Source: Desulfovibrio sp. (GTDB taxonomy: Bacteria > Bacillota > Dethiobacteria > DTU022). Taken from it: a stretch of 58,913 nucleotides of DNA. Position 1 is the first letter of the stretch, and every line of letters begins with the position of its first letter. The DNA lies in the NCBI GenBank assembly GCA_020060545.1, contig JAGUZX010000027.1:1-58913 (forward strand), written 5' to 3'. A program made the position numbers and the translations under genes. This document shows, piece after piece, positions 1 through 58,913 of the stretch. A model generated the notes under the pieces. That model did not search any database. It was not told where the DNA came from and saw only the letters and a program-made list of their open reading frames with translations.

Positions 1-229
1 GGCCCTGGGGCTGGATGGGAGCCTGAACGGGCACGACCTGCGCCGGCCCCCGCTCTGGATCGGTGCCGGAATGGAGATCGAGCCATCGGCCGTGGCCTGC
101 GCGCCGCGGATCGGCGTCACCCGGGCCGCTGACAAGCTGCTGCGTTTTTTAATCAGCGGCAGCGAATTCGTGTCGAGGAGAGCGCCTCTTGAAAGAAATC
201 ATCAGGGAACAGGAAATAAAAACCCTTGA
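1..229 (+). CDS. 3-methyladenine DNA glycosylase, C-terminal part (Mpg/AAG family)
   Basis: An open frame enters from the left edge (frame starting at base 2) and stops at TGA 227-229, giving about 75 residues. It reads ALGLDGSLNGHDL, then PLWIG, then PRIGV and LRFLISGSEFVSRR. This is the usual C-terminal pattern of the Mpg/AAG family, which removes alkylated purines in base-excision repair: an ALGI-like segment, an LWI strand, an RIGI strand and the closing RF-(x)4-G-S-x-x-VSR motif. The N-terminus and catalytic residues lie outside the window. The last 15 or so residues run 41 nt into mutS2, so two DNA-maintenance genes overlap. Family assignment is from the motif only. Confidence 0.75.
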   Translation, partial: ALGLDGSLNGHDLRRPPLWIGAGMEIEPSAVACAPRIGVTRAADKLLRFLISGSEFVSRRAPLERNHQGTGNKNP

Positions 230-2576
230 GTTCAACGCCATCCGCCTGAAGCTGGCGGAGCTGGCGGCCACCCCCATGGGCCGGGACAGGGCGCTGGCGC
301 TGATGCCCTCAGCCGAAAAGGCGGCCGTGGAGCGGCGCCTGAAAGAGACCGGCGAAGGGCGGATGCTCTGCGCCGGCCGGTCTTTTACCGTTCCGGCCGT
401 CGCAGAGATCGAGCCTTTAGTCACGCGGGCGGCCAAAGGCGGCCTGCTGAAAGGGGCCGAGCTGGCGTCAGTGGCCGCCTTTATCGGCGGGGTGCGCCGC
501 TGGCAGCAGCTGTTCAGGGACGAAGAGAGCCGCCGGCTGTACCCGCTGCTGTACGGTTACGTTTACGGCCTGGACGGGTGCGCCGGCCTGGCCCGCGAGC
601 TGGCGCGCTGTCTCGACATGGACGGAAACGTCCTGGACGATGCCTCACCGCTGCTGGCTGCACTGCGCCGGCAGCACCGCGGCGCGCAGGAAAAGATCAG
701 GGAGAAACTGGACTCTTTCTTACGCAGCCCGGCTTTTCAAAAATACCTGCAAGATCCCCTGATCACGATCCGCAACGGGCGCTATGTCCTGCCGGTGAAG
801 CAGGAGCACCGCTACCGGGTCGAAGGGGTGCTCCACGACCAGTCCGCCAGCGGGGCCACCCTCTTTATCGAGCCGCTGCCGGTAGTCCGGCTCCAGAATG
901 AGCTGGCCGCCCTGCAAAACCGGGCCGATCAGGAGATCGAGCGCATTCTCTACCAGCTCAGCGCCGGGGTGGCGGGAGCCTCCGCCGCCCTGTTGAGCGA
1001 CCGGGAGATTTATGCCGCACTGGACCTGGCCGTCGCCTGCGGGCGGCTCAGCCTGGAGCTGCGGGGGGTGGAACCGGAGCTGGCCGGCTCAAGTGAGCCC
1101 CGGCTGCTACTGGTAGAGGCCCGCCACCCGCTCCTGCCCGGTCCGGCGGTGCCGCTCTCGGTGAGCATGGGGGGGGAAAACCGGGTCCTCGTCGTGACCG
1201 GGCCCAATACCGGCGGTAAAACGGTGGCTTTAAAAACGATCGGGCTGCTGGCGATCATGGCCCAGAGCGGCCTGCACCTGCCGGCGGAGGCCGGGACGGA
1301 GCTCTTTGTCTTTGACTGCATCAGGGCCGACATCGGGGACGAGCAGAGCATCTTGCAGAGCTTGAGCACCTTTTCCGCTCATTTTAAAAACATTATCTCC
1401 ATCCTGGACGAGGCCGGTCCCCATTCCCTGGTCCTATTCGACGAACTGGGGGCGGGAACGGATCCGTCCGAGGGGGCGGCCCTGGCCATGGCCATCTTGG
1501 ACTCGCTTTCCCGCCGCGGTTCCCTGGCCGCGGCGACGACCCATATTAACGAGTTAAAGCTGTTTGCCCAGGTCCGGGCCGGGATGCAGAACGCGGCGAT
1601 GGCATTTGACCTGGAAACGCTCTCTCCGACCTACCGGCTGATGCAGGGGGTGCCCGGCCAGAGCAATGCTTTCATCATCGCCGCCAAACTGGGGTTGCCG
1701 GAGACGGTCCTGGAGCAGGCCCGCGGCTTTCTCCGGCGCGAACATGCCGAAGTGGAGTCGGTCATCGCCAGCCTGGTCGAAGACCGCCGGCGCCTTTCCC
1801 AAGACAGCCGGGAGGCGGCCCGGGACCGGGCCAGGGCCGAACTGCTGCTCCGGGAGCTGGATGAGGAGCGGGAGAAGCTCCGCGCCCGGAGGGAAGATAT
1901 CCTCAACCAGGCCAGGGAAGAAGCCCGCGCCATGGTGCGCCGCACCAAGCATACCGTTGACGGGCTGATCCGGGAGCTGCAGCAGCTCCGCGGCGCCGCC
2001 GGGGATGACGCGCTCCACCGGGCCGAAGGGATCCGCCAGGCTTTGCACGATTTGCGCCGGGCGGCGGAAGCCGATTTGGAACCGGAGGAGGAGCCGGCGC
2101 CGCTTCCGGAGGAGCCGGCGCCGGGCCAAACGGTGCAAATCTACAGCCTCCGCCGGAAAGGCGAGCTTATTGCCGTTTCCGGGGCGGAAGCGCAGGTGCA
2201 GGTCGGGCCGATCAGGGTCCAGGTCCCCTTGCATGACCTGCGCGAGTGGAAGGATCGGGGCGCCGCCGCGGAAGCCCCGGCAAGGGCGGCCTATACACTG
2301 CAGAAAAACGGCGCGGTGCGCGCGGCGGTGGACCTGCGCGGCAAAACGGTGGATGAATCGATGGCGGAGGTGGAGAAGTTTTTGGACGACGCCCTGTGGG
2401 CCGGCTTAAAGCGGGTGACGGTCATTCACGGCCGCGGCACCGGGAAGCTCAAAGAAGGCTTAAGGGCATACCTGCGGGAGCACCGCCTGGTCAAGGAGCT
2501 GCGCGGCGGCGTCCCCGGCGAAGGCGGCGACGGCGTCACCATCGTCACCCTGGACACCGGCGGCGGCGGTGAATAA
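189..2576 (+). CDS. mutS2: endonuclease MutS2
   Basis: A 795-residue MutS2 homologue, an ATPase and Smr-type nuclease linked to recombination control and rescue of collided ribosomes. TTG at 189 is the start: GAGGAG lies 8 nt upstream and no other in-frame start fits the conserved N-terminus. The Walker A motif GPNTGGKT is at residues 338-345, followed by the Walker B region (LVLFDELGAGTDP). A long charged coiled coil follows at about 520-640. The C-terminal Smr domain, about residues 713-785, has the DLRGKTVDE and HGRGTGKL motifs. Length and domain order are normal for the family. The gene overlaps the upstream glycosylase by 41 nt and ends at a strong hairpin. Confidence 0.96.
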   Translation: MKEIIREQEIKTLEFNAIRLKLAELAATPMGRDRALALMPSAEKAAVERRLKETGEGRMLCAGRSFTVPAVAEIEPLVTRAAKGGLLKGAELASVAAFIGGVRRWQQLFRDEESRRLYPLLYGYVYGLDGCAGLARELARCLDMDGNVLDDASPLLAALRRQHRGAQEKIREKLDSFLRSPAFQKYLQDPLITIRNGRYVLPVKQEHRYRVEGVLHDQSASGATLFIEPLPVVRLQNELAALQNRADQEIERILYQLSAGVAGASAALLSDREIYAALDLAVACGRLSLELRGVEPELAGSSEPRLLLVEARHPLLPGPAVPLSVSMGGENRVLVVTGPNTGGKTVALKTIGLLAIMAQSGLHLPAEAGTELFVFDCIRADIGDEQSILQSLSTFSAHFKNIISILDEAGPHSLVLFDELGAGTDPSEGAALAMAILDSLSRRGSLAAATTHINELKLFAQVRAGMQNAAMAFDLETLSPTYRLMQGVPGQSNAFIIAAKLGLPETVLEQARGFLRREHAEVESVIASLVEDRRRLSQDSREAARDRARAELLLRELDEEREKLRARREDILNQAREEARAMVRRTKHTVDGLIRELQQLRGAAGDDALHRAEGIRQALHDLRRAAEADLEPEEEPAPLPEEPAPGQTVQIYSLRRKGELIAVSGAEAQVQVGPIRVQVPLHDLREWKDRGAAAEAPARAAYTLQKNGAVRAAVDLRGKTVDESMAEVEKFLDDALWAGLKRVTVIHGRGTGKLKEGLRAYLREHRLVKELRGGVPGEGGDGVTIVTLDTGGGGE

Positions 2577-2578
2577 GG

Positions 2579-2626
2579 AAGCAAGGAGGCGGTTCTTTGG
2601 CTTTCTTTTGAACCGCCTCCTTGCTT
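2579..2626 (+). terminator. 17-bp perfect inverted repeat after mutS2
   Basis: AAGCAAGGAGGCGGTTC (2579-2595) is exactly complementary to 2610-2626, with a 14-nt loop. It begins just after the mutS2 stop codon. No T-run follows on either strand, so it may be an atypical terminator or mRNA 3'-end stabiliser between the convergent mutS2 and pbpA genes. Confidence 0.6.
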
Positions 2627-2735
2627 ACCCGCATTTATCTTCCTGGCAATGAATGGAATTGACTCGCCGGTGGTTCCACGCTTCCTTTTGCCGGCTGTCC
2701 GCCCTTCCGGTCTTGAAGCAATAACCCCCTGCTAT

Positions 2736-2841
2736 CTAGAGCAGGAGGCGCGGCGCGAGCCGGTAGAGCAGGGCCCACAGGCCGCCGGCAAGACTCGCGG
2801 CGTTACTGCTCCCGTCACCGGGCGGTCCGCCGCCGGAGCCG
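2736..2841 (-). other. possible out-of-frame remnant of the PBP1A C-terminal tail
   Basis: Directly downstream of the penicillin-binding protein stop codon (minus strand), one alternative frame stays open for about 34 codons to TAG at 2736-2738. It reads SGSGGGPPGDGSS and then a hydrophobic stretch (GGLWALLYRL). A Gly/Ser-rich tail is common at the end of Firmicute class A PBPs. This G+C-rich piece could be the old tail, left out of frame when the AT-rich last domain replaced the original. It could also be chance. The rest of the 2627-2841 gap shows nothing else recognisable. Confidence 0.3.
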
Positions 2842-5802
2842 CTAGGATATAGTAATGCCGTCTTCGAGTACAGCCGGTTCCGACATGATGTCTGGAGTAT
2901 TTACTGCTACTATTTGGTAATAGTAAGTTTTACCTGGTTCTAAACCATCGCTATCTATATAATCACGTTTATTCTTATTGTTTATGGGAATTTGCTTTGT
3001 ATATACCCCTGGAGAAGTTCCCCGATTAATAATAAAACCTTTTAATTGGATAGTGGTAACATAATTCCATTTAAGCTCAATTGATGGTCCGTTTTTTAGC
3101 TCACCAGTGAAATTTTCTGGCTTTTTCGGCCGTGGATCGGTTGGGACATCGACCGTTACCGTGGCCGGCTTGCTCCAGCCGCCTTGATTACTGACGGCAT
3201 AAATCGTGTATGTATACCGGGTTCCAGCCATCACGGTTCCATCGACATAAATTCTTTCATCCCTAGGAATAACTGCGAGTGGAGTCTGTTCCAATTCTAC
3301 ACCAGCCAGGCGGCGGTAAAGGTGGAACTCTTTGAGCGTTTCCCCTTCGTATTCCCAAATCAGTTCCACCGAGTTAAATGTGACTTCGCCTTTGGAAAAC
3401 GCGGTGATTTTGCCCGGATCTTCGGTATGCACGGAGCAATTTTTCTCCGGGGGCATCTCCTCTGCGTCGGCGGGTTTCCGCCCGGCGCCTCTCTTCCAGC
3501 GGGAGTCGGTGGTGATATACTCGGGGCGGTTAAAGAAGGCTTTCTTGACAACCTCGTCCTCGGGACAAAATTCGCCGGCCAGCTCTCCCGACTCGTTGCA
3601 GATCTCGAGCACCACGTGCATGTCACAGGTCAAGCGCGGGGCATGCTTGGCCAGGAAGTAATCGGCTTGGACCGTTCCCGCCTCCCGGCAGTGTTCGGTA
3701 GGCAGGAGGCCGGACTTGGTGCACACCTCGACTTTGACCACGCCGGCAGGCTGCGGCTTGAACTGCTCCACGGGCAGCTTTTTAAACAGCTCGGTGAAAA
3801 CCGCCCGGGTGATCCCGTTGGAGTAGTTCCACCCGTGGGCAATCTGGCCCATGATCCGTTCATCGTAACCGATCCAGGTGGAGATTACCGCGTTGGGGGT
3901 ATAGGCGACCAGGTAAGCGTCCCTGTAGTCGTCGGTGGTGCCGGTCTTGGCCGCCATGGGGCGGGGGGCCTGCAGGCCCCTGGCGGTGGTGTAGCGGACG
4001 ACATCCTGCAGGATATCGTTCATGATGAATACCGCCTGCGGCGATAAAACCTGCGCCGGGTCGGGGGTATGCTCATAAATCACATTGCCGTTGCGGTCCT
4101 CGATCTTCCGCACGGTGTGCAGTTTCATTCTGATCCCGTTGTTGGCGAAAACGCCGTACGCCTCGGCCATATCCAGCGCGGTGACTTCGCGCGCGCCGAG
4201 GGTCCAGCTGAGGGTGGCTTTGGCCGGGTCAAAGGTTGAAATGCCCAGGTCGCGGGCGTAGGCGGCCCCTTTTTGCTGTCCCAGCGCCCGGTAGGCCTGT
4301 ACCGCCGGAACATTCAAAGATTGCGACAGCCCGACGCGCACCGTGACCATGCCGCGGAAGGTCCCGTCGTAATTCTCCGGGTACCACGGCTCCGGCGGCC
4401 CGGGAAAGACGAGCGGCGTGTCGTCCAGGGTCGACCCGGCGCCCAGGAGCCCTTCTTCAAAGGCCCCGGCATAGGTGATCAGCGGTTTGATCGCCGAACC
4501 GGGCTGCCGCTCGCTGGTGAAACGAAGCAGTTTATTGTTATTTCCGTATGCCCTGCCGCCGCCCAGCGCCCAGATTTCACCGGTCTTGGGGTCCGATAAA
4601 ACCAGCGCCGACTGCGGCTGGGGCACGCCGTTTTCCTCGTCGATCAAGGTTTGCATCACAGCGGCCGGGATGCTTTCCGCGCCCGCCGGCAGGTTCTTGA
4701 TTGCTTCTCTCGCTTTTTCCCGATCGACAAAAATGGTTTGCGGGTAGTATTCGGCACGGTTGAGCACATCCTCCACGTGGGCTTGCATTTCCGTGTCCAT
4801 GGTGGTGTAAACGCGCAGGCCGCCGCTGTAAATGGCGTTGTAGGCTTCTTTTTTGGCCTCGTCCCTGGACAGGCCCGCGCTCATAAATTTAGCGGTGAGG
4901 ATCTCCAGCAGCTCGTGGTGGATGACATAGTCCACGAAATAAGCGTGAGCGTATTCCAAAGGGGACGGTTCGCCGTACACGAACTCCGTGGCCAGCGCCG
5001 CGTCGTACTCGGCCCGGGTGATGCTGCCGATCCGCAGCATATTGTTCAGGCACCGCTTCATCCGGTCCAGCGCGTTCGCCTCGTTGTCATGGGGGTTGTA
5101 ATTGTTCGGCCAGCGCACGATGCCGGCCAGCATCGCCCCTTCGGCGATGCTGATGTCGCGGACGCTTTTGTTAAAGTAGATCTGCGAGGCGGCTTCCACG
5201 CCGTAGGCGCGGTTGCCGAAGTAGATGCGGTTCAGGTACATTTCCAGGATTTCTTCCTTGGAGAAGCGGCGCTCCATCTGCAGGGAAAGCCAGATTTCAT
5301 GGACTTTGCGTTTAATCTTTTGTTCCTTCCCCAGGAAGGCGTTCTGGGCCAACTGCTGGGTAATGGTGCTGGCACCCTGGACGACACCGCCGGCGCGTAA
5401 ATTTACCCAGACGGCCCGGATAATCCCGATCATGTCAAAACCGAAGTGGCTGTAAAAGCGCTCGTCTTCCATGGCGATGAAAGCATCCTGCACATGCTTG
5501 GGTATCTCCGGCAGGAGCACAATCTCCCGGTTTTCGCCTCCGTGGAGCGCCGTAATCTCCCGCCCGTTCTTGTCGAACAAGTAGGAGGTTTCCACTGTTT
5601 TCAATTTTGTTTCATCAAAGGGGGGCGTTTCCTTGATATAGCTCACCAGCACCGCCATAGCGGAGCCGCCGATAATCAGGCACGCGGCGATGATCGATAA
5701 AAGGATTATTTTTAGAGTTTTTCTAACTTTCTTTTTCCGTTCAGGCTCATTTTTGGAGCCGCGTGTTTTTTTGTGGTCGAGGGGCACTTTTCTTTCCGCC
5801 AC
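2842..5802 (-). CDS. class A penicillin-binding protein (PBP1A type) with fibronectin type III tail
   Basis: A bifunctional peptidoglycan glycosyltransferase/DD-transpeptidase of 986 residues. The start is GTG 5802-5800 with AGGGAGG upstream. A basic cytoplasmic tail (1-30) is followed by one membrane anchor (31-54). The GT51 domain has EDERFYSHFG (catalytic Glu112), ASTITQQLAQNAFLG and EILEMYLNRIYFG. The transpeptidase domain has S436-A-I-K, S495-L-N and K619-T-G, all intact. After about residue 680 come a cysteine-containing linker and two FN3-like domains (about 790-890 and 895-986). The last domain is clearly more AT-rich than the rest of the gene. The gene is convergent with mutS2 and probably monocistronic. 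Confidence 0.95.
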   Translation of the reverse strand: MAERKVPLDHKKTRGSKNEPERKKKVRKTLKIILLSIIAACLIIGGSAMAVLVSYIKETPPFDETKLKTVETSYLFDKNGREITALHGGENREIVLLPEIPKHVQDAFIAMEDERFYSHFGFDMIGIIRAVWVNLRAGGVVQGASTITQQLAQNAFLGKEQKIKRKVHEIWLSLQMERRFSKEEILEMYLNRIYFGNRAYGVEAASQIYFNKSVRDISIAEGAMLAGIVRWPNNYNPHDNEANALDRMKRCLNNMLRIGSITRAEYDAALATEFVYGEPSPLEYAHAYFVDYVIHHELLEILTAKFMSAGLSRDEAKKEAYNAIYSGGLRVYTTMDTEMQAHVEDVLNRAEYYPQTIFVDREKAREAIKNLPAGAESIPAAVMQTLIDEENGVPQPQSALVLSDPKTGEIWALGGGRAYGNNNKLLRFTSERQPGSAIKPLITYAGAFEEGLLGAGSTLDDTPLVFPGPPEPWYPENYDGTFRGMVTVRVGLSQSLNVPAVQAYRALGQQKGAAYARDLGISTFDPAKATLSWTLGAREVTALDMAEAYGVFANNGIRMKLHTVRKIEDRNGNVIYEHTPDPAQVLSPQAVFIMNDILQDVVRYTTARGLQAPRPMAAKTGTTDDYRDAYLVAYTPNAVISTWIGYDERIMGQIAHGWNYSNGITRAVFTELFKKLPVEQFKPQPAGVVKVEVCTKSGLLPTEHCREAGTVQADYFLAKHAPRLTCDMHVVLEICNESGELAGEFCPEDEVVKKAFFNRPEYITTDSRWKRGAGRKPADAEEMPPEKNCSVHTEDPGKITAFSKGEVTFNSVELIWEYEGETLKEFHLYRRLAGVELEQTPLAVIPRDERIYVDGTVMAGTRYTYTIYAVSNQGGWSKPATVTVDVPTDPRPKKPENFTGELKNGPSIELKWNYVTTIQLKGFIINRGTSPGVYTKQIPINNKNKRDYIDSDGLEPGKTYYYQIVAVNTPDIMSEPAVLEDGITIS

Positions 5803-6146
5803 TTAATCGTGAGCCTCCCTCTCTTAAATTTTGCAGTAAGCTTATTATAGCATAATCCGGCAAACCGTCTTAATAATTTAAAGAAATTTAATCTCCTTCC
5901 CGAATGTATTAATTAACAATCACAGCTAGATCAGGAAAATTAATAATATTTTTAACCGTATGGCGGTTAAATATACCGCCAACAATGTACGCGAATGAAT
6001 CGCGGTTGAACGCGGATGGAATCGCGGATGGAATGTGCTTATTGCGAAAAAATATATACCAAATCTACTATTGTTCGTGTAAAATATTAATGCCTTTAAT
6101 TTATTTCTGCGCCAGCACCAGGGTTTAGTCGAAGGAGGAATCAACG
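5803..6146. other. AT-rich intergenic region between divergent genes
   Basis: This 344-bp gap must hold the promoters of the divergent PBP and acyl-CoA synthetase genes, but I see no convincing -35/-10 pair. It contains the palindrome TTAACCG-TATGG-CGGTTAA (about 5950-5968), overlapping a second one, GGCGGT-7-ACCGCC. It also contains a 12-bp direct repeat CGCGGATGGAAT in tandem at about 6010-6034. Either could be an operator. No coding frame here looks real. An AAGGAGG ribosome site at 6132-6138 serves the following gene. Confidence 0.5.
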
Positions 6147-8315
6147 ATGCGCACAGAGCGGTCCATAACCGGCAGCCTGCCGGTGGAACTGGAGCCCTTT
6201 TTTTACCCCGATTCGGTTGCCGTAATTGGGGCCAGCCAAAATCTTCTCAAGCCGAATGGAATCCCCCTGACCCTCTTCTATAAATTCGGTTACCGGGGCG
6301 AGATTTATCCGGTCAATCCAAAATACGCCAATGTCGGCGGGCTGCGGTGTTACCGTTCCGTTATGGAGATCAGGGGGCCGGTGGACCTGGCTGTGATCGG
6401 GGTCGCCGCGGCCCAGGTGATGGAGGTGCTGCATGAATGCGCCGCCAAGGGGGTCAAAGCGGCGATTATCTTTACTTCGGGATTCGCCGAGGTCGGCGAC
6501 AGCGGCAGGAAAGTGCAGGAAGAAATAAAGGCGCTGGCCGAAAGCTCCGGGATGCGCATTCTCGGCCCGAACTGCCTCGGGGTGCTGAACTATTACAACG
6601 GCAACACCGCCAGCTTTTTTTACCATGACAAGCCGGTGGGACTGGTTCATCCGGAAACCCTCTCTTTTATTACCCAGAGCGGCGGGCTGGGCGGGATTAT
6701 CTACCAGATGATCCTCCAGCTTTCGATCGGATTTAACTATTTTGTCAGTACCGGCAACGAAGCCGATGTCAGCTTCGCCGAAGTGCTCTGCTATCTCGCC
6801 GGGCGGGAGGAGGTTGCCCTGATCGGCGGTTACATGGAAGGGCTCCAGCGGGACGGCCGGCTTTTCATGGCCGGTTGCGATCTGGCGCTGCGCAGGCGAA
6901 AACCGGTTGTCCTGCTCAAAGTGGGCCGCACCGCGAGCGGCGCCGCGGCGGCGTCTTCCCATACGGGGGCGCTGGTGGGAGAAGACAGGGTGTACGGCGG
7001 GGTGTTTAAGCAGCTTGGCGTCCTCAGGACCGAGGATGTGGAGCAGATGAACGCGCTGGTTACACTCTACGCCGCCGGCCGCCTGCCGGCGGGGCCTAGA
7101 ATGGCGGTAATCACCATTTCGGGAGGAGGCGGGGTCATCGTCGCCGACCGGTGCCCGCAGTACGGCCTGGAGGTGGTGGAACTCGCCGGGGAGACCCAAA
7201 ACAGGCTGCGCGAGTTCTTCCCTTCCTACGGCGCGGTGCGCAACCCCATCGATCTAACCTCACAGCTGATTATGGACCCGGCCCTTTTACAGCGCGCCAT
7301 CACGACGGTAATGGAAGATCCGCGTGTCGACGTGGGAGGCTTCTTTTATAACCTGGAGATACCCGACCCGGAAAGCGTGCGGAAAATCATCGAGGCCTAT
7401 CACCGGGTTCAAAAACCGCTGGTCGTCTTTACCTGGCCGACCGGGCAGGATTTTGCGCTGGAATCCAAAAAAGAGCTGATCCAGGCCGGCCTGCCGGTAA
7501 TCGAACATATCCCGAGCGGTCTCTGGGCTGTCGCCGCGCTGGCCGATTGGCGCAGGCGCGCGGCAGCGCACGGCCCTTTTCCGGTTTACCGTCCGGGGGC
7601 GGAGCGCGAGGCGGCGCTGCCGCTCATCCGCCGGGGTAAAGACTCCGGGCGCGGGCTGACGGAATCCCGCGCGAAGCAGGTCCTGGGCGCCTACGGCATA
7701 CCGGTTACCCGGGAAAAATTGGCCCGGACCGAAGCCGAAGCGCTGGCCGCGGCGGATGAGATCGGTTACCCGGTCGTCCTGAAGATTGAATCGCCGGATA
7801 TCCGGCATAAGACTGAGGCGGGCGGGGTGGCGCTAAACCTGCCAAACGGGACAGCCTTGCGTGAAGCCTATGCCGCGATCCGCGATAGGGCGCGCGCCCA
7901 TAACCCCGGCGCCCGGATTGACGGCGTCCTGGTCCAGGAGATGCTGCAACCGGGGCTGGAGGTGATCGTAGGCGTGAAAAAGGACCCGATCTTTGGCCCC
8001 GTCGTCCTTTTCGGCCTGGGCGGAATCTTCGTCGAAGTCTTGAAAGACGTATCCATCCGCCCGGCGCCGCTCCGGGAGCAGGACGCCCTCTCCATGCTCG
8101 CTGAAATTAAGGGCGGCGCCGTCCTGGACGGCGTCCGGGGGCAGGCGCCGCGCGACCGCGCCGCCCTTGTTTCTATTTTGATGAAGGTCTCGCGGCTGGC
8201 GTGCGAGCTGGGAGACCAGGTCCTGGAACTTGATATCAACCCCCTCATCGTTTACGAAGCGGGGGCCGGCGCGGTTGCCGCCGACGCCCTGCTTGTCCTG
8301 GCCGGTACCGTTTAA
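6147..8315 (+). CDS. acyl-CoA synthetase (NDP-forming), fused alpha/beta type
   Basis: A 722-residue fusion of the two subunits of ADP-forming acetate/acyl-CoA ligase, which interconverts acyl-CoA, ADP and phosphate with acid, CoA and ATP. The N-terminal CoA-binding Rossmann domain begins at FYPDSVAVIGAS (about 14-25). The succinyl-CoA-ligase-like domains contain SSHTGALVGED, with the probable phosphorylated His272. The C-terminal ATP-grasp domain spans about 500-720 (YPVVLKIESPDIRHKTEAGG, then the GLGGIFVE motif). ATG 6147 is preceded by AAGGAGG. In anaerobes this enzyme conserves energy from acyl-CoA, or activates acids. The actual substrate cannot be read from the sequence. It stands alone, ending at a terminator-like hairpin. 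Confidence 0.88.
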   Translation: MRTERSITGSLPVELEPFFYPDSVAVIGASQNLLKPNGIPLTLFYKFGYRGEIYPVNPKYANVGGLRCYRSVMEIRGPVDLAVIGVAAAQVMEVLHECAAKGVKAAIIFTSGFAEVGDSGRKVQEEIKALAESSGMRILGPNCLGVLNYYNGNTASFFYHDKPVGLVHPETLSFITQSGGLGGIIYQMILQLSIGFNYFVSTGNEADVSFAEVLCYLAGREEVALIGGYMEGLQRDGRLFMAGCDLALRRRKPVVLLKVGRTASGAAAASSHTGALVGEDRVYGGVFKQLGVLRTEDVEQMNALVTLYAAGRLPAGPRMAVITISGGGGVIVADRCPQYGLEVVELAGETQNRLREFFPSYGAVRNPIDLTSQLIMDPALLQRAITTVMEDPRVDVGGFFYNLEIPDPESVRKIIEAYHRVQKPLVVFTWPTGQDFALESKKELIQAGLPVIEHIPSGLWAVAALADWRRRAAAHGPFPVYRPGAEREAALPLIRRGKDSGRGLTESRAKQVLGAYGIPVTREKLARTEAEALAAADEIGYPVVLKIESPDIRHKTEAGGVALNLPNGTALREAYAAIRDRARAHNPGARIDGVLVQEMLQPGLEVIVGVKKDPIFGPVVLFGLGGIFVEVLKDVSIRPAPLREQDALSMLAEIKGGAVLDGVRGQAPRDRAALVSILMKVSRLACELGDQVLELDINPLIVYEAGAGAVAADALLVLAGTV

Positions 8316-8443
8316 ACTCGCCCTTGATGACGGGATGCCGGAGCCGCCGGCCGGTATTGTCCCTTAAGGCCAAAAAGGGAAAAGGCCGCTGTTAACCTCC
8401 CGCATTCCATACCCGGGGGCACGGCAAGAATCGCCCGCCAAAA

Positions 8444-8496
8444 CGCCCGCCGCTCTCCCCAAGCCAAGCTTAAAGGGACGGGCGGCTGTTTTTTGC
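8444..8496 (+). terminator. probable rho-independent terminator
   Basis: A G+C-rich imperfect hairpin (CCCGCCGCTCTCCC against GGGACGGGCGGC) is followed by TGTTTTTTG. It separates the acyl-CoA synthetase from the small coat-type genes. The rest of 8316-8560 has no recognisable gene. Confidence 0.6.
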
Positions 8497-8563
8497 ATAG
8501 CTTTTTTCAGTTCGGGTAAAAATAAAATGCTTCAACATTTACCACACAAAGGAGGTTTTTTTC

Positions 8564-8791
8564 ATGCGGGCAACCATGCGTAATGTGGGCAAGGCGGAGT
8601 TCATGGCCTTGTTCCACCAGTACCAGGCGGAAACACTGTGCAATAAGAAGTGCCAGTTCTATGCCAACCAGGTCCAGGATCAGCGCCTGAAAAGTTTAAT
8701 CAACGAGTTGGGCAACCAATGCCAGCAGCGCTCGCAGTGGCTTTCTTCCACTCTGAGCGAAGCCGGGGGTTCCCAGTATGTCACTTCTTAA
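8564..8791 (+). CDS. small helical protein, probable spore-coat partner of the next gene
   Basis: A 75-residue protein with a strong ribosome site (AAAGGAGG, 9 nt before ATG 8564). It is predicted to be mostly helical and Gln-rich (KAEFMALFHQYQAETLCNK, CQQRSQWLSSTL), with three cysteines. It resembles the helical-hairpin half of ferritin-like or CotF-type coat proteins, and it sits 27 bp before a CotF-type gene, so the two are probably co-transcribed. I do not recognise it firmly. A coat or spore-associated role is inferred from the neighbour. Confidence 0.6.
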   Translation: MRATMRNVGKAEFMALFHQYQAETLCNKKCQFYANQVQDQRLKSLINELGNQCQQRSQWLSSTLSEAGGSQYVTS

Positions 8792-8818
8792 ACAATATTC
8801 ATCCGGGAGGTTAAGCAA

Positions 8819-9052
8819 ATGGTGCAGCAGTTAAGCGATAAAGATATCGCCGGCGATGTTCTTTCCAGTTTCAAGCTTTCAGCCAGCGGCTACCTGCACG
8901 GCGTGCTGGAAGCCCAAGACCAGAGTATCCGCCAGACATTTGTCGACTACCAGAACCAGTGCCTCAGTTCCCAGGAAAGGATTTTCCGCTACATGCAGGA
9001 CCAGGGCTGGTACAAGGTGCCGATGAACCAGGAAACCGGCGCCGGATTTTAA
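8819..9052 (+). CDS. CotF-family spore coat protein
   Basis: A 77-residue protein with the features of the CotF/coat-F family: the LSDKDIAGDVLSSFKLSA opening, a second helix with EAQDQSIRQTF, and the closing FRYMQDQGWYKVP motif. The family is ferritin-like and associated with the endospore coat or outer layers. CGGGAGG lies just upstream of the start. It is in tandem with the 75-residue gene before it and ends at a clean terminator. Family recognition is from motif memory. The location in the spore is established for the family, not shown here. Confidence 0.8.
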   Translation: MVQQLSDKDIAGDVLSSFKLSASGYLHGVLEAQDQSIRQTFVDYQNQCLSSQERIFRYMQDQGWYKVPMNQETGAGF

Positions 9053-9069
9053 TCAAAGCAGCCGGCCGG

Positions 9070-9101
9070 GGGCCTGTCCTTAAGACAGGCCCTCTTTCTT
9101 T
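9070..9101 (+). terminator. rho-independent terminator after the coat gene pair
   Basis: A perfect 9-bp stem (GGGCCTGTC 9070-9078 with GACAGGCCC 9084-9092) with a CTTAA loop is followed by TCTTTCTTT. Confidence 0.85.
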
Positions 9102-9153
9102 GATCAACCGGTATTTTCGATCCTGAGGCCTGCCGGGCCGGATACGGTTGGCG

Positions 9154-9182
9154 TGTCAACTCGCCCTGCGATATGGTATAAT
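9154..9182 (+). promoter_or_regulatory. candidate sigma-A promoter for the NusG-II gene
   Basis: A perfect -10 TATAAT (9177-9182) with a weak -35 TGTCAA (9154-9159) 17 bp upstream. Transcription would begin near 9189, leaving only about 14 nt of leader before ATG 9203. Confidence 0.5.
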
Positions 9183-9202
9183 GATATACCGGGGTGAAGC
9201 GA

Positions 9203-9616
9203 ATGCCCAAAATTCGACTGAAGGCAGCAGACTATATGATCATTGCGCTCCTGCTCCTGGCCGGAGCGGCCGGGTTATGGCATAACCTGCAGCAGGGCCG
9301 CGGCATGCAGCAGAAATATGCGGTGATCTATGTAAATAACCGGCCGGTGAAAGAACTGTCCCTGTCCGGCGGCGACCGGTACCGGTATTCCTTTTTTTTC
9401 GGCGCGGAGGACAGGCACCAGGCCACCCTGGAGGTCGACGGCGGGCGCGTGCGCATGCTGCCTTTACCGGAAGAGCTTTGCCCCAAAGGGATCTGTGCTC
9501 ATACCGGATGGATTGCCCACGGTTATGAGAGTATTGTCTGCCTGCCCAACCGGATCATGGTCGTATTCTCCGGCGTTTCACGGCACGATGGCGACATCGA
9601 CGGCATCACCTACTAG
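9203..9616 (+). CDS. NusG domain II-containing membrane-anchored protein
   Basis: About 137 residues from ATG 9203, which has GGGGTG 6 nt upstream. An in-frame GTG at 9194 would add three residues. One N-terminal hydrophobic segment (YMIIALLLLAGAAGLW) is followed by an extracytoplasmic domain with the NusG-II signature CPKGICAHTGWI and IVCLPNRIMV. This domain family occurs as small secreted or membrane-anchored proteins in Firmicutes, often near redox or thiamine-lipoprotein (ApbE) and Rnf genes. No such neighbour is seen here. The function is unknown. The three cysteines suggest a redox or structural role, which is inference. Confidence 0.8.
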   Translation: MPKIRLKAADYMIIALLLLAGAAGLWHNLQQGRGMQQKYAVIYVNNRPVKELSLSGGDRYRYSFFFGAEDRHQATLEVDGGRVRMLPLPEELCPKGICAHTGWIAHGYESIVCLPNRIMVVFSGVSRHDGDIDGITY

Positions 9617-9661
9617 CTGCTTTAGCTGCTTTAGTCTTGGTAGTGTAAAGTTTTTGCGTTG

Positions 9662-9690
9662 TTGACAAAGAAAATAAACCTCTATATAAT
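9662..9690 (+). promoter_or_regulatory. perfect-consensus sigma-A promoter
   Basis: TTGACA at 9662-9667 and TATAAT at 9685-9690 are separated by exactly 17 bp, all consensus. The start of transcription should be near 9697. It drives yceD-rpmF and probably the downstream lipid genes. Such a strong promoter suits ribosomal-protein and fatty-acid synthesis genes. Confidence 0.92.
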
Positions 9691-9719
9691 TGTTTTAGTT
9701 TTTTGGAGGGGTGCTGGAA

Positions 9720-10250
9720 ATGCGCATCTACCTTCCTGAAATAAAGCAGCATAAAGGTGAACCGGTCAATTTCCAGTTTGCAGGCAAAATACCGGAACAT
9801 TTCAGCGTAAGCCAGTGCGGCGAAGGCCATCTCAGCCTGGAGGTGGCTGCGCGCAGCAGCGGGGACAAGGTTATCGTCAGCGGGGCCCTCGAGGCGACGA
9901 TGGACTCTGAATGCAGCCGCTGCTTGCAGCCCTTCAAGCAAAGTTTTAAATCCGACTTTCAAGAGGCCTTCACCCTTGTGCCCGGCCTGTCCGCAAGCGA
10001 TGATCCGGAATTGCTGGCGGCGGAAGCGGCCAACCAACTCACCGTGGCCGGCGATTACCTTTACCTGGACGAATACCTCCGCCAGGTTTTTATCCTGGCC
10101 CAGGTCTATAACCCGCTCTGCAAACCGGACTGCAAAGGCATCTGCGCCGGCTGCGGCGCCGAATTGAATATCTCCGCCTGCCGGTGCAAAACGGAACCGG
10201 AGCCGGATGCGCGGCTGGCGAAATTGAAAGAGTTGGAGCATGGCAGATAG
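9720..10250 (+). CDS. yceD: DUF177/YceD-family protein
   Basis: A 176-residue protein of the YceD (DUF177) family, nearly always encoded just before rpmF and linked in plants and bacteria to 23S rRNA accumulation. ATG 9720 is chosen because GGAGGG (9705-9710) lies 9 nt upstream. The in-frame GTG at 9711 abuts the ribosome site. Features include CSRCLQPF and a C-terminal cysteine cluster, CKPDCKGICAGCG followed by ACRC, which could bind a metal. Context (promoter, rpmF 20 bp downstream) fits a role in ribosome assembly. Confidence 0.9.
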   Translation: MRIYLPEIKQHKGEPVNFQFAGKIPEHFSVSQCGEGHLSLEVAARSSGDKVIVSGALEATMDSECSRCLQPFKQSFKSDFQEAFTLVPGLSASDDPELLAAEAANQLTVAGDYLYLDEYLRQVFILAQVYNPLCKPDCKGICAGCGAELNISACRCKTEPEPDARLAKLKELEHGR

Positions 10251-10270
10251 TTTAAGAAGGAGGCCTCAAA

Positions 10271-10447
10271 ATGGCGGTACCGAAGAAGAGGACGTCCAGC
10301 GCCAGAAGGGATAAAAGGCGGACCCATTGGAAACTCGAAGCGGCCAACCTGGCGCCCTGCCCGCAATGCCATGAGCTTAAACCGCCCCACCGGGTTTGTT
10401 TGAGCTGCGGTTATTATAAAAACCGGGAAGCTGTTAAAGTAGAGTAA
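10271..10447 (+). CDS. rpmF: 50S ribosomal protein L32, zinc-finger form
   Basis: A 58-residue protein. It begins MAVPKKRTSSARRDKRR, then THWKLEA, with a CPQC...CLSC pair that forms the zinc site of the C+ form of L32. AAGGAGG lies 8-9 nt before ATG 10271. It follows yceD as usual and is followed by a hairpin that may separate it from plsX. Confidence 0.96.
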   Translation: MAVPKKRTSSARRDKRRTHWKLEAANLAPCPQCHELKPPHRVCLSCGYYKNREAVKVE

Positions 10448-10465
10448 CAGTGCGGCTTTTCTGCG

Positions 10466-10497
10466 CGCCCCTTTTTTGGATAAAAAGGGGCGTATTG
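10466..10497 (+). terminator. hairpin after rpmF
   Basis: A perfect 11-bp stem (CGCCCCTTTTT 10466-10476 with AAAAAGGGGCG 10482-10492) and a 5-nt loop, then TATTGTCT. The T-tail is weak, so it may only attenuate transcription into plsX. Confidence 0.6.
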
Positions 10498-10505
10498 TCT
10501 ATAAT
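10476..10505 (+). promoter_or_regulatory. candidate internal promoter for plsX
   Basis: TTGGAT (10476-10481) and TATAAT (10500-10505) with an 18-bp spacer overlap the rpmF hairpin. This would let the fatty-acid genes be transcribed separately from rpmF. No FapR-type operator palindrome is obvious to me around it. Confidence 0.45.
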
Positions 10506-10537
10506 TATGATTGTAACGAAAGGGATGACCTTAACCG

Positions 10538-11566
10538 TTGCAGATTGCCATTGATGCCATGGGCGGCGATTACGCCCCCGGTGAGATCGTGCGCGGCGCC
10601 GTGGCCGCGCTTCAGGCCAAAGAGGATTTGCACTTATTCCTGGTCGGGCAGGAGCCGCGGGTTTTGGAGGCGCTGCAAGGGCTTTCTTATCCGCCGGAAC
10701 GGCTGACCGTTGTCCATGCGGCGGAGATAATCCACGGCGGTGACGATCCGGGCCTGGCCATCCGCGGCAAGAAAAAGGCTTCCATGGTCATGGCCTTGCA
10801 GATGGTCCGCGAAGGGCAGGCCGATGCGGTTTTAAGCGCCGGCAACACCGGGGCGCTGATGGCCGGGGGGCTCATCTTTTTGGGCCGGTTAAGCGGGGTC
10901 AGCCGCCCGGCCCTGCTGGCGGTGATGCCCAGTTTTTCCGGTCAAGCGGTGGTAATCCTCGATGTGGGGGCGAACATGGATGCGCGGCCCGAACAGATGG
11001 TCCAGTATGCCTACATGGGCCGTATTTATGCCCAACAGCTGCTGGGGCTCCCCGAACCGCGGGTGGGGCTGCTAAACGTGGGAACGGAACAGCGCAAAGG
11101 GAACGCCCAGGTGAAAAAGGCCTTTCTCCTTTTCCAGGAATATGTCCCCGGATTTTGCGGCAATATCGAGGGAACGGACCTTTTTTTCGACACCGCGGAC
11201 GTGGTGGTATGCGACGGCTTTGTCGGTAATATATTGTTAAAAATATCGGAAGGGCTTTCCCGCGGCATCCTGGGCTATTTAAAAGCGGGGTTCAGGCGAT
11301 CGGCGCGATACCGCGCGGGGGCCGTGCTCCTCCTGCCGCTTTTACGGGGGCTGCGGGACAAGATCGACGATACCGAATACGGCGGCGCCCCGCTGGTCGG
11401 GGTCAAAGGCATCTGCATAAAATGCCACGGGTCTTCCAGGGCCAGAACGATTGAGCAGGCGATCTTACGGCAGGTTTACCCTTTTGTGCAAAACAACGTC
11501 ATCGACCTCTTCCGGAAAGCTCTTCTGGATACCGCAGGCCTGGCGCAAGGAGAGGATCACGATTAG
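10538..11566 (+). CDS. plsX: phosphate acyltransferase PlsX
   Basis: A 342-residue PlsX, which makes acyl-phosphate from acyl-ACP for phospholipid synthesis at the membrane. TTG 10538 is the start, giving the conserved opening MQIAIDAMGGDYAP. An AAAGGGA-like site lies about 12 nt upstream. Other family features are GNTGALMAGG, LDVGAN, LLNVGTE and GFVGNILLK. The gene opens the plsX-fabH-fabD-fabG-acpP-fabF run. The fapR gene that often precedes plsX in Firmicutes is absent here. Confidence 0.95.
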   Translation: MQIAIDAMGGDYAPGEIVRGAVAALQAKEDLHLFLVGQEPRVLEALQGLSYPPERLTVVHAAEIIHGGDDPGLAIRGKKKASMVMALQMVREGQADAVLSAGNTGALMAGGLIFLGRLSGVSRPALLAVMPSFSGQAVVILDVGANMDARPEQMVQYAYMGRIYAQQLLGLPEPRVGLLNVGTEQRKGNAQVKKAFLLFQEYVPGFCGNIEGTDLFFDTADVVVCDGFVGNILLKISEGLSRGILGYLKAGFRRSARYRAGAVLLLPLLRGLRDKIDDTEYGGAPLVGVKGICIKCHGSSRARTIEQAILRQVYPFVQNNVIDLFRKALLDTAGLAQGEDHD

Positions 11567-12551
11567 CAGCAAAATTTATGTGGCCGTTACCGGAACCGGG
11601 GCCGCCCTGCCCGGGCAGCGGGTGACAAACGGGGACCTGGAAAAAATAGTCGATACCAGCGACGCCTGGATTTTCAGCCGCACCGGCATCCGGGAGAGAA
11701 GGAAACTGGAAGAGGGCCTGTCCAATGTTGACCTCTCGGCCGGGGCGGCGCGGATGGCCCTGCAAAACGCCCGCCTGGAGCCGCAAGAGCTGGATCTCAT
11801 TCTTGTCGCCACCGTTACCCCCGACTACATGACCCCCTCCACCGCCTGCCTCATTCAAGCCCGGCTGGAGGCCTTCCGGGCCGCGGCGATGGACCTTTCC
11901 GCGGGATGCACCGGCTTTATTTACGCCCTCAGCGTGGCCAAACAGTTCATCCAGACCGGCGCTTACCGCAATGTCCTGGTGGTAGGGGTGGATATCCTAA
12001 GCCGGGTTACAAACTGGGAGGATCGCTCCACCTGCGTCCTTTTCGGAGACGGGGCCGGGGCGGTGGTGCTCCAGCCGGTGGAAGAGGACCGGGGGATTAT
12101 CTCTTTTCAATTGGGCTCCGACGGCAGGGGAGTCGACCTGCTGCTGATCCCCGCGGGAGGCAGCGCCCGTCCCGCCAGCATCGAAACTGTCACGAACAGG
12201 CTTCATGCGATCCAAATGAACGGCAATGAAATATTCAAGTTCGCCGTCCGGGTTGTGGAAGAGACCCTGGACGATCTGCTGGAGAAGGCCGGGTTGGAGC
12301 CGGGCGACCTGGACTTTCTTTTCCTGCACCAGGCGAATCTGCGGATTATCGATTCCGCCCGGAAAAGGTTGAAGCTGCCTCCGGAGCGGGTTCCGGTGAA
12401 CATCGACCGTTACGGCAACATGTCTTCGGCGACCATACCGGTTTCCCTGCACGAGGAAGCGGCAGCCGGCCGGCTTAAAAAAGGCGCCCTGATCGCCATG
12501 GTCGCTTTTGGCGCCGGGCTCACCTGGGGCGGCGTTTTGATGAAATGGTAA
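11562..12551 (+). CDS. fabH: beta-ketoacyl-ACP synthase III
   Basis: FabH condenses acetyl- or branched acyl-CoA with malonyl-ACP to start fatty-acid synthesis. The catalytic triad is visible: Cys in DLSAGCTGF (about residue 116), His in FLHQAN and Asn in YGNMSSAT. The start is unusual. The only codon well placed after AAGGAGAGGA (11548-11557) is ATT at 11562, which overlaps the plsX stop. The first ordinary in-frame start is GTG 11580, which has no ribosome site at normal distance but gives a slightly short, acceptable N-terminus. An upstream GTG at 11451 would add 37 residues lying within plsX and is unlikely. Confidence 0.9.
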   Translation: MSSKIYVAVTGTGAALPGQRVTNGDLEKIVDTSDAWIFSRTGIRERRKLEEGLSNVDLSAGAARMALQNARLEPQELDLILVATVTPDYMTPSTACLIQARLEAFRAAAMDLSAGCTGFIYALSVAKQFIQTGAYRNVLVVGVDILSRVTNWEDRSTCVLFGDGAGAVVLQPVEEDRGIISFQLGSDGRGVDLLLIPAGGSARPASIETVTNRLHAIQMNGNEIFKFAVRVVEETLDDLLEKAGLEPGDLDFLFLHQANLRIIDSARKRLKLPPERVPVNIDRYGNMSSATIPVSLHEEAAAGRLKKGALIAMVAFGAGLTWGGVLMKW

Positions 12552-12569
12552 CCGAAGGGGGTAGACTGC

Positions 12570-13514
12570 TTGAGTAAAATCGCCTTCATCTTTCCCGGCC
12601 AGGGCGCGCAGTACGTAGGTATGGGCAAGGATATCTACCAGCGGCACCCTGCGGCGGCGGATTTGCTGGACCAGGCGGCGGAGGTGCTCGGGGACGGCCT
12701 GCTCCGGATCATGTTTTCCGGGCCCGCAGAAGAGCTGCAGAAAACGGAATATACCCAACCGGCGATCCTTGCCGCCAGCCTGGCCGCGTTCCGGGTTCTC
12801 GAGCAGGCGGGCTTGCGGGCCGGAGCGGTGGCGGGATTAAGCCTTGGCGAATACAGCGCCCTCGTTGCGGCCGGGTCTCTTGCGTTTACGGACGCCCTCC
12901 CCCTGGTGCAAAAAAGGGGCCGCTTGATGCAGGAAGCGGTGCCCCTGGGGCAGGGTTCGATGGCGGCAATCATGGGTCTGGGGCGCGAAGAGATCGAGCG
13001 GATCTGCCGCGAGGCTTCAAGCAGAGGGGTGGTTTCGCCGTCCAACTATAACTGTCCCGGGCAGATAGTTGTTTCGGGGCGGGCTGAAGCGGTGGAGCGG
13101 GCCGCCGCCCTGGCCAGGGCGGCGGGAGCCAAAAAAGTGGTGCAGTTGAAGGTAAGCGCCCCTTTTCATTGCGCCCTGATGGCGCCGGTGGAGGCCATGC
13201 TGGAACGGGAGCTGGCGCAGCTCGACCTGCATCCCCCCTCCATACCCGTTGTCCTTAATGTTACGGCCGCCGTGCAAACCGACCCGTCAGAGATTAAGGC
13301 CTCCCTGGTAAAACAGGTCAGCAGCCCAATCCTCTGGGAGCAATCCATGCGCACCCTCCTGGACAAAGGGTTCGATACCTTTATCGAGCCGGGGCCGGGA
13401 AAGGTCCTGACCAGGTTTATCAAACAGATCGACGCCACGGTTTATGCCGCCGGTGTTGAGGACTGCGACACGCTGGAGGCGGTGCTCGGGGAACTGAAAG
13501 GGGCGCGCACATGA
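12570..13514 (+). CDS. fabD: malonyl-CoA:ACP transacylase
   Basis: A 314-residue FabD, which loads malonyl groups onto ACP. The start is TTG 12570, with a GAAGGGGG site about 8 nt upstream. Conserved features are FPGQGAQYVGMG at the N-terminus, the nucleophile motif AGLSLGEYSAL (GxSxG) and the His in SAPFHCALM. It is 18 bp after fabH and overlaps fabG by 4 nt (ATGA), which suggests translational coupling. Confidence 0.95.
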   Translation: MSKIAFIFPGQGAQYVGMGKDIYQRHPAAADLLDQAAEVLGDGLLRIMFSGPAEELQKTEYTQPAILAASLAAFRVLEQAGLRAGAVAGLSLGEYSALVAAGSLAFTDALPLVQKRGRLMQEAVPLGQGSMAAIMGLGREEIERICREASSRGVVSPSNYNCPGQIVVSGRAEAVERAAALARAAGAKKVVQLKVSAPFHCALMAPVEAMLERELAQLDLHPPSIPVVLNVTAAVQTDPSEIKASLVKQVSSPILWEQSMRTLLDKGFDTFIEPGPGKVLTRFIKQIDATVYAAGVEDCDTLEAVLGELKGART

Positions 13515-14260
13515 AACTGGCGCTGGACGGCAAAGTGGCGGTGGTGACCGGGGGTTCGAGAGGGATCGGGCGGGCGGCTGTACTGGCACTGGCCCGGGCG
13601 GGGGCGGCGGTGGTGATCAATTATGCCCGCACCGCTTCGGCGGCACGCGAGGTCCTGGCCGAAGTGGAGCAAAACGGCGGGCGGGGCATCACCGTGCAGG
13701 CGGATGTAACCAGCTACGAGTCTTGTGAAAACCTGATCCAGCTTGCTCTTGATCATTTTAAAAGAGTTGATATACTAATTAATAACGCCGGCATAACCAG
13801 GGATAACCTGCTGGTCAGGATGAAACCGGATGAATGGCATGACGTGATCGGCACCAACCTGACCGGAATTTACAATTGTACCCGGGCGGTGATGCGCCCG
13901 CTGCTCAAGCAGAAAAGCGGCGGGCGGATTATTAATATCGCCTCCGTGGCCGGTATCTACGGCAACAGCGGGCAGGCCAATTATGCAGCGGCAAAGGGCG
14001 GGGTGATTGCCTTTACCCGCTCGCTGGCCAGAGAGCTGGGCTCCCGGAACATCACGGTCAATGCGGTAGCACCGGGCTTGGTCGATACAGAGATGACCGC
14101 GGCGCTGCCTGGCACGGTCAGGGAACAGATTTTACCACGGATCGCCTTGGGTCGTTTTGGGAAACCGGAAGATGTAGCCGAAGTAATCCTGTTCCTGGCG
14201 GCGGCGGGCGGTTATATTACCGGCCAGGTCATCGCCGTGGACGGCGGTATGGCCATGTAG
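13511..14260 (+). CDS. fabG: 3-oxoacyl-ACP reductase
   Basis: A 249-residue classical short-chain dehydrogenase, reducing beta-ketoacyl-ACP with NADPH. Features are GGSRGIG (NADPH-binding loop), NNAGITRDNLL (characteristic of FabG), catalytic Ser in INIASVAG and YAAAKGG (Tyr-x-x-x-Lys). It starts at ATG 13511 within the fabD stop region. Position between fabD and acpP confirms the assignment over other SDRs. Confidence 0.96.
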   Translation: MKLALDGKVAVVTGGSRGIGRAAVLALARAGAAVVINYARTASAAREVLAEVEQNGGRGITVQADVTSYESCENLIQLALDHFKRVDILINNAGITRDNLLVRMKPDEWHDVIGTNLTGIYNCTRAVMRPLLKQKSGGRIINIASVAGIYGNSGQANYAAAKGGVIAFTRSLARELGSRNITVNAVAPGLVDTEMTAALPGTVREQILPRIALGRFGKPEDVAEVILFLAAAGGYITGQVIAVDGGMAM

Positions 14261-14299
14261 TTTTTTACTACCGGGCTTCCCGGAAAAGGAGGTGATCAA

Positions 14300-14527
14300 G
14301 TGAGCGTTCTGGATAAGGTAAAAAAGATTGTTGCCGAGCAGCTTGAGGTTGGTATTGACAGCCTGACCCTGGAAACTACCTTTGAGGAGATCGATGCCGA
14401 TTCGCTGGATATCGTGGAGCTGGTGATGGCCCTGGAGGAGGAATTCGACCTGGAGATTTCTGACCAGGAGATTGAGAACATAAAAACAGTCGGCGACGTA
14501 GTCAAGTATATCGAGTCGAAGGTTTAA
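14300..14527 (+). CDS. acpP: acyl carrier protein
   Basis: A 75-residue acidic ACP. Ser35 in the DADSLD motif is the site of 4'-phosphopantetheine attachment. The start is GTG 14300. It is preceded by AAAAGGAGGTGATCA (14285-14299 region), an almost full-length complement of the 16S rRNA 3' end, which predicts very efficient translation, as expected for an abundant carrier protein. Confidence 0.97.
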
Positions 14528-14545
14528 CAGGCATGAGGTGAAATT

Positions 14546-15787
14546 GTGCAAAGAGTAGTGGTAACCGGAATCGGTATGATTACCCCCCTGGGCTCGGATA
14601 AAGAGGAGTTTTGGCGAAACCTGGCCGGCGGTAAAAGCGGCGTTTCGAGGGTTACCGGCATCGACTTGACCCAGTACCCCTGCCGGATTGCCGGTGAGAT
14701 CGCTGATTTCGACCCGACCCGCTACCTGGAGAAGCGGGAGGCAAAAAAACTGGACCGGTTTACCCTGTTCGGCGCGGCTGCCGCTTTGGCAGCCTGGGAT
14801 GATGCCGGCCTGGGCAATCACAGCACCTTGGATCGCGACGAGGTAGGGGTGCTGGTCGGTTCGGGGATCGGCGGGATTAGAACGGTGGAAGAACAGCTCC
14901 AGGTGCTCTGGGAAAAAGGACCCCGCCGGGTCAGCCCGTATTTTGTGCCTGCCCTGATTGCGAATATGGCTTCCGGTTATATCTCCATGCTGCTCGGGCT
15001 CAGGGGTCCCAACACTACTGTTGTCACAGCCTGCGCAACGTCTACCCATGCCATCGGGGATGCTTACCACATCATCCGGCGCGGCGATGCCGCGGTTATG
15101 GTGGCGGGAGGAGCCGAAGCGGCGATCAGCCACCTCGCTTTTGCCGGATTTTGCGCGGCCCGGGCCCTCTCCACCCGCAACGAAGAGCCGGAAAAAGCTT
15201 CCCGGCCCTTCGACGGGAAGCGGGACGGATTTGTCATGGGCGAAGGCGCCGGAGTGCTGATCCTGGAATCCCTGGAGCACGCTCTGGAGCGGAAGGCCCA
15301 TATTTACGGGGAGATTATCGGTTACGGTATGTCGGGTGACGCCCATCACTTTACCGCACCGGATCCCGACGGCAGGGGAGCTTATTTAAGCATGAGCAGG
15401 GCCTTGAAGAGCGCCGGCATTGAACCGGAAGCGGTTGATTATATCAATGCCCACGGCACCTCCACCGAGTATAACGACAAGATCGAAACCATGGCCATCA
15501 AAAAAGTCTTTAACAGCCATGCCTATCGCATTCCTGTCAGTTCGACCAAGTCGATGATCGGGCATCTGCTGGGCGCCGCGGGCGCCGTGGAACTGATCGC
15601 CGCCCTGCTGTGCATCCAAAACCAGGCCATCCACCCGACGATCAACTACGAATACCCCGATCCGGAATGTGATTTGGATTACGTTCCCAACCAAACCCGA
15701 AAACACGAAATCGAGATAGCCCTCTCCAACTCTTTTGGGTTTGGAGGAACAAACGCCACGCTGGTGGTAAAGCGCTACATACCTTGA
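14546..15787 (+). CDS. fabF: beta-ketoacyl-ACP synthase II
   Basis: A 413-residue elongating condensing enzyme. The GTG 14546 start follows GAGGTG. The nucleophile Cys163 lies in [11 protein letters not shown]. The two active-site histidines are in [11 protein letters not shown] and [19 protein letters not shown] is at the C-terminus. It sits 18 bp after acpP and 21 bp before rnc, the usual Gram-positive order. Confidence 0.97.
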
Positions 15788-15808
15788 AAACGGGAAAGAG
15801 GCGCTCAG

Positions 15809-16498
15809 ATGTGGACGGAGAGAATGCAGGAGCTCTTGCAGGCGCTTAAATGGGATGTTAAAAAGCCGCACTTATATGAACAGGCGCTGACCCATTCATC
15901 TTTTGCCCATGAGAAGAGGGACCGCCACAACCATAACGAGCGGTTGGAATTTTTAGGTGATGCCGTGCTTGAGTTGATCATCAGTGATTATCTCTTTTAT
16001 TCTTTTCCCCATTTTCCCGAAGGAAAACTGACCAGGCTCCGGGCCGACCTGGTTTGCGAAGCTTCACTGGCCAAGCTGGCCTATAGCCTTAACCTTGGCC
16101 ACTACTTGCGGCTTGGAAAAGGAGAAGCGGGGGGAGGCGGTTACAACCGCCCTTCCCTCCTGGCCGATGCGGTTGAGGCTCTCATTGGCGCTCTTTTTCT
16201 TGATCTGGGGCTGGAGCGGTGCCGCGAATATGTCTTGGAGCTGTACCGGCCGGTCCTGCAAGGACTCCGGGACGGCATGCTGCGGCACGATTATAAGACC
16301 CTGCTCCAGGAATTCGCGCAAGCCTCATATTCCATTACCCCTGAATACAGGATTGTCCGGGAAAGCGGCCCCGACCACGACAAAACTTTTGAAGCCGAAG
16401 TGCTTTTCGAAGCGAAACCGGTCGGCCGGGGTTTGGGCCGCAGTAAAAAGGAGGCGGAACAGGCGGCGGCCAGAGAGGCATGGACCGAAATTACTTGA
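15809..16498 (+). CDS. rnc: ribonuclease III
   Basis: A 229-residue double-strand-specific endoribonuclease that processes rRNA precursors. The signature NERLEFLGDAVLE is at about residues 45-57. The second acidic active-site region is ADAVEALIGALFLD. A double-stranded-RNA-binding domain occupies about 155-228 (TLLQEFAQ, then GRSKKEAEQAAA). ATG 15809 fits the family start. It ends the fatty-acid gene run and precedes spoVS and smc. Confidence 0.96.
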   Translation: MWTERMQELLQALKWDVKKPHLYEQALTHSSFAHEKRDRHNHNERLEFLGDAVLELIISDYLFYSFPHFPEGKLTRLRADLVCEASLAKLAYSLNLGHYLRLGKGEAGGGGYNRPSLLADAVEALIGALFLDLGLERCREYVLELYRPVLQGLRDGMLRHDYKTLLQEFAQASYSITPEYRIVRESGPDHDKTFEAEVLFEAKPVGRGLGRSKKEAEQAAAREAWTEIT

Positions 16499-16523
16499 AA
16501 AAAAATAATATACCGGCAACGGC

Positions 16524-16549
16524 AGGTATTTTCTGCCTTGATCAAGAAT
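16524..16549 (+). promoter_or_regulatory. candidate sigma-H promoter before spoVS
   Basis: AGGTATT (16524-16530), then 12 nt and CAAGAAT (16543-16549). This is close to the sigma-H pattern RnAGGAWWT-N11/12-RnnGAAT, differing at one -35 base and the R. spoVS is sigma-H-controlled in Bacillus subtilis, which supports the guess. A short hairpin (GGCAG/CTGCC) overlaps it. Confidence 0.4.
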
Positions 16550-16606
16550 AAGGGACAATGTCTAGGCCGGCAGCTGCTTTAAAAAAGGAGGACCTGCCCT
16601 AAAAAG

Positions 16607-16867
16607 ATGGAAATGTTGAAAGTATCAGCATATTCTAAGCCGAAGGCTGTCGCCGGGGCCCTGGCAGCAGTAATCAGGAGCGACGGGATGGCTGAATTAC
16701 AGGTAGTGGGAGCAGGGGCGGTTAACCAGGCGATCAAAGCGATCGCGATTGCACGCGGGTATCTGGCGCCAAATGGGATTAATCTTGTGGCTATTCCCAG
16801 TTTTGTCGAAATTGAAATTGATGGGGAAGAAAGAACGGCCATAAAATTCGTTGTTGAGCCCAGGTAA
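16607..16867 (+). CDS. spoVS: stage V sporulation protein S
   Basis: An 86-residue SpoVS-family protein, matching the family closely in length and motifs: MEMLKVSAYSKPKAVAGALA, then GAVNQAIKAIAIARG and PSFVEIEIDGEERTAIKF. It is a small nucleic-acid-binding-type fold needed for coat assembly and late sporulation in B. subtilis. AAGGAGG lies about 15 nt upstream, longer than usual, but no other start matches the family. It has its own terminator (16891-16919). Confidence 0.95.
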   Translation: MEMLKVSAYSKPKAVAGALAAVIRSDGMAELQVVGAGAVNQAIKAIAIARGYLAPNGINLVAIPSFVEIEIDGEERTAIKFVVEPR

Positions 16868-16890
16868 AGTGCTGCCGGCAAAGATTTATT

Positions 16891-16919
16891 AACCTGCTCA
16901 AATCGGCAGGTTTATTTTT
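16891..16919 (+). terminator. terminator between spoVS and smc
   Basis: AACCTGC (16891-16897) pairs with GCAGGTT (16906-16912), followed by TATTTTT. Confidence 0.7.
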
Positions 16920-16934
16920 GTGGTGGGAGCGGCT

Positions 16935-19900
16935 ATGTATTTAAAACGGTTGGAGTTGTTTGGTTTCAAATCGTTCGCCGACAAGACGGAGCTGGAATTC
17001 AGCGGCGGGATCGCCGCGGTAATCGGCCCCAACGGCTGCGGTAAAAGCAACCTGGTGGACGCGGTCCGCTGGGTGCTTGGCGAGCAAAGCGCAAAAGCGC
17101 TGCGGGGCAGCCGGATGGAGGAGATCATCTTTTCCGGCAGCGACAGCCGCAAGCCGCTTAATTTTGCCGAGGTTTCCCTCACTTTTAACGAAGCCGGCGC
17201 CCATCTTAACCTGGACTATAATGAGATTACCGTTACCAGGCGCCTTTTCCGTTCCGGAGAGAGTGAGTATTACATCAATAAATCCCCCTGCCGCCTGAAA
17301 GATATTACCGAGCTGTTTCTGGATACGGGAATCGGAAAAGAGATTTATTCGGTGATCGGCCAGGGGCGCGTGGAAGAGATCATCAACAGCAGGCCCGAGG
17401 ATCGCCGGGAAATTTTCGAGGAGGCCGCCGGCATCCTCAAGTATAAGCTGCGCAAAAAGGAAGCGCGGCGGCGCCTGGAGGAAACCAGGGAAAACCTGGT
17501 GCGGGTGCAGGATTTGATTTTTGAGTTGGAAACCCAGGTCGAGCCGCTGATCGCCCAGGCCGAAGTGACCGGACGTTACCGGGAGCTGCGGCGGCGGATC
17601 GACGGGCTCGAAAAAGAGCTTCTTTCTTATCACCTGCAGCACACCCGGGAGGCTTTACGCAAAATCGAAAGGCAGTGGAGCGGGGTTGCCGACGCCCTGG
17701 CTTCTACGGCGGCCCAGGGGGGGCTCATGGAAGAACGTTGCCACGAGCTCAAGCAGCAGCAGCAGGAACAAAGCCGGGCCAGGGAAGAGGTTGAACGGAA
17801 ACTGGCCCTTGTTTCCCGGGAAATAGAGCAGCAGGAAAGCGAACTGCGCCTGTTGCGGGATCGGGAGGGCCGCCACCGGGAGCAGCTGGAACAGGGAGCC
17901 CGCCGGTTACATAAATTAGAGGAAGATGCGGGCCTGTTCCAAGCGGAAAAAACCGGTAAAGAGCACGAGCTGCACTTGAAGCAAGAAGCCGCCGCCGCGG
18001 AGCAGGAAAGGTGCGCCGCCCTGCGCCGGGAGTTGGAACTGCTCGAGCAAAGCTCACTGATCAACGAGGTGGAGGAACAGCAGCAGCGGCTCTACCGGGC
18101 CGTCACCCGACAGAAGACGGCGGAGACAGCCGTCCGGGAGCTGGTTCAGCAGGAGGAACGGTTGAGCCAGCGCAAGCGCTCTCTTGACGCGGATCGGGAA
18201 GAGCTGGCGCGGCGCCTTGGCTTGTTCAAGCCTTACGGCGAAGCGTTAAAGGCGGGCCGGGATGATTTAGCAGAACAGGCCGCGGCCGCCTCGGCGCTGC
18301 TCTCTCACGAAGCGCAGCGGCTTGAAGAGCTGAGGCGGAAGCTGGCGGCCCTGGCGCAAGAGGAGCAGCAGCACCGCGAGGAGATGCGGGGGGTCAAAAG
18401 CCGGCTGCAGCTGATGCAGGAACAGGAAGCCGCGCTGAGCGGCTATTACCGCGGCGTGCGGGAGATCTTGCAGGCAAGGTCTTCCCTGCCGGGAATTGTC
18501 GGCCCGGTGGTGGACCTGCTCACGGTGGATGAAGCGTATACCCGGGCCATTGAAACCGCCCTGGGCGGCGGGCTTCAGTTTATCGTTGCCGATACCGAAA
18601 AGGCGGCCAAGGAAGCGATCCGTTTTTTAAAGGAAGGCAACCGGGGCTGGGCTACATTTTTACCGCTGGACACAATCCGCCTGTTCCCGTCGGGACTGGA
18701 GCGTTACCAGGGCTGGCGCGGCCTGGAAGGGGTCCTGGGTAAGGCTTCCGAACTGGTCCGGGTGCCCCTCCCGTATCAAAAGATAGCAGATTATCTCCTC
18801 GGTTCAATCGTAATCTGCCGTGACCTGGAGGGGGCGTCCCGCACCGCCCGCTTCATCGGCTATAGCTGCCGGGTAATCTCCCTGGACGGTGACATGATCA
18901 ATCCCGGCGGCGCGATCCGGGGCGGCAGCATCCCCCGGCGCAACGCGGGCCTGCCGCTGGGGCGGCGGCGGGAAATCGAAAGCCTGGAAGAAGAGCAGGC
19001 CGCCCTGCATAAAAAAATGGCCTCCGGGGCAGAAAAAATAGAAAGCGCCCGGCGGGAACTGGCCCGCGCGGAAGAGAGCTTCCAGCGCGCGGCCAGCCAC
19101 AAAGCGGAGCTGGAGGAGAAACTGCAAACCGCCCGGAGGGAGGAAGAAGGGCGGGTAAAAGAGGAAGAGTTTTTTAAAGAGCGGCTGGATGGGTTAAATG
19201 ATGCGCTCCGTTCGCTGGACGAGGAGGAAGCCGAGCTTAAGCGCCGCCGGGAAGCATTCAAACTGCAGGAACAGGCCTGCCTGCAGGAGATCTCCCTGGT
19301 CGAGGCGGAGCTGGCCGGCAAGAAGGAACTTTACCAGCGCAGCCTGGCGGAAAAAAAAGAGCTGGAAAACGCATTGACCACGGCCCTGGTCGGTTTAAAT
19401 TCTTGCCAGGAACAGGAACAGGCCCTGATGGGCGTTTTAGCGAAGCTCGAAACCGATCTCTCCCGCCTCCGGCAAGAGCGGCTGGAAAAACAGGATGAAG
19501 CCGAACAAATCAGGGCGGAGCTGGTGAAGAATAAAGCGCTGCAGGACAAGGCCGCCGCGGCCCTGGAGCAGCTCCAGCAGCGCGCCGCCGGCTTGATCGC
19601 CGCGCTGGACGAGCAAAAAAAGGAGGCGAGCCTGCTGGCCGCCGCGGTGGTGGACTGTGAAGAACAGGAGAGACAATGGAGAACCCTGATGGCCCGGCTG
19701 GAAAAGCGGGAACGGTTTTTGGCCGTAGAGCAGGCCAGGCTGAAGACGGAGATTGAATTCCAGCTGAAGCGTTTCGAAGAGCTTTTTCGCTCCCGGGAAA
19801 CGGTCCCCGTCCCGCCGGATTTCGACGCCCTGGAGAGCGAGCAAGAACTCCGGGCCCTTAAGGAGGATCTCGAGGGGTTGGGAGAGGTCAACCTGGGGGC

Positions 19901-20483
19901 GATCGAGGAGTTGAAACGGCTGCAGGAGCGGATCAATTTCCTCAAGGGCCAGCAGGACGATCTGCACAAAGGCGAACTTTCCCTGCGCCGGGTATTGGCC
20001 GAAATAGACCAGCGCATGGAAGAGTGCTTTAACGCTTCTTTTGAACAGATCGGGGCGAACATGCAGCAGGTCTTCAGCGAGCTTTTCCATGGCGGACAGG
20101 TTCTCCTCAGGCTGACCGATCCGCGGGATGTGCTGGAGTCGGGCATCGAAATCGTCGCCCAGCCGCCGGGGAAGAGGCTGCAAAACATCTCTTTGCTTTC
20201 CACGGGGGAGAAAGTGCTGACCGCGGTGGCCCTGATTTTTGCGATCCTGCGCTTTAAGCCGGCGCCTTTCTACCTGCTCGATGAAATCGAATCGGCGCTG
20301 GATGATGTAAACCTGGCCCGTTTCACCGCCTACCTGAAGCAGGCGTCACGGGAGGCTCAATTCATCCTGATCACCCACCGCAAGCGCACCATGGAAGAGG
20401 CGGATGTGTTATACGGGGTGACGATGCCTGAAACGGGCGTCTCCCGGCTGGTTTCCATGAAGCTGGAAGAGCTGGCAAGCTAG
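16935..20483 (+). CDS. smc: chromosome segregation protein SMC
   Basis: An 1182-residue SMC ATPase that, with ScpA and ScpB, organises and segregates the chromosome. ATG 16935 gives the canonical MYLKRLELFGFKSFADKTE start. GTG 16920 upstream is in frame but has no ribosome site. Walker A is GPNGCGKS at residues 31-38. Two long coiled coils flank the hinge (about 510-680, with the GGSIPRR-type loop). Walker B is LLDEIESALDD near the C-terminus. The ABC signature reads LSTGEK (Ser1089-Thr1090) where LSGGE is usual. Length is normal. It is normally followed by ftsY, as here, but a repeat element begins at its stop codon. Confidence 0.96.
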   Translation: MYLKRLELFGFKSFADKTELEFSGGIAAVIGPNGCGKSNLVDAVRWVLGEQSAKALRGSRMEEIIFSGSDSRKPLNFAEVSLTFNEAGAHLNLDYNEITVTRRLFRSGESEYYINKSPCRLKDITELFLDTGIGKEIYSVIGQGRVEEIINSRPEDRREIFEEAAGILKYKLRKKEARRRLEETRENLVRVQDLIFELETQVEPLIAQAEVTGRYRELRRRIDGLEKELLSYHLQHTREALRKIERQWSGVADALASTAAQGGLMEERCHELKQQQQEQSRAREEVERKLALVSREIEQQESELRLLRDREGRHREQLEQGARRLHKLEEDAGLFQAEKTGKEHELHLKQEAAAAEQERCAALRRELELLEQSSLINEVEEQQQRLYRAVTRQKTAETAVRELVQQEERLSQRKRSLDADREELARRLGLFKPYGEALKAGRDDLAEQAAAASALLSHEAQRLEELRRKLAALAQEEQQHREEMRGVKSRLQLMQEQEAALSGYYRGVREILQARSSLPGIVGPVVDLLTVDEAYTRAIETALGGGLQFIVADTEKAAKEAIRFLKEGNRGWATFLPLDTIRLFPSGLERYQGWRGLEGVLGKASELVRVPLPYQKIADYLLGSIVICRDLEGASRTARFIGYSCRVISLDGDMINPGGAIRGGSIPRRNAGLPLGRRREIESLEEEQAALHKKMASGAEKIESARRELARAEESFQRAASHKAELEEKLQTARREEEGRVKEEEFFKERLDGLNDALRSLDEEEAELKRRREAFKLQEQACLQEISLVEAELAGKKELYQRSLAEKKELENALTTALVGLNSCQEQEQALMGVLAKLETDLSRLRQERLEKQDEAEQIRAELVKNKALQDKAAAALEQLQQRAAGLIAALDEQKKEASLLAAAVVDCEEQERQWRTLMARLEKRERFLAVEQARLKTEIEFQLKRFEELFRSRETVPVPPDFDALESEQELRALKEDLEGLGEVNLGAIEELKRLQERINFLKGQQDDLHKGELSLRRVLAEIDQRMEECFNASFEQIGANMQQVFSELFHGGQVLLRLTDPRDVLESGIEIVAQPPGKRLQNISLLSTGEKVLTAVALIFAILRFKPAPFYLLDEIESALDDVNLARFTAYLKQASREAQFILITHRKRTMEEADVLYGVTMPETGVSRLVSMKLEELAS

Positions 20484-20623
20484 GTTGAGAGGTGAGAGGT
20501 GAGAAGTGGGAAATTACCGCTCTGAGAACCCGGTGGAAAGCATGACGCAGCCGGCAGTTGCTCAGATCCCGGACAAAGTATAAGCATAACTGCCTCTCTG
20601 CCCACTTCCAACCCCTCACTTCT
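20483..20623. repeat. MITE-like dispersed repeat, copy 1
   Basis: The left arm GGTTGAGAGGTGAGAGG continues into TGAGAAGTGGG (20483-20510). The right arm at 20601-20623 is its imperfect complement (CCCACTTCCAACCCCTCACT). About 90 bp of unrelated sequence lies between. A second copy is at 28481-28578. Both begin directly after a TAG stop codon (smc and rbgA). No coding capacity is seen. It behaves like a small non-autonomous element. Confidence 0.6.
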
Positions 20624-20689
20624 GGCCGCTTGCTACACGCATGCGCCCGCGGGTCAGTGCGCAGTAACAGCGAAGGAGAGATTATTGCG

Positions 20690-20796
20690 CCATGGGGCTG
20701 TTCGAACGTTTCAGAGTTCATTCGGTGCCAGGCACCGAATGAACTATTCTCTTCATTGAGGAGGGAGTCGTCCATGGGGCTGTTCGAACGTTTCAG
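20690..20796 (+). repeat. duplicated ftsY start flanking a perfect palindrome
   Basis: A 25-bp sequence covering the ftsY start codon and first codons occurs twice, at 20690-20714 and 20772-20796. Immediately after the first copy is a perfect 31-nt palindrome (20715-20745; 15-bp arms AGTTCATTCGGTGCC around a central A). ATG 20692 in the first copy runs for 16 codons and stops at TGA 20740-20742 inside the palindrome. The second copy, with its own GGAGGG, is the working start. Confidence 0.9.
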
Positions 20797-21694
20797 GATC
20801 GGGCTGGCCAGGAGCAGGGGCGGTTTTATGCACCGGCTGGACCAGCTTTTCCGGGACGGTGAAATCGACGACGCTTTCTTTGAAACGCTGGAGGAGGCCC
20901 TGATCACCGGCGACGTAGGGGTTGGGGCCGCCCTGCAACTGGTCGAACAGCTGCGGCGGGAGGCCGGCCGCCTGCGCACACGGCGGCGGGAGGCGGCCCG
21001 GGAACTGCTGGTGGTAAAAATCACCGCTCTTTTAGAAAACCCGCCGGCGGAAACGCTGCCCGCGGCAAAACCCCTGGTGATCTTGCTTGTCGGTGTAAAC
21101 GGCTCCGGCAAAACCACGACCGCGGCCAAGCTGGCCTACCGCTACCGGCGTGACGGCCGCCGGGTGATGCTCGTCGCCGGGGACACCTTTCGCGCCGCCG
21201 CCATCGATCAGCTCCAGGTATGGGCCGATCGGGCCGGGGTGGAGCTGATCAGGCAGCAGCCGGGTTCCGACCCTTCGGCGGTTTTCTTTGATGCGCTCAA
21301 TGCGGCGCGGGCCCGCTCGGCCGACGTGATCATCGGCGATACCGCCGGCCGCCTGCATACAAAAACCAACCTGATGGAAGAGCTAAAAAAGATCAATCGC
21401 GTCATCGGCCGCGCCCTGCCGGGGGCGCCGCACCAGGTCCTGCTGGTAATCGACGCCACCACCGGCCACAACGGGATCAACCAGGCCTCCCGTTTTAACG
21501 AAGCCGTGCCGATCACCGGGCTGATCCTGACCAAGCTCGACGGCACCGCCCGCGGCGGTATCGTGGTCGGGGTGCAGGACATTTTAAAAATCCCCGTTTG
21601 CTATGTCGGCATCGGGGAGAAAATCGACGATCTCGAACCCTTCGACGCCGCCGCCTTCGCCCGCGCCCTCCTGGGGTCAGACCTTGAAATGTGA
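20774..21694 (+). CDS. ftsY: signal recognition particle receptor FtsY
   Basis: A 306-residue SRP receptor GTPase. The NG domain shows VNGSGKTTTAAKLA (P-loop), GDTFRAAAIDQL, DTAGRLHT, TKLDGTARGG and GEKIDDLEPFD. The acidic A domain typical of enterobacteria is absent, as in most Firmicutes. ATG 20774 is preceded by GGAGGG (20760-20765). A longer open frame upstream is non-homologous. The last residues (GSDLEM) and the stop codon are supplied by the 59-bp tandem repeat, so the natural end, near ARALLG, has been altered. Confidence 0.95.
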   Translation: MGLFERFRIGLARSRGGFMHRLDQLFRDGEIDDAFFETLEEALITGDVGVGAALQLVEQLRREAGRLRTRRREAARELLVVKITALLENPPAETLPAAKPLVILLVGVNGSGKTTTAAKLAYRYRRDGRRVMLVAGDTFRAAAIDQLQVWADRAGVELIRQQPGSDPSAVFFDALNAARARSADVIIGDTAGRLHTKTNLMEELKKINRVIGRALPGAPHQVLLVIDATTGHNGINQASRFNEAVPITGLILTKLDGTARGGIVVGVQDILKIPVCYVGIGEKIDDLEPFDAAAFARALLGSDLEM

Positions 21695-21780
21695 GCTAAG
21701 ACCCGACCTGTCGCGGACCGGGCGCCCTCCTGGGGTCAGACCTTGAAATGTGAGCTAAGACCCGACCTGTCGCGGACCGG
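21663..21780 (+). repeat. perfect 59-bp tandem duplication at the ftsY 3' end
   Basis: Two identical 59-bp units at 21663-21721 and 21722-21780. Each begins with the last ftsY codons (GCGCCCTCCTGG) and continues with GGGTCAGACCTTGAAATGTG and TAAGACCCGACCTG. The inner part has GGGTC/GACCC inverted arms and looks like a REP/REPIN-type sequence of the kind tied to Y1 (RAYT) transposases. That resemblance is from memory. No transposase is in the window. Confidence 0.85.
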
Positions 21781-21886
21781 TGACCCGGCGGGTTTCCCGA
21801 TCCGCCGCAGCCGGAGAGGCGTCCGCCGATCGCCTTCCCTGTTTTAGACCGCGTTGAAGCAGTTCAGGGCCTCAAAGCCGCCCCGG

Positions 21887-22726
21887 TTAACCGATCGGCC
21901 TCATCCCGCTGCCGCCGGTGATGCAGAGCATCTCCCCGGTCAGGTAATCGGAATCGGGGGAAGCAAAGAAGGCTACCGCCCCCGCCACATCCTGCGGTGT
22001 GCCCAGCCGCCCCAGCGGGGTGGCGCCGGCTGCCGCCTCCTGGATTTCCGCCACGGTTTTTCCCGTAACTTGCGCTTCCAGCTGCCAGCCCCACAGTTTG
22101 AGATCCGTGACAATATCGCCCGGGCAGAGCGCATTGACGCAGATCTTAAACGGGGCCAGCTCCAGCGCCATGGAACGGGTCAGGCCCAGGATGCCGGCCT
22201 TGGCGGCGCTGTAGGCATGCATCCAGATCGCGCCACGGATGGCGGCCCGGGAGGACATATTGATTATTTTACCGCCCCCGCCTTCGATCATGACCGGCGC
22301 CACTTCCCGGGAGCATAAGAATGTGCCCGTAAGGTTAATCGCCAGCGTCTTCTCCCACGCCGCCAGGCTGAACTGGGTCAGCGGCGCCGGCCCCGGGGCT
22401 CCCCCCGCATTATTGACGAGGATATCGATGCGGCCGAGCTCTTTTTTTACTTTTTCCACCATGGAGCGGACTGAATCGGGGTCGGTTACATCGACAGGCA
22501 CAGGTAAAGATCTGACCCCCAGGCGGGCGATTTCGCCGGCAATCCCGGCCAGCTCTTCGCTGCCGGTCCCGGCTTTATAACCGGGAAACTCGTCAAAAGA
22601 ACCGGTGATGTCCGCCACAACAATAGCGGCGCCTTCTTCAGCCAGCCGCAGGGCGCAGCTGCTGCCGATGGCGTTTTTCCGGCCCGCTCCCGTAATCAAG
22701 GCCACTTTTCCGGAAAGTCTTTTCAT
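21887..22726 (-). CDS. short-chain dehydrogenase/reductase
   Basis: About 279 residues from ATG 22726 (AAGGGGG 6 nt upstream; an in-frame GTG at 22744 overlaps that ribosome site). A classical SDR: TGAGRKNAIGSSCA (coenzyme loop, slightly unusual spacing), NNAGG, catalytic Ser in INMSSRAA, YSAAKAG (Tyr-x-x-x-Lys) and a C-terminal TGEMLCITGG. Probably an NAD(P)-dependent alcohol/ketone or acyl oxidoreductase. The substrate is unknown. It stands alone, opposite in direction to ftsY and ylxM, with no operon partner to suggest a pathway. Confidence 0.88.
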   Translation of the reverse strand: MKRLSGKVALITGAGRKNAIGSSCALRLAEEGAAIVVADITGSFDEFPGYKAGTGSEELAGIAGEIARLGVRSLPVPVDVTDPDSVRSMVEKVKKELGRIDILVNNAGGAPGPAPLTQFSLAAWEKTLAINLTGTFLCSREVAPVMIEGGGGKIINMSSRAAIRGAIWMHAYSAAKAGILGLTRSMALELAPFKICVNALCPGDIVTDLKLWGWQLEAQVTGKTVAEIQEAAAGATPLGRLGTPQDVAGAVAFFASPDSDYLTGEMLCITGGSGMRPIG

Positions 22727-22977
22727 GGACAGCCCCCTTCCCACAACGGTACGCGATTAACCCCGGTGCTTCCGCCGTTACCGCCCGCCGGAACCTCGCC
22801 CACCGGTTAGAGTTATTGTTTCTTTATTTTTTGCCGATTACCTTCCCAAAGCGCTCCCCAAAGCGGACACAATAATCAATCCGCCCGAAGATCACACCGC
22901 CCGAAGATCGATTTGCTTTCTTTGTTTTTTTTTGTTACACTATTGCTGTAAAGGATTATTACTTGACAGGAGCGGCG

Positions 22978-23325
22978 ATGCTTGACAAGTTAAACCGGGT
23001 CAACCTGCTTTACGATATATACGGTCCGCTGCTGACGCAACGCCGGCAGGAGGTGCTGCAGCTGTATTTCAGCGACAACCTTTCGCTGGGGGAGATCGCC
23101 GCTGAATACGGGACCAGCCGCCAGGCGGTTTATGACCTGATCCGGCAGGCGCTGGCGGCGCTGGAGGACTTGGAAGCAAAGTTGGGGTTCTACAAGCTTT
23201 TTCAATTCCAGCAGGAAAGGTTGCTGGAAGCGGACCGGATCCTGGGGCGGGCGCAGCTGGCGGCGGCGGAGCAGGAGCGGCTGCGAGAGATAATCCGGGA
23301 GCTGCGCCAGCAGAACGAGCAGTAG
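22978..23325 (+). CDS. ylxM: YlxM-family DNA-binding protein
   Basis: A 115-residue helix-turn-helix protein of the YlxM/p13 family (UPF0122), regularly encoded just before ffh and thought to act in SRP assembly or regulation. ATG 22978 has CAGGAG just upstream. TTG 22963 would be a longer alternative. Motifs: LYDIYGPLLTQRRQ, LYFSDNLSLGEIA, GTSRQAVYDLI (recognition helix). The C-terminal coiled coil is Gln/Glu-rich. Confidence 0.92.
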   Translation: MLDKLNRVNLLYDIYGPLLTQRRQEVLQLYFSDNLSLGEIAAEYGTSRQAVYDLIRQALAALEDLEAKLGFYKLFQFQQERLLEADRILGRAQLAAAEQERLREIIRELRQQNEQ

Positions 23326-23390
23326 CCCGCATAGGTTGGCTTGTTGTGGAAGACCCCCCGTTCCGGATCTGAAGGCGAAGGAGCAAGTAA

Positions 23391-24725
23391 ATGTTTGCGC
23401 ATTTGGCGGAAAAGCTGCAAAAAACCCTGCGCTACCTGCGCGGCAAGGGTAAATTAAGCGAAAAAGACGTCGACCTGGCCATGCGGGAGATCAGGCTGGC
23501 CCTCTTGGAGGCGGATGTTAACTTCAAGGTGGTCAAAGACTTTGTCGCCGCTGTCAGGGAGCGGGCCGTGGGCAAGGAGGTGCTGCATAGCCTGACCCCC
23601 GGACAGCAGGTGGTTAAAATCGTGCACCAGGAGCTGACCGCCCTGATGGGCCGCGAGCAAAGCCGCCTGCTGGCCTCCACCGCCCCTCCCGCGGCTGTGA
23701 TGCTGGTTGGGCTGCAGGGCTCCGGCAAAACCACCACCGCGGTGAAGCTGGCGGTCCACCTGCAGCGCGGCGGGCGGCGCGCGCTGCTTGCGGCGGCCGA
23801 CATCTACCGTCCCGGCGCCATTCGCCAGCTCGAAGTGCTGAGCGAATCGGTAAAGATGCCTTTCTACAGCGGCGCCAACGCCAGGCCGGTAGAGATCTGC
23901 AGGCAGGCCCTGAAGCTGGCCTCCCGCGAAGGATACGATTACGTGATCCTCGACACCGCCGGGCGGCTGCACCTGGATGAAGCGATGATGGACGAGCTCA
24001 AGGAGATCAAGGCCGCGGTAAAGCCGGCCGAGGCGCTCCTGGTGGTGGATGCCATGACCGGGCAGGACGCGGTAAACGCCGCCGCCGCGTTTCACCGGGC
24101 GGTCGGCTTGACCGGCGTGATCCTGACCAAACTGGACGGGGATACCCGGGGCGGGGCGGCCCTTTCCGTACGCTCCGTAACCGGCTGCCCGATCAAATTC
24201 GCCGGGGTGGGCGAAAAGGTTGACGCCCTGGAGCCCTTCCACCCGGAAAGGATGGCCTCGCGCATCCTCGGCATGGGCGACGTGCTGACGCTGATTGAAA
24301 AAGCGGAGGCCGGCATGGATCTGGCCAAGGCCCGGGAGCTCGAGCAGAAGCTGCGCAAGCAGCAGTTTACCCTGGACGATTTCCGCGACCAGCTCCAGCA
24401 GCTGCGCAAAATGGGCCCCCTGGAAGAGATTATGGCCATGCTCCCCGGGGCTGCACAGCTGCCCCGGGAGCTGAAGCAGCTTTCGTTCAATGAAAGCCAG
24501 TTCAAGCGGATCGAGGCGATCATCTCGTCCATGACCAGGGACGAACGCCGGAACCCGGCCCTGATCAACAGCAGCCGCCGCCGCCGCATCGCCTCAGGCA
24601 GCGGGACCGCCGTCCAGGATGTGAACCGCCTGCTGGCCCAATTTGCCCAAATGCAAAAGATGTTCAAGCAGATGGGATCGATGAAACAATTTAAGAAGGG
24701 AAAGAAGGGGTTCCCCTTTTTATAG
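23391..24725 (+). CDS. ffh: signal recognition particle protein Ffh
   Basis: A 444-residue SRP54 homologue. The N domain is followed by the G domain with GLQGSGKTTTAVKLA, DTAGRLHLDEAM and TKLDGDTRGG. The C-terminal M domain has the RNA-binding helix-turn-helix (RRRRIASGSGTAVQDVN) and Met-rich segments (MQKMFKQMGSMKQFKKGK). GAAGGAG lies before ATG 23391. It works with FtsY, encoded 2 kb upstream. No SRP RNA gene was recognised in the window. Confidence 0.97.
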   Translation: MFAHLAEKLQKTLRYLRGKGKLSEKDVDLAMREIRLALLEADVNFKVVKDFVAAVRERAVGKEVLHSLTPGQQVVKIVHQELTALMGREQSRLLASTAPPAAVMLVGLQGSGKTTTAVKLAVHLQRGGRRALLAAADIYRPGAIRQLEVLSESVKMPFYSGANARPVEICRQALKLASREGYDYVILDTAGRLHLDEAMMDELKEIKAAVKPAEALLVVDAMTGQDAVNAAAAFHRAVGLTGVILTKLDGDTRGGAALSVRSVTGCPIKFAGVGEKVDALEPFHPERMASRILGMGDVLTLIEKAEAGMDLAKARELEQKLRKQQFTLDDFRDQLQQLRKMGPLEEIMAMLPGAAQLPRELKQLSFNESQFKRIEAIISSMTRDERRNPALINSSRRRRIASGSGTAVQDVNRLLAQFAQMQKMFKQMGSMKQFKKGKKGFPFL

Positions 24726-24767
24726 ACCAAAACCGGATCAAAATTGCATACAGCGGAGGTGAAACAA

Positions 24768-25013
24768 TTGTCAGTGCGGATCAGATTGAAAAGAATGGGC
24801 GCCAAGAAAAAACCTTTTTACCGTATTGTGGTGGCCGACTCCCGTTTTCCCAGGGACGGCAGGTTTATCGAGGAGATCGGTTTTTACAACCCCACCACCA
24901 AGCCGACCACGTTTGAAGTCGATACGGAAAAGGCGCAGCAGTGGCTGTCGCGCGGGGCCAGGCCTTCCGATACGGTAAAAGAGCTTTTTGACAAAGTTGG
25001 TCTCACCAAGTAG
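24768..25013 (+). CDS. rpsP: 30S ribosomal protein S16
   Basis: An 81-residue S16 starting at TTG 24768, giving the canonical [26 protein letters not shown] lies 5-6 nt upstream. The in-frame TTG at 24744 precedes this ribosome site and is rejected. Conserved [18 protein letters not shown] and YNP follow. It is the first of the rpsP-khpA-rimM-trmD-rplS block. Confidence 0.97.
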
Positions 25014-25032
25014 GCCGGCAGGGAGGAACAGC

Positions 25033-25263
25033 ATGAAACAGCTGTTGGAATTTATTGTCAAGGCGCTGGTAGACGAACCTGACCAGGTGGAGGTACGGCA
25101 GCTGGAAGCGGAACGCTCCGTCATCCTGGAGCTGCGGGTGGCCTCCGGCGATATGGGTAAAGTGATCGGAAAACAGGGCCGCATCGCCAAGGCGATCCGC
25201 GCCGTGATCGGCGCCGCCGCCGTCAAGGACAACAAAAGAGTAATGGTGGAAATAGTCAAGTGA
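25033..25263 (+). CDS. khpA: KH-domain RNA-binding protein KhpA (YlqC)
   Basis: A 76-residue single KH domain with the GxxG loop in KVIGKQGRIAKAIR. ATG 25033 follows GGGAGG. Always found between rpsP and rimM in Firmicutes. In other species it pairs with KhpB/Jag and affects cell division and RNA binding. The stop overlaps the rimM start (GTGA). Confidence 0.95.
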   Translation: MKQLLEFIVKALVDEPDQVEVRQLEAERSVILELRVASGDMGKVIGKQGRIAKAIRAVIGAAAVKDNKRVMVEIVK

Positions 25264-25814
25264 GCAGCGACGGCAAGCTGCCGGAGGGGCAGGCGAAGGA
25301 TTACGCCGTTACCATCGGGAAGATCCTCTCGCCTTATGGCACCGGCGGTTTAATCAAGGTTTACCCGTATTCCGATTTTCCGGAACGGTGCTACGAGCTC
25401 AAAGCCGTAACCGTCGAGTTGAACCGGCGGCGCCGGGCCATGGCCGTGGAAAAAACGTCCGTTTTCGGCCGTTTTTGGCTGTTTAAGCTTGAAGGTGTCG
25501 ACTCGCGTGAAGAGGCGGCACGGTTGGGCGGCGCACTGGTGCTGATCCCCCCGGAGGAACGGAGGCCCCTTCCCCCCGGAAGATATTATTTCGACCAGAT
25601 CATCGGCCTGGATGTTTACACCGCCGCAGGCGTATTGCTGGGCCGGATCACGGATATCATTTCTACCGGGGGACATGATCTTTATGTCTGTCAAGCCGCT
25701 GCGGATGAAGGGAAGGAGCTAATGCTGCCGGCGGTGAAAGAGTTCGTCAAAGAGATCGACCCGGCCGGCGGCCGCATGGTTGTCGAGATCCCGCCGGGGT
25801 TGACCGAGCTGTAA
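25260..25814 (+). CDS. rimM: 16S rRNA processing protein RimM
   Basis: A 184-residue ribosome-maturation factor for the 30S head, binding S19. GTG 25260 overlaps the khpA stop by 4 nt. An N-terminal beta-barrel ([17 protein letters not shown]) and a C-terminal PRC-barrel ([16 protein letters not shown], then [14 protein letters not shown]) are seen, both typical. Confidence 0.95.
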
Positions 25815-25825
25815 CGGGAGTCGCC

Positions 25826-26551
25826 ATGATCATTGATGTGTTGACCATATTCCCCGGGATCCTGAAAGGCCCTTTCAGCGAAAGCATGATCAAAAGGGCG
25901 CAGGAACGGGGGTTGGTAAAAATCGAGCTAACCGATCTGCGTTCTTTCGCCCGGGGCAGGCACCGCCAGGTGGATGATACCCCTTACGGCGGCGGCGCGG
26001 GGATGGTTTTTAAACCGGAACCGCTTTTTGAGGCCGTGGAGGCCCTCAGCGGCGAAGCGGCCAGGGTAATTCTCCTTACCCCCCAGGGGAGGACTTTCAA
26101 CCAGGCTCTTGCCCGTGAATTGGCCCGCGAAGAACGCCTGCTCCTGATCTGCGGCCGTTACGAGGGCGTCGACGAAAGGGTGCGGGAGGCGCTAGTCAAT
26201 GATGAAATTTCTATCGGCGACTATATCCTTTCCGGGGGCGAACTGGCGGCGGCGGTGGTGATCGATGCCGTGGTGCGGCTTCTGCCGGGGTTCCTGGAGG
26301 AAGAAAGCACGGCGGAAGAATCGTTCAGCGGGCATCTCTTGGAATGCCCTCATTATACCCGTCCCCCGGTTTTTCGGGGTATGGCCGTCCCCGGGGTGCT
26401 GCTGTCCGGGAACCATGCCGCCATAGCGCAGTGGCGCCGGTGCCAGTCGCTGCGCCGGACCTGGGAAAGGCGGCCGGACCTGCTGGCCAAAGCGGAGCTG
26501 TCTCCGGAAGACCGGCAGTGCTTGGAGCGCCTGGTAAAAAAAGATGAATAG
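25826..26551 (+). CDS. trmD: tRNA (guanine37-N1)-methyltransferase
   Basis: A 241-residue SPOUT-class methyltransferase making m1G37 in tRNA, which prevents frameshifting. Signature segments: [26 protein letters not shown] and [14 protein letters not shown] (trefoil-knot SAM site). The C-terminal domain ([18 protein letters not shown]) completes it. It lies 11 bp after rimM. About 200 bp separate it from rplS. Confidence 0.97.
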
Positions 26552-26663
26552 CCCGCTTGGCCACACGCGTATATTTTGCCGGCGGGTAGAAAAATAAAGG
26601 TACAGATTATGTAGACAGAACAGCCGGTTTAAGGTAGATTTAAAAAAGATGGGTCAATTTAAC

Positions 26664-26724
26664 GGATGACGGCCGGCGGAGACCGGAACCCTTTTTACCG
26701 TAATCCCGGGCAGAGGGACCATCC
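26664..26724 (+). ncRNA. structured leader before rplS (L19 leader-like)
   Basis: An outer stem GGATG (26664-26668) with CATCC (26720-26724) encloses a GCCGG/CCGG-type hairpin (26671-26686) and a CCCT...AGGG stem (about 26690-26717), a compact three-way layout 30 nt before the rplS start. Autoregulatory L19 leaders are known in Firmicutes. This placement and fold suggest one, but I have not compared it with the family model. Confidence 0.5.
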
Positions 26725-26753
26725 GCCTGAATTTTGAAGGAGGTCTTTTCGAG

Positions 26754-27095
26754 GTGGACTTAATCAAAGATGTAGAGAAGCAATATCTGAAAGAAGAAAT
26801 CCCTTCCTTTGCCCCCGGTGATACGGTGAAGGTCCATGTCAAGGTGGTGGAAGGGGCCCGCGAGCGGACCCAGGTTTTTGAAGGGGTAGTGATCGGGCGC
26901 AAGGGCAGCGGCCTGAAAGAAACTTTTACCGTGCGCCGGGTCACATACGGAATCGGGGTGGAGCGGATCTTCCCCGTTCATTCGCCGGTAGTAGACCGGA
27001 TTGAGGTAGTCAAAAGAGGCCGGGTCCGCCGGGCCAAACTCTACTACCTGCGCAAACTGACCGGCAAGGCAGCCCGTATACGCGAACGCCGCTAA
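26754..27095 (+). CDS. rplS: 50S ribosomal protein L19
   Basis: A 113-residue L19 at the 30S-50S interface. GTG 26754 follows GAAGGAGG by 10 nt. Conserved [53 protein letters not shown] and the basic [13 protein letters not shown] tail are all present. Preceded by a structured leader, followed closely by lepB. Confidence 0.97.
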
Positions 27096-27110
27096 CAGAT
27101 CGACACAGGG

Positions 27111-27650
27111 ATGAGTGAGATGAACAGGTCAAGGGAAGTATGGGAATGGGTCCGCTCCATCGCCATCGCCGTCCTGCTGGCCCTGGTGATACGCTTCTTC
27201 CTCTTCGAAGTGTTTGTGGTGGAGGGAAGATCCATGTATCCCACCCTGCAAGACCATGAGCGGCTGGTGGTGAACAAGCTGGTTTACCGTTTCGACGAGC
27301 CGCAACCGGGGGATATAGTCGTGTTCGAATACGAACCGGGGCGCGATTTTATCAAAAGGGTGATCGGCGTCGGGGGGGACACCATCGAGATACGAGGCGG
27401 GGAGGTCTACCGCAACGGGGTCCTGCTGGAAGAACCTTACCTGAGCGAGCGTATGGATTCCCCGGATTACGGCCCGGTGGTGGTGCCTTACGGTTATTTC
27501 TTCTTAATGGGGGATTACCGCCGCAACAGTATGGACAGCCGCGACCCCAGGGTCGGGTTTGTTTCGCTGGAAAAGATCAAAGGGCGGGCCCTGTTTATTT
27601 TTTGGCCTCCCTTTGAAACAAGGGTTATCACCAGCAGGGTGGCGGAATAG
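27111..27650 (+). CDS. lepB: signal peptidase I
   Basis: A 179-residue type I signal peptidase, anchored by one N-terminal membrane helix (about 16-36), removing signal peptides outside the membrane. The catalytic Ser41 is in GRSMYPTL and Lys82 in DFIKRVIGVGGD. The conserved GDYRRNSMDSRDPR box is present. ATG 27111 or ATG 27120 could be the start. The stop overlaps the rbgA start by one base. Confidence 0.95.
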   Translation: MSEMNRSREVWEWVRSIAIAVLLALVIRFFLFEVFVVEGRSMYPTLQDHERLVVNKLVYRFDEPQPGDIVVFEYEPGRDFIKRVIGVGGDTIEIRGGEVYRNGVLLEEPYLSERMDSPDYGPVVVPYGYFFLMGDYRRNSMDSRDPRVGFVSLEKIKGRALFIFWPPFETRVITSRVAE

Positions 27651-28480
27651 TGACCGGGGCCCAGTGGTATCCCGGCAACATGGCTCGGGCGATGCGCCTG
27701 CTCCAGGAAGAGCTTAAACTGGTCGACCTGGCCGTGGAGCTTTTGGACGCCCGCATCCCCGCCAGCAGCCGGAATCCTCACTTTTCCCGCCTGATCGGTT
27801 CAAAACAGCACCTGGTATTACTGCATAAGGCCGACCGGGGGGAGCGGAGAGTCACAACCCGGTGGCTTTTTCATTTCCAGAAAACCGGCCTTCATGCTTT
27901 GCCTTTCAGCGTTTTCATGCCGCAATCCCTGGGCTTATTTTTCAACTACCTCACGCAGCAGGAGCTTCTGCTGCGCCCGGCGCGGCTGAAAAGGCCGCTG
28001 CGGCTGATCATCACCGGTATCCCCAATGTGGGCAAATCAACATTGATCAATTACCTGGTCAAAAAGGCGGCGGCCCGCACCGGGGACAGGCCCGGGATCA
28101 CCAGGGGCCGCCAGTGGATCCGCCTTTTGCCGGGGTTCGAGCTGCTTGACACGCCCGGCATTCTCTGGCCCAACCTTTCCGAGCAAACCGCGCTCCCGCT
28201 GGCGGCAGTGGGGGCGCTGCCGGCCGGCCGGGTGGAACCGCAGCGCTTGGCCGCCTGGCTGCTGGCTTTGATTGTGCAGAGGGGCAAAGAGGACCGGCTG
28301 CGGCGGCGCTATCCCGGTTTGCAGCCGGGCGAACCCGAAGCGATGCTGGAGCAGATCGGTTTAGGGAGGGGGCTCCTCATGCAGGAGGGAAAGGTAAACC
28401 TGGAGCGCTCCGCGTCGCTGCTGCTGCGCGATTTTCAAAATGGGGCCCTGGGCCGTCTCTCCTTGGAAGAACCGCCGTAG
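27650..28480 (+). CDS. rbgA: ribosome biogenesis GTPase RbgA (YlqF)
   Basis: A 276-residue circularly permuted GTPase for late 50S assembly. It begins at GTG 27650 with the family opening QWYPGNMARAMR (usually PGHMAKA). The G4-like LHKAD comes before the G1 P-loop GIPNVGKSTLIN, then PGITRG and LLDTPGIL, the permuted order. The C-terminal domain is typical. The stop TAG touches the second dispersed repeat. Confidence 0.95.
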   Translation: MTGAQWYPGNMARAMRLLQEELKLVDLAVELLDARIPASSRNPHFSRLIGSKQHLVLLHKADRGERRVTTRWLFHFQKTGLHALPFSVFMPQSLGLFFNYLTQQELLLRPARLKRPLRLIITGIPNVGKSTLINYLVKKAAARTGDRPGITRGRQWIRLLPGFELLDTPGILWPNLSEQTALPLAAVGALPAGRVEPQRLAAWLLALIVQRGKEDRLRRRYPGLQPGEPEAMLEQIGLGRGLLMQEGKVNLERSASLLLRDFQNGALGRLSLEEPP

Positions 28481-28578
28481 TGAGAGGTGAGAAGTGAGAG
28501 GTTGGAAGTGGGAAAAAGATACCGTTTAACGATTTCTAACCCGGCTCCACTCCTTAGATCTCACCTCTCACCTCTCAA
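28481..28578. repeat. MITE-like dispersed repeat, copy 2
   Basis: The left arm starts TGAGAGGTGAGAAGTGAGAG (28481-28512), the right arm ends TCACCTCTCACCTCTCAA (28547-28578), with 34 bp between. It is of the same family as 20483-20623 and again starts at the base after a TAG stop codon. Confidence 0.65.
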
Positions 28579-28770
28579 TTGCGAGACATGCCTAGCATAG
28601 CAGAGGTCAGATTCGGAGGCCGGAGGCGAACGGCCCGCTTCTGGATGCTTGGGGGCGGGGCCTCCGCTCAAAGCGGAGGGTGGAGGAGAACGGCCTGCGA
28701 TGGGAGGGCATGGCGGCGCTTGCGCCGCCCGCCAGGCGGAAGCAGGCGTTACAAGGAGGGGAAAAAGCGT
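28579..28770. other. G+C-rich spacer with two perfect hairpins before rnhB
   Basis: The spacer holds CCTCCGCT-CAA-AGCGGAGG (about 28661-28679) and GGCGGCGC-TT-GCGCCGCC (about 28712-28729), both perfect 8-bp stems. A partly repeated phrase (GGAGGCGAACGGCCCGC, then GGAGGAGAACGGCCTGC) occurs near 28625 and 28682. An open frame through it joins rnhB but is Arg-rich and non-homologous, so I treat it as non-coding. Confidence 0.5.
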
Positions 28771-29574
28771 TTGCGGTTGAACCGGATCAGCCTGGTTGAG
28801 CTGGCTGCCTACCTGGAGGACCGGCATGAGCTCTTGCCGGAGGAAGAAGCAGGGCTGCGGGCCGATCCCCGCCGCGGGGCGCGGCTGCTCCTGGAGCGCT
28901 GTTTGCAGCGCCGGCGGGAGATGGAAGCGGAAACAGCCCGCTTACAGATGATGCTGGCCGAAGAAAGAAAATTCTGGCGCCAGGGCATCAGGTTGGTGGC
29001 CGGGGTCGACGAAGCCGGGCGCGGCCCGCTGGCCGGCCCGGTCGTGGCCGCCGCGGTGATCCTGCCGCCGGAAACGCCGATCCCTTTGCTCAACGATTCG
29101 AAGCAGCTTGCCCCGGCGGTGCGGGAGAAACTGTTTGACGAAATTCACCGGGCGGCCGCCGGCGTCGGCATCGGCATCGCCCCGGTGGAGGAGATTGACC
29201 GGATTAATATCTACGGCGCGTTAATGCAGGCCATGCGGGACGCGCTCTCCGCGCTCCCCCTGGAGCCGGAAATAGTCCTTGTGGACGGCTTCCCGATCCG
29301 GGAGCTGGCGTTAAGACAAAAAGCGATCAAGGGAGGAGACGCCCTGTCCCTTTCCATCGCCGCCGCTTCCGTCGTGGCCAAAGTCACCCGGGACCGGATG
29401 ATGCTTGACCTGCACCGCCGCTATCCCGCTTACGGCTTTGACCGGCACAAGGGCTACGCGACAAAGGACCACCGGCTCGCCCTGAAGCGGGTGGGCCCCT
29501 GCCCCGCCCACCGCCGTTCATTCAAGCTCAGCCCCGGCGCCGGCGGCGCGGAACCGGAAGAAGGCGGGCAGTGA
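28771..29574 (+). CDS. rnhB: ribonuclease HII
   Basis: A 267-residue RNase HII, which cuts RNA in RNA-DNA hybrids, including single ribonucleotides in DNA. TTG 28771 is chosen because AAGGAGGGG lies about 10 nt upstream. The frame continues upstream but without homology. An N-terminal helical extension of about 70 residues, as in B. subtilis RnhB, precedes GVDEAGRGPLAGP (Asp-Glu active site), NDSKQL, LVDGFPI and AAASVVAKVTRD. It ends overlapping yraN by one base (TGATG). Confidence 0.95.
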   Translation: MRLNRISLVELAAYLEDRHELLPEEEAGLRADPRRGARLLLERCLQRRREMEAETARLQMMLAEERKFWRQGIRLVAGVDEAGRGPLAGPVVAAAVILPPETPIPLLNDSKQLAPAVREKLFDEIHRAAAGVGIGIAPVEEIDRINIYGALMQAMRDALSALPLEPEIVLVDGFPIRELALRQKAIKGGDALSLSIAAASVVAKVTRDRMMLDLHRRYPAYGFDRHKGYATKDHRLALKRVGPCPAHRRSFKLSPGAGGAEPEEGGQ

Positions 29575-29942
29575 TGTCGGCGAAGCGGCGGCGGGTCGGC
29601 TTGGCCGGAGAGAAGGCGGCCCGGGAGTACCTCCAGGGTTGCGGCTTACGCATCGAAGCGGTAAACTACCGCTGCCCCCTGGGTGAAATCGATATCGTGG
29701 CCCGGGGAAAGAAAGCCGTGGTCTTCGTGGAAGTGCGCGCCCGCACCGGCGGCGGTTTCGGGACCCCGGCTGAATCCATTACCGCGCTGAAGCAGAACCG
29801 CCTGAAACGGTTGGCGGAACATTTCATGCGCTGCCGCTATGGACGGGAAGTCCCCTGCCGTTTTGACCTGATCGCGGTGATCATGGATCCGGAAAGCCTG
29901 GCGGTGCGGGATTTGCGCCATTACCGGGGTATCATTGGTTAA
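29574..29942 (+). CDS. yraN: UPF0102 protein YraN
   Basis: A 122-residue YraN-family protein with a restriction-endonuclease-like fold, next to rnhB in many bacteria. Motifs: GEKAAREYLQGCGLRI, CPLGEIDIVARG and VFVEVRARTGGGFG, then FDLIAVI. The active-site-like D and ExR/K positions are kept. A role in DNA processing is suspected for the family but not shown. Confidence 0.92.
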   Translation: MSAKRRRVGLAGEKAAREYLQGCGLRIEAVNYRCPLGEIDIVARGKKAVVFVEVRARTGGGFGTPAESITALKQNRLKRLAEHFMRCRYGREVPCRFDLIAVIMDPESLAVRDLRHYRGIIG

Positions 29943-30049
29943 TTTTTTCCCGCATCCCGTCCATTACCATCCGTCTAAAAAAGTCCAATAATTAAATGAT
30001 GTTAACATAATGTTACGAGTCTTTAACAATTTCACGGGCATACCCCGAA

Positions 30050-30075
30050 AGGGCCTGTTTGTCAGGCTCTTTTTT
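30050..30075 (+). terminator. terminator after yraN
   Basis: AGGGCCTG (30050-30057) pairs with CAGGCTCT (30063-30070, one G-U), followed by six T residues. It overlaps the -35 box of the next promoter. Confidence 0.75.
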
Positions 30076-30087
30076 AATACATATAAT
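30059..30087 (+). promoter_or_regulatory. sigma-A promoter for the riboswitch transcript
   Basis: TTGTCA (30059-30064) and a perfect TATAAT (30082-30087), 17 bp apart. Predicted start near 30094, a few bases before the riboswitch aptamer. Confidence 0.8.
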
Positions 30088-30098
30088 TAAGTTAACAT

Positions 30099-30202
30099 AA
30101 ACGCCGAATCATTTAGTACGGGGGATCCATTTTGGGGGTGAACCGCGCTTTCGCGGAGGGACCACTCCTGTCCCTAACCCGTCAGCTAACCCCGGAGGCG
30201 TA
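30099..30202 (+). promoter_or_regulatory. cyclic-di-AMP riboswitch (ydaO/yuaA type)
   Basis: The leader has the known ydaO-yuaA landmarks in order: ACGCCGAATC, GGGGGATCC, TTTTGGGGGTGAACC, a GCG/CGC hairpin, GGGAC...GTCCC and AACCCGTCAGCTAACC, closed by GGCGT. P1 pairs ACGCC (30101-30105) with GGCGT (30197-30201). The 3' strand of P1 ends only about 5 nt before the AAAGGAGG of the hydrolase gene and no intrinsic terminator follows, so control at translation initiation is plausible. This class turns genes off when c-di-AMP is high and commonly controls cell-wall enzymes and K+ or osmolyte transport. Confidence 0.9.
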
Positions 30203-30220
30203 ACAAAGGAGGTTTACTTA

Positions 30221-31021
30221 TTGTTCAGATCCTTTAAGGCGATCCTGGTCGTATCGGTAATGCTCCTGGTCTTCGGCGCCGGAGCGGCAGAGGCGTCAAT
30301 CCGGCACACCGTGCAGCGGGGCGAAACGCTGTGGCGAATCTCCCAGCACTACGGGACAACACTTGATGCGGTTGCCGCGGCCAACAACCTCTCCAACGTC
30401 AACCTCATTTACCCCGGACAGACCCTGGTGATCCCGGGGAAACACCTGGTCGCCCGCGGTGAAACGCTCTGGTCGATTGCGCAGCGTTACGGCACTACCG
30501 CGGCGGCAATCGCCTCGGCCAGCAGGCTGAGTAACCCGAACCTGATTTACCCGGGGCAGATCTTGACCTTGCCCGGCGGCGTGGATACGGGCTCCGCGCC
30601 ATCGCCGCCTGCGGCGCCCTCGACGCCGCTCCCTTCCCGCGGGGAGACGTCGCTGTCTGCGGCCGACCTGGACTTGTTTGCCCGCCTGGTCCACTCCGAA
30701 GCGGCCGGAGAACCGTATCTGGGGCAGGTGGCGGTGGCGGCTTCGGTCCTGAACCGGGTCAAAGATCCCCGTTACCCCAATACTGTGCGCCAGGTTATCC
30801 TGCAGGTTGTGAACGGCTACTACCAGTATTCACCGGTCCTGGACGGGCGGATTAACCTGCCCGCGAACGAAACAGCCTACCGCGCCGTGCGCGACGCCCT
30901 GAACGGCTCCGACCCCTCCCTGGGCGCGACCGGCTTCTACAATCCCAGTAAAACCACCAATCAGTGGGTGCGCAGCCAGCCTGTGACCACCGTGATCGGC
31001 AACCATGTCTTCTTCCGGTAA
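30221..31021 (+). CDS. LysM-domain cell-wall hydrolase, SleB type
   Basis: A 266-residue secreted hydrolase. TTG 30221 follows AAAGGAGG. A signal peptide (about 1-26: AILVVSVMLLVFGAGAAEA) precedes two LysM repeats (about 28-75 and 78-122: VQRGETLWRISQHYGTTLD, VARGETLWSIAQRYGTTAA), which bind peptidoglycan. A Pro-rich linker leads to a Hydrolase_2/SleB domain (about 150-266) with LVHSEAAGEP (catalytic Glu) and GATGFYNPSK. SleB enzymes are lytic transglycosylases of the spore cortex. With a c-di-AMP riboswitch this one may also act in vegetative wall remodelling. Confidence 0.92.
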   Translation: MFRSFKAILVVSVMLLVFGAGAAEASIRHTVQRGETLWRISQHYGTTLDAVAAANNLSNVNLIYPGQTLVIPGKHLVARGETLWSIAQRYGTTAAAIASASRLSNPNLIYPGQILTLPGGVDTGSAPSPPAAPSTPLPSRGETSLSAADLDLFARLVHSEAAGEPYLGQVAVAASVLNRVKDPRYPNTVRQVILQVVNGYYQYSPVLDGRINLPANETAYRAVRDALNGSDPSLGATGFYNPSKTTNQWVRSQPVTTVIGNHVFFR

Positions 31022-31044
31022 TGGAAACCGGTAAAATGCGGCAG

Positions 31045-31075
31045 GGCCTTCCGTAAAAACGGGAGGCCTTTTTTT
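31045..31075 (+). terminator. rho-independent terminator
   Basis: GGCCTTCCGT (31045-31054) pairs with ACGGGAGGCC (31059-31068) over 10 bp (one G-U), then seven T residues. Confidence 0.9.
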
Positions 31076-31155
31076 ATGATTCTGCGGGAGCGGCGCTTGA
31101 ATTGCTCCGGCAGCCCGATATTTTGACTGACCCGGCGCGGCCAACCCGCTTGTGT

Positions 31156-31183
31156 AACTTTGCCCTGCAGGATGCATATAATA
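31156..31183 (+). promoter_or_regulatory. candidate sigma-K promoter before the CwlJ-like gene
   Basis: AAC (31156-31158), then 16 nt and CATATAATA (31175-31183), fitting the mother-cell sigma-K pattern AC-N16/17-CATAnnnTA. The -10 could also serve sigma-A, but no good sigma-A -35 is present. The leader that follows folds GCCGGG with CCCGGT (about 31200-31236). Confidence 0.5.
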
Positions 31184-31276
31184 TGTAAACACCATATGGC
31201 GCCGGGTATAGATGCGCCGCTACGCACAGCCCGGTGTAACTGAACTTAATTTCGTTAACCGGAAAGGAGCAGCCAG

Positions 31277-31684
31277 ATGAAACGACCCGGACCGGGATCT
31301 GGTAAGAAAAAAACTTTATCGCCGGAGGATCTGGACCTGTTTGCCCGCCTGGTGCATGCCGAGGCGGCGGGTGAGCCGTTCGCGGGGCAGGTGGCGGTAG
31401 CGGCGGTAGTGCTTAACCGGGCCGGCGACCCGCGTTATCCCGATACGGTGCGGGAGGTAATCTTGCAGGTATGGAACGGCTGCCACCAGTTTTCACCTGT
31501 TTCCGACGGCAGGATTAATCTCCCCGCCGGCGAGTCGGCCTTTCGCGCCGTAAAAGCTGCCCTGCACGGCCTCGACCCTTCAAACGGGGCCACCGGTTTT
31601 TACAACCCCGCCGGCACCCGCGACCAGTGGGTGCGCAGCCAGGCGGTTACGGCTAAGATTGGTAACCACATTTTTTTCCGCTAG
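31277..31684 (+). CDS. cell-wall hydrolase, CwlJ-like (no signal peptide)
   Basis: A 135-residue stand-alone Hydrolase_2 domain, closely similar to the catalytic domain of the LysM hydrolase just upstream: EDLDLFARLVHAEAAGEPFA (catalytic Glu), DPRYPDTVREVILQV, GRINLP and GATGFYNPAGTRDQWVRSQ. It has no signal peptide and a basic start (MKRPGPGSGKKK), the layout of CwlJ, a germination hydrolase made in the mother cell and placed in the coat. AAAGGAG precedes ATG 31277. A local duplication of the upstream domain is likely. Sporulation expression is supported by the promoter pattern only. Confidence 0.88.
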   Translation: MKRPGPGSGKKKTLSPEDLDLFARLVHAEAAGEPFAGQVAVAAVVLNRAGDPRYPDTVREVILQVWNGCHQFSPVSDGRINLPAGESAFRAVKAALHGLDPSNGATGFYNPAGTRDQWVRSQAVTAKIGNHIFFR

Positions 31685-31780
31685 CAAATCCGGGCCTCCT
31701 AACTTCCGGGAGACCCTTTCCTTTTGCAGCGCCAACCAAATGTTCTGCCGCCGGATCAGGCATATCCGCGAGCGTGGTTC

Positions 31781-32818
31781 TCATGCATTCCGGATACGCC
31801 ACAGCCGGAATTTGCACTTCCCGCCCCGCCGGCGATAATATTTGTGAAAATATTCCCGGCGCCAGGACAGGGTGTCGGCAATCGTTTTTTCCAGCGGAAG
31901 CGGGGCAAAGCCCAGTTCTAACCGCGCCTTGTCGTTGCTGAAACTGGAATTGTCTACGACGGTCTGCAGCGAATAACGGGTATACTGCGGGATGGTGTTG
32001 GCCAGGCGGTAAAAGTGCTGGGTGAAGCTGGAGAAAAAAAGGGCCAGGTGGAAAGGCACCATTACCAGGGGCGATTTGATCCCGGCGATTTCCTGGGTGA
32101 TCTGGCGCAGTTTTTCCAGGGTGACGCGTTTTCCCGAGAAGATGTAGGCTTCACCGCGGCGCCCTTTTTGCGCCGCCAGGATCATTCCGCGGGCCACGTC
32201 CCGGACATCGACGAAGTCAAAGGCGCCGCTTACCAGGAAATGGAGCTTCCTGGCGGCAAAGGAGCTAATCAGCTGCCCCATTTCCGACCCGCGGTAATCG
32301 TAAGGGCCGATAATACCGGTCGGGTAGACAATGACGGCATCCAGCCCCTGCCCAATCGCTTCCAGGACCGCCAGCGTCCCGGCGGCTTTGGTCCGGTCGT
32401 AAGCCCCGGCGGGATTATCCGGATCCAGCGGGGTCGCTTCGGTGATGGTAACACCGTGGGGCTCCCTCCTGAAAGCGTGGACCGAGCTGGTATGCACCAT
32501 CCGGCGGACATTAGCTTTCAGCGCCGCAGCGGCCGTGTTGCGGGTCCCCTCGACATTAACCCGGTGCATCAGCTCTTCCGCGCCGGGGATGATGGAGATA
32601 ACCCCCGCCAGGTGATAAACAGTCTCCACCCCGGCCATGGCTTTTCCCAGGGCGTCCGGGTCCAAAACGCTTCCCGCCACAAGTTCTACAGCCAGGCCGC
32701 TCAGCGAATCGCAGCACTCACCCGGTAAAACGAGCGCCCGCACCTGCTCCCCCCGGGCCAGCAGTTTCCGCACCAGCACATTGCCGACGTGGCCCGTTGC
32801 GCCGGTAACCAGGTTCAT
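31781..32818 (-). CDS. NAD-dependent epimerase/dehydratase (extended SDR)
   Basis: A 345-residue extended SDR similar to dihydroflavonol-4-reductase-like and hopanoid-associated sugar-epimerase proteins. TGATGHVGNVLVRKLL is the NAD-binding loop, HTSSVHAF holds the catalytic Ser, and YDRTKAAG the Tyr-x-x-x-Lys. Its start follows AAGGAGG and lies 7 bp after the tetR stop, so the two form an operon and the regulator probably controls it. The substrate is unknown. Confidence 0.88.
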   Translation of the reverse strand: MNLVTGATGHVGNVLVRKLLARGEQVRALVLPGECCDSLSGLAVELVAGSVLDPDALGKAMAGVETVYHLAGVISIIPGAEELMHRVNVEGTRNTAAAALKANVRRMVHTSSVHAFRREPHGVTITEATPLDPDNPAGAYDRTKAAGTLAVLEAIGQGLDAVIVYPTGIIGPYDYRGSEMGQLISSFAARKLHFLVSGAFDFVDVRDVARGMILAAQKGRRGEAYIFSGKRVTLEKLRQITQEIAGIKSPLVMVPFHLALFFSSFTQHFYRLANTIPQYTRYSLQTVVDNSSFSNDKARLELGFAPLPLEKTIADTLSWRREYFHKYYRRRGGKCKFRLWRIRNA

Positions 32819-32825
32819 TGAACAA

Positions 32826-33419
32826 CTACCTCCTTATTAACCCGTCCAGCAGGATCTGCATGCTGTCTGCGGTTACTTTACCCCAATCCCTGCGGGGGTC
32901 GATCAGGCTTTGCAGGAAGAGCCCGCTGGCCAGGGAAAGCAGCACCTGGGCCGCGGAAACCGGGTCGACGGGCGCGAGGCTGCCCTCCCTGATGCCGCGC
33001 TTGATCAGTCCGGTAAAAATTTTTTGATACCTTTGATACGTGGCGATGGAGGCCTTGCGGACGGTTTCGTCACGGCTGGCCTGGGCCCACAGCTCCAGGA
33101 AGAGGCCGGTCTTGCTTTGATCGGCCTGAAATGCGCCCTGCATCAGGTGTGACATTTTAAGCAGGCTTTCAGGGACATTAACGGTTCCGCCGGCGAAGTG
33201 CGCCAACATCTCCTGCAGATCCGCCAGCCAACTTTCGAGCAGTGCCAAAAAGACCTTTTGCTTGCTTTCAAAATGGTAGTAGAAGGCGCCCTTGCTAACG
33301 CCGGCCCGGTCGCAGATCTCAGCCACCCCGGTTTCCGCATAGCCTTTTTCCGCGAAGCACAGGGCCGCGGCATCCAAGATGGCCCCCCTGGTTTCTTCCC
33401 GCCTTTGTTCGTTTTTCAC
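32826..33419 (-). CDS. TetR/AcrR-family transcriptional regulator
   Basis: A 197-residue repressor. The N-terminal helix-turn-helix (AALCFAEKGYAETGVAEIC, AGVSKGAFYYHF) is classical TetR. The C-terminal ligand domain (about 80-190) has the TetR_C_6-like look of acyl-CoA or lipid-responsive members, though the ligand cannot be told. GTG start with GGGAGG. A palindrome just after its predicted transcription start suggests autoregulation together with the downstream SDR. Confidence 0.92.
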   Translation of the reverse strand: MKNEQRREETRGAILDAAALCFAEKGYAETGVAEICDRAGVSKGAFYYHFESKQKVFLALLESWLADLQEMLAHFAGGTVNVPESLLKMSHLMQGAFQADQSKTGLFLELWAQASRDETVRKASIATYQRYQKIFTGLIKRGIREGSLAPVDPVSAAQVLLSLASGLFLQSLIDPRRDWGKVTADSMQILLDGLIRR

Positions 33420-33440
33420 GGTGTTCCTCCCTCTAAAAAC

Positions 33441-33489
33441 CGACCGGTCGTTATGTATTTATTGTATAATAAAATGCTTCAGCCGTCAA
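33441..33489 (-). promoter_or_regulatory. tetR promoter with operator palindrome
   Basis: On the minus strand, TTGACG (33489-33484) and TACAAT (33466-33461) are 17 bp apart. Just downstream of the expected start lies the palindrome CGACCGGTCG (33450-33441), extended imperfectly on both sides, a typical TetR operator position. The remaining stretch 33490-33701 is AT-rich with no gene seen. Confidence 0.7.
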
Positions 33490-33701
33490 CTCCATTATTC
33501 TATCTATGCTTAACTTAATGTTTTATGACACCCATCACAGGCAGGGAGTTTTAATGGCTGATTTTCGATGGGTTTTATCGAACTGGCGAAAGATTATTGT
33601 TGATTATAGTTACCGGTAAAAAACAATGACAGTTCCACTTTCAATATTCCGTCATATACCAATAATATAACACCAGGTGAAATAAGGAGATTGTTCTTCT
33701 T

Positions 33702-34139
33702 TTGTTTTCTCAAAAGGTTGATTCAGCGGGTCCTGTCGTAGAGGTAATGGTAGGGGTTATTACCGCCATGAATTTGCACAACCAGGTTGTCCATCCTCGC
33801 ATACAGTTAATGGCGGAAGCCAATAAACAAGTAAACAATACTTTATACTATTTTTCAATCCAAGGGGTGAAGATAAGTGCACGTACTTACTGGCATACGC
33901 AGAGAAAAGCCTGGCTCCGGAGGGAGTTTGACATTCCGGATATTTTATATCTTAGAAGTGGCGTTAGTAAGTACGACAACAAGTTGATCGATATGAGAGC
34001 GGAACTGCAACGCAACGGACCCGGCAGTTTAGATATAATCGGTATTCCGGTAAGATTGGGAGCTCCCGGTTCCCCGATTACCACTCATGCGGACGCCTAC
34101 AGGTTTAACGACATTGGAATATGCCAGGTACCTGTTTAA
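33702..34139 (+). CDS. YheC/YheD-like N-terminal domain, truncated
   Basis: A 145-residue protein beginning at TTG 33702 (AAGGAGA about 11 nt upstream). Its middle part (MAEANKQVNNTLYYFSIQGV, then TYWHTQRKAWLRREFDIPDI and LYLRSG) resembles the pre-ATP-grasp N-terminal region of YheC/YheD coat-associated proteins. The ATP-grasp domain is missing, and the last 40 residues (after LQRNGPGS) do not match the family as I know it. It may be a remnant or a stand-alone derivative at the left edge of the glycan locus. Codon use is more AT-rich than the core genes. Confidence 0.5.
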   Translation: MFSQKVDSAGPVVEVMVGVITAMNLHNQVVHPRIQLMAEANKQVNNTLYYFSIQGVKISARTYWHTQRKAWLRREFDIPDILYLRSGVSKYDNKLIDMRAELQRNGPGSLDIIGIPVRLGAPGSPITTHADAYRFNDIGICQVPV

Positions 34140-34198
34140 CCGGCCGCACAGGGTTAAAGCCGGGGTTGCGCATAAATAAAATTATTATCCGGAGCGTT

Positions 34199-35137
34199 AT
34201 GAGGCGGTTACAAATGAGGAAGCGAAGCCCGAAAGTTACAGTTGTGATGCCTGTTTTCAACGGGGAAAAGTATTTGCGGGCAGCCGTTGACAGTATCTTA
34301 AACCAGACTTTTACCGACTTTGAACTGCTGGTCATCGATGACGGCTCGACCGATTCCAGCGCCGCTATTATCAGCGCTTATCATGATCGGCGGGTCAAGC
34401 TTATCCAATTCTCAAAAAACATGGGTATCTCCGCCGCGCTGAATTCGGGTATTGAACTGGCCAGAGGTCAATACCTGGCCAGGATGGACAGTGACGACAT
34501 CAGCCTGCCTGAACGCCTGGCCGGTCAGGTTTTTTTTATGGAGGCAAACCCTGAGTATGGGTTGTGCGGTACAAACGTCCGGTCGATCAACTCCGAAGGA
34601 AAGGTCATTTCATCCCCCTGGTGGTCCAAGACCCCGGTCCCCCTGGAATGGACATTGCTTTGGACTAACCCGATTGCGCATCCGACCGCCGTCATGCGGA
34701 TGGATCTCCTCCGGCAGTTCAATCTGAGGTATCGGAACATTCCAAATGAAGACGGGGATCTGTGGAGCCGCCTCGTTTTAAAAACCCGGATCACCAGGCT
34801 GCCGGAAACGCTCCTCCATTACCGCTGCCGTCCCGACGGCGCCTTTAACACCGGAAGAATAGAACACCTCCGCCAGGCCATCGAATCCAGCCGGGAACTG
34901 GCGCGGGCGATCACCGGGCGTGAGGCGCCTGTATTCCACCGCTGCCTGACGGTATATTCACGAGCCCTGGAAGAAAAACCGCTACCCTGTGACAGGAAAG
35001 CCGCAGCCGGGTGGGTGAACTTTCTTTTAGATCAATCGAGGAAGTATTGGAGATGGGGCAATGAAAAGTATTATGCTGCATTGGCCGACGGGTGGAGGCG
35101 GCTCAAGCGGTATTTCTCTGCAGTAACTTCACCCTGA
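34199..35137 (+). CDS. family 2 glycosyltransferase
   Basis: A 312-residue GT-A enzyme from ATG 34199 (GGAGCG upstream; ATG 34214 is an alternative, and the longer frame overlapping the previous gene is unlikely). It has VTVVMPVFNGEKYLRAAVDS, LLVIDDGSTDSS and the DxD-like ARMDSDDISLPERL. The C-terminal 90 residues are helical. It is a clear paralogue of the minus-strand gene at 46469-47410, sharing NPIAHPT, LHYR and SSREL blocks throughout. Sugar donor and acceptor are unknown. Confidence 0.9.
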   Translation: MRRLQMRKRSPKVTVVMPVFNGEKYLRAAVDSILNQTFTDFELLVIDDGSTDSSAAIISAYHDRRVKLIQFSKNMGISAALNSGIELARGQYLARMDSDDISLPERLAGQVFFMEANPEYGLCGTNVRSINSEGKVISSPWWSKTPVPLEWTLLWTNPIAHPTAVMRMDLLRQFNLRYRNIPNEDGDLWSRLVLKTRITRLPETLLHYRCRPDGAFNTGRIEHLRQAIESSRELARAITGREAPVFHRCLTVYSRALEEKPLPCDRKAAAGWVNFLLDQSRKYWRWGNEKYYAALADGWRRLKRYFSAVTSP

Positions 35138-35245
35138 TAGATAAATCCTCTGCCACGGACTGAAAATTGAACAGTATAGTGCCGATATGCTTCCATAAGT
35201 GCCGATAAGGCGCAAAAGGAATCAGGTTTATAACGAGGGATTTTT

Positions 35246-36442
35246 ATGCATGGATACAAAGTAGATCACCGGTATTTTAGTTTTAATCTGAGTCTTCCCG
35301 CTAACCTAAGCGGCCTCCGGGGCGAACCCTATTTAATCTGCAAGGCTGACCTGGAAACGCTGGCGGCCAGGATTATCACCGGTTACGCCGGCCGAACGGT
35401 AAAGCATACCCTGGTTAAATTGAGGGATACGCCGCACTTCCAGTATGTTTGCGGCAATCAGGCACCGTATCTTCAATACCTGGAAACCTATGGCATTGAT
35501 GTCGGGTTCGGGGCGGAGCATTCGCGCGAAAATTTTGAGCGGCTGCTGTCTGCAAATGAAAAGTACTTGGAAGGAGCCTACTCCTCCAATTATATAATTT
35601 GTGAACAAGTCAATACAAAAACCGGCGTGATCGCCGTGATCCTGGACGGTGTGCACCGCGCGTCTATCTTGCTGGCGCAGGGGATCAGAGAAGTACCGGT
35701 TGCTTTCATCTTCGAGAAAAATCCCCTGCCGCCTTTGGCCCAGCTGGACCGGTATCTTCACGATTACCGCGACGATTTTCCGGAGTGGTATACGCCGCTT
35801 GAAATTAAGGGCAGGGTGATTCACGAGCGCACCTATCCCGGTTTCAAGGAGCGCCCGGAATTCTTATTTAACAAAGAACGCGGCAAGAGTAAATGGGATT
35901 TTATTATCGCCAAAAACCTGCCCGACCTGAAAGGCAAAACAGTATGTGACCTGGGGTGCAATGCCGGGCTTTACAGCATCTACATGTCGCAATTGGGCGC
36001 CCAAAAAGTGGATGGCTACGATCGGGCGGAAAACGTGGTTCAGCCGACAAACGAACACTTGCCCAGGCAAAACGTGGTACAGCAGGCTTATTTTGTGAAG
36101 AATCTGTTCAGCCTGGCCGGCGAGCAGAACCTGGCTCGGATCAGCTATATCGAGTGCGATATCGCCACCCTGGATTTTTCAGCGCTGAAATATGATTTTT
36201 TCTTCTCCTGCTGCGTGCTCTACCATTTTGGAGCTAAGTTCGAAGAGTGTATCCAAAAAATCAGCGCCAATATTCCCGAAGTGTTTCTCCAGACCAATCT
36301 CGGGCATCGAGGCCCCGCCCTGGCCGCCCTGACCGGCATCGAATATCACCGGGATCTGCTGCAAAAATACGGCTACGCCGTAAAAATCGATGCCCCTGCC
36401 GGGTACAATTACCCGGTCATTTACGGCAACAAAAGTCTTTAA
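35246..36442 (+). CDS. ParB-like domain fused to class I methyltransferase
   Basis: A 398-residue two-part protein. The N-terminal half contains VIAVILDGVHRASILLAQG (about 127-145; D134-G-V-H-R), the signature loop of ParB/sulfiredoxin-fold domains, seen also in sugar-cluster proteins. The C-terminal half (about 225-395) is a SAM-dependent methyltransferase: TVCDLGCNAGLYSIYMSQLG (motif I), then IECDIATLDF and CCVLYHFG. An upstream direct repeat (AGTGCCGATA at 35178 and 35198) is of unknown meaning. It probably methylates or modifies a glycan or its precursor. The ParB-like part may bind or phosphorylate a ligand, which is inference. Confidence 0.75.
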   Translation: MHGYKVDHRYFSFNLSLPANLSGLRGEPYLICKADLETLAARIITGYAGRTVKHTLVKLRDTPHFQYVCGNQAPYLQYLETYGIDVGFGAEHSRENFERLLSANEKYLEGAYSSNYIICEQVNTKTGVIAVILDGVHRASILLAQGIREVPVAFIFEKNPLPPLAQLDRYLHDYRDDFPEWYTPLEIKGRVIHERTYPGFKERPEFLFNKERGKSKWDFIIAKNLPDLKGKTVCDLGCNAGLYSIYMSQLGAQKVDGYDRAENVVQPTNEHLPRQNVVQQAYFVKNLFSLAGEQNLARISYIECDIATLDFSALKYDFFFSCCVLYHFGAKFEECIQKISANIPEVFLQTNLGHRGPALAALTGIEYHRDLLQKYGYAVKIDAPAGYNYPVIYGNKSL

Positions 36443-36460
36443 ATTGAGGGGGAGGCGCTA

Positions 36461-37375
36461 ATGAGAAGCTCTCCGCAGTTAACCGTTCTTACCGAACCTG
36501 CCGGTGAGGGCGGCAAAAAATACGGCGGTCATTTTGCCGTCACGCGCAGCCTGGTTGAAGGCCTGCAAAAAATCAAAGCCGATTATAATTACAATCCCGG
36601 CGCCATCACCGAAGTGGGAGAGACGGTGGCGGTCTTGAGCGGCATCGAAACCCTGCGGGAGGCGATGGACTGGAAAAACAAGGGTTATATCCATAAACTG
36701 CTGGGCGGTCCGAACCTGATGACAGTCCGCGCGAAAGGATTCCGGGAGATTTTCTCCTCGCCGGCAGTGGATGTCTGCCTGGTGCCGGCCGATTGGGTGC
36801 GCATCGCCTATGAAGAAACGGCGCCCGCCCTGAAAGGAAAGATCCGGTGCTGGTACGCCGGTGTGGATGAGAACTACTGGCAGCCGGAGAAAAAAACGGC
36901 CAAAGATAAAACAGCACTGGTCTATTGGAAAACGGAGCCGGCAGAATTCAACCGGCAAGTCGAGAGGATCCTGCTGGAACATGGCTGGAACCCCGTCAGG
37001 GTTGTTTACGGCCGCTATACTGCCGGAGAGTTTAAAGAACTTTTGGCCAAAAGTGTTTTTGCGGTGTTTTTGAGCAGGAGCGAGAGCCAGGGGCTGGCCC
37101 TGGCCGAAGCGTGGTCCATGGATGTGCCTACTCTGGCATGGTCGCCCCGCGAACTGGTTATCGAAGCCCGGCCGTATTCTGTTTTCTCGGCCTCCCCTTA
37201 CTTGAGCGATCCGACAGGACTGCAATGGACGACCGCCGGTGAACTGGAACAACTGCTTGAGGCCCTCCCCGCAAAATTAGCCGCTTTCAAGCCAAGAAAA
37301 TGGGTTTTAAAAAATATGACCGATGCCGTCGCAGCCCAAAAATTTTTGGCAATAGTGAATGAGAAGGACGGCTAA
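36461..37375 (+). CDS. glycosyltransferase, GT4-like
   Basis: A 304-residue protein with a GT-B-type C-terminal half: FAVFLSRSESQGLALAEAWS resembles the nucleotide-sugar-binding E-x7-E region of family 4. The N-terminal part is short (HFAVTRSLVEGL). GGGGGAGG precedes ATG 36461, 18 bp after the methyltransferase, so the two are co-transcribed. Function within the glycan pathway is unknown. Confidence 0.75.
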   Translation: MRSSPQLTVLTEPAGEGGKKYGGHFAVTRSLVEGLQKIKADYNYNPGAITEVGETVAVLSGIETLREAMDWKNKGYIHKLLGGPNLMTVRAKGFREIFSSPAVDVCLVPADWVRIAYEETAPALKGKIRCWYAGVDENYWQPEKKTAKDKTALVYWKTEPAEFNRQVERILLEHGWNPVRVVYGRYTAGEFKELLAKSVFAVFLSRSESQGLALAEAWSMDVPTLAWSPRELVIEARPYSVFSASPYLSDPTGLQWTTAGELEQLLEALPAKLAAFKPRKWVLKNMTDAVAAQKFLAIVNEKDG

Positions 37376-37414
37376 TCCGAGTCCCTGATCTATCAGAATG
37401 TCCATCACAGGGTT

Positions 37415-37442
37415 ACACACTCCGCGGATGATTCATATAATA
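37415..37442 (+). promoter_or_regulatory. candidate sigma-K promoter inside the glycan locus
   Basis: AC (37415-37416), 17 nt, then CATATAATA (37434-37442). The same -10 box occurs before the CwlJ-like gene. Transcription from here would begin near 37449, favouring ATG 37472 as the start of the next gene. Confidence 0.45.
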
Positions 37443-37471
37443 TATCAATGTTGAAAAAAAGGCGGGCGGCC

Positions 37472-38311
37472 ATGCAAGACAGTACCGTTGCGGCACTAAT
37501 CTTCAGCAAGGACAGAGCGATGCAGCTGGAATCCGTCTTCAGCTCGCTGCTGCTGCACTGCCGGGATAGAGAAAACCTGGCCCTGAAGGTGCTTTATCTT
37601 ACCTCCGGCTCATTCCATGAAAAACAATACCGGAGATTGAGCAAAGATTACCGGGGCGTGGCCTTTCTCCGGGAAGACAATTTTAAATCACAGGTCCTCG
37701 CCGGCCTGGAAACAGCTGAACACGTGCTGTTTTTGGTGGACGACGCCGTTTTCATCCAAGATTTTACCATCGCCGATATCAAGGCCTGCCTGGAAAACAA
37801 CGCGGAGGCCCTTGGATTTTCCCTGCGATTGGGAACCAACACCGCTTATTGTTATTCCCGCGACATCTCGCAAGAGCTACCCGCATTTAGCGAAACAGCA
37901 GGCGGCTTTTTAAAATACGACTGGAGCGCCGCCGCAGGCGATTTCGGTTACCCCCTGGAGATCTCCAGTTCGCTCTACAGGGTTGGCGATATCGCCCCTT
38001 TGCTGCGGCAGCTTGAGTTTGCCAACCCGAATACGCTGGAAGGCCAAATGGCCGCGCATAAGCATCTTTTTATGAACCGGAAAAATTACCTTTTGTGCGG
38101 CCGCCGCTCCATCGCTTTCTGCAACCCGGTAAACATGGTGCAAAACGTTTGGTCAAACCGGTCCGGCAGCAACCCCCAATATACGGTTGACCGGTTGGGC
38201 CGGCTGTTTGAACAGGGTTACCGTATTGACGTGGCAAAGTACAGCGGCTATCTACCCAACGCCTGCCACCAGGAAGTTGATTTAATCTTCAGGGATGCGG
38301 AGGGATCGTGA
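37472..38311 (+). CDS. glycosyltransferase-like protein (GT-A fold)
   Basis: About 279 residues from ATG 37472 (AAAGGCGGG upstream). An in-frame ATG at 37448 would add eight residues but lies at the predicted transcription start. It opens with AALIFSKDRAMQLESVFSSL and has HVLFLVDDAVFIQDF, a metal-binding DD-containing motif. FSKDR-type proteins are common in surface-polysaccharide clusters and are taken as GT-A transferases. The stop overlaps the next gene by one base (TGATG). Confidence 0.7.
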   Translation: MQDSTVAALIFSKDRAMQLESVFSSLLLHCRDRENLALKVLYLTSGSFHEKQYRRLSKDYRGVAFLREDNFKSQVLAGLETAEHVLFLVDDAVFIQDFTIADIKACLENNAEALGFSLRLGTNTAYCYSRDISQELPAFSETAGGFLKYDWSAAAGDFGYPLEISSSLYRVGDIAPLLRQLEFANPNTLEGQMAAHKHLFMNRKNYLLCGRRSIAFCNPVNMVQNVWSNRSGSNPQYTVDRLGRLFEQGYRIDVAKYSGYLPNACHQEVDLIFRDAEGS

Positions 38312-39945
38312 TGCAAAACTGGACCGTCAGTGATATCCGCTGGGCCAATCTCGGCGACCTGCGCTTGCCGTTATGGGTGAACTGGAACAGGCAAAACCCG
38401 CTTCCCGATTATTTCTGGCAAAGGATCTGGGAATACCCCTACGTGGCTTCCCGCATCCCCGCTTCGGGCAAAGCGCTCGATATCGGAGGCACCTATCCTT
38501 TCGTCTTGTTCCCCAATTTCCCCCAAGCCGTGTCGGTCGACTGCCGGAACTTAAATGAAATCGATCACCCGCTGCACGCGGGAAAGTGGCCGGCGGAGAA
38601 GCTGGTCATTTGCGATGCTGCAAAGGTACCCTTTGCCGGCAACTCCTTTGATTATGCCTTCAGCGTGTCGGCGGTGGAAGAGATGCCCGACCTGTTCGCG
38701 GTGATCACAGAAATGATCCGCCTGGCCCGCTACCGGGTGGTGATCACCATGGATGTGAGCGACACCCTGGGCGTACCGCTCTCCCGGCTGAGAGAGCTGG
38801 CCGGGTTCCTGGGGGTGCGGATCCCGCTTCTCCCTCCCGATGCCCTCCGGTCGACCTCGCCGGTGTTGAAAGAGTTCGGCCAGCAAATCAAAGAAGATTA
38901 TAAGCATATCCGCGTCCTGGGGTTCACGCTCGACGCCCGCGATCGTCCCCGCTCGATCGCCGTCCTGCTGCCCCACTGGGAGAGCTGGCCGTTCTTAAAG
39001 CCGTGCCTGGAAACGATCCGGCAGCACCGCAACGAAAATTTAATCGAAAAAGTCTATGTTCTGGATGACGCCAGCGCCGACGGCAGTTTCGAGCAGGCGA
39101 TGGAGACCTTTAAAGATGACCCGGGGATCGAATTCCACCGTATCGACAGGCCGAACAAGCACGAGCCGGATGTCGGGATGCTGCTGGATCGCGGCTTGAA
39201 ACTGGTTAAAGAACAGTACGTGGCGGCGATTGACGCCGACCTCTTCCCGCTGTGCAAGGACTGGCTGGCTTTCCCGATCTGGCTCCTGGAAACCTACAAC
39301 TGCAGTTCCGCGGGCCTGGATACGGGGCTCTCCGTGCCATACCTCTCCCAGGACAAGAGCAACACCTGGTGGCAGACCTACGAGGGGAAATGGACCGGCT
39401 ACTGGACCAACGGCGGCCTTTTTGACAACGAGGTCTTCACCTGCACCAACAACCTTTACCGGATCATGCCCACAGCCCTGGCCAAGGTGGTTTCCGAGAC
39501 GATCGGGTTTACCAGGGCTTCCGGCATTTCCGGCCGGGAGCCGTACCTCTCCGGGTGCGACAGCGGCGTGGCGGCCAACCATTTCATCGACATCAACCGC
39601 CTGGGACCCAAGTTCAACATTCCGCTGACCAGCTATATCGGCCTCACCCCGCGCGACGGCGCCTTCGGCCAGAATATCAGCGGGTTGGTCTTCCATTTCG
39701 CGCTGAGCACCAGGGCGCTTTCCCGCACCCGGCGCGAGGTGGCCGATGCGGGCGAAACCTACCTCTACTGGGTCAAAAGGCTCCAGGAATACAAAGGCCT
39801 GGACAGCGCCTGCCTGACAGAGATGATTGAAGCGAGCACCCATTTCCAGCCGGGCGGCTACGACGGTTCCGTTCCCGTATCCTGGTATCAGCGCGAGTAC
39901 GCCTATATGCAGAAATTGCTGGAAAAATACAGGGGGCGGCCATGA
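38311..39945 (+). CDS. methyltransferase-glycosyltransferase fusion
   Basis: A 544-residue bifunctional protein from ATG 38311 (GGAGG upstream). Residues 1-215 form a class I methyltransferase: GKALDIGGTYPF, VSVDCRN, FDYAFSVSAVEEMPD. From about 217 a family 2 glycosyltransferase follows: SIAVLLPHWESWPFLKPCLE, KVYVLDDASADGS and AAIDADLFPLCKDW (DxD). GVAANHFIDINRLG lies in the acceptor part. It overlaps the next gene by 4 nt (ATGA). Both activities on one chain suggest a methylated sugar, or capping of a growing chain. Confidence 0.8.
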   Translation: MQNWTVSDIRWANLGDLRLPLWVNWNRQNPLPDYFWQRIWEYPYVASRIPASGKALDIGGTYPFVLFPNFPQAVSVDCRNLNEIDHPLHAGKWPAEKLVICDAAKVPFAGNSFDYAFSVSAVEEMPDLFAVITEMIRLARYRVVITMDVSDTLGVPLSRLRELAGFLGVRIPLLPPDALRSTSPVLKEFGQQIKEDYKHIRVLGFTLDARDRPRSIAVLLPHWESWPFLKPCLETIRQHRNENLIEKVYVLDDASADGSFEQAMETFKDDPGIEFHRIDRPNKHEPDVGMLLDRGLKLVKEQYVAAIDADLFPLCKDWLAFPIWLLETYNCSSAGLDTGLSVPYLSQDKSNTWWQTYEGKWTGYWTNGGLFDNEVFTCTNNLYRIMPTALAKVVSETIGFTRASGISGREPYLSGCDSGVAANHFIDINRLGPKFNIPLTSYIGLTPRDGAFGQNISGLVFHFALSTRALSRTRREVADAGETYLYWVKRLQEYKGLDSACLTEMIEASTHFQPGGYDGSVPVSWYQREYAYMQKLLEKYRGRP

Positions 39946-41123
39946 AAATACTGCACACGGTCGAATTTTACCACCCCTCCGTGGGCGGGATGCAGGAGGT
40001 GGTCAGACAGCTTTCCGAACGCCTGGTTAAACTGGGACACCAGGTCACCGTGGCTACAACCAGATTGCCTGAAAGAACCGAAACCGTAATCAACGGGGTC
40101 AGGATCGCCGCATTCGCCGTTTCGGGCAATACCGTGCGCGGTTTGAACGGAGAAGTTGAACACTACCGCACTTTTTTGCTCCGCTCGGAATTCGATATCA
40201 TTACCAATTTCGCGGCGCAGCAATGGGCCACCGATATCATGCTGCCCCTCCTGGACCGGATCAAGGCCAAAAAAGTGTTTGTCCCGACCGGGTTCTCCGG
40301 GCTCTACATGCCGGAGTACAAAGATTATTTTACGTCAATGCGATCATGGTTCAAGGCATACGATATGAATGTTTTTCTTTCGGACGATTACCGGGACATT
40401 AACTTTGCCCGTGATTGCGGCATCACCAGGACGACCCTGATTCCCAACGGCGCGGGGGCCGACGAGTTTCAGCCCCGGCCGGAGGCGGACATCCGCCGGG
40501 AGCTGGGCATTCCCGCCGGCCACTTCCTCATTCTGCACGTGGGGTCCCACACCGGCCTGAAAGGCCATGCCGAAGCGCTGCAGATATTCCAGCGGGCGGA
40601 GATTAAAAACGCGGCCTTTTTGCTGATCGCCAATACCTTCGGCGGCGGCGGGTGCACCAGGCGTTGCACGGCGTCGGCGTCGGCGTTTAACTCTTCCCCG
40701 GCCGCCGCACTGGCGCATAAAAATATCATCGTGGCCGAACTGCCCCGCAAAAGCACTGTTGCCGCGTACCATGCGGCAGACCTTTTCCTTTTTCCGTCCA
40801 ATCTCGAATGCTCGCCCCTGGTTCTCTTTGAGGCCATGGCTTCAAAGACGCCGTTTTTAACCACCGACGCCGGGAATGCCGGGGAGATCGTGGCGTGGTC
40901 CGGCGGCGGGCTGCTGTTGCCCACGGAAAAAGAATACAGGGAATATGTTTACAGCCGGGCCGGCATCGCCGGGTCGGCCCGGCTCCTTGAAGATCTCTAC
41001 AACGACGCCGCCAGACGAGAAGCGATGCAAGAGAGAGGATTTGCGGCATGGCAGAAAAGTTTTACCTGGGAGAAAATCACCCTGGAATATGAAAAACTCT
41101 ACCTCAGTTTGCTTGAGGATTAA
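39942..41123 (+). CDS. family 4 glycosyltransferase
   Basis: A 393-residue GT-B enzyme: N-terminal KILHTVEFYHPSVGGMQEVV (glycine-rich acceptor loop), LIPNGAGADEFQP, FLILHVGSHTGLKGH, and the C-terminal LFLFPSNLECSPLVLFEAMA (E-x7-E retaining motif), then TTDAGNAGEI. Translationally coupled to the upstream fusion gene (ATGA). A region near 230-245 (GGGGCTRRCTAS) is a low-complexity insert. Substrate unknown. Confidence 0.88.
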   Translation: MKILHTVEFYHPSVGGMQEVVRQLSERLVKLGHQVTVATTRLPERTETVINGVRIAAFAVSGNTVRGLNGEVEHYRTFLLRSEFDIITNFAAQQWATDIMLPLLDRIKAKKVFVPTGFSGLYMPEYKDYFTSMRSWFKAYDMNVFLSDDYRDINFARDCGITRTTLIPNGAGADEFQPRPEADIRRELGIPAGHFLILHVGSHTGLKGHAEALQIFQRAEIKNAAFLLIANTFGGGGCTRRCTASASAFNSSPAAALAHKNIIVAELPRKSTVAAYHAADLFLFPSNLECSPLVLFEAMASKTPFLTTDAGNAGEIVAWSGGGLLLPTEKEYREYVYSRAGIAGSARLLEDLYNDAARREAMQERGFAAWQKSFTWEKITLEYEKLYLSLLED

Positions 41124-41209
41124 TGAATAGGGGCCTGAAACATGTATTACGGGATCCTTTACCGTTAAGCCAACTGATTTCAAATGAATAAATTTAAAAT
41201 GGTGGTTTT

Positions 41210-42292
41210 ATGAGTAAGGTTGCGCTGATTACCGGCATCACGGGACAGGACGGGGCTTACCTGGCGGAGCTGCTGCTAAATAAAGGTTATATTGTGCATG
41301 GCCTGAAGCGAAGAAGCTCTCTTTTCAATACCGGCCGCATTGACCGCTTCTACCGGGACCCGCATGAAGACAATATAAGGTTCTTCCTGCATCACGGGGA
41401 TATGACCGACTCGACGAACTTGGTGCGGATTGTCCAGGAAGTGCAGCCTGATGAAATTTACAACCTGGCCGCCCAGAGCCATGTCCAGGTTTCCTTTGAA
41501 ACTCCCGAATATACCGCCAACGCCGACGCCCTGGGCGTTCTAAGGTTGCTGGAGGCCTTGCGGATATTGAAGCTGACCGAAAAAACTAAATTTTACCAGG
41601 CTTCGACCAGCGAGCTGTTCGGCCGGGTCCGGGAGACCCCCCAGCGGGAAACAACCCCGTTTTATCCCCGCAGCCCTTACGCCGCCGCCAAGCTCTATGC
41701 TTACTGGATCACGGTCAATTACCGCGAAGCGTACGGCATCTTCGGCTGCAACGGCATCCTCTTTAACCACGAATCCCCCTTGCGCGGCGAAACCTTTGTC
41801 ACCCGCAAAATAACCAGGGCCGCGGCCCGCATCAAGTTGGGGCTGCAGGAGGCGCTGCACCTGGGCAACCTGGAGGCCAAACGTGACTGGGGTTATGCCG
41901 GGGATTTCGTGGAAGCGATGTGGCTGATCCTGCAGCAGGATCAGCCGGATGATTATGTCATCGCCACCGGGGAAACCCATTCCGTCCGCGAATTTGTCGA
42001 GCTGGCGTTTAAAAATGCCGGCATCGAGATCGCATGGCAGGGGAAAGGATTGGCGGAAAAAGGGGTGGACAGGGCGACGGGGAAAGCGCTGGTGCATGTT
42101 GTTCCGCGCTACTTCAGGCCCACGGAAGTCGACCATCTGCTCGGCGATGCGGCCAAAGCCAGGGCCAAGCTGGGCTGGCGGCCCAAAGTTACCTTCCCGG
42201 AGCTGGTCGGGATGATGGTAGCAGAAGATTACAAAACAGCTGAACGGGATCTTTTGTACCGGAACCAAGACTACCCGATTGCACACTCCTAG
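41210..42292 (+). CDS. gmd: GDP-mannose 4,6-dehydratase
   Basis: A 360-residue extended SDR converting GDP-D-mannose to GDP-4-keto-6-deoxy-D-mannose. [16 protein letters not shown] (NAD loop), [25 protein letters not shown] (catalytic Thr/Ser-Glu), [10 protein letters not shown] (Tyr-x-x-x-Lys) and [15 protein letters not shown] are diagnostic of Gmd. With the fcl gene at 44509 it would give GDP-L-fucose. The ribosome site is weak. The 86-bp gap before it shows no clear promoter. Confidence 0.95.
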
Positions 42293-42448
42293 CCCCACTG
42301 TTTAACGCTGCATACATAGAAAGAAAAAGTGCAAAAGACTGCAGAGAGAGAAGGCCCTGGCTTGCCCGCCTGTGCCTCCAGATCAGTGCTTGTTGCGGAG
42401 CGCTTTGTGCACTTTTACCGTTGGCGAGGAAGGAGGAAATATCTGCAA

Positions 42449-43555
42449 GTGATCAGCGTGATGATGCCCGTATACAACGCGGCCCGGTTCTTAAGAAAAA
42501 CCATGGCCAGCGTGTTCAATCAAACCGAAACAGACTTTGAACTGATCATTGTCAACGACGGTTCTACCGATCACAGTGAAGAGATTATTCTGTCGTATGA
42601 CGATCCCCGGATCAGGTATTTTAAACAGGAAAACGGCGGCGAAGCCGCGGCAAGAAATACGGCCCTCGACCAGGCCAAAGGCGATTTCATCGTGTTTCAG
42701 GATGCCGACGACATCTCCGTTCCGGCCCGTTTCGAGATCTTAAAACGTCACTTCACCGGCGAGGGCATCGGTTTTGTCCATTCGGACATCGTCTATATCG
42801 ACGAAAACGATCAACCGTTTCTCTACCTGGCCAGCGGCAATATCGAAAACTCGCGCCTGTTGCGATTCTTCCTGAAGTGGGGCACCCCTTTTAACAACCC
42901 GAGCATGATGGTCCGCCGGGCGGTGTTCGAGGGGTTCCGCTACGATGCCTCCCTGCGCATCGGCACGGACACCGACATGGTCTTCCGCACGGCACGACGC
43001 TGGCTCAACGTCCATGTCCCCCAGCCGCTGCTGTTGTACCGCCGCCATGCCGGCAATTTAACCAATCAAAGCACTTACGAGAACAATTTTTTACACGTGC
43101 GCAAGTTCCTGGAACGCCATACTCTTGAAGAGCTGGTTCCCGAGGTGGAGTGGGAAAGGGGCGATGCGGCCGATAACCAGGCCCAGGCCTGTGCCATTAT
43201 AGCCCTGATCCTCCTCAGGCGGGGCATGGCCAAAGACGCCCCCGCCTGGATTGGCAAAGCGGTAAAACTGGCCGCGTCTCCGGAAGGGAAGCATTTCGTC
43301 GAAGCGATCGCCAAACTGATGGCGGGCGATTATCAGGCCTCCTTGACCTTGCTGGAGGCATCTCCGGTGCGCGACCACCTGGTCGAAAACTATACGGGGG
43401 AAGCTTTATCTTTAATGGGGCGAAAGGAAGAGGCGTACCATCGTTACCGGAGAGCCCTGGAGCTAAGACCCGACTATAGTGAACCCCTGGACCAGATCAA
43501 GGGCCTGGGGTGGTATAAGAAATATACCGCGGTGGCTGCCCCCTGGCGGTTATAA
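42449..43555 (+). CDS. family 2 glycosyltransferase with TPR-like C-terminus
   Basis: About 368 residues from GTG 42449 (AAGGAGG at 42430-42436). An upstream in-frame ATG 42329 adds 40 unrelated residues and is rejected. The GT-A domain has VISVMMPVYNAARFLRKTM, LIIVNDGSTDHSEE and VFQDADDISVPAR (DxD). From about 265 the protein becomes helical with a TPR-like repeat (GEALSLMGRKEEAYHRYRRA, LELRPDY). It is followed by a dispersed repeat. Confidence 0.87.
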   Translation: MISVMMPVYNAARFLRKTMASVFNQTETDFELIIVNDGSTDHSEEIILSYDDPRIRYFKQENGGEAAARNTALDQAKGDFIVFQDADDISVPARFEILKRHFTGEGIGFVHSDIVYIDENDQPFLYLASGNIENSRLLRFFLKWGTPFNNPSMMVRRAVFEGFRYDASLRIGTDTDMVFRTARRWLNVHVPQPLLLYRRHAGNLTNQSTYENNFLHVRKFLERHTLEELVPEVEWERGDAADNQAQACAIIALILLRRGMAKDAPAWIGKAVKLAASPEGKHFVEAIAKLMAGDYQASLTLLEASPVRDHLVENYTGEALSLMGRKEEAYHRYRRALELRPDYSEPLDQIKGLGWYKKYTAVAAPWRL

Positions 43556-43568
43556 AAAACTGGAGTAA

Positions 43569-43664
43569 TCAGTAGTCAGGAGTCAGAATGTAGGGCCGTA
43601 GCGTTCTGCACCCAAAGATAGAATAGTTTTCGTAGTGTAGTAATTCTGAATTCTGAATACCTGA
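43569..43664. repeat. second type of MITE-like inverted repeat
   Basis: The left arm TCAGTAGTCAGGAGTCAGAA (43569-43589) and right arm ATTCTGAATTCTGAATACCT (43643-43664) are imperfect complements. The region between is non-coding. Its design is like the 20483 and 28481 elements, but with different arm sequence. Confidence 0.5.
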
Positions 43665-43694
43665 ATATTAACAAAAAAACAGGAGTGAACGAAC

Positions 43695-44504
43695 GTGGAT
43701 CTTGTTTCAGTAATCATACCCACCTTCAACCGGGCCGGCCTGATCGCAAAAGCCGTGCGCAGCGTTCTCAACCAGACACTTGCGCCATTCGAGGTGCTGG
43801 TCTGCGATGACGGCTCCACCGATAATTCGAGAGAAATCGTAGAGTCCATCGGCGACCCGCGGGTCCGCTGGCTGGAAGGTGAGCACAGCGGGCTCCCGGC
43901 GGTCCCCCGGAACCGCGGGATCTGGGCGGCCAAGGGGGATTGGCTGGCTTTTCTCGACAGTGATGACGAGTGGCTGCCGGAAAAGCTGGAGAAGCAGCTG
44001 GCCGCGGTCCATAAATTAAATTGCCTGGCCGCCTGCACCAATGCCCATGCGCTCACCCCGGGGAAAGGGATCGAGGGAGAGATGTCCGACTGGCCGAAAG
44101 AAAAAATAATCTTCAAAAACCTGATCCGGAACAACCCGGTGATTTGCAGTTCGGGATTGGTGCACTTTTCCCTGATGGAAAACGTGAGGGGTTTTCCGGA
44201 AACACCCGATTTAATCGAGGATTACGCCTTCTGGCTGCGGGTGGCCGCGTACACGGATATCGCCTTCCTGAAGGAGCCGCTGTTAATATACTGCAATAAT
44301 CCGCACAGCAGTGTCAGAAGCGCTTTTCCCACGGATATCATGGTCCAAAGAATCGGTGTTTTTACCGATTTTTTAAGATGGGTCGCCGGCCGCCAGGACG
44401 GTCCGTTACTTGATAAATTTATGCTCAGATTTGCACTGGCCTATTATGTGATCAGGGGAACCATGCACTGGGATATACCGCCGTGCGGGGGAGAGGAAAA
44501 CTGA
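43695..44504 (+). CDS. family 2 glycosyltransferase
   Basis: A 269-residue GT-A enzyme from GTG 43695 (AGGAGTG upstream): [36 protein letters not shown] and [15 protein letters not shown] (DxD). Four bases separate its stop from the fcl start. It is likely to act in the same glycan pathway. Substrate unknown. Confidence 0.9.
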
Positions 44505-44508
44505 GGCG

Positions 44509-45486
44509 ATGAACAAAGAGGCCAAAATCTACGTGGCGGGGCACCGGGGCCTGGCCGGCAGCGCCCTGGTGCGCGCCCTGAAGGCGCAAGGGTACCGCAA
44601 CCTTGTCCTGCGCACCCATGCCGAGCTGGACTTGACCGGCCAGGCCGCCGTGGCCGATTTTTTCAACCGGGAAAAACCGGCATACGTGTTCCTGGCCGCG
44701 GCGAAGGTCGGCGGCATCCTGGCCAACGGCACCTGCCCGGCCGAATTTATCCGGGAAAATATCCTGATCCAGGCAAACGTGATCCACCAGGCCCGGCTGA
44801 GCGGGGTCAAGAAACTGCTGTTCCTCGGCTCGTCATGCATCTACCCGCGCCACTGCCCGCAGCCCATGCGGGAGGAATACCTGCTTACCGGCCCGCTCGA
44901 GCAGACCAACGAGGCTTACGCCGTCGCCAAAATCGCCGGGATCAAAATGTGCCAGGCCTATCACCGGCAGTACGGCGCCAACTTCATCAGCGTGATGCCG
45001 ACCAACCTGTACGGCCCGGGGGACAGCTATGACCCGCAAAATGCCCATGTTATACCGGCCTTGCTGCGCAAATTCCACGAAGCGCTGCCGGACAAACCGG
45101 TCGTGCTCTGGGGAACCGGTTCACCGCGCCGGGAATTCCTGCACTCGGACGACCTGGCCGGCGCCTGCCTCTACCTGATGCAGGTTTATGACCGCCCGGA
45201 AGTAATCAACATCGGCTCCGGTGAAGAGGTCACCATCCGGGAACTGGCCGCAACAATCCGGCAGATTGTGGGGCATCGCGGGCCGGTGGCCTGGGACAAA
45301 ACCAAGCCCGACGGCGCCCCGCGTAAATTACTTGATCTCTCCAGGCTGCACCGCCTGGGCTGGCGGCACAAGATCGGGCTCAAAGAGGGGCTCGCCGCGG
45401 TCTATGCCGAGTTTAAAAGGGGTAATAAATTGCGTACTCGGCTATTTCCAGTTATACTTAAAGCAAGCGTTAATCAAAAGAGGTAA
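44509..45486 (+). CDS. fcl: GDP-L-fucose synthase
   Basis: A 325-residue bifunctional epimerase-reductase finishing GDP-L-fucose from the Gmd product. [17 protein letters not shown] (NADP loop), [27 protein letters not shown] (catalytic Ser and Cys), [14 protein letters not shown] (Tyr-x-x-x-Lys) and [19 protein letters not shown] are all diagnostic. It lies 2.2 kb after gmd on the same strand. The last 15 residues (after EFKRG) are an AT-richer extension. Confidence 0.95.
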
Positions 45487-45493
45487 TTGTATC

Positions 45494-45751
45494 ATGCCTG
45501 AACTTGTTGATACCCACCCCCTCATCGAGTCTTTATTAATCGATGGATATCGCAAAATGACTCCGGCCGTCAAATTACGGCTCGCCTTGGAAATGTCGCA
45601 AACCATTGTCGAACTGTCTAAAGTTGGTATTTTAAATCGCTATCCCGGCATTTCCCAATCGGAATTAAGAAAGAGGCTGGGAGCAATTCTATGCGGTCGA
45701 GAAATCTCGATCAAAGTAAACCAATGGGATCCGGAGAAAGAGGGGTACTGA
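45494..45751 (+). CDS. small protein of a nucleotidyltransferase module
   Basis: An 85-residue protein from ATG 45494 (AGAGGT upstream). A longer frame running through fcl from 45221 is not credible. It is helical, with GISQSELRKRLGAILCGREI near the C-terminus. It overlaps the nucleotidyltransferase gene by one base (TGATG), a toxin-antitoxin-like layout. It is more AT-rich than fcl. I do not recognise the family. An antitoxin or partner role is inferred only from position. Confidence 0.65.
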   Translation: MPELVDTHPLIESLLIDGYRKMTPAVKLRLALEMSQTIVELSKVGILNRYPGISQSELRKRLGAILCGREISIKVNQWDPEKEGY

Positions 45752-46332
45752 TGCTTATTCCTTTTTCTGTTACCATGAAAGTGATTAAAGTCCTCGAAGA
45801 ATGTGAAATCAATTACTTGATCGGCGGTTCACTCGGGAGTTCTATTTATGGAATCCCCAGGGCAACTTTAGATGCAGATTTGGTCACAGAACTCGATCGC
45901 ACCAAGGTGGAACAACTGGTGGAGAAGCTAAAAGATGAATTTTATATTGATGCCGGTATGATTCATAAAGCTATTCAAGATCAGAGTTGCTTTAATTTAA
46001 TCCATTTGGAGACCATGTTTAAAGTAGATATTTTTATCTTAAAGAATGACCCCTACGCTCAAGAGGAATTTTCCCGGCGCAGACCTGAAATTATCGCGGA
46101 AACCGGCCAAATGATTCAAGTTGCATCCCCGGAGGATATTATTCTTACTAAGCTTGTATGGTATAAAAATGGTGGATTTGTGGCTGACCGGCAATACCAG
46201 GATGCCAAAGGGGTATTGTTAGTTCAAGAGGTACTCCTCGACCATGATTACTTGACGCATTGGGCGAAAGTATTAGGCGTTGATGATTTGTTGGGAAAAA
46301 TATACTTGGATGTTCGTAAAAATAAGCAATAG
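45751..46332 (+). CDS. nucleotidyltransferase-fold protein (AbiEii/DUF6036-like)
   Basis: A 193-residue protein from ATG 45751 (AAAGAGGGG upstream). INYLIGGSLGSSIYGIPRATLDADLV matches the GG-S...R-x-T-x-D-x-D-(L/V) core of minimal nucleotidyltransferases such as AbiEii-type toxins (shown here in two parts: INYLIGGSLGSSIYG, then IPRATLDADLV). VDIFILK gives a third acidic position. SPEDIILTKLVWYK is typical of the family. Coupled to the small gene before it. The module is AT-richer than its surroundings, suggesting acquisition. Whether it modifies RNA, protein or a small molecule is unknown. Confidence 0.75.
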   Translation: MLIPFSVTMKVIKVLEECEINYLIGGSLGSSIYGIPRATLDADLVTELDRTKVEQLVEKLKDEFYIDAGMIHKAIQDQSCFNLIHLETMFKVDIFILKNDPYAQEEFSRRRPEIIAETGQMIQVASPEDIILTKLVWYKNGGFVADRQYQDAKGVLLVQEVLLDHDYLTHWAKVLGVDDLLGKIYLDVRKNKQ

Positions 46333-46391
46333 TAACGGATCCTATGTTTTATTGTCCAGCATATCCTTCTACTGCATCGACTCGAAAACAA

Positions 46392-46406
46392 CTTCAGTTG
46401 CTGAAG
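46392..46406. terminator. small hairpin between convergent genes
   Basis: CTTCAG-TTG-CTGAAG is a perfect 6-bp stem in the 136-bp AT-rich gap between convergent genes. No strong T-run follows, so it is at best a weak bidirectional terminator. Confidence 0.35.
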
Positions 46407-46468
46407 ATAATTGATTTTCAGCTTCACCCGTGTATAAATCAGCAAGTCTATTCCTCGATATTAGGTTT

Positions 46469-47410
46469 TCATCCTGCGGCTATTCGCGCCAGGAGCCGCC
46501 GGCAGTCTTCTTTGGCATAGCGGTAGCTTAAGCCGTCCCAGGCAAATGTTTCCCTGGATTTGGCCAGCAATAGCTCCAACCATTCCTCTACGGCGCCGCT
46601 GTCGTAAACCTTGGACGGCTCACCCATGGCTTTCGGAAAGACCGTTAACGCGCCGTGAAATGCCGGGACTTCCCGCCGGGTGAGGGCATATGCCAAGTCC
46701 CGGCTGGAGGCGACGGCCTGTAAAAGATGCCTCTTTTTTTCGATATTGAAGGAGCTGTCGGGATGGTAGCGGTAATGCAAGAGCACCTCGGGCAGGCGTG
46801 AGATTTTCGCTCTCAACACCAACCTGCACCACAGGTCATAGTCTTCGGACGGAATCTCATTATACTTTAGCGCAAAATCCAGCAGGACATTCTTGCGCAG
46901 CATCACCGTGGGGTGAGCGATCGGGTTTTCCCAGATTAATGCCCACTCCAGCGGGACGGCTGTTTCTTCGGCGAACAGGGGGAATAGAATCTCTCCAGCG
47001 GTGTTGACGGCAACCGCATTTGTCGCGCACAACCCGCAGGCGGGGTTTTCATCCATAAACGAAACCTGCCTGCGCAAACGTTCAGGCAGGCTCAGATCGT
47101 CGCAATCCATCCGGGCGATATATTCGCCCCGGGCCATGGCGATACCCCGGTTTAAGGTTGCCGCCAGATTCAGGTTTTTTTCATTGCGCACCGGGCGAAT
47201 CCGCGGGTCATCATAAGCTTGAATGATCGCCGCGCTGCCGTCGGTCGAACCGTCGTCAACGATCAGCAGTTCAAAATCGATAAAGGTTTGGTTTAAAATA
47301 CTGTTTACGGCTTCTTCCAGGTACTTCTCGCCGTTGTATACCGGCATTAAAACGGTTACTTTCGGTTTTTCAGAACGTATCCAGGCAGCCTCTTGATATT
47401 GCCGGATCAT
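46469..47410 (-). CDS. family 2 glycosyltransferase (paralogue of 34199-35137)
   Basis: About 313 residues from ATG 47410, whose ATGA overlaps the stop of the upstream gene (GTG 47422 is a less likely start). KVTVLMPVYNGEKYLEEAVN, LLIVDDGSTDGSAAI and ARMDCDDLSLPERL define the GT-A fold. WENPIAHPTVMLR, LHYRYHPDSSFN and VASSRDLAYAL correspond block by block to the plus-strand gene at 34199, so the two arose by duplication and now sit in opposite arms of the locus. Confidence 0.9.
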   Translation of the reverse strand: MIRQYQEAAWIRSEKPKVTVLMPVYNGEKYLEEAVNSILNQTFIDFELLIVDDGSTDGSAAIIQAYDDPRIRPVRNEKNLNLAATLNRGIAMARGEYIARMDCDDLSLPERLRRQVSFMDENPACGLCATNAVAVNTAGEILFPLFAEETAVPLEWALIWENPIAHPTVMLRKNVLLDFALKYNEIPSEDYDLWCRLVLRAKISRLPEVLLHYRYHPDSSFNIEKKRHLLQAVASSRDLAYALTRREVPAFHGALTVFPKAMGEPSKVYDSGAVEEWLELLLAKSRETFAWDGLSYRYAKEDCRRLLARIAAG

Positions 47411-49011
47411 GGTTTCCCCCACTCCCTGTTGATATTCCGGACCACGGCACCTTTTTTCATCAAGAAAAGGTTTTTATTGAACAGGAACCCGGGGTCTACC
47501 TCCCGGCCGACCCAGCAGCGCGGATGAAACAGGTGCACCGTTTTCGCCTCCGTATGCACGTAGCTGCAACCGTGCATGGTCAATCTTTGAACCAGGTCAT
47601 TGTCGTCATACGCTATCCCGGTAAAATCTTCGTCATACCCGCCGATGGCAAAAAAATGCCTGCGGCTCACCGACAGTAAAAACGGCAGGTATACATTCAA
47701 GGCGGCGCAGCGGTCAAACATTTCCCGATCAAAATTCCCTTCGTGGTCTTCGATATATTTTAAAAATGATCCGTCCGTATCGTCCTTCCCGGCGGGTATG
47801 CCGAGCAGGTCGGGATTCTCCCGCAAAGGGTTGATTAACCCGGCTACGGTGTTGTTTAAGTGAAACATCTCCGAGCAGGTGATCACCAAAAACTCTCCCG
47901 CTGACTGTTTCGCCCCGATATTCAAGGAAAACCCCGGCACCCTCCACTTGATCCCGCCGTCAAGGTTCCTCTGCCCTGTAAACAGGTAGGTTAAGTTAAG
48001 CTTTTCCCGGTATTCACGGCATATGGCCTCGGTATCGTCAGCTACGCCGTCGTTGATCACGATCGTTTCAAATGTAAACGGGATCTCCTGTTTGGCCAAG
48101 GAATACAACCCCCACTTTAACAAGTGCGGCCGCTGGAACGTGGAGATTAAAATGGATACCGTGCACCGACTTGGCGGCGTTGTCATCCTGTCGAAAAATT
48201 TATGGGTTCCGGCCGCAATCAGCTTTCCTATGGTTGACCTGGTTTTACCGGGCAGGGTTTGCGAGGTTTCCGGTTCATCAGTTTCGCCGCGCTGGAAGTG
48301 ATAGACGATGCTGTTGAAAGCGGTTTGATGCGCGATCCCCTTGAGAGCCAGTTTTCGCCTGAGCACCTCGTAGCCGAGCACGCAGGGCTCCCCTTCGCGG
48401 GCAATTGTGGGCTGGAAGAGGTCATCGCCGGGAAGAGGGTTGCCTTCGGGATAGCCGCCGGCCAGGTCAAAATCTTCCTTGCGGATCAACAGCGGGATAT
48501 ACAGCCCGCCCTCCGCAACTTCGGGCGAAGCAATCTCCGGCACATACTGCAGAAATTCGTCCTTCCTAAACGGCTCCGGATGACGGCCGAAATCTTTTGC
48601 AATGGCGTACCGCCCGGCCGGCAGCTTTCCCGATTCGACCAGGCGGGGGGTGACACAGTTTGCTCCATTGTATGCTTTGAGTAAATGGTCAAACCAGCCC
48701 GGGTTAAAGGCCATGTCGGAATGGATGAATAGAAGGAATTCGCCCCGCGCCCGGCGCGCTCCAAAGTTATAAGCGCGGTAAACACTGTTGATATACCATT
48801 CCGTTTTCTGGGCAGGAGTTTTTTCCAGGACCTGATGGGGGATCTGGTGATCCCGCAGGTAATTTATAACGGCCTCGTTGGCGCCGTTGGCGACAAAGAA
48901 AAATTCTTTGTCCGCCAAATCGGTATACTTCAATACCTGTTTAAACACGAACCTTAACCAGGCCACACTTTTGCTGATGGGGCAGATAATCGAGAAACGG
49001 GGTTTAGACAC
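47407..49011 (-). CDS. double-domain family 2 glycosyltransferase
   Basis: About 534 residues from GTG 49011, chosen for the strong GGAAGGAG about 9 nt upstream. ATG 49053 would add 14 residues. Domain 1 (about 1-265): SIICPISKSVAWLRFVF, LLFIHSDMAFNPGW (DxD-like HSD), GGYPEGNPLPGDDLF. Domain 2 (about 280-520): TVSILISTFQRPHLLKWGLY, TIVINDGVADDTEAI, LVITCSEMFHLN and YDDNDLVQRL. Two transferase domains on one chain could add two successive sugars. Substrates unknown. Confidence 0.85.
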   Translation of the reverse strand: MSKPRFSIICPISKSVAWLRFVFKQVLKYTDLADKEFFFVANGANEAVINYLRDHQIPHQVLEKTPAQKTEWYINSVYRAYNFGARRARGEFLLFIHSDMAFNPGWFDHLLKAYNGANCVTPRLVESGKLPAGRYAIAKDFGRHPEPFRKDEFLQYVPEIASPEVAEGGLYIPLLIRKEDFDLAGGYPEGNPLPGDDLFQPTIAREGEPCVLGYEVLRRKLALKGIAHQTAFNSIVYHFQRGETDEPETSQTLPGKTRSTIGKLIAAGTHKFFDRMTTPPSRCTVSILISTFQRPHLLKWGLYSLAKQEIPFTFETIVINDGVADDTEAICREYREKLNLTYLFTGQRNLDGGIKWRVPGFSLNIGAKQSAGEFLVITCSEMFHLNNTVAGLINPLRENPDLLGIPAGKDDTDGSFLKYIEDHEGNFDREMFDRCAALNVYLPFLLSVSRRHFFAIGGYDEDFTGIAYDDNDLVQRLTMHGCSYVHTEAKTVHLFHPRCWVGREVDPGFLFNKNLFLMKKGAVVRNINREWGKP

Positions 49012-49131
49012 TTTTTCCCACTCCTTCCCAACCATTATCATCGAAACAGTCAACCCTGAACGTTAATATTGGGCGAAATATTGAGCGCCTGTTCGAGCAG
49101 CATCAACCTGGAGCGACGCTCATGCCGGAAA

Positions 49132-50061
49132 TCATTTTTTTACCGCATCCCCGGGCATTGCCTTTCCCCCCCGCATGACCTTGCCGACAACCTTGGCCAG
49201 GGTATTGTCGAACTGTTGAAAATTGCTTTCCGTTAATTGATCTTCCCATTCGCCCGCGTCAGGATGGCCGGCGTACCAGTGCAGCCCAATCGTATCCTCT
49301 GTCAGCCGTGATAAATCGCAATCCTGGAAGATTGACGCAGCCCGGTATCCGCGCGGCGAATCATCACGAATCGGATAGACCACTTCCATTTTAAAGTTAA
49401 ACACGTTTAAAGCAGGAAATTTTTCCACAATGGAGGCGACGGTTGGGAAATAGGCATTAAGGATGAGCGGTCCCATGCTTTGGTATTCCTTGGGATTTAA
49501 GCTGACATAAGATTGCGCATGGACAAATTTGTAGAATTCGTTTCCCGGCGCCGCCAATAAAAAGCCGACAGAATTTTGTTTATATTCATTAACACAGACG
49601 CACAGGTCTGTATCTTTATTGGCGGCATGATTAAAGTAGAGCTGTGCCGCCGGCTTGAAATAGAGAATGTCAATATCGGACCATAGGCCTCCCTCGCCCG
49701 ACAATATTTTCCATCTCATAAAGTCGGCCTTGTAGTTTTCAGGGATGTTATCGTCGAACCCGACTTCCCTAAAATCGACTGCGACCTTTTTTACATCCAG
49801 GCCGAAGAGTTTATCGCTATAATTCTTCCCTTTGAATTTGCCGTAGCGCTCCCGCGTGGCCCAGGTTTTTTCACCCCGATACTTTGTTTTGGGGTAGTAC
49901 AGTTTGACCGTCCAATCGAGGTTGCATTGTTTAAACGAGTAAACAGACAGGTACCTTAAAAAAGAGATTGTATCGTTACCCCAGTAAAAATGAGCCACCC
50001 GGGGTATTCGCTTCAGGTGCCATTTCATGACAGCTTGCCCATTCCCTCTTTTCATTCCCAA
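49132..50061 (-). CDS. glycosyltransferase with DXD sugar-binding motif (GT32-like)
   Basis: A 309-residue protein (ATG 50061; ATG 50028 possible). IPRVAHFYWGNDTISFLRYL at the start and ADFMRWKILSGEGGLWSDID (conserved GGxYxDxD region with W-S-D-I-D) are typical of the Gly_transf_sug/GT32 group, which uses mannosyl, galactosyl or similar donors. GPLILNAYF and TIGLHWYAGH follow. It is AT-richer than the core genes. The start is uncertain because no strong ribosome site is seen. Confidence 0.82.
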   Translation of the reverse strand: MGMKRGNGQAVMKWHLKRIPRVAHFYWGNDTISFLRYLSVYSFKQCNLDWTVKLYYPKTKYRGEKTWATRERYGKFKGKNYSDKLFGLDVKKVAVDFREVGFDDNIPENYKADFMRWKILSGEGGLWSDIDILYFKPAAQLYFNHAANKDTDLCVCVNEYKQNSVGFLLAAPGNEFYKFVHAQSYVSLNPKEYQSMGPLILNAYFPTVASIVEKFPALNVFNFKMEVVYPIRDDSPRGYRAASIFQDCDLSRLTEDTIGLHWYAGHPDAGEWEDQLTESNFQQFDNTLAKVVGKVMRGGKAMPGDAVKK

Positions 50062-50168
50062 TCATTTGCCCTTTTCTAAAATAATATTTACGGTTGAACT
50101 GCACGGCCGAATGGTGCTCCGTGCCGCCTAAATGCCGCGGGTAAGTGGATATTTTGCAGCGCATGCCC

Positions 50169-51026
50169 TTATCTACCCTCCAATCGATGTGTTTTTAAGG
50201 ATTCCGGTAGATTAGATTCATGAAAACATAAAATATTGGCTAACGGGATCTCCCGGTCAAGTATATTTATCTCTGTCAGGAGCCAGCCCTTAGCCATTTC
50301 ATATTGCCTGTATCCCATCTGTTTCAGGTAATAAAAAGCCTGCATACTGCTACTCGTGTTGGTCATTTGATCAATGATCGTGGAAAACTCATACATGATG
50401 ATCGGATGATGCCCGGCAATAGTGCCGTGGCCGCCCAGCAGGACTTTCAATTCCGCGCCCTCGACATCGATCTTGATCAAATCAACTTTTGGGATCCGGT
50501 GTTCCAGCACCTGCGCGTCGATGGTCGAGGCGAAGGATCTTTCCTTTCTGACGTAATCGTTTGCCATCCACAAAATGGTTGACAACCCCCGGTTGACGAA
50601 CCCCTGGTGATCAGCGGATCGCCTGATATAAACGGTAACTGTCGCGGCCTGGGGATCGTCCTGCAGGGCCAAAGGCAGGACCACGACATTGTCCAGCTGG
50701 TTCAACTCCGTATTGGTTTGCAGCCGGCTCACATTCTGGAAATCGGGTTCGTAAGCATAAACAACGCCCCGGGGGGCAACCGCTTTGGCCAGCGGCAGGG
50801 TAAATCCCCCGATGTTGGCCCCAATATCCAGGATAATGCCGTCTTCCGGCAGGAACTTGCGCAGGAGCCTAATCGTCCAGTCCCCATAAGCTCCTTCTCT
50901 CACTACATCCTGGTCGATGGCCGAATTGGGGAAAACAAGGTAATACAGGTCATACTTCCCCTGATAAATAAAAGGCCTCTCTTGAACATGTTGCTGTTCC
51001 GGCACGGAATCATCCCCCATGGGCAT
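50169..51026 (-). CDS. FkbM-family methyltransferase
   Basis: A 285-residue SAM-dependent methyltransferase: GIILDIGANIGGFTLPLAKA (motif I), VVYAYEPDFQNVSRLQTN, VDLIKIDVEGAELKVLLGGH (the FkbM hallmark) and IIMYEFSTI. FkbM enzymes O-methylate sugars or polyketides. Here a sugar hydroxyl in the surface glycan is the natural guess. A third methyltransferase domain in this locus. It ends 142 bp before the GT32-like gene. Confidence 0.87.
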   Translation of the reverse strand: MPMGDDSVPEQQHVQERPFIYQGKYDLYYLVFPNSAIDQDVVREGAYGDWTIRLLRKFLPEDGIILDIGANIGGFTLPLAKAVAPRGVVYAYEPDFQNVSRLQTNTELNQLDNVVVLPLALQDDPQAATVTVYIRRSADHQGFVNRGLSTILWMANDYVRKERSFASTIDAQVLEHRIPKVDLIKIDVEGAELKVLLGGHGTIAGHHPIIMYEFSTIIDQMTNTSSSMQAFYYLKQMGYRQYEMAKGWLLTEINILDREIPLANILCFHESNLPESLKTHRLEGR

Positions 51027-51042
51027 TTGGAGCTGTTAGACA

Positions 51043-52128
51043 TCAAGTAATAACATTCCCCAACACTATTTTGGCAACAGTGCTGCTGACACTCCCGGCC
51101 AGGTACTCACGCGGCGGCTCCCAATCGCCGGGCAGGGCCAGGGCTATCTTCACCGCCCGGAGGATGGCCTCCGGCCCACATCCCGCAATGATACTGCCGC
51201 CGGCTTCTACAGTCTCAGGCCGCTCGGTTACATCGCGCAGCGTTAGATTGGGAATTTTAAAAATACAGCATTCCTCCTGGACTGTCCCGCTGTCACTTAA
51301 CACACATAGCGCGTTCTTTTCCAGGTGTACAAAATCAAACAGCCCCAACGGTTCAACGGCCCGGACCCCAGCGCCGTCCAGCGTCATGCCCCGTTTCATC
51401 AGTTGCGCCCGCGTCCGCGGATGAAGGCTGCAAATTACCGGGAGATGATATTCGGCATGCAAAAACCGGAGCGCCAGGACAAACTGCATCAGGCGTTCTT
51501 CCGAATCGATATTCTCCGCCCGGTGCAGCGTCACCAAAAAATAGTTTTTAGTTTCCAACCCAAGTTTTGACCTCACCCGGCTCTCTTCAATTCGGCGGGC
51601 GTAATAAGTCAGCACTTCCAGAATCGGATTGCCGGTCACATAAATCCGCTCGCCGGCAATTCCTTCCCGTAAAAGATTAAACCTGCTCCGCTCGGTATAA
51701 GGCATTAAAATATCGCTGCAGTGATCCACGAGGCGGCGGTTTACTTCTTCCGGAACGCGATCGTCGTAACAGCGGTTTCCGGCCTCCATATGAAAAACCG
51801 GGAGGCCCATTCTTTTGGCGGTGATGGCCGACAGGGCGCTGTTGGTGTCACCCAGGATCAACAGCCGGTCCGGCTGCTCCGTTAAAATAACCTTTTCGCA
51901 GCCCGCGAGGATTGTGCCGATCTGTGCTATGGGACTCTCTGACCGGCAGTCCAAAATATGATCAGCTTGCCTCAGGCCCAACTCGGTAAAAAACATTGCA
52001 TTAAGATTCCGCTCATAATTCTGGCCGGTATTTACCACAACGAGGTCACAAAGGTCATCAAGCAGAGGGATGATCCGGCTCAGGCGGATTATTTCCGGGC
52101 GGGTCCCCAAAACAGTCATCACCTTCAT
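51043..52128 (-). CDS. UDP-N-acetylglucosamine 2-epimerase-like (WecB/CapG/WbjD type)
   Basis: A 361-residue GT-B-fold 2-epimerase: VMTVLGTRPEIIRLSRIIP, VVNTGQNYERNLN, LILGDTNSALSA, VFHMEAGNRCYDDRVPEEVN, YFLVTLHRAENID and LSDSGTVQEECC are all characteristic. Because it is coupled by ATGA to a CapE-like dehydratase, it most likely acts as the final C2 epimerase of an L-sugar pathway (CapG/WbjD/WbvD role) rather than making UDP-ManNAc. That is inference from context. Confidence 0.9.
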   Translation of the reverse strand: MKVMTVLGTRPEIIRLSRIIPLLDDLCDLVVVNTGQNYERNLNAMFFTELGLRQADHILDCRSESPIAQIGTILAGCEKVILTEQPDRLLILGDTNSALSAITAKRMGLPVFHMEAGNRCYDDRVPEEVNRRLVDHCSDILMPYTERSRFNLLREGIAGERIYVTGNPILEVLTYYARRIEESRVRSKLGLETKNYFLVTLHRAENIDSEERLMQFVLALRFLHAEYHLPVICSLHPRTRAQLMKRGMTLDGAGVRAVEPLGLFDFVHLEKNALCVLSDSGTVQEECCIFKIPNLTLRDVTERPETVEAGGSIIAGCGPEAILRAVKIALALPGDWEPPREYLAGSVSSTVAKIVLGNVIT

Positions 52129-53186
52129 GGCAATAGTTCCCTTTCTGCTTGCAGTTTTTGGTTGATCATCAAGCGATGCCTCTTGAGAAGCTGTTTGGTT
52201 TCCTGAAAAGTCATCAACGAATTAGCGGAACTGTATTCTTTGTTTAATGCCTGCCAACCGGATTCTTTTTTAGCCAGCTCCGGCAGCATCGATGTAATAA
52301 TGTAATACTCCCCGCGGTCAAAGGTGCGCCAGGCTTCTTCTTCGGAGACCAGGATTTCATGCACTTTTTCCCCCGGACGGATACCCGTGAAGACGATCTC
52401 TATTTTACGGTTGCCGATGAGCGCTCTCGCCACATCGGCAATTCTGGCCGCAGGGACCTTGGGAATGTAGATCTCACCGGGATTGGCCGTTTTGAGCGCG
52501 GCAAAGATCGTCTCCACGGCGCGTTCCAGCGGCAGCAAAAAACGGGTCATCTCGTTTGTCGTAACGGTAACAGGCCCGCCACGCAATATTTGTTCACGAA
52601 ACAGCGGGATCACGGAGCCGCGGGAAGCGAGGACATTGCCGTAGCGCACGCAAATAAAGCGGGTCGCAGGGACAGTGATGTTTGCCGAGATAAAGATCCG
52701 CTCTTGCAAAGCCTTGCTTAGCCCCATCACATTGACCGGCTTGCAGGCTTTATCGGTAGAAACCCCGACAACGGTTTCGACGTTTGGATTATTTTCCCGG
52801 ATCGCCAATACAATGTTCTCGGCGCCGATAATATTGGTGCGGACGGCTTCATAAGTAAAGTATTCGCAGGAAGGCACCTGTTTGAGGGCGGCGGCATTGA
52901 TCACCATATCCGCCCCTTTCAATACCGAGCAGACAGAGTGGTAATCGCGGATATCACCAATTCTGAATTCGAGTAAGCGCTCAAAGTTACGGTAGATTAT
53001 TTCGTCCGTGGCGTTCCTGAACTTTTCGTATTCAATACGCATGAAATGCTGCTTTGCTTCATCCCTGGAAAAAATAATGATTTTTTTGGGGCAACCAAAT
53101 TCATTTGATAATATCCGGCGGGTTAGCACCTTCCCTAAAGAACCGGTGCCTCCCGTAATGACGATCACCTTATCTTCCAATAACAA
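52125..53186 (-). CDS. UDP-GlcNAc 4,6-dehydratase/5-epimerase (CapE/WbjB type)
   Basis: A 353-residue extended SDR: VIVITGGTGSLGKVLTRRIL (NAD loop), FSRDEAKQHFMR (CapD/CapE/PseB hallmark), AALKQVPSCEYFTYEAVRTN and VGVSTDKACKPVNVMGLSKA, where the usual Tyr of YxxxK is Met (the MGxSK form seen in CapE-like enzymes). It should turn UDP-GlcNAc into a 4-keto-6-deoxy-L-hexose derivative. It overlaps its neighbours on both sides (17 bp and 4 bp), a tight three-gene unit. Confidence 0.9.
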   Translation of the reverse strand: MLLEDKVIVITGGTGSLGKVLTRRILSNEFGCPKKIIIFSRDEAKQHFMRIEYEKFRNATDEIIYRNFERLLEFRIGDIRDYHSVCSVLKGADMVINAAALKQVPSCEYFTYEAVRTNIIGAENIVLAIRENNPNVETVVGVSTDKACKPVNVMGLSKALQERIFISANITVPATRFICVRYGNVLASRGSVIPLFREQILRGGPVTVTTNEMTRFLLPLERAVETIFAALKTANPGEIYIPKVPAARIADVARALIGNRKIEIVFTGIRPGEKVHEILVSEEEAWRTFDRGEYYIITSMLPELAKKESGWQALNKEYSSANSLMTFQETKQLLKRHRLMINQKLQAERELLP

Positions 53187-54102
53187 CTTCTTTGTTCACC
53201 TTGCCTTGACGGGCATTTTGATAGTGGGGCGCTGTCATATAGTCCTGGTACATTTTAGCGACAAGCTCGGGCCATGAAGGGGAAACGTAACCGGTGATGC
53301 GCCGGAACAAGGTCGAATCAAGCGACCGGTCCACATGGTAATCGCCATAAGGTTCAATCTCGATTTTTTTGCCATACCGGGCGGCCACCAATCGCAGCAG
53401 GTCATATTTTGAAATTGGAGCTGAAGAAAGATGATAAAGCCCGGTCAGATTTGGGTCCGGGATCACATATTTACCGATAACCCGCGCCAGTTCAACTGTT
53501 GGGAAACCGGAATAAAGAGCGTTCGTATACCCGCGGACGCCGCTTTCCCGGCCAAGGAACCACTCGATTAATCCATGTTTGCTCCGCAGTTCATGACCGA
53601 TGATCGATGTGCGCAGGGTGAGGCAATGCGCATAATCTAGTTCACCCAACAGCTTCGTTCTTCCATAGAGGTCCGCCGGGTTGGGGCTGTCGCCTTCATG
53701 GTAGGATCCTGCTTTACCGTCAAATACACAATCGGTGCTGATCTGTAACAACCTTGCTCCGGAGATGCCGCAGATCCGGGCGAGCCGGTGCGGTAAAAGC
53801 GCATTCACCGTAATTGACTCAACATAATCCCTAGCCGCGGGTACCTGCTTGACAATACCGATGCAGTTGATGACCCAATCCGGCTTTATTTTGGCGATCG
53901 GATGAACAATCGAATCAAAATCACGGGCATGCACATGGTCCTCTACTTTTGCCATATACTCAGGCCCCAACAGCCTTGAAAGCCCGGCCATATTCCTGGC
54001 TGTTGCATAAACATCCAAATCATCGCGCCTGGAAAGATAGGCAAACAAGGCGTGACCCAACATGCCGGTCACACCGAGAATAAGAATCTTCTTTTGCTTC
54101 AT
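53170..54102 (-). CDS. RmlD-like sugar nucleotide reductase (WbvR/CapF-like)
   Basis: A 310-residue SDR: KKILILGVTGMLGHALFAYL (NADP loop), VINCIGIVKQVPAARDYVES, ISTDCVFDGKAGSYHEGD and YGRTKLLGELDY (Tyr-x-x-x-Lys). The fold is RmlD-like and it lacks the C-terminal cupin domain of CapF, so it is closer to WbvR, which reduces the C4 keto group of the CapE-type product. The start follows TGGAG. First gene of the minus-strand operon running to 51043. The promoter is not clear in the AT-rich gap upstream. Confidence 0.87.
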   Translation of the reverse strand: MKQKKILILGVTGMLGHALFAYLSRRDDLDVYATARNMAGLSRLLGPEYMAKVEDHVHARDFDSIVHPIAKIKPDWVINCIGIVKQVPAARDYVESITVNALLPHRLARICGISGARLLQISTDCVFDGKAGSYHEGDSPNPADLYGRTKLLGELDYAHCLTLRTSIIGHELRSKHGLIEWFLGRESGVRGYTNALYSGFPTVELARVIGKYVIPDPNLTGLYHLSSAPISKYDLLRLVAARYGKKIEIEPYGDYHVDRSLDSTLFRRITGYVSPSWPELVAKMYQDYMTAPHYQNARQGKVNKEVVIGR

Positions 54103-54487
54103 TGTTTTACTCCATTTGAAATTCAGGTGCTGTCCAGGCGCTTAGCGCCGGCAAGTATATCCTGTCGATGCAGCTTCTTATATATCCTATTAAGAATTAA
54201 AGAAAATGTACTAATAAAGTATAGAAAAACACCTTCTCGGGTATTGCCGGCAGGAGTCCCCGGCTTCGCGGTCTAATAACATTATCTTCCATTCCTGCTC
54301 GATCAAGTGCCTCCGGCGATTGGTATCCGGAAGGAATAAACGGTTCCCGATCACTGACTGACTGATCCGGCTTCAGAAATCACTCTCTCGATTGTTTTTG
54401 CTTCATTTTTCGCCGGTATAACCGCAGATAAACACGGTCTGTCTTTTTGATCAAAGGTTGACATGCCGGTTTTTATAGTTTGGCTGA
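54103..54487. other. intergenic region, no gene seen
   Basis: A 385-bp mixed-composition gap upstream of the sugar-nucleotide operon (minus strand) and downstream of the CotSA-like gene. A small hairpin (GGCGC-TTA-GCGCC, about 54138-54150) is present. AT-rich stretches at 54170-54230 could hold the operon promoter but no good consensus is seen. Short open frames here have no recognisable content. Confidence 0.5.
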
Positions 54488-55684
54488 TCATTGAAAATAA
54501 GTTTGATAATCCTGCTTTAATCGCTCGGCCGTGTGTTGCCAGGTGAATTTTTCAAGCACTCTCGCGCGGCCGTTCATGCCGTACAGGCGGGCTTTCTCCG
54601 GATGGTTGATCAGAGCGAGGATCGCTCCGGCCAGCCCCTCCACATGATGCTCAAGCGGGACCAATAAACCGGAATGATTGTGTTCGACCACTTCCGGGAC
54701 CCCGCCTACCCTGGTCGCAATTACCGGAATGCCGCAGGCCATCGCTTCCAGGTTTACCAATCCGAACGCTTCGTCAGCAATCGAAGGGCAAACAAAAATA
54801 TTGCCAAGCTGATACCACTTGACCAGCTCACCGGCGGGCATATGGGGCCTGAAGAGAATGCTTTTCTCCAGACCCAGGGCTAAGGTAAGTGTTTTTAGGC
54901 TGAGCGCGTAAGTCGACTCTTTGTGCGGAGTGTAATCGGAGGAACCGATCACATGGAGCCGGGCGGTTGGGAAAACGGAAACAACGCTGGCAAAAGCCCG
55001 GATTAAATGGGCGACCCCCTTTATTTTCTTTAAACGGCCGACATATAGAATCACCGGCCCGGGCGAAGCTAAAACGGCATGCGTTTCCCGTGGTGGAATA
55101 ATTTTGGGATCATGACGCGGGATATAATGAAGATGGTTTACCCCCGGATAGTTCACCCCTATTTTATGCTGGAATGCGGGGAACCGCCTGGAGAGATGCT
55201 GTTTTAAAAACTCGCTGTTTACGGTGATCCTGTCGGCAACGGAAAGCGCTTTCCTTAAGGCATGGTGATTAATTTTGGGCGGCGCCAAAAAGGTAATTGA
55301 ATGCAGATTCAACCAGATCAATGATAGCGGGTGCCGTTCTTTAATCCGGCTGACATAGGCGGGCCTGTTTTCCACCTGGATAATTGATTTACCACCCGGG
55401 GGAAGATACCGGGCTGCTTTTTCCGGGTAATCCTTAATTGTTGACGGGATCTGGACGAAATTGACTTTGCCGCAGTCCCCATCGAGGTTTCGCGCCAATG
55501 CTACCTGGTCTAAAGAAGGCAAGACGCCCTGCTGCTTTCGCCCGATCACGGTAACCTGATAGAATGGCACCAGGTAAGGAAAGGTCTGCATAACCGACAG
55601 CTCTACGGAGCCGGTCAGGTTGGCCGGGATGGGGTAGGTGCCGGGGGTAACAACATAAACGGATGGCCGGGTTAAACAACGCAT
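54488..55684 (-). CDS. family 4 glycosyltransferase, CotSA-like
   Basis: About 398 residues from ATG 55684 (GGTGAG upstream; TTG 55708 is possible). A GT-B enzyme: SVYVVTPGTYPIPANLTGSV, KIGVNYPGVNHLHYIP, PVILYVGRLKKIKGVAHLIR, FVCPSIADEAFGLVNLEAMA (E-x7-E) and TRVGGVPEVVEHNHSGLLVP. The opening and layout are like CotSA/YtcC-type transferases of Bacillus spore coats. It follows the YheC/YheD-like gene by about 25 bp, so both are probably co-transcribed from the sigma-K-like promoter at 56854. A spore-surface role is inferred. Confidence 0.85.
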   Translation of the reverse strand: MRCLTRPSVYVVTPGTYPIPANLTGSVELSVMQTFPYLVPFYQVTVIGRKQQGVLPSLDQVALARNLDGDCGKVNFVQIPSTIKDYPEKAARYLPPGGKSIIQVENRPAYVSRIKERHPLSLIWLNLHSITFLAPPKINHHALRKALSVADRITVNSEFLKQHLSRRFPAFQHKIGVNYPGVNHLHYIPRHDPKIIPPRETHAVLASPGPVILYVGRLKKIKGVAHLIRAFASVVSVFPTARLHVIGSSDYTPHKESTYALSLKTLTLALGLEKSILFRPHMPAGELVKWYQLGNIFVCPSIADEAFGLVNLEAMACGIPVIATRVGGVPEVVEHNHSGLLVPLEHHVEGLAGAILALINHPEKARLYGMNGRARVLEKFTWQHTAERLKQDYQTYFQ

Positions 55685-55709
55685 TACTTGCTCACCGGTA
55701 TTGCACAAA

Positions 55710-56783
55710 TCAAGAGAGGATCGGCTGTTCTTTTTTCATTTTAGCCAAAATGAAGGAAAGCGGGGTGATCGTCGTCCGGTACCATGCATCGTAGTCGTTC
55801 GCCGCTTTGTAGGCAAGCCTTTGATCTCTCAGGTTCGATTCGATAAACCAGATCTGTTGGTTGTGGTCCAGCATCATATCCAATCCCAAGTCGATAACCG
55901 GGATATACTTCGCCAGCTCACGGGCAATCTCCACGCTGAGGCGGTTGAGTTCCCGGGCGACGGGCATTTCTTCCGTAAATAGCGCCTGAAAAGGCAGCGC
56001 GTCCGCTCCCTGGTGGATGTTGGTGATAAAATCGCCAGGCTGCGCTAGCCGGATCACTTTGCCGGTTACTTTCCATTCCTCTGTTTCAACCTTCTGGACC
56101 GAGATGCGGCAGTCATAGATCCTGTCTTGGAATGTATCGCTCCTCACTCGCTCTTGCACGAGAAAGAGGTGGGGCCGGTGGTACCGCCTTTCAATAAACT
56201 TTACCAGTTCGTCAAAAGAAAAATCCTTGACGCCCATAAGGATTAATTCTTTGCTTTTCACGCGGTAGGATTCACCGTCTTTTTTGATCAGGGTGATCCT
56301 TTTTCCGTTGGTGCCCGCAACCGGTTTAACCACGACTTCGCCATGTTTTTGCAGCATCAGGGACAAGTTCTTCCCGTTTAACAGAACGGTATCAGGCAGA
56401 TGTTTGGCCAGGGCCGGGTTTTGCCGAAGCAAAGTGATATGCTTCCATTTATTGCGCTCTTCTCCGGATTGCAGCTGAAAAAAATGAAGACCGCGCTCGG
56501 CCTTGGTTTTTTCAATAAAGTACCGATTTTGTATGCTCAGAACCGCCCGGCAATAATTGTATTGTGGCCAGAGAATATTCTGCAGAAAGGCGGCATCGGA
56601 AATTGGATCAATGACATAACCCAGTAGATCCGGCTGATTTGGGCGAACACCATACATGCAATAAAAACAAACCGGCACTTGATTCTGATGAGAAAAATGT
56701 TGATAAAATGACAGGTTTTCAAAAGTAGCATCACCATTGATCACTTGTTTGAACAGCCTTGTATTGACAAGAATGCCGATCAT
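55710..56783 (-). CDS. YheC/YheD-family endospore coat-associated ATP-grasp protein
   Basis: About 357 residues from ATG 56783 (AAGGTGAG upstream; ATG 56801 adds six). The N-terminal part (MIGILVNTRLFKQV) leads to an ATP-grasp domain: LQKHGEVVVKPVAGTNGKRI (ATP-binding Lys and glycine loop), PHLFLVQERV, DCRISVQK, VIDLGLDMMLDHNQQIWFIE (metal-binding Asp/Glu) and SNLRDQ. Family members are found with spore coats, and ATP-grasp folds ligate amino acids or modify polymers. A perfect-pattern sigma-K-like promoter lies 70 nt upstream. Confidence 0.85.
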   Translation of the reverse strand: MIGILVNTRLFKQVINGDATFENLSFYQHFSHQNQVPVCFYCMYGVRPNQPDLLGYVIDPISDAAFLQNILWPQYNYCRAVLSIQNRYFIEKTKAERGLHFFQLQSGEERNKWKHITLLRQNPALAKHLPDTVLLNGKNLSLMLQKHGEVVVKPVAGTNGKRITLIKKDGESYRVKSKELILMGVKDFSFDELVKFIERRYHRPHLFLVQERVRSDTFQDRIYDCRISVQKVETEEWKVTGKVIRLAQPGDFITNIHQGADALPFQALFTEEMPVARELNRLSVEIARELAKYIPVIDLGLDMMLDHNQQIWFIESNLRDQRLAYKAANDYDAWYRTTITPLSFILAKMKKEQPILS

Positions 56784-56853
56784 CGTGCTCACCTTTGTCA
56801 TGGAATCAACTGAGAGCAGTATAAGCTTTACATCAAAAGATGTAGCCTGATTT

Positions 56854-56881
56854 TATATTATGTCCAGGAAGAGTAGTTGGT
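56854..56881 (-). promoter_or_regulatory. candidate sigma-K promoter for the YheC/YheD and CotSA-like genes
   Basis: On the minus strand, AC (56881-56880), 17 nt, then CATAATATA (56862-56854), matching AC-N16/17-CATAnnnTA. Start of transcription near 56846, about 63 nt before the gene. This fits mother-cell control of a coat gene. Confidence 0.55.
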
Positions 56882-56931
56882 TCTTTTTTGTCCCCTTGTC
56901 CCTCCATCTTGTAGCAAATTTGTCCGGGGAT

Positions 56932-56940
56932 CATATACTA
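56932..56940 (+). promoter_or_regulatory. candidate -10 element before the first gas-vesicle gene
   Basis: CATATACTA fits the sigma-K/sigma-E-type -10 (CATAnnnTA). At the -35 position the sequence is AGC rather than AC, so the match is partial. TATACT could instead be a sigma-A -10, with TTGTAG 19 bp upstream. Transcription would start near 56948. AGGAGGG serves ATG 56973. Confidence 0.35.
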
Positions 56941-56972
56941 TAGTACCCTGAAAATATATTAGGAGGGTAAAT

Positions 56973-57194
56973 ATGCAAGAGCAACAACTTTATCCAGAAA
57001 AATTGGAACACGGATACGCCGAATTGTCGAGACATCCCCGTAAAGATCATTCGTTTGAGCTGTTGGAGAAAGGTATTGTCACGGTAAACTCTACTGTCAT
57101 AGACCTTTTAGGAATCGACTTACTGGGTATCAGGCAATTCAAGTTAGTGACAACCCTGGATACCTGGCTTAACTGTGCCGGTTTACTATGGTAA
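56973..57194 (+). CDS. divergent GvpA/GvpJ-family gas vesicle protein
   Basis: A 73-residue protein. Residues 29-73 align with the GvpA core: ELLEKGIVTVNSTVIDLLGI against ILDKGIV...VSLVGIELL, then DLLGIRQFKLVTTLDTWLN against the IASVETYL strand-helix, ending AGLLW like AVGL. It has a longer, charged N-terminus (residues 1-27) and lacks most of the invariant GvpA residues, so it is better seen as a minor GvpJ/M/S-type component or nucleation factor than as the main shell protein. A strong terminator follows before gvpN. Confidence 0.7.
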   Translation: MQEQQLYPEKLEHGYAELSRHPRKDHSFELLEKGIVTVNSTVIDLLGIDLLGIRQFKLVTTLDTWLNCAGLLW

Positions 57195-57220
57195 CGCAGA
57201 ACAGTTTCTGAAATAAAGTA

Positions 57221-57250
57221 AACCGCTTTTTTTTCGAAAGCGGTTTTTTT
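57221..57250 (+). terminator. rho-independent terminator inside the gas-vesicle cluster
   Basis: AACCGCTTT (57221-57229) pairs with AAAGCGGTT (57237-57245), followed by TTTTTTT (counting from 57244). It lies between the GvpA/J-like gene and gvpN and would reduce gvpN transcription relative to the first gene. Confidence 0.88.
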
Positions 57251-57272
57251 AGAACGAAGTGGAGGTTTGAAT

Positions 57273-58091
57273 ATGTTAACAGATTATTCCATTCAGGAAA
57301 TGGATTACGTCGAGACCGCTTTTATCAAGTCTATTTTGGATCGATTAATGCTGTATTTGCACGCGGGGATTCCTGTTCACATAAGGGGTCCGGCAGGGAC
57401 AGGGAAAACTACCCTGGCCATGCAGTTGGCGAAGCGGTTGCAGCAGCCGGCGGTGGTAATATATGGGAGCGACCAGGTGGATATGGCAGACTTGGTGGGA
57501 GGAGAGGCCGGCTACCGGAGGTATAAGGTCGTAGACAATTATAACCGTAGAGTGGAAAAGCATGAAGAGCAGTTTCAGAAGCAATGGTTTGACGGCCGGA
57601 TCGCTACTGCGTGTAAAAAAGGCTATACACTGGTATATGATGAATATACCCGTACCAAGCCGGAAGTAAATAATATTTTACTTCCGGTTTTGGAGGAACG
57701 GGTCATTGAGATCCCGGGTGATGAGGTCAGGCAGTTTAAGGTGCACCCCGCTTTTAAGGCGATATTTACCAGCAACCCCACGGAATTTGCGGGGGTGTAT
57801 CAGAGTCAGGATGCTTTGTCGGATAGAATGGTTACCGTAAACCTGGATGCTTTCGACTACGAGACATTAGTACTGATCACCCGGGCACGGACGGGGCTGA
57901 GTTATGAAGATGCCAGGAAGATTGTGGATATCGTCGAAGAGTTCAGAAAAAGTGGTGCCCCTAACATTCGTGGCACCGTCCGTGGAAACATTATCATCGG
58001 GAAGGTAGTCAAAGAAAATAATCTACCCATCGATGCCCATAATAAATTGTTAATCGATATTTGTGCCGATGTTCTTTTTATGAAAGACTAG
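57273..58091 (+). CDS. gvpN: gas vesicle protein GvpN (AAA+ ATPase)
   Basis: A 272-residue MoxR-type AAA+ ATPase from ATG 57273 (GGAGG about 7 nt upstream; TTG 57267 would add two residues). Walker A GPAGTGKTT at 39-47, the GvpN-typical VIYGSDQVDMADLVGGEAGY, a Walker B region LVYDEYTRTKPEVNNILLPV, sensor segment KAIFTSNPTEFAGVY and arginine-containing DRMVTVN. GvpN is needed for vesicles to enlarge to full width. This is the clearest gas-vesicle marker here. Confidence 0.93.
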   Translation: MLTDYSIQEMDYVETAFIKSILDRLMLYLHAGIPVHIRGPAGTGKTTLAMQLAKRLQQPAVVIYGSDQVDMADLVGGEAGYRRYKVVDNYNRRVEKHEEQFQKQWFDGRIATACKKGYTLVYDEYTRTKPEVNNILLPVLEERVIEIPGDEVRQFKVHPAFKAIFTSNPTEFAGVYQSQDALSDRMVTVNLDAFDYETLVLITRARTGLSYEDARKIVDIVEEFRKSGAPNIRGTVRGNIIIGKVVKENNLPIDAHNKLLIDICADVLFMKD

Positions 58092-58184
58092 GGCTGTGTG
58101 GGACTTTGGGTTAGAAATATTTCAAACGACCGCTTTTCGTTGCTTCTAAAGCGTTTGAAAACATGCAGGCGAGGAGGATTTGGT

Positions 58185-58409
58185 GTGAGAGTTGGGAGCA
58201 AGACTTTGCACGGTATTCACAATATTAAACATTCGCGAAGCAAGTTCGGTTCGAAATTCATGACGCTTTGTTATCTTCATTCGCAAAGGAAAAGGTTAAT
58301 CATCGAACTGGCAAGGATCGATACGCGCCAGGAAATTCTGCTCAGACGGTTGGATCGAGTGGAAAGTGAAATGAACGAGAGAGTGCGCGATTTAAAAGAA
58401 GGCTACTAA
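58185..58409 (+). CDS. small basic coiled-coil protein in the gas-vesicle cluster
   Basis: A 74-residue protein from GTG 58185, where GAGGAGG (58171-58177) lies 7 nt upstream. Extending upstream to 58098 passes through this site and is unlikely. A basic, Ser/His-rich start (KTLHGIHNIKHSRSKFGSK) is followed by a heptad-patterned helix (RKRLIIELARIDTRQEILLR, then RLDRVESEMNERV). Small proteins of this sort occur in several gvp clusters (GvpV-like proteins come to mind), but I cannot assign it with certainty. Confidence 0.65.
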   Translation: MRVGSKTLHGIHNIKHSRSKFGSKFMTLCYLHSQRKRLIIELARIDTRQEILLRRLDRVESEMNERVRDLKEGY

Positions 58410-58522
58410 TAAACACGCCACTGGAAGACCGAGGAAGGCGCTGTAACTTAGCCGTACGCTTATGTAGAAAAGAATATAATGCTCACCGCACGGAGACACG
58501 GTGATCTATCGCGAATGGACGC

Positions 58523-58550
58523 ACATTCAGGGGCAGGCGGTCATATTATA
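58523..58550 (+). promoter_or_regulatory. candidate sigma-K promoter for gvpA
   Basis: AC (58523-58524), 17 nt, then CATATTATA (58542-58550), fitting AC-N16/17-CATAnnnTA. Transcription would start near 58557, giving gvpA a leader of about 100 nt. Upstream in the same 247-bp gap (58410-58656) are a TATAAT (58475-58480) without a good -35, and a TCACCG/CGGTGA hairpin (about 58484-58504). Confidence 0.45.
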
Positions 58551-58656
58551 TACAAAGGTGATCGGGCCAAGGGAAGAACCGTAGATGGAAGTACAACCCG
58601 CACTGTCCGGGACGACGCAAGCTTTACCCTACTTTCTTAACAGAGGAGGTAGAAAA

Positions 58657-58899
58657 ATGGGTGTTAAAACTGCGTTGCAATCTTCAAGCCTGGCGGAGGT
58701 ACTGGACCGGATTCTCGACAAAGGTATCGTGATCGACCTGTATGCCATCGTGTCACTGGTCGGGATCGAGCTGTTAGCCGTGGAGGCCCGGGTGGTCATC
58801 GCCAGCGTGGAAACATGGCTTGAATACGCCAGGGCTGTTGGTCTTACCGAAAAGCACCATCATCCGCCTTATCCCCGTACTGCAGAAGCAACTGTATAA
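58657..58899 (+). CDS. gvpA: gas vesicle structural protein GvpA
   Basis: An 80-residue protein with the highly conserved shell-protein core: [55 protein letters not shown] 58657 has GAGGAGGT 7 nt upstream. The in-frame ATG at 58585 is rejected. The stretch normally reading DAWVRVS is DLYAIVS here, so the usual Trp and Arg are absent. A short His/Pro-rich tail follows. It is the main rib-forming protein, or a close GvpB-type copy. The cluster continues past the window edge. Confidence 0.93.
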
Positions 58900-58913
58900 C
58901 TTTACCCTTTTGA

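Follow-up and report, generated by a model that had tools for sequence, protein, structure and literature searches.

How is an exported cell-wall hydrolase controlled by an RNA leader that resembles a c-di-AMP riboswitch and carries no evident terminator? The question is raised by a locus in a 58,913-nucleotide stretch of Bacillota DNA, hereafter the window, for which the initial annotation had listed the landmarks of a ydaO/yuaA aptamer and proposed a covariance-model search with RF00379. That search (Rfam cmscan) identified an RF00379 c-di-AMP riboswitch at positions 30092–30215 of the forward strand, scoring 87 bits (gathering cut-off 38; E-value 5.9e-19). The match covers the full model (1–134) and includes the Shine-Dalgarno sequence at its 3' end. 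The conserved core (GCCGAAU, GGGGUGAA and CCCGUCAGCUAACC) and the stem P1 are present in the Rfam alignment and in the alignment with relatives, so that the landmarks are confirmed. P1 consists of a 5' strand ACGCC (30101–30105) and a 3' strand GGCGU (30197–30201), as delineated by the Rfam alignment and the fold. The last hairpin of the aptamer, AGGGAC-CACUCCU-GUCCCU (30157–30175), carries in its loop a putative anti-Shine-Dalgarno CUCCU (30165–30169), assigned from the fold and from loop-tail covariation in 142 leaders. This is the sole RF00379 copy in the genome, a draft of 2.5 Mb in 135 contigs. The genome also encodes a CdaA cyclase scoring above the cut-off (271.6 versus 188.8), the gene of which adjoins a YbbR (CdaR-like) gene. 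By these sequence features, the leader is a member of the c-di-AMP riboswitch class and, as such, is expected to bind two c-di-AMP molecules.

The aptamer is preceded by a sigma-70/A-type promoter, TTGTCA-17-TATAAT (30059–30087, forward strand), which fits the consensus at 11 of 12 positions; a near-consensus promoter had been noted here previously. It is the best promoter-like site within 29900–31800, and its TATAAT element is conserved in relatives. Thirteen nucleotides separate the end of TATAAT from the start of P1 at 30101. The −35 element is overlapped by a terminator-like hairpin, GCCTG-TTTGT-CAGGC followed by a T-run (30050–30075, forward strand), which was read from the sequence and is unflagged by the simple terminator scan. 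In relatives (L010–L013, L016, L017, L024 and L026), the hairpin is conserved and again overlaps the −35 element. The hairpin probably insulates the hydrolase leader from the upstream yraN (UPF0102) gene; the terminator of the upstream gene and the promoter of the hydrolase gene use common letters (30050–30087).

A second conserved element lies further upstream. The WalR box has the form TGTWAH-N5-TGTWAH, and the sequence TGTTAA-CATAA-TGTTAC (TGTTAACATAATGTTAC; 30000–30016, forward strand) is its sole match in the window, where 0.05 is expected. This putative box is conserved in most relatives of the family, and orthologues outside the family mostly have no WalR-like box. A walRK-yycHI-like operon is present in the source genome, with a regulator and a kinase that score below the equivalog cut-offs. 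Genome-wide, the pattern is not enriched, with two matches versus six for the reversed-pattern control; WalR control is thus regarded as a lead only.

The gene that follows the aptamer (30221–31021, forward strand) starts with TTG and encodes a protein of 266 residues. Orthologues of 61–74% identity are encoded by a further 11 genomes of the family; in family orthologues, an ATG or GTG start codon is found at the position matching the TTG at 30221. The protein has a signal-like N-terminus, two LysM domains (Pfam, E-value 4e-35) and a Hydrolase_2 domain (PF07486, 106.4 bits versus a gathering cut-off of 27), in agreement with the earlier assignment of a wall hydrolase as the target. An intrinsic terminator with a 12-pair stem and a T-run is found 3' of the gene (31043–31076, forward strand). 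A second Hydrolase_2 gene (31277–31684) encodes 135 residues with neither LysM nor an evident signal peptide. It was considered as a co-regulated partner and rejected, being without an aptamer and placed behind the terminator. Short Hydrolase_2 copies near the first hydrolase gene also occur in three other genomes (G025, G026 and G016). A fourth, divergent Hydrolase_2 gene of the source genome (L230, G000:C42:44276-44566) adjoins an open reading frame resembling a phage-type replication protein, and possibly belongs to a mobile element.

A link to germination, which the initial annotation had suggested, was not borne out. The protein shares its Hydrolase_2 catalytic domain (PF07486) with the SleB/CwlJ-type enzymes, but scores 145.8 bits against the SleB equivalog TIGR02869, for which the cut-off is 236.5, and was therefore discarded as a germination enzyme. 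Its architecture is also unlike that of Bacillus SleB, as LysM domains replace the PG_binding_1 repeats, and a spore location finds no support. A Hydrolase_2 protein encoded on another contig (C37) comes closer to SleB, with 186 bits, and likewise falls short of the cut-off. Two GerA receptors are encoded in the genome, and the source organism is therefore probably a spore former. A vegetative role in wall remodelling is at least as likely for the hydrolase of the window as a role in germination.

The Shine-Dalgarno sequence AAAGGAGG (30205–30212, forward strand) is located eight bases before the TTG start codon. There are 5 nt between the end of P1 at 30201 and the start of AGGAGG at 30207, the short distance that had been pointed out before. 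The pentanucleotide AGGAG (30207–30211) is complementary to CUCCU (30165–30169) in the loop CACUCCU (30163–30169) of the last hairpin. Judged from complementarity and covariation, these two strands are those of the loop-tail pseudoknot in the ydaO fold, and the predicted 3' strand of the pseudoknot consists of the letters of the ribosome-binding site. In the solved ydaO structure, the native fold contains a pseudoknot (PMC5393176). In the crystallised sequence of 4QLM/4QLN, as printed, the corresponding loop contains CUCCUUCG and P1 is followed by CGAAGGAG (PMC5393176); this loop-tail complement matches the arrangement in the window.

The pairing was examined in a set of 142 RF00379 leaders, made up of nearly all those from the order of the window and a sample of the phylum, the phylum loci being taken from among the top scorers. 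In every leader, a score was given to the strongest helix that the loop could form with the 18 nt directly following P1, and loops and tails were permuted among leaders 2000 times. Own loop-tail combinations score 7.40, compared with 6.21 (s.d. 0.09) after permutation (z = 12.8, 0/2000), and the 95 terminator-bearing leaders give z = 11.1. Leaders that have no terminator and a start codon at most 30 nt from P1, hereafter Shine-Dalgarno-type leaders (n = 33, observed distance 13–26 nt), have tails that are kept alike by the Shine-Dalgarno sequence itself. Despite this, the pairing is retained among them (z = 4.9, 0/2000), and in 26 of the 33 the loop-tail helix shares 2 nt or more with the AGGAGG core. 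Since the leader sequences are related, none of these z-scores should be read as a count of independent changes, which they overstate. The register of the pairing shifts between leaders with compensating letters, as in UAUCCC/GGGAUA (L006), CAUUCCUC/GAGGAAUG (L014), UUUCCCU/AGGGAGG (L023) and CUCCUG/CAGGAG (L024).

As a free duplex, the pseudoknot of the window has five pairs and about −8 kcal/mol, whereas the Shine-Dalgarno sequence would pair with the 16S tail, typed as a B. subtilis-like sequence, with about −13 kcal/mol. Repression should therefore depend on the aptamer being folded and occupied by its ligand. In a plain nested fold, part of the Shine-Dalgarno sequence is predicted to lie in a local hairpin that is not obviously conserved. 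The plain folding z-score of the leader is 0.2, which is uninformative because the fold is pseudoknotted. A candidate extension of P1, joining the 5' leader to the spacer after the Shine-Dalgarno sequence (UUAAGUUAA/UUUACUUA), had been spotted by eye in the window; it is not retained in relatives and was abandoned.

Since the pseudoknot strand coincides with the Shine-Dalgarno sequence and the loop covaries with the tail, c-di-AMP most likely blocks translation of the hydrolase by locking the Shine-Dalgarno sequence in the pseudoknot. On the forward strand, the terminator scan gave no terminator-like site from the aptamer up to 31043–31070, past the stop codon of the hydrolase gene; the earlier statement that no separate terminator is seen thus stands. 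A Shine-Dalgarno sequence within the pseudoknot of the aptamer fold, together with no terminator, is what the sequence of a translational OFF riboswitch should present, and such a switch is the reading in which we have good confidence. Of the translational block proposed in the initial annotation, the platform is retained and the route is modified, as the Shine-Dalgarno sequence would be hidden by its inclusion in the pseudoknot and not by the proximity of P1. In this scheme, RNA polymerase would start just before P1. Filling of the aptamer by c-di-AMP would stabilise the fold, including the pseudoknot between the loop CACUCCU and the tail that follows P1. With AGGAG, the core of the Shine-Dalgarno sequence, engaged in that tail, loading of the ribosome would be blocked and the LysM/Hydrolase_2 hydrolase would not be made. 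At low c-di-AMP, the pseudoknot would open or yield to the competing ribosome, allowing synthesis of the hydrolase. The physiological meaning, like the direction of switching, would follow from this scheme: wall cutting would be restrained at high c-di-AMP.

A mainly transcriptional effect is the foremost alternative, albeit an unlikely one. The bound aptamer could promote Rho-dependent or otherwise non-canonical termination, or blocked translation could uncouple the ribosome from the polymerase and end the message early. There is a precedent in the rpfA c-di-AMP riboswitch of Streptomyces coelicolor, for which premature termination was reported (PMC10117811) without a canonical terminator (according to PMC9960051). 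Against it, neither the leader nor the gene of the window contains an intrinsic terminator, start codons found 13–26 nt after P1 leave little room, and reporters of Corynebacterium glutamicum nlpC point to translation (PMC9960051).

It is less probable still that the aptamer is decaying and regulation lost, the pairing of the loop with the Shine-Dalgarno sequence being a leftover, as in sister genera. Two of the 12 full-length hydrolase copies in the family have no Rfam match, and both genomes have kept the cyclase. In G016 (L246), the hydrolase is 74% identical and the promoter and ribosome site of its gene are retained, whereas about 95 bases, and with them the whole aptamer, are absent; the leader reads TATAATGTTTGTTAACATAATGC then GAAGGAGG...TTG. 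As these are draft genomes, an assembly fault is possible in G016. G019 (L255) retains P1 and the CUCCU/AGGAG pairing while its core is mutated, with CCGAUCGUCGAC in place of CCGUCAGCUAAC; the leader gives no RNA family match, even at an E-value of 0.1. This single sequence is either a decayed remnant or a variant with another ligand. These two cases indicate that loss of the aptamer occurs in the family. The aptamer of the window, however, has an intact core and a score of 87 bits, and a scoring aptamer is kept at the same gene in six genera of the family. The sister gene of G016 without the riboswitch offers a natural control leader. The reverse sign, with ligand binding freeing the Shine-Dalgarno sequence and turning the gene on, has nothing specific in its favour beyond the fact that the pairing alone leaves the sign unfixed, and is most improbable given that the Shine-Dalgarno strand is part of the ligand-bound fold (crystal pseudoknot, PMC5393176) and that the literature presents c-di-AMP riboswitches as OFF switches (PMC9960051).

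The genes downstream of the 33 Shine-Dalgarno-type leaders encode mainly wall hydrolases, with Hydrolase_2 (23), NlpC/P60 (3) and DPBB lytic transglycolase (1) proteins, the others being CAP (2), lysine 2,3-aminomutase-type radical SAM (3) and octopine-dehydrogenase-like (1) proteins. The targets of 78 terminator leaders comprise radical SAM/aminomutase and octopine-dehydrogenase-like proteins, amino-acid permeases, OpuAC, TrkH, MpsC and others. Outside the order of the window, wall hydrolases follow 5 of 11 Shine-Dalgarno-type leaders versus none of 74 terminator leaders (Fisher p = 1.4e-5); the targets of the 74 were scanned at E 1e-10, and some of them have no Pfam match. A second set consisted of 13 further genomes, fetched for other reasons, with nearly all their riboswitches examined. 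There, all ten scanned Shine-Dalgarno-type leaders precede wall hydrolases (SLT 3, NlpC/P60 6, M23 1), and one of eight terminator leaders precedes a wall-related protein (G5/3D-domain, Paenibacillus harenae, L290); 6 of the 30 loci, including three of the four from Streptomyces, were left unparsed by the script, and a few starts are doubtful. One genome, that of Alicyclobacillus mengziensis, holds twelve c-di-AMP riboswitches (L280, L288, L294, L297, L301, L303–L308). At least eight of them precede genes for wall hydrolases (SLT, NlpC/P60); in these, 13–24 nt separate P1 from the start codon, and no terminator was detected.

That Shine-Dalgarno-type leaders are mostly on wall hydrolases and terminator-type leaders on osmolyte and K+ genes is a strong lead that falls short of a law. 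It is reasonably probable that the same aptamer has been repeatedly linked to translational control in the case of wall cutting and to transcriptional control in that of osmolyte genes. If the split holds, a simple sequence rule would predict how a c-di-AMP riboswitch acts, and a reversible, translational control of wall cutting would be suggested.

The leader of the window has the aptamer core, P1 and the loop-tail pseudoknot in common with the RF00379 riboswitches of the B. subtilis ydaO/kimA type. It differs from these by having no terminator, by a tail strand that doubles as the Shine-Dalgarno sequence, and by its target, a wall hydrolase instead of a K+ importer. According to a review, ydaO is one of the classes that can mask the ribosome site (PMC10907184). 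Wall hydrolases under c-di-AMP riboswitches are known, chiefly from Actinobacteria (PMC10117811, PMC8079986, PMC9960051), where translational switches of this kind have already been described. In Streptomyces, rpfA and related leaders place a c-di-AMP riboswitch on secreted wall hydrolases, as in the window, and hydrolase leaders of S. coelicolor were suggested to act by blocking the ribosome site (PMC8079986, PMC10117811); the premature termination reported for rpfA (PMC10117811) is unlike the translational route proposed here. There is also a resemblance in platform and target with the nlpC riboswitch of C. glutamicum (RSnlpC), considered most likely translational from reporters, with a proposed CTCC/GGAG pseudoknot (PMC9960051). 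Both have a wall-hydrolase target, no canonical terminator and a CUCC complementary to the GGAG of the ribosome site, but they belong to different phyla and control NlpC/P60 and Hydrolase_2 enzymes, respectively. Translational action has reporter evidence for RSnlpC, whereas it is read from sequence and covariation for the window. Within the literature compared, reporter support for a pseudoknot platform comes from Corynebacterium only, and the window provides a clean example from Bacillota of a c-di-AMP riboswitch that would use its own pseudoknot as expression platform. As far as this literature shows, the novel elements are the covariation evidence from Bacillota that the pseudoknot strand is the Shine-Dalgarno sequence, the split of platforms by target and the natural orthologue without a riboswitch.
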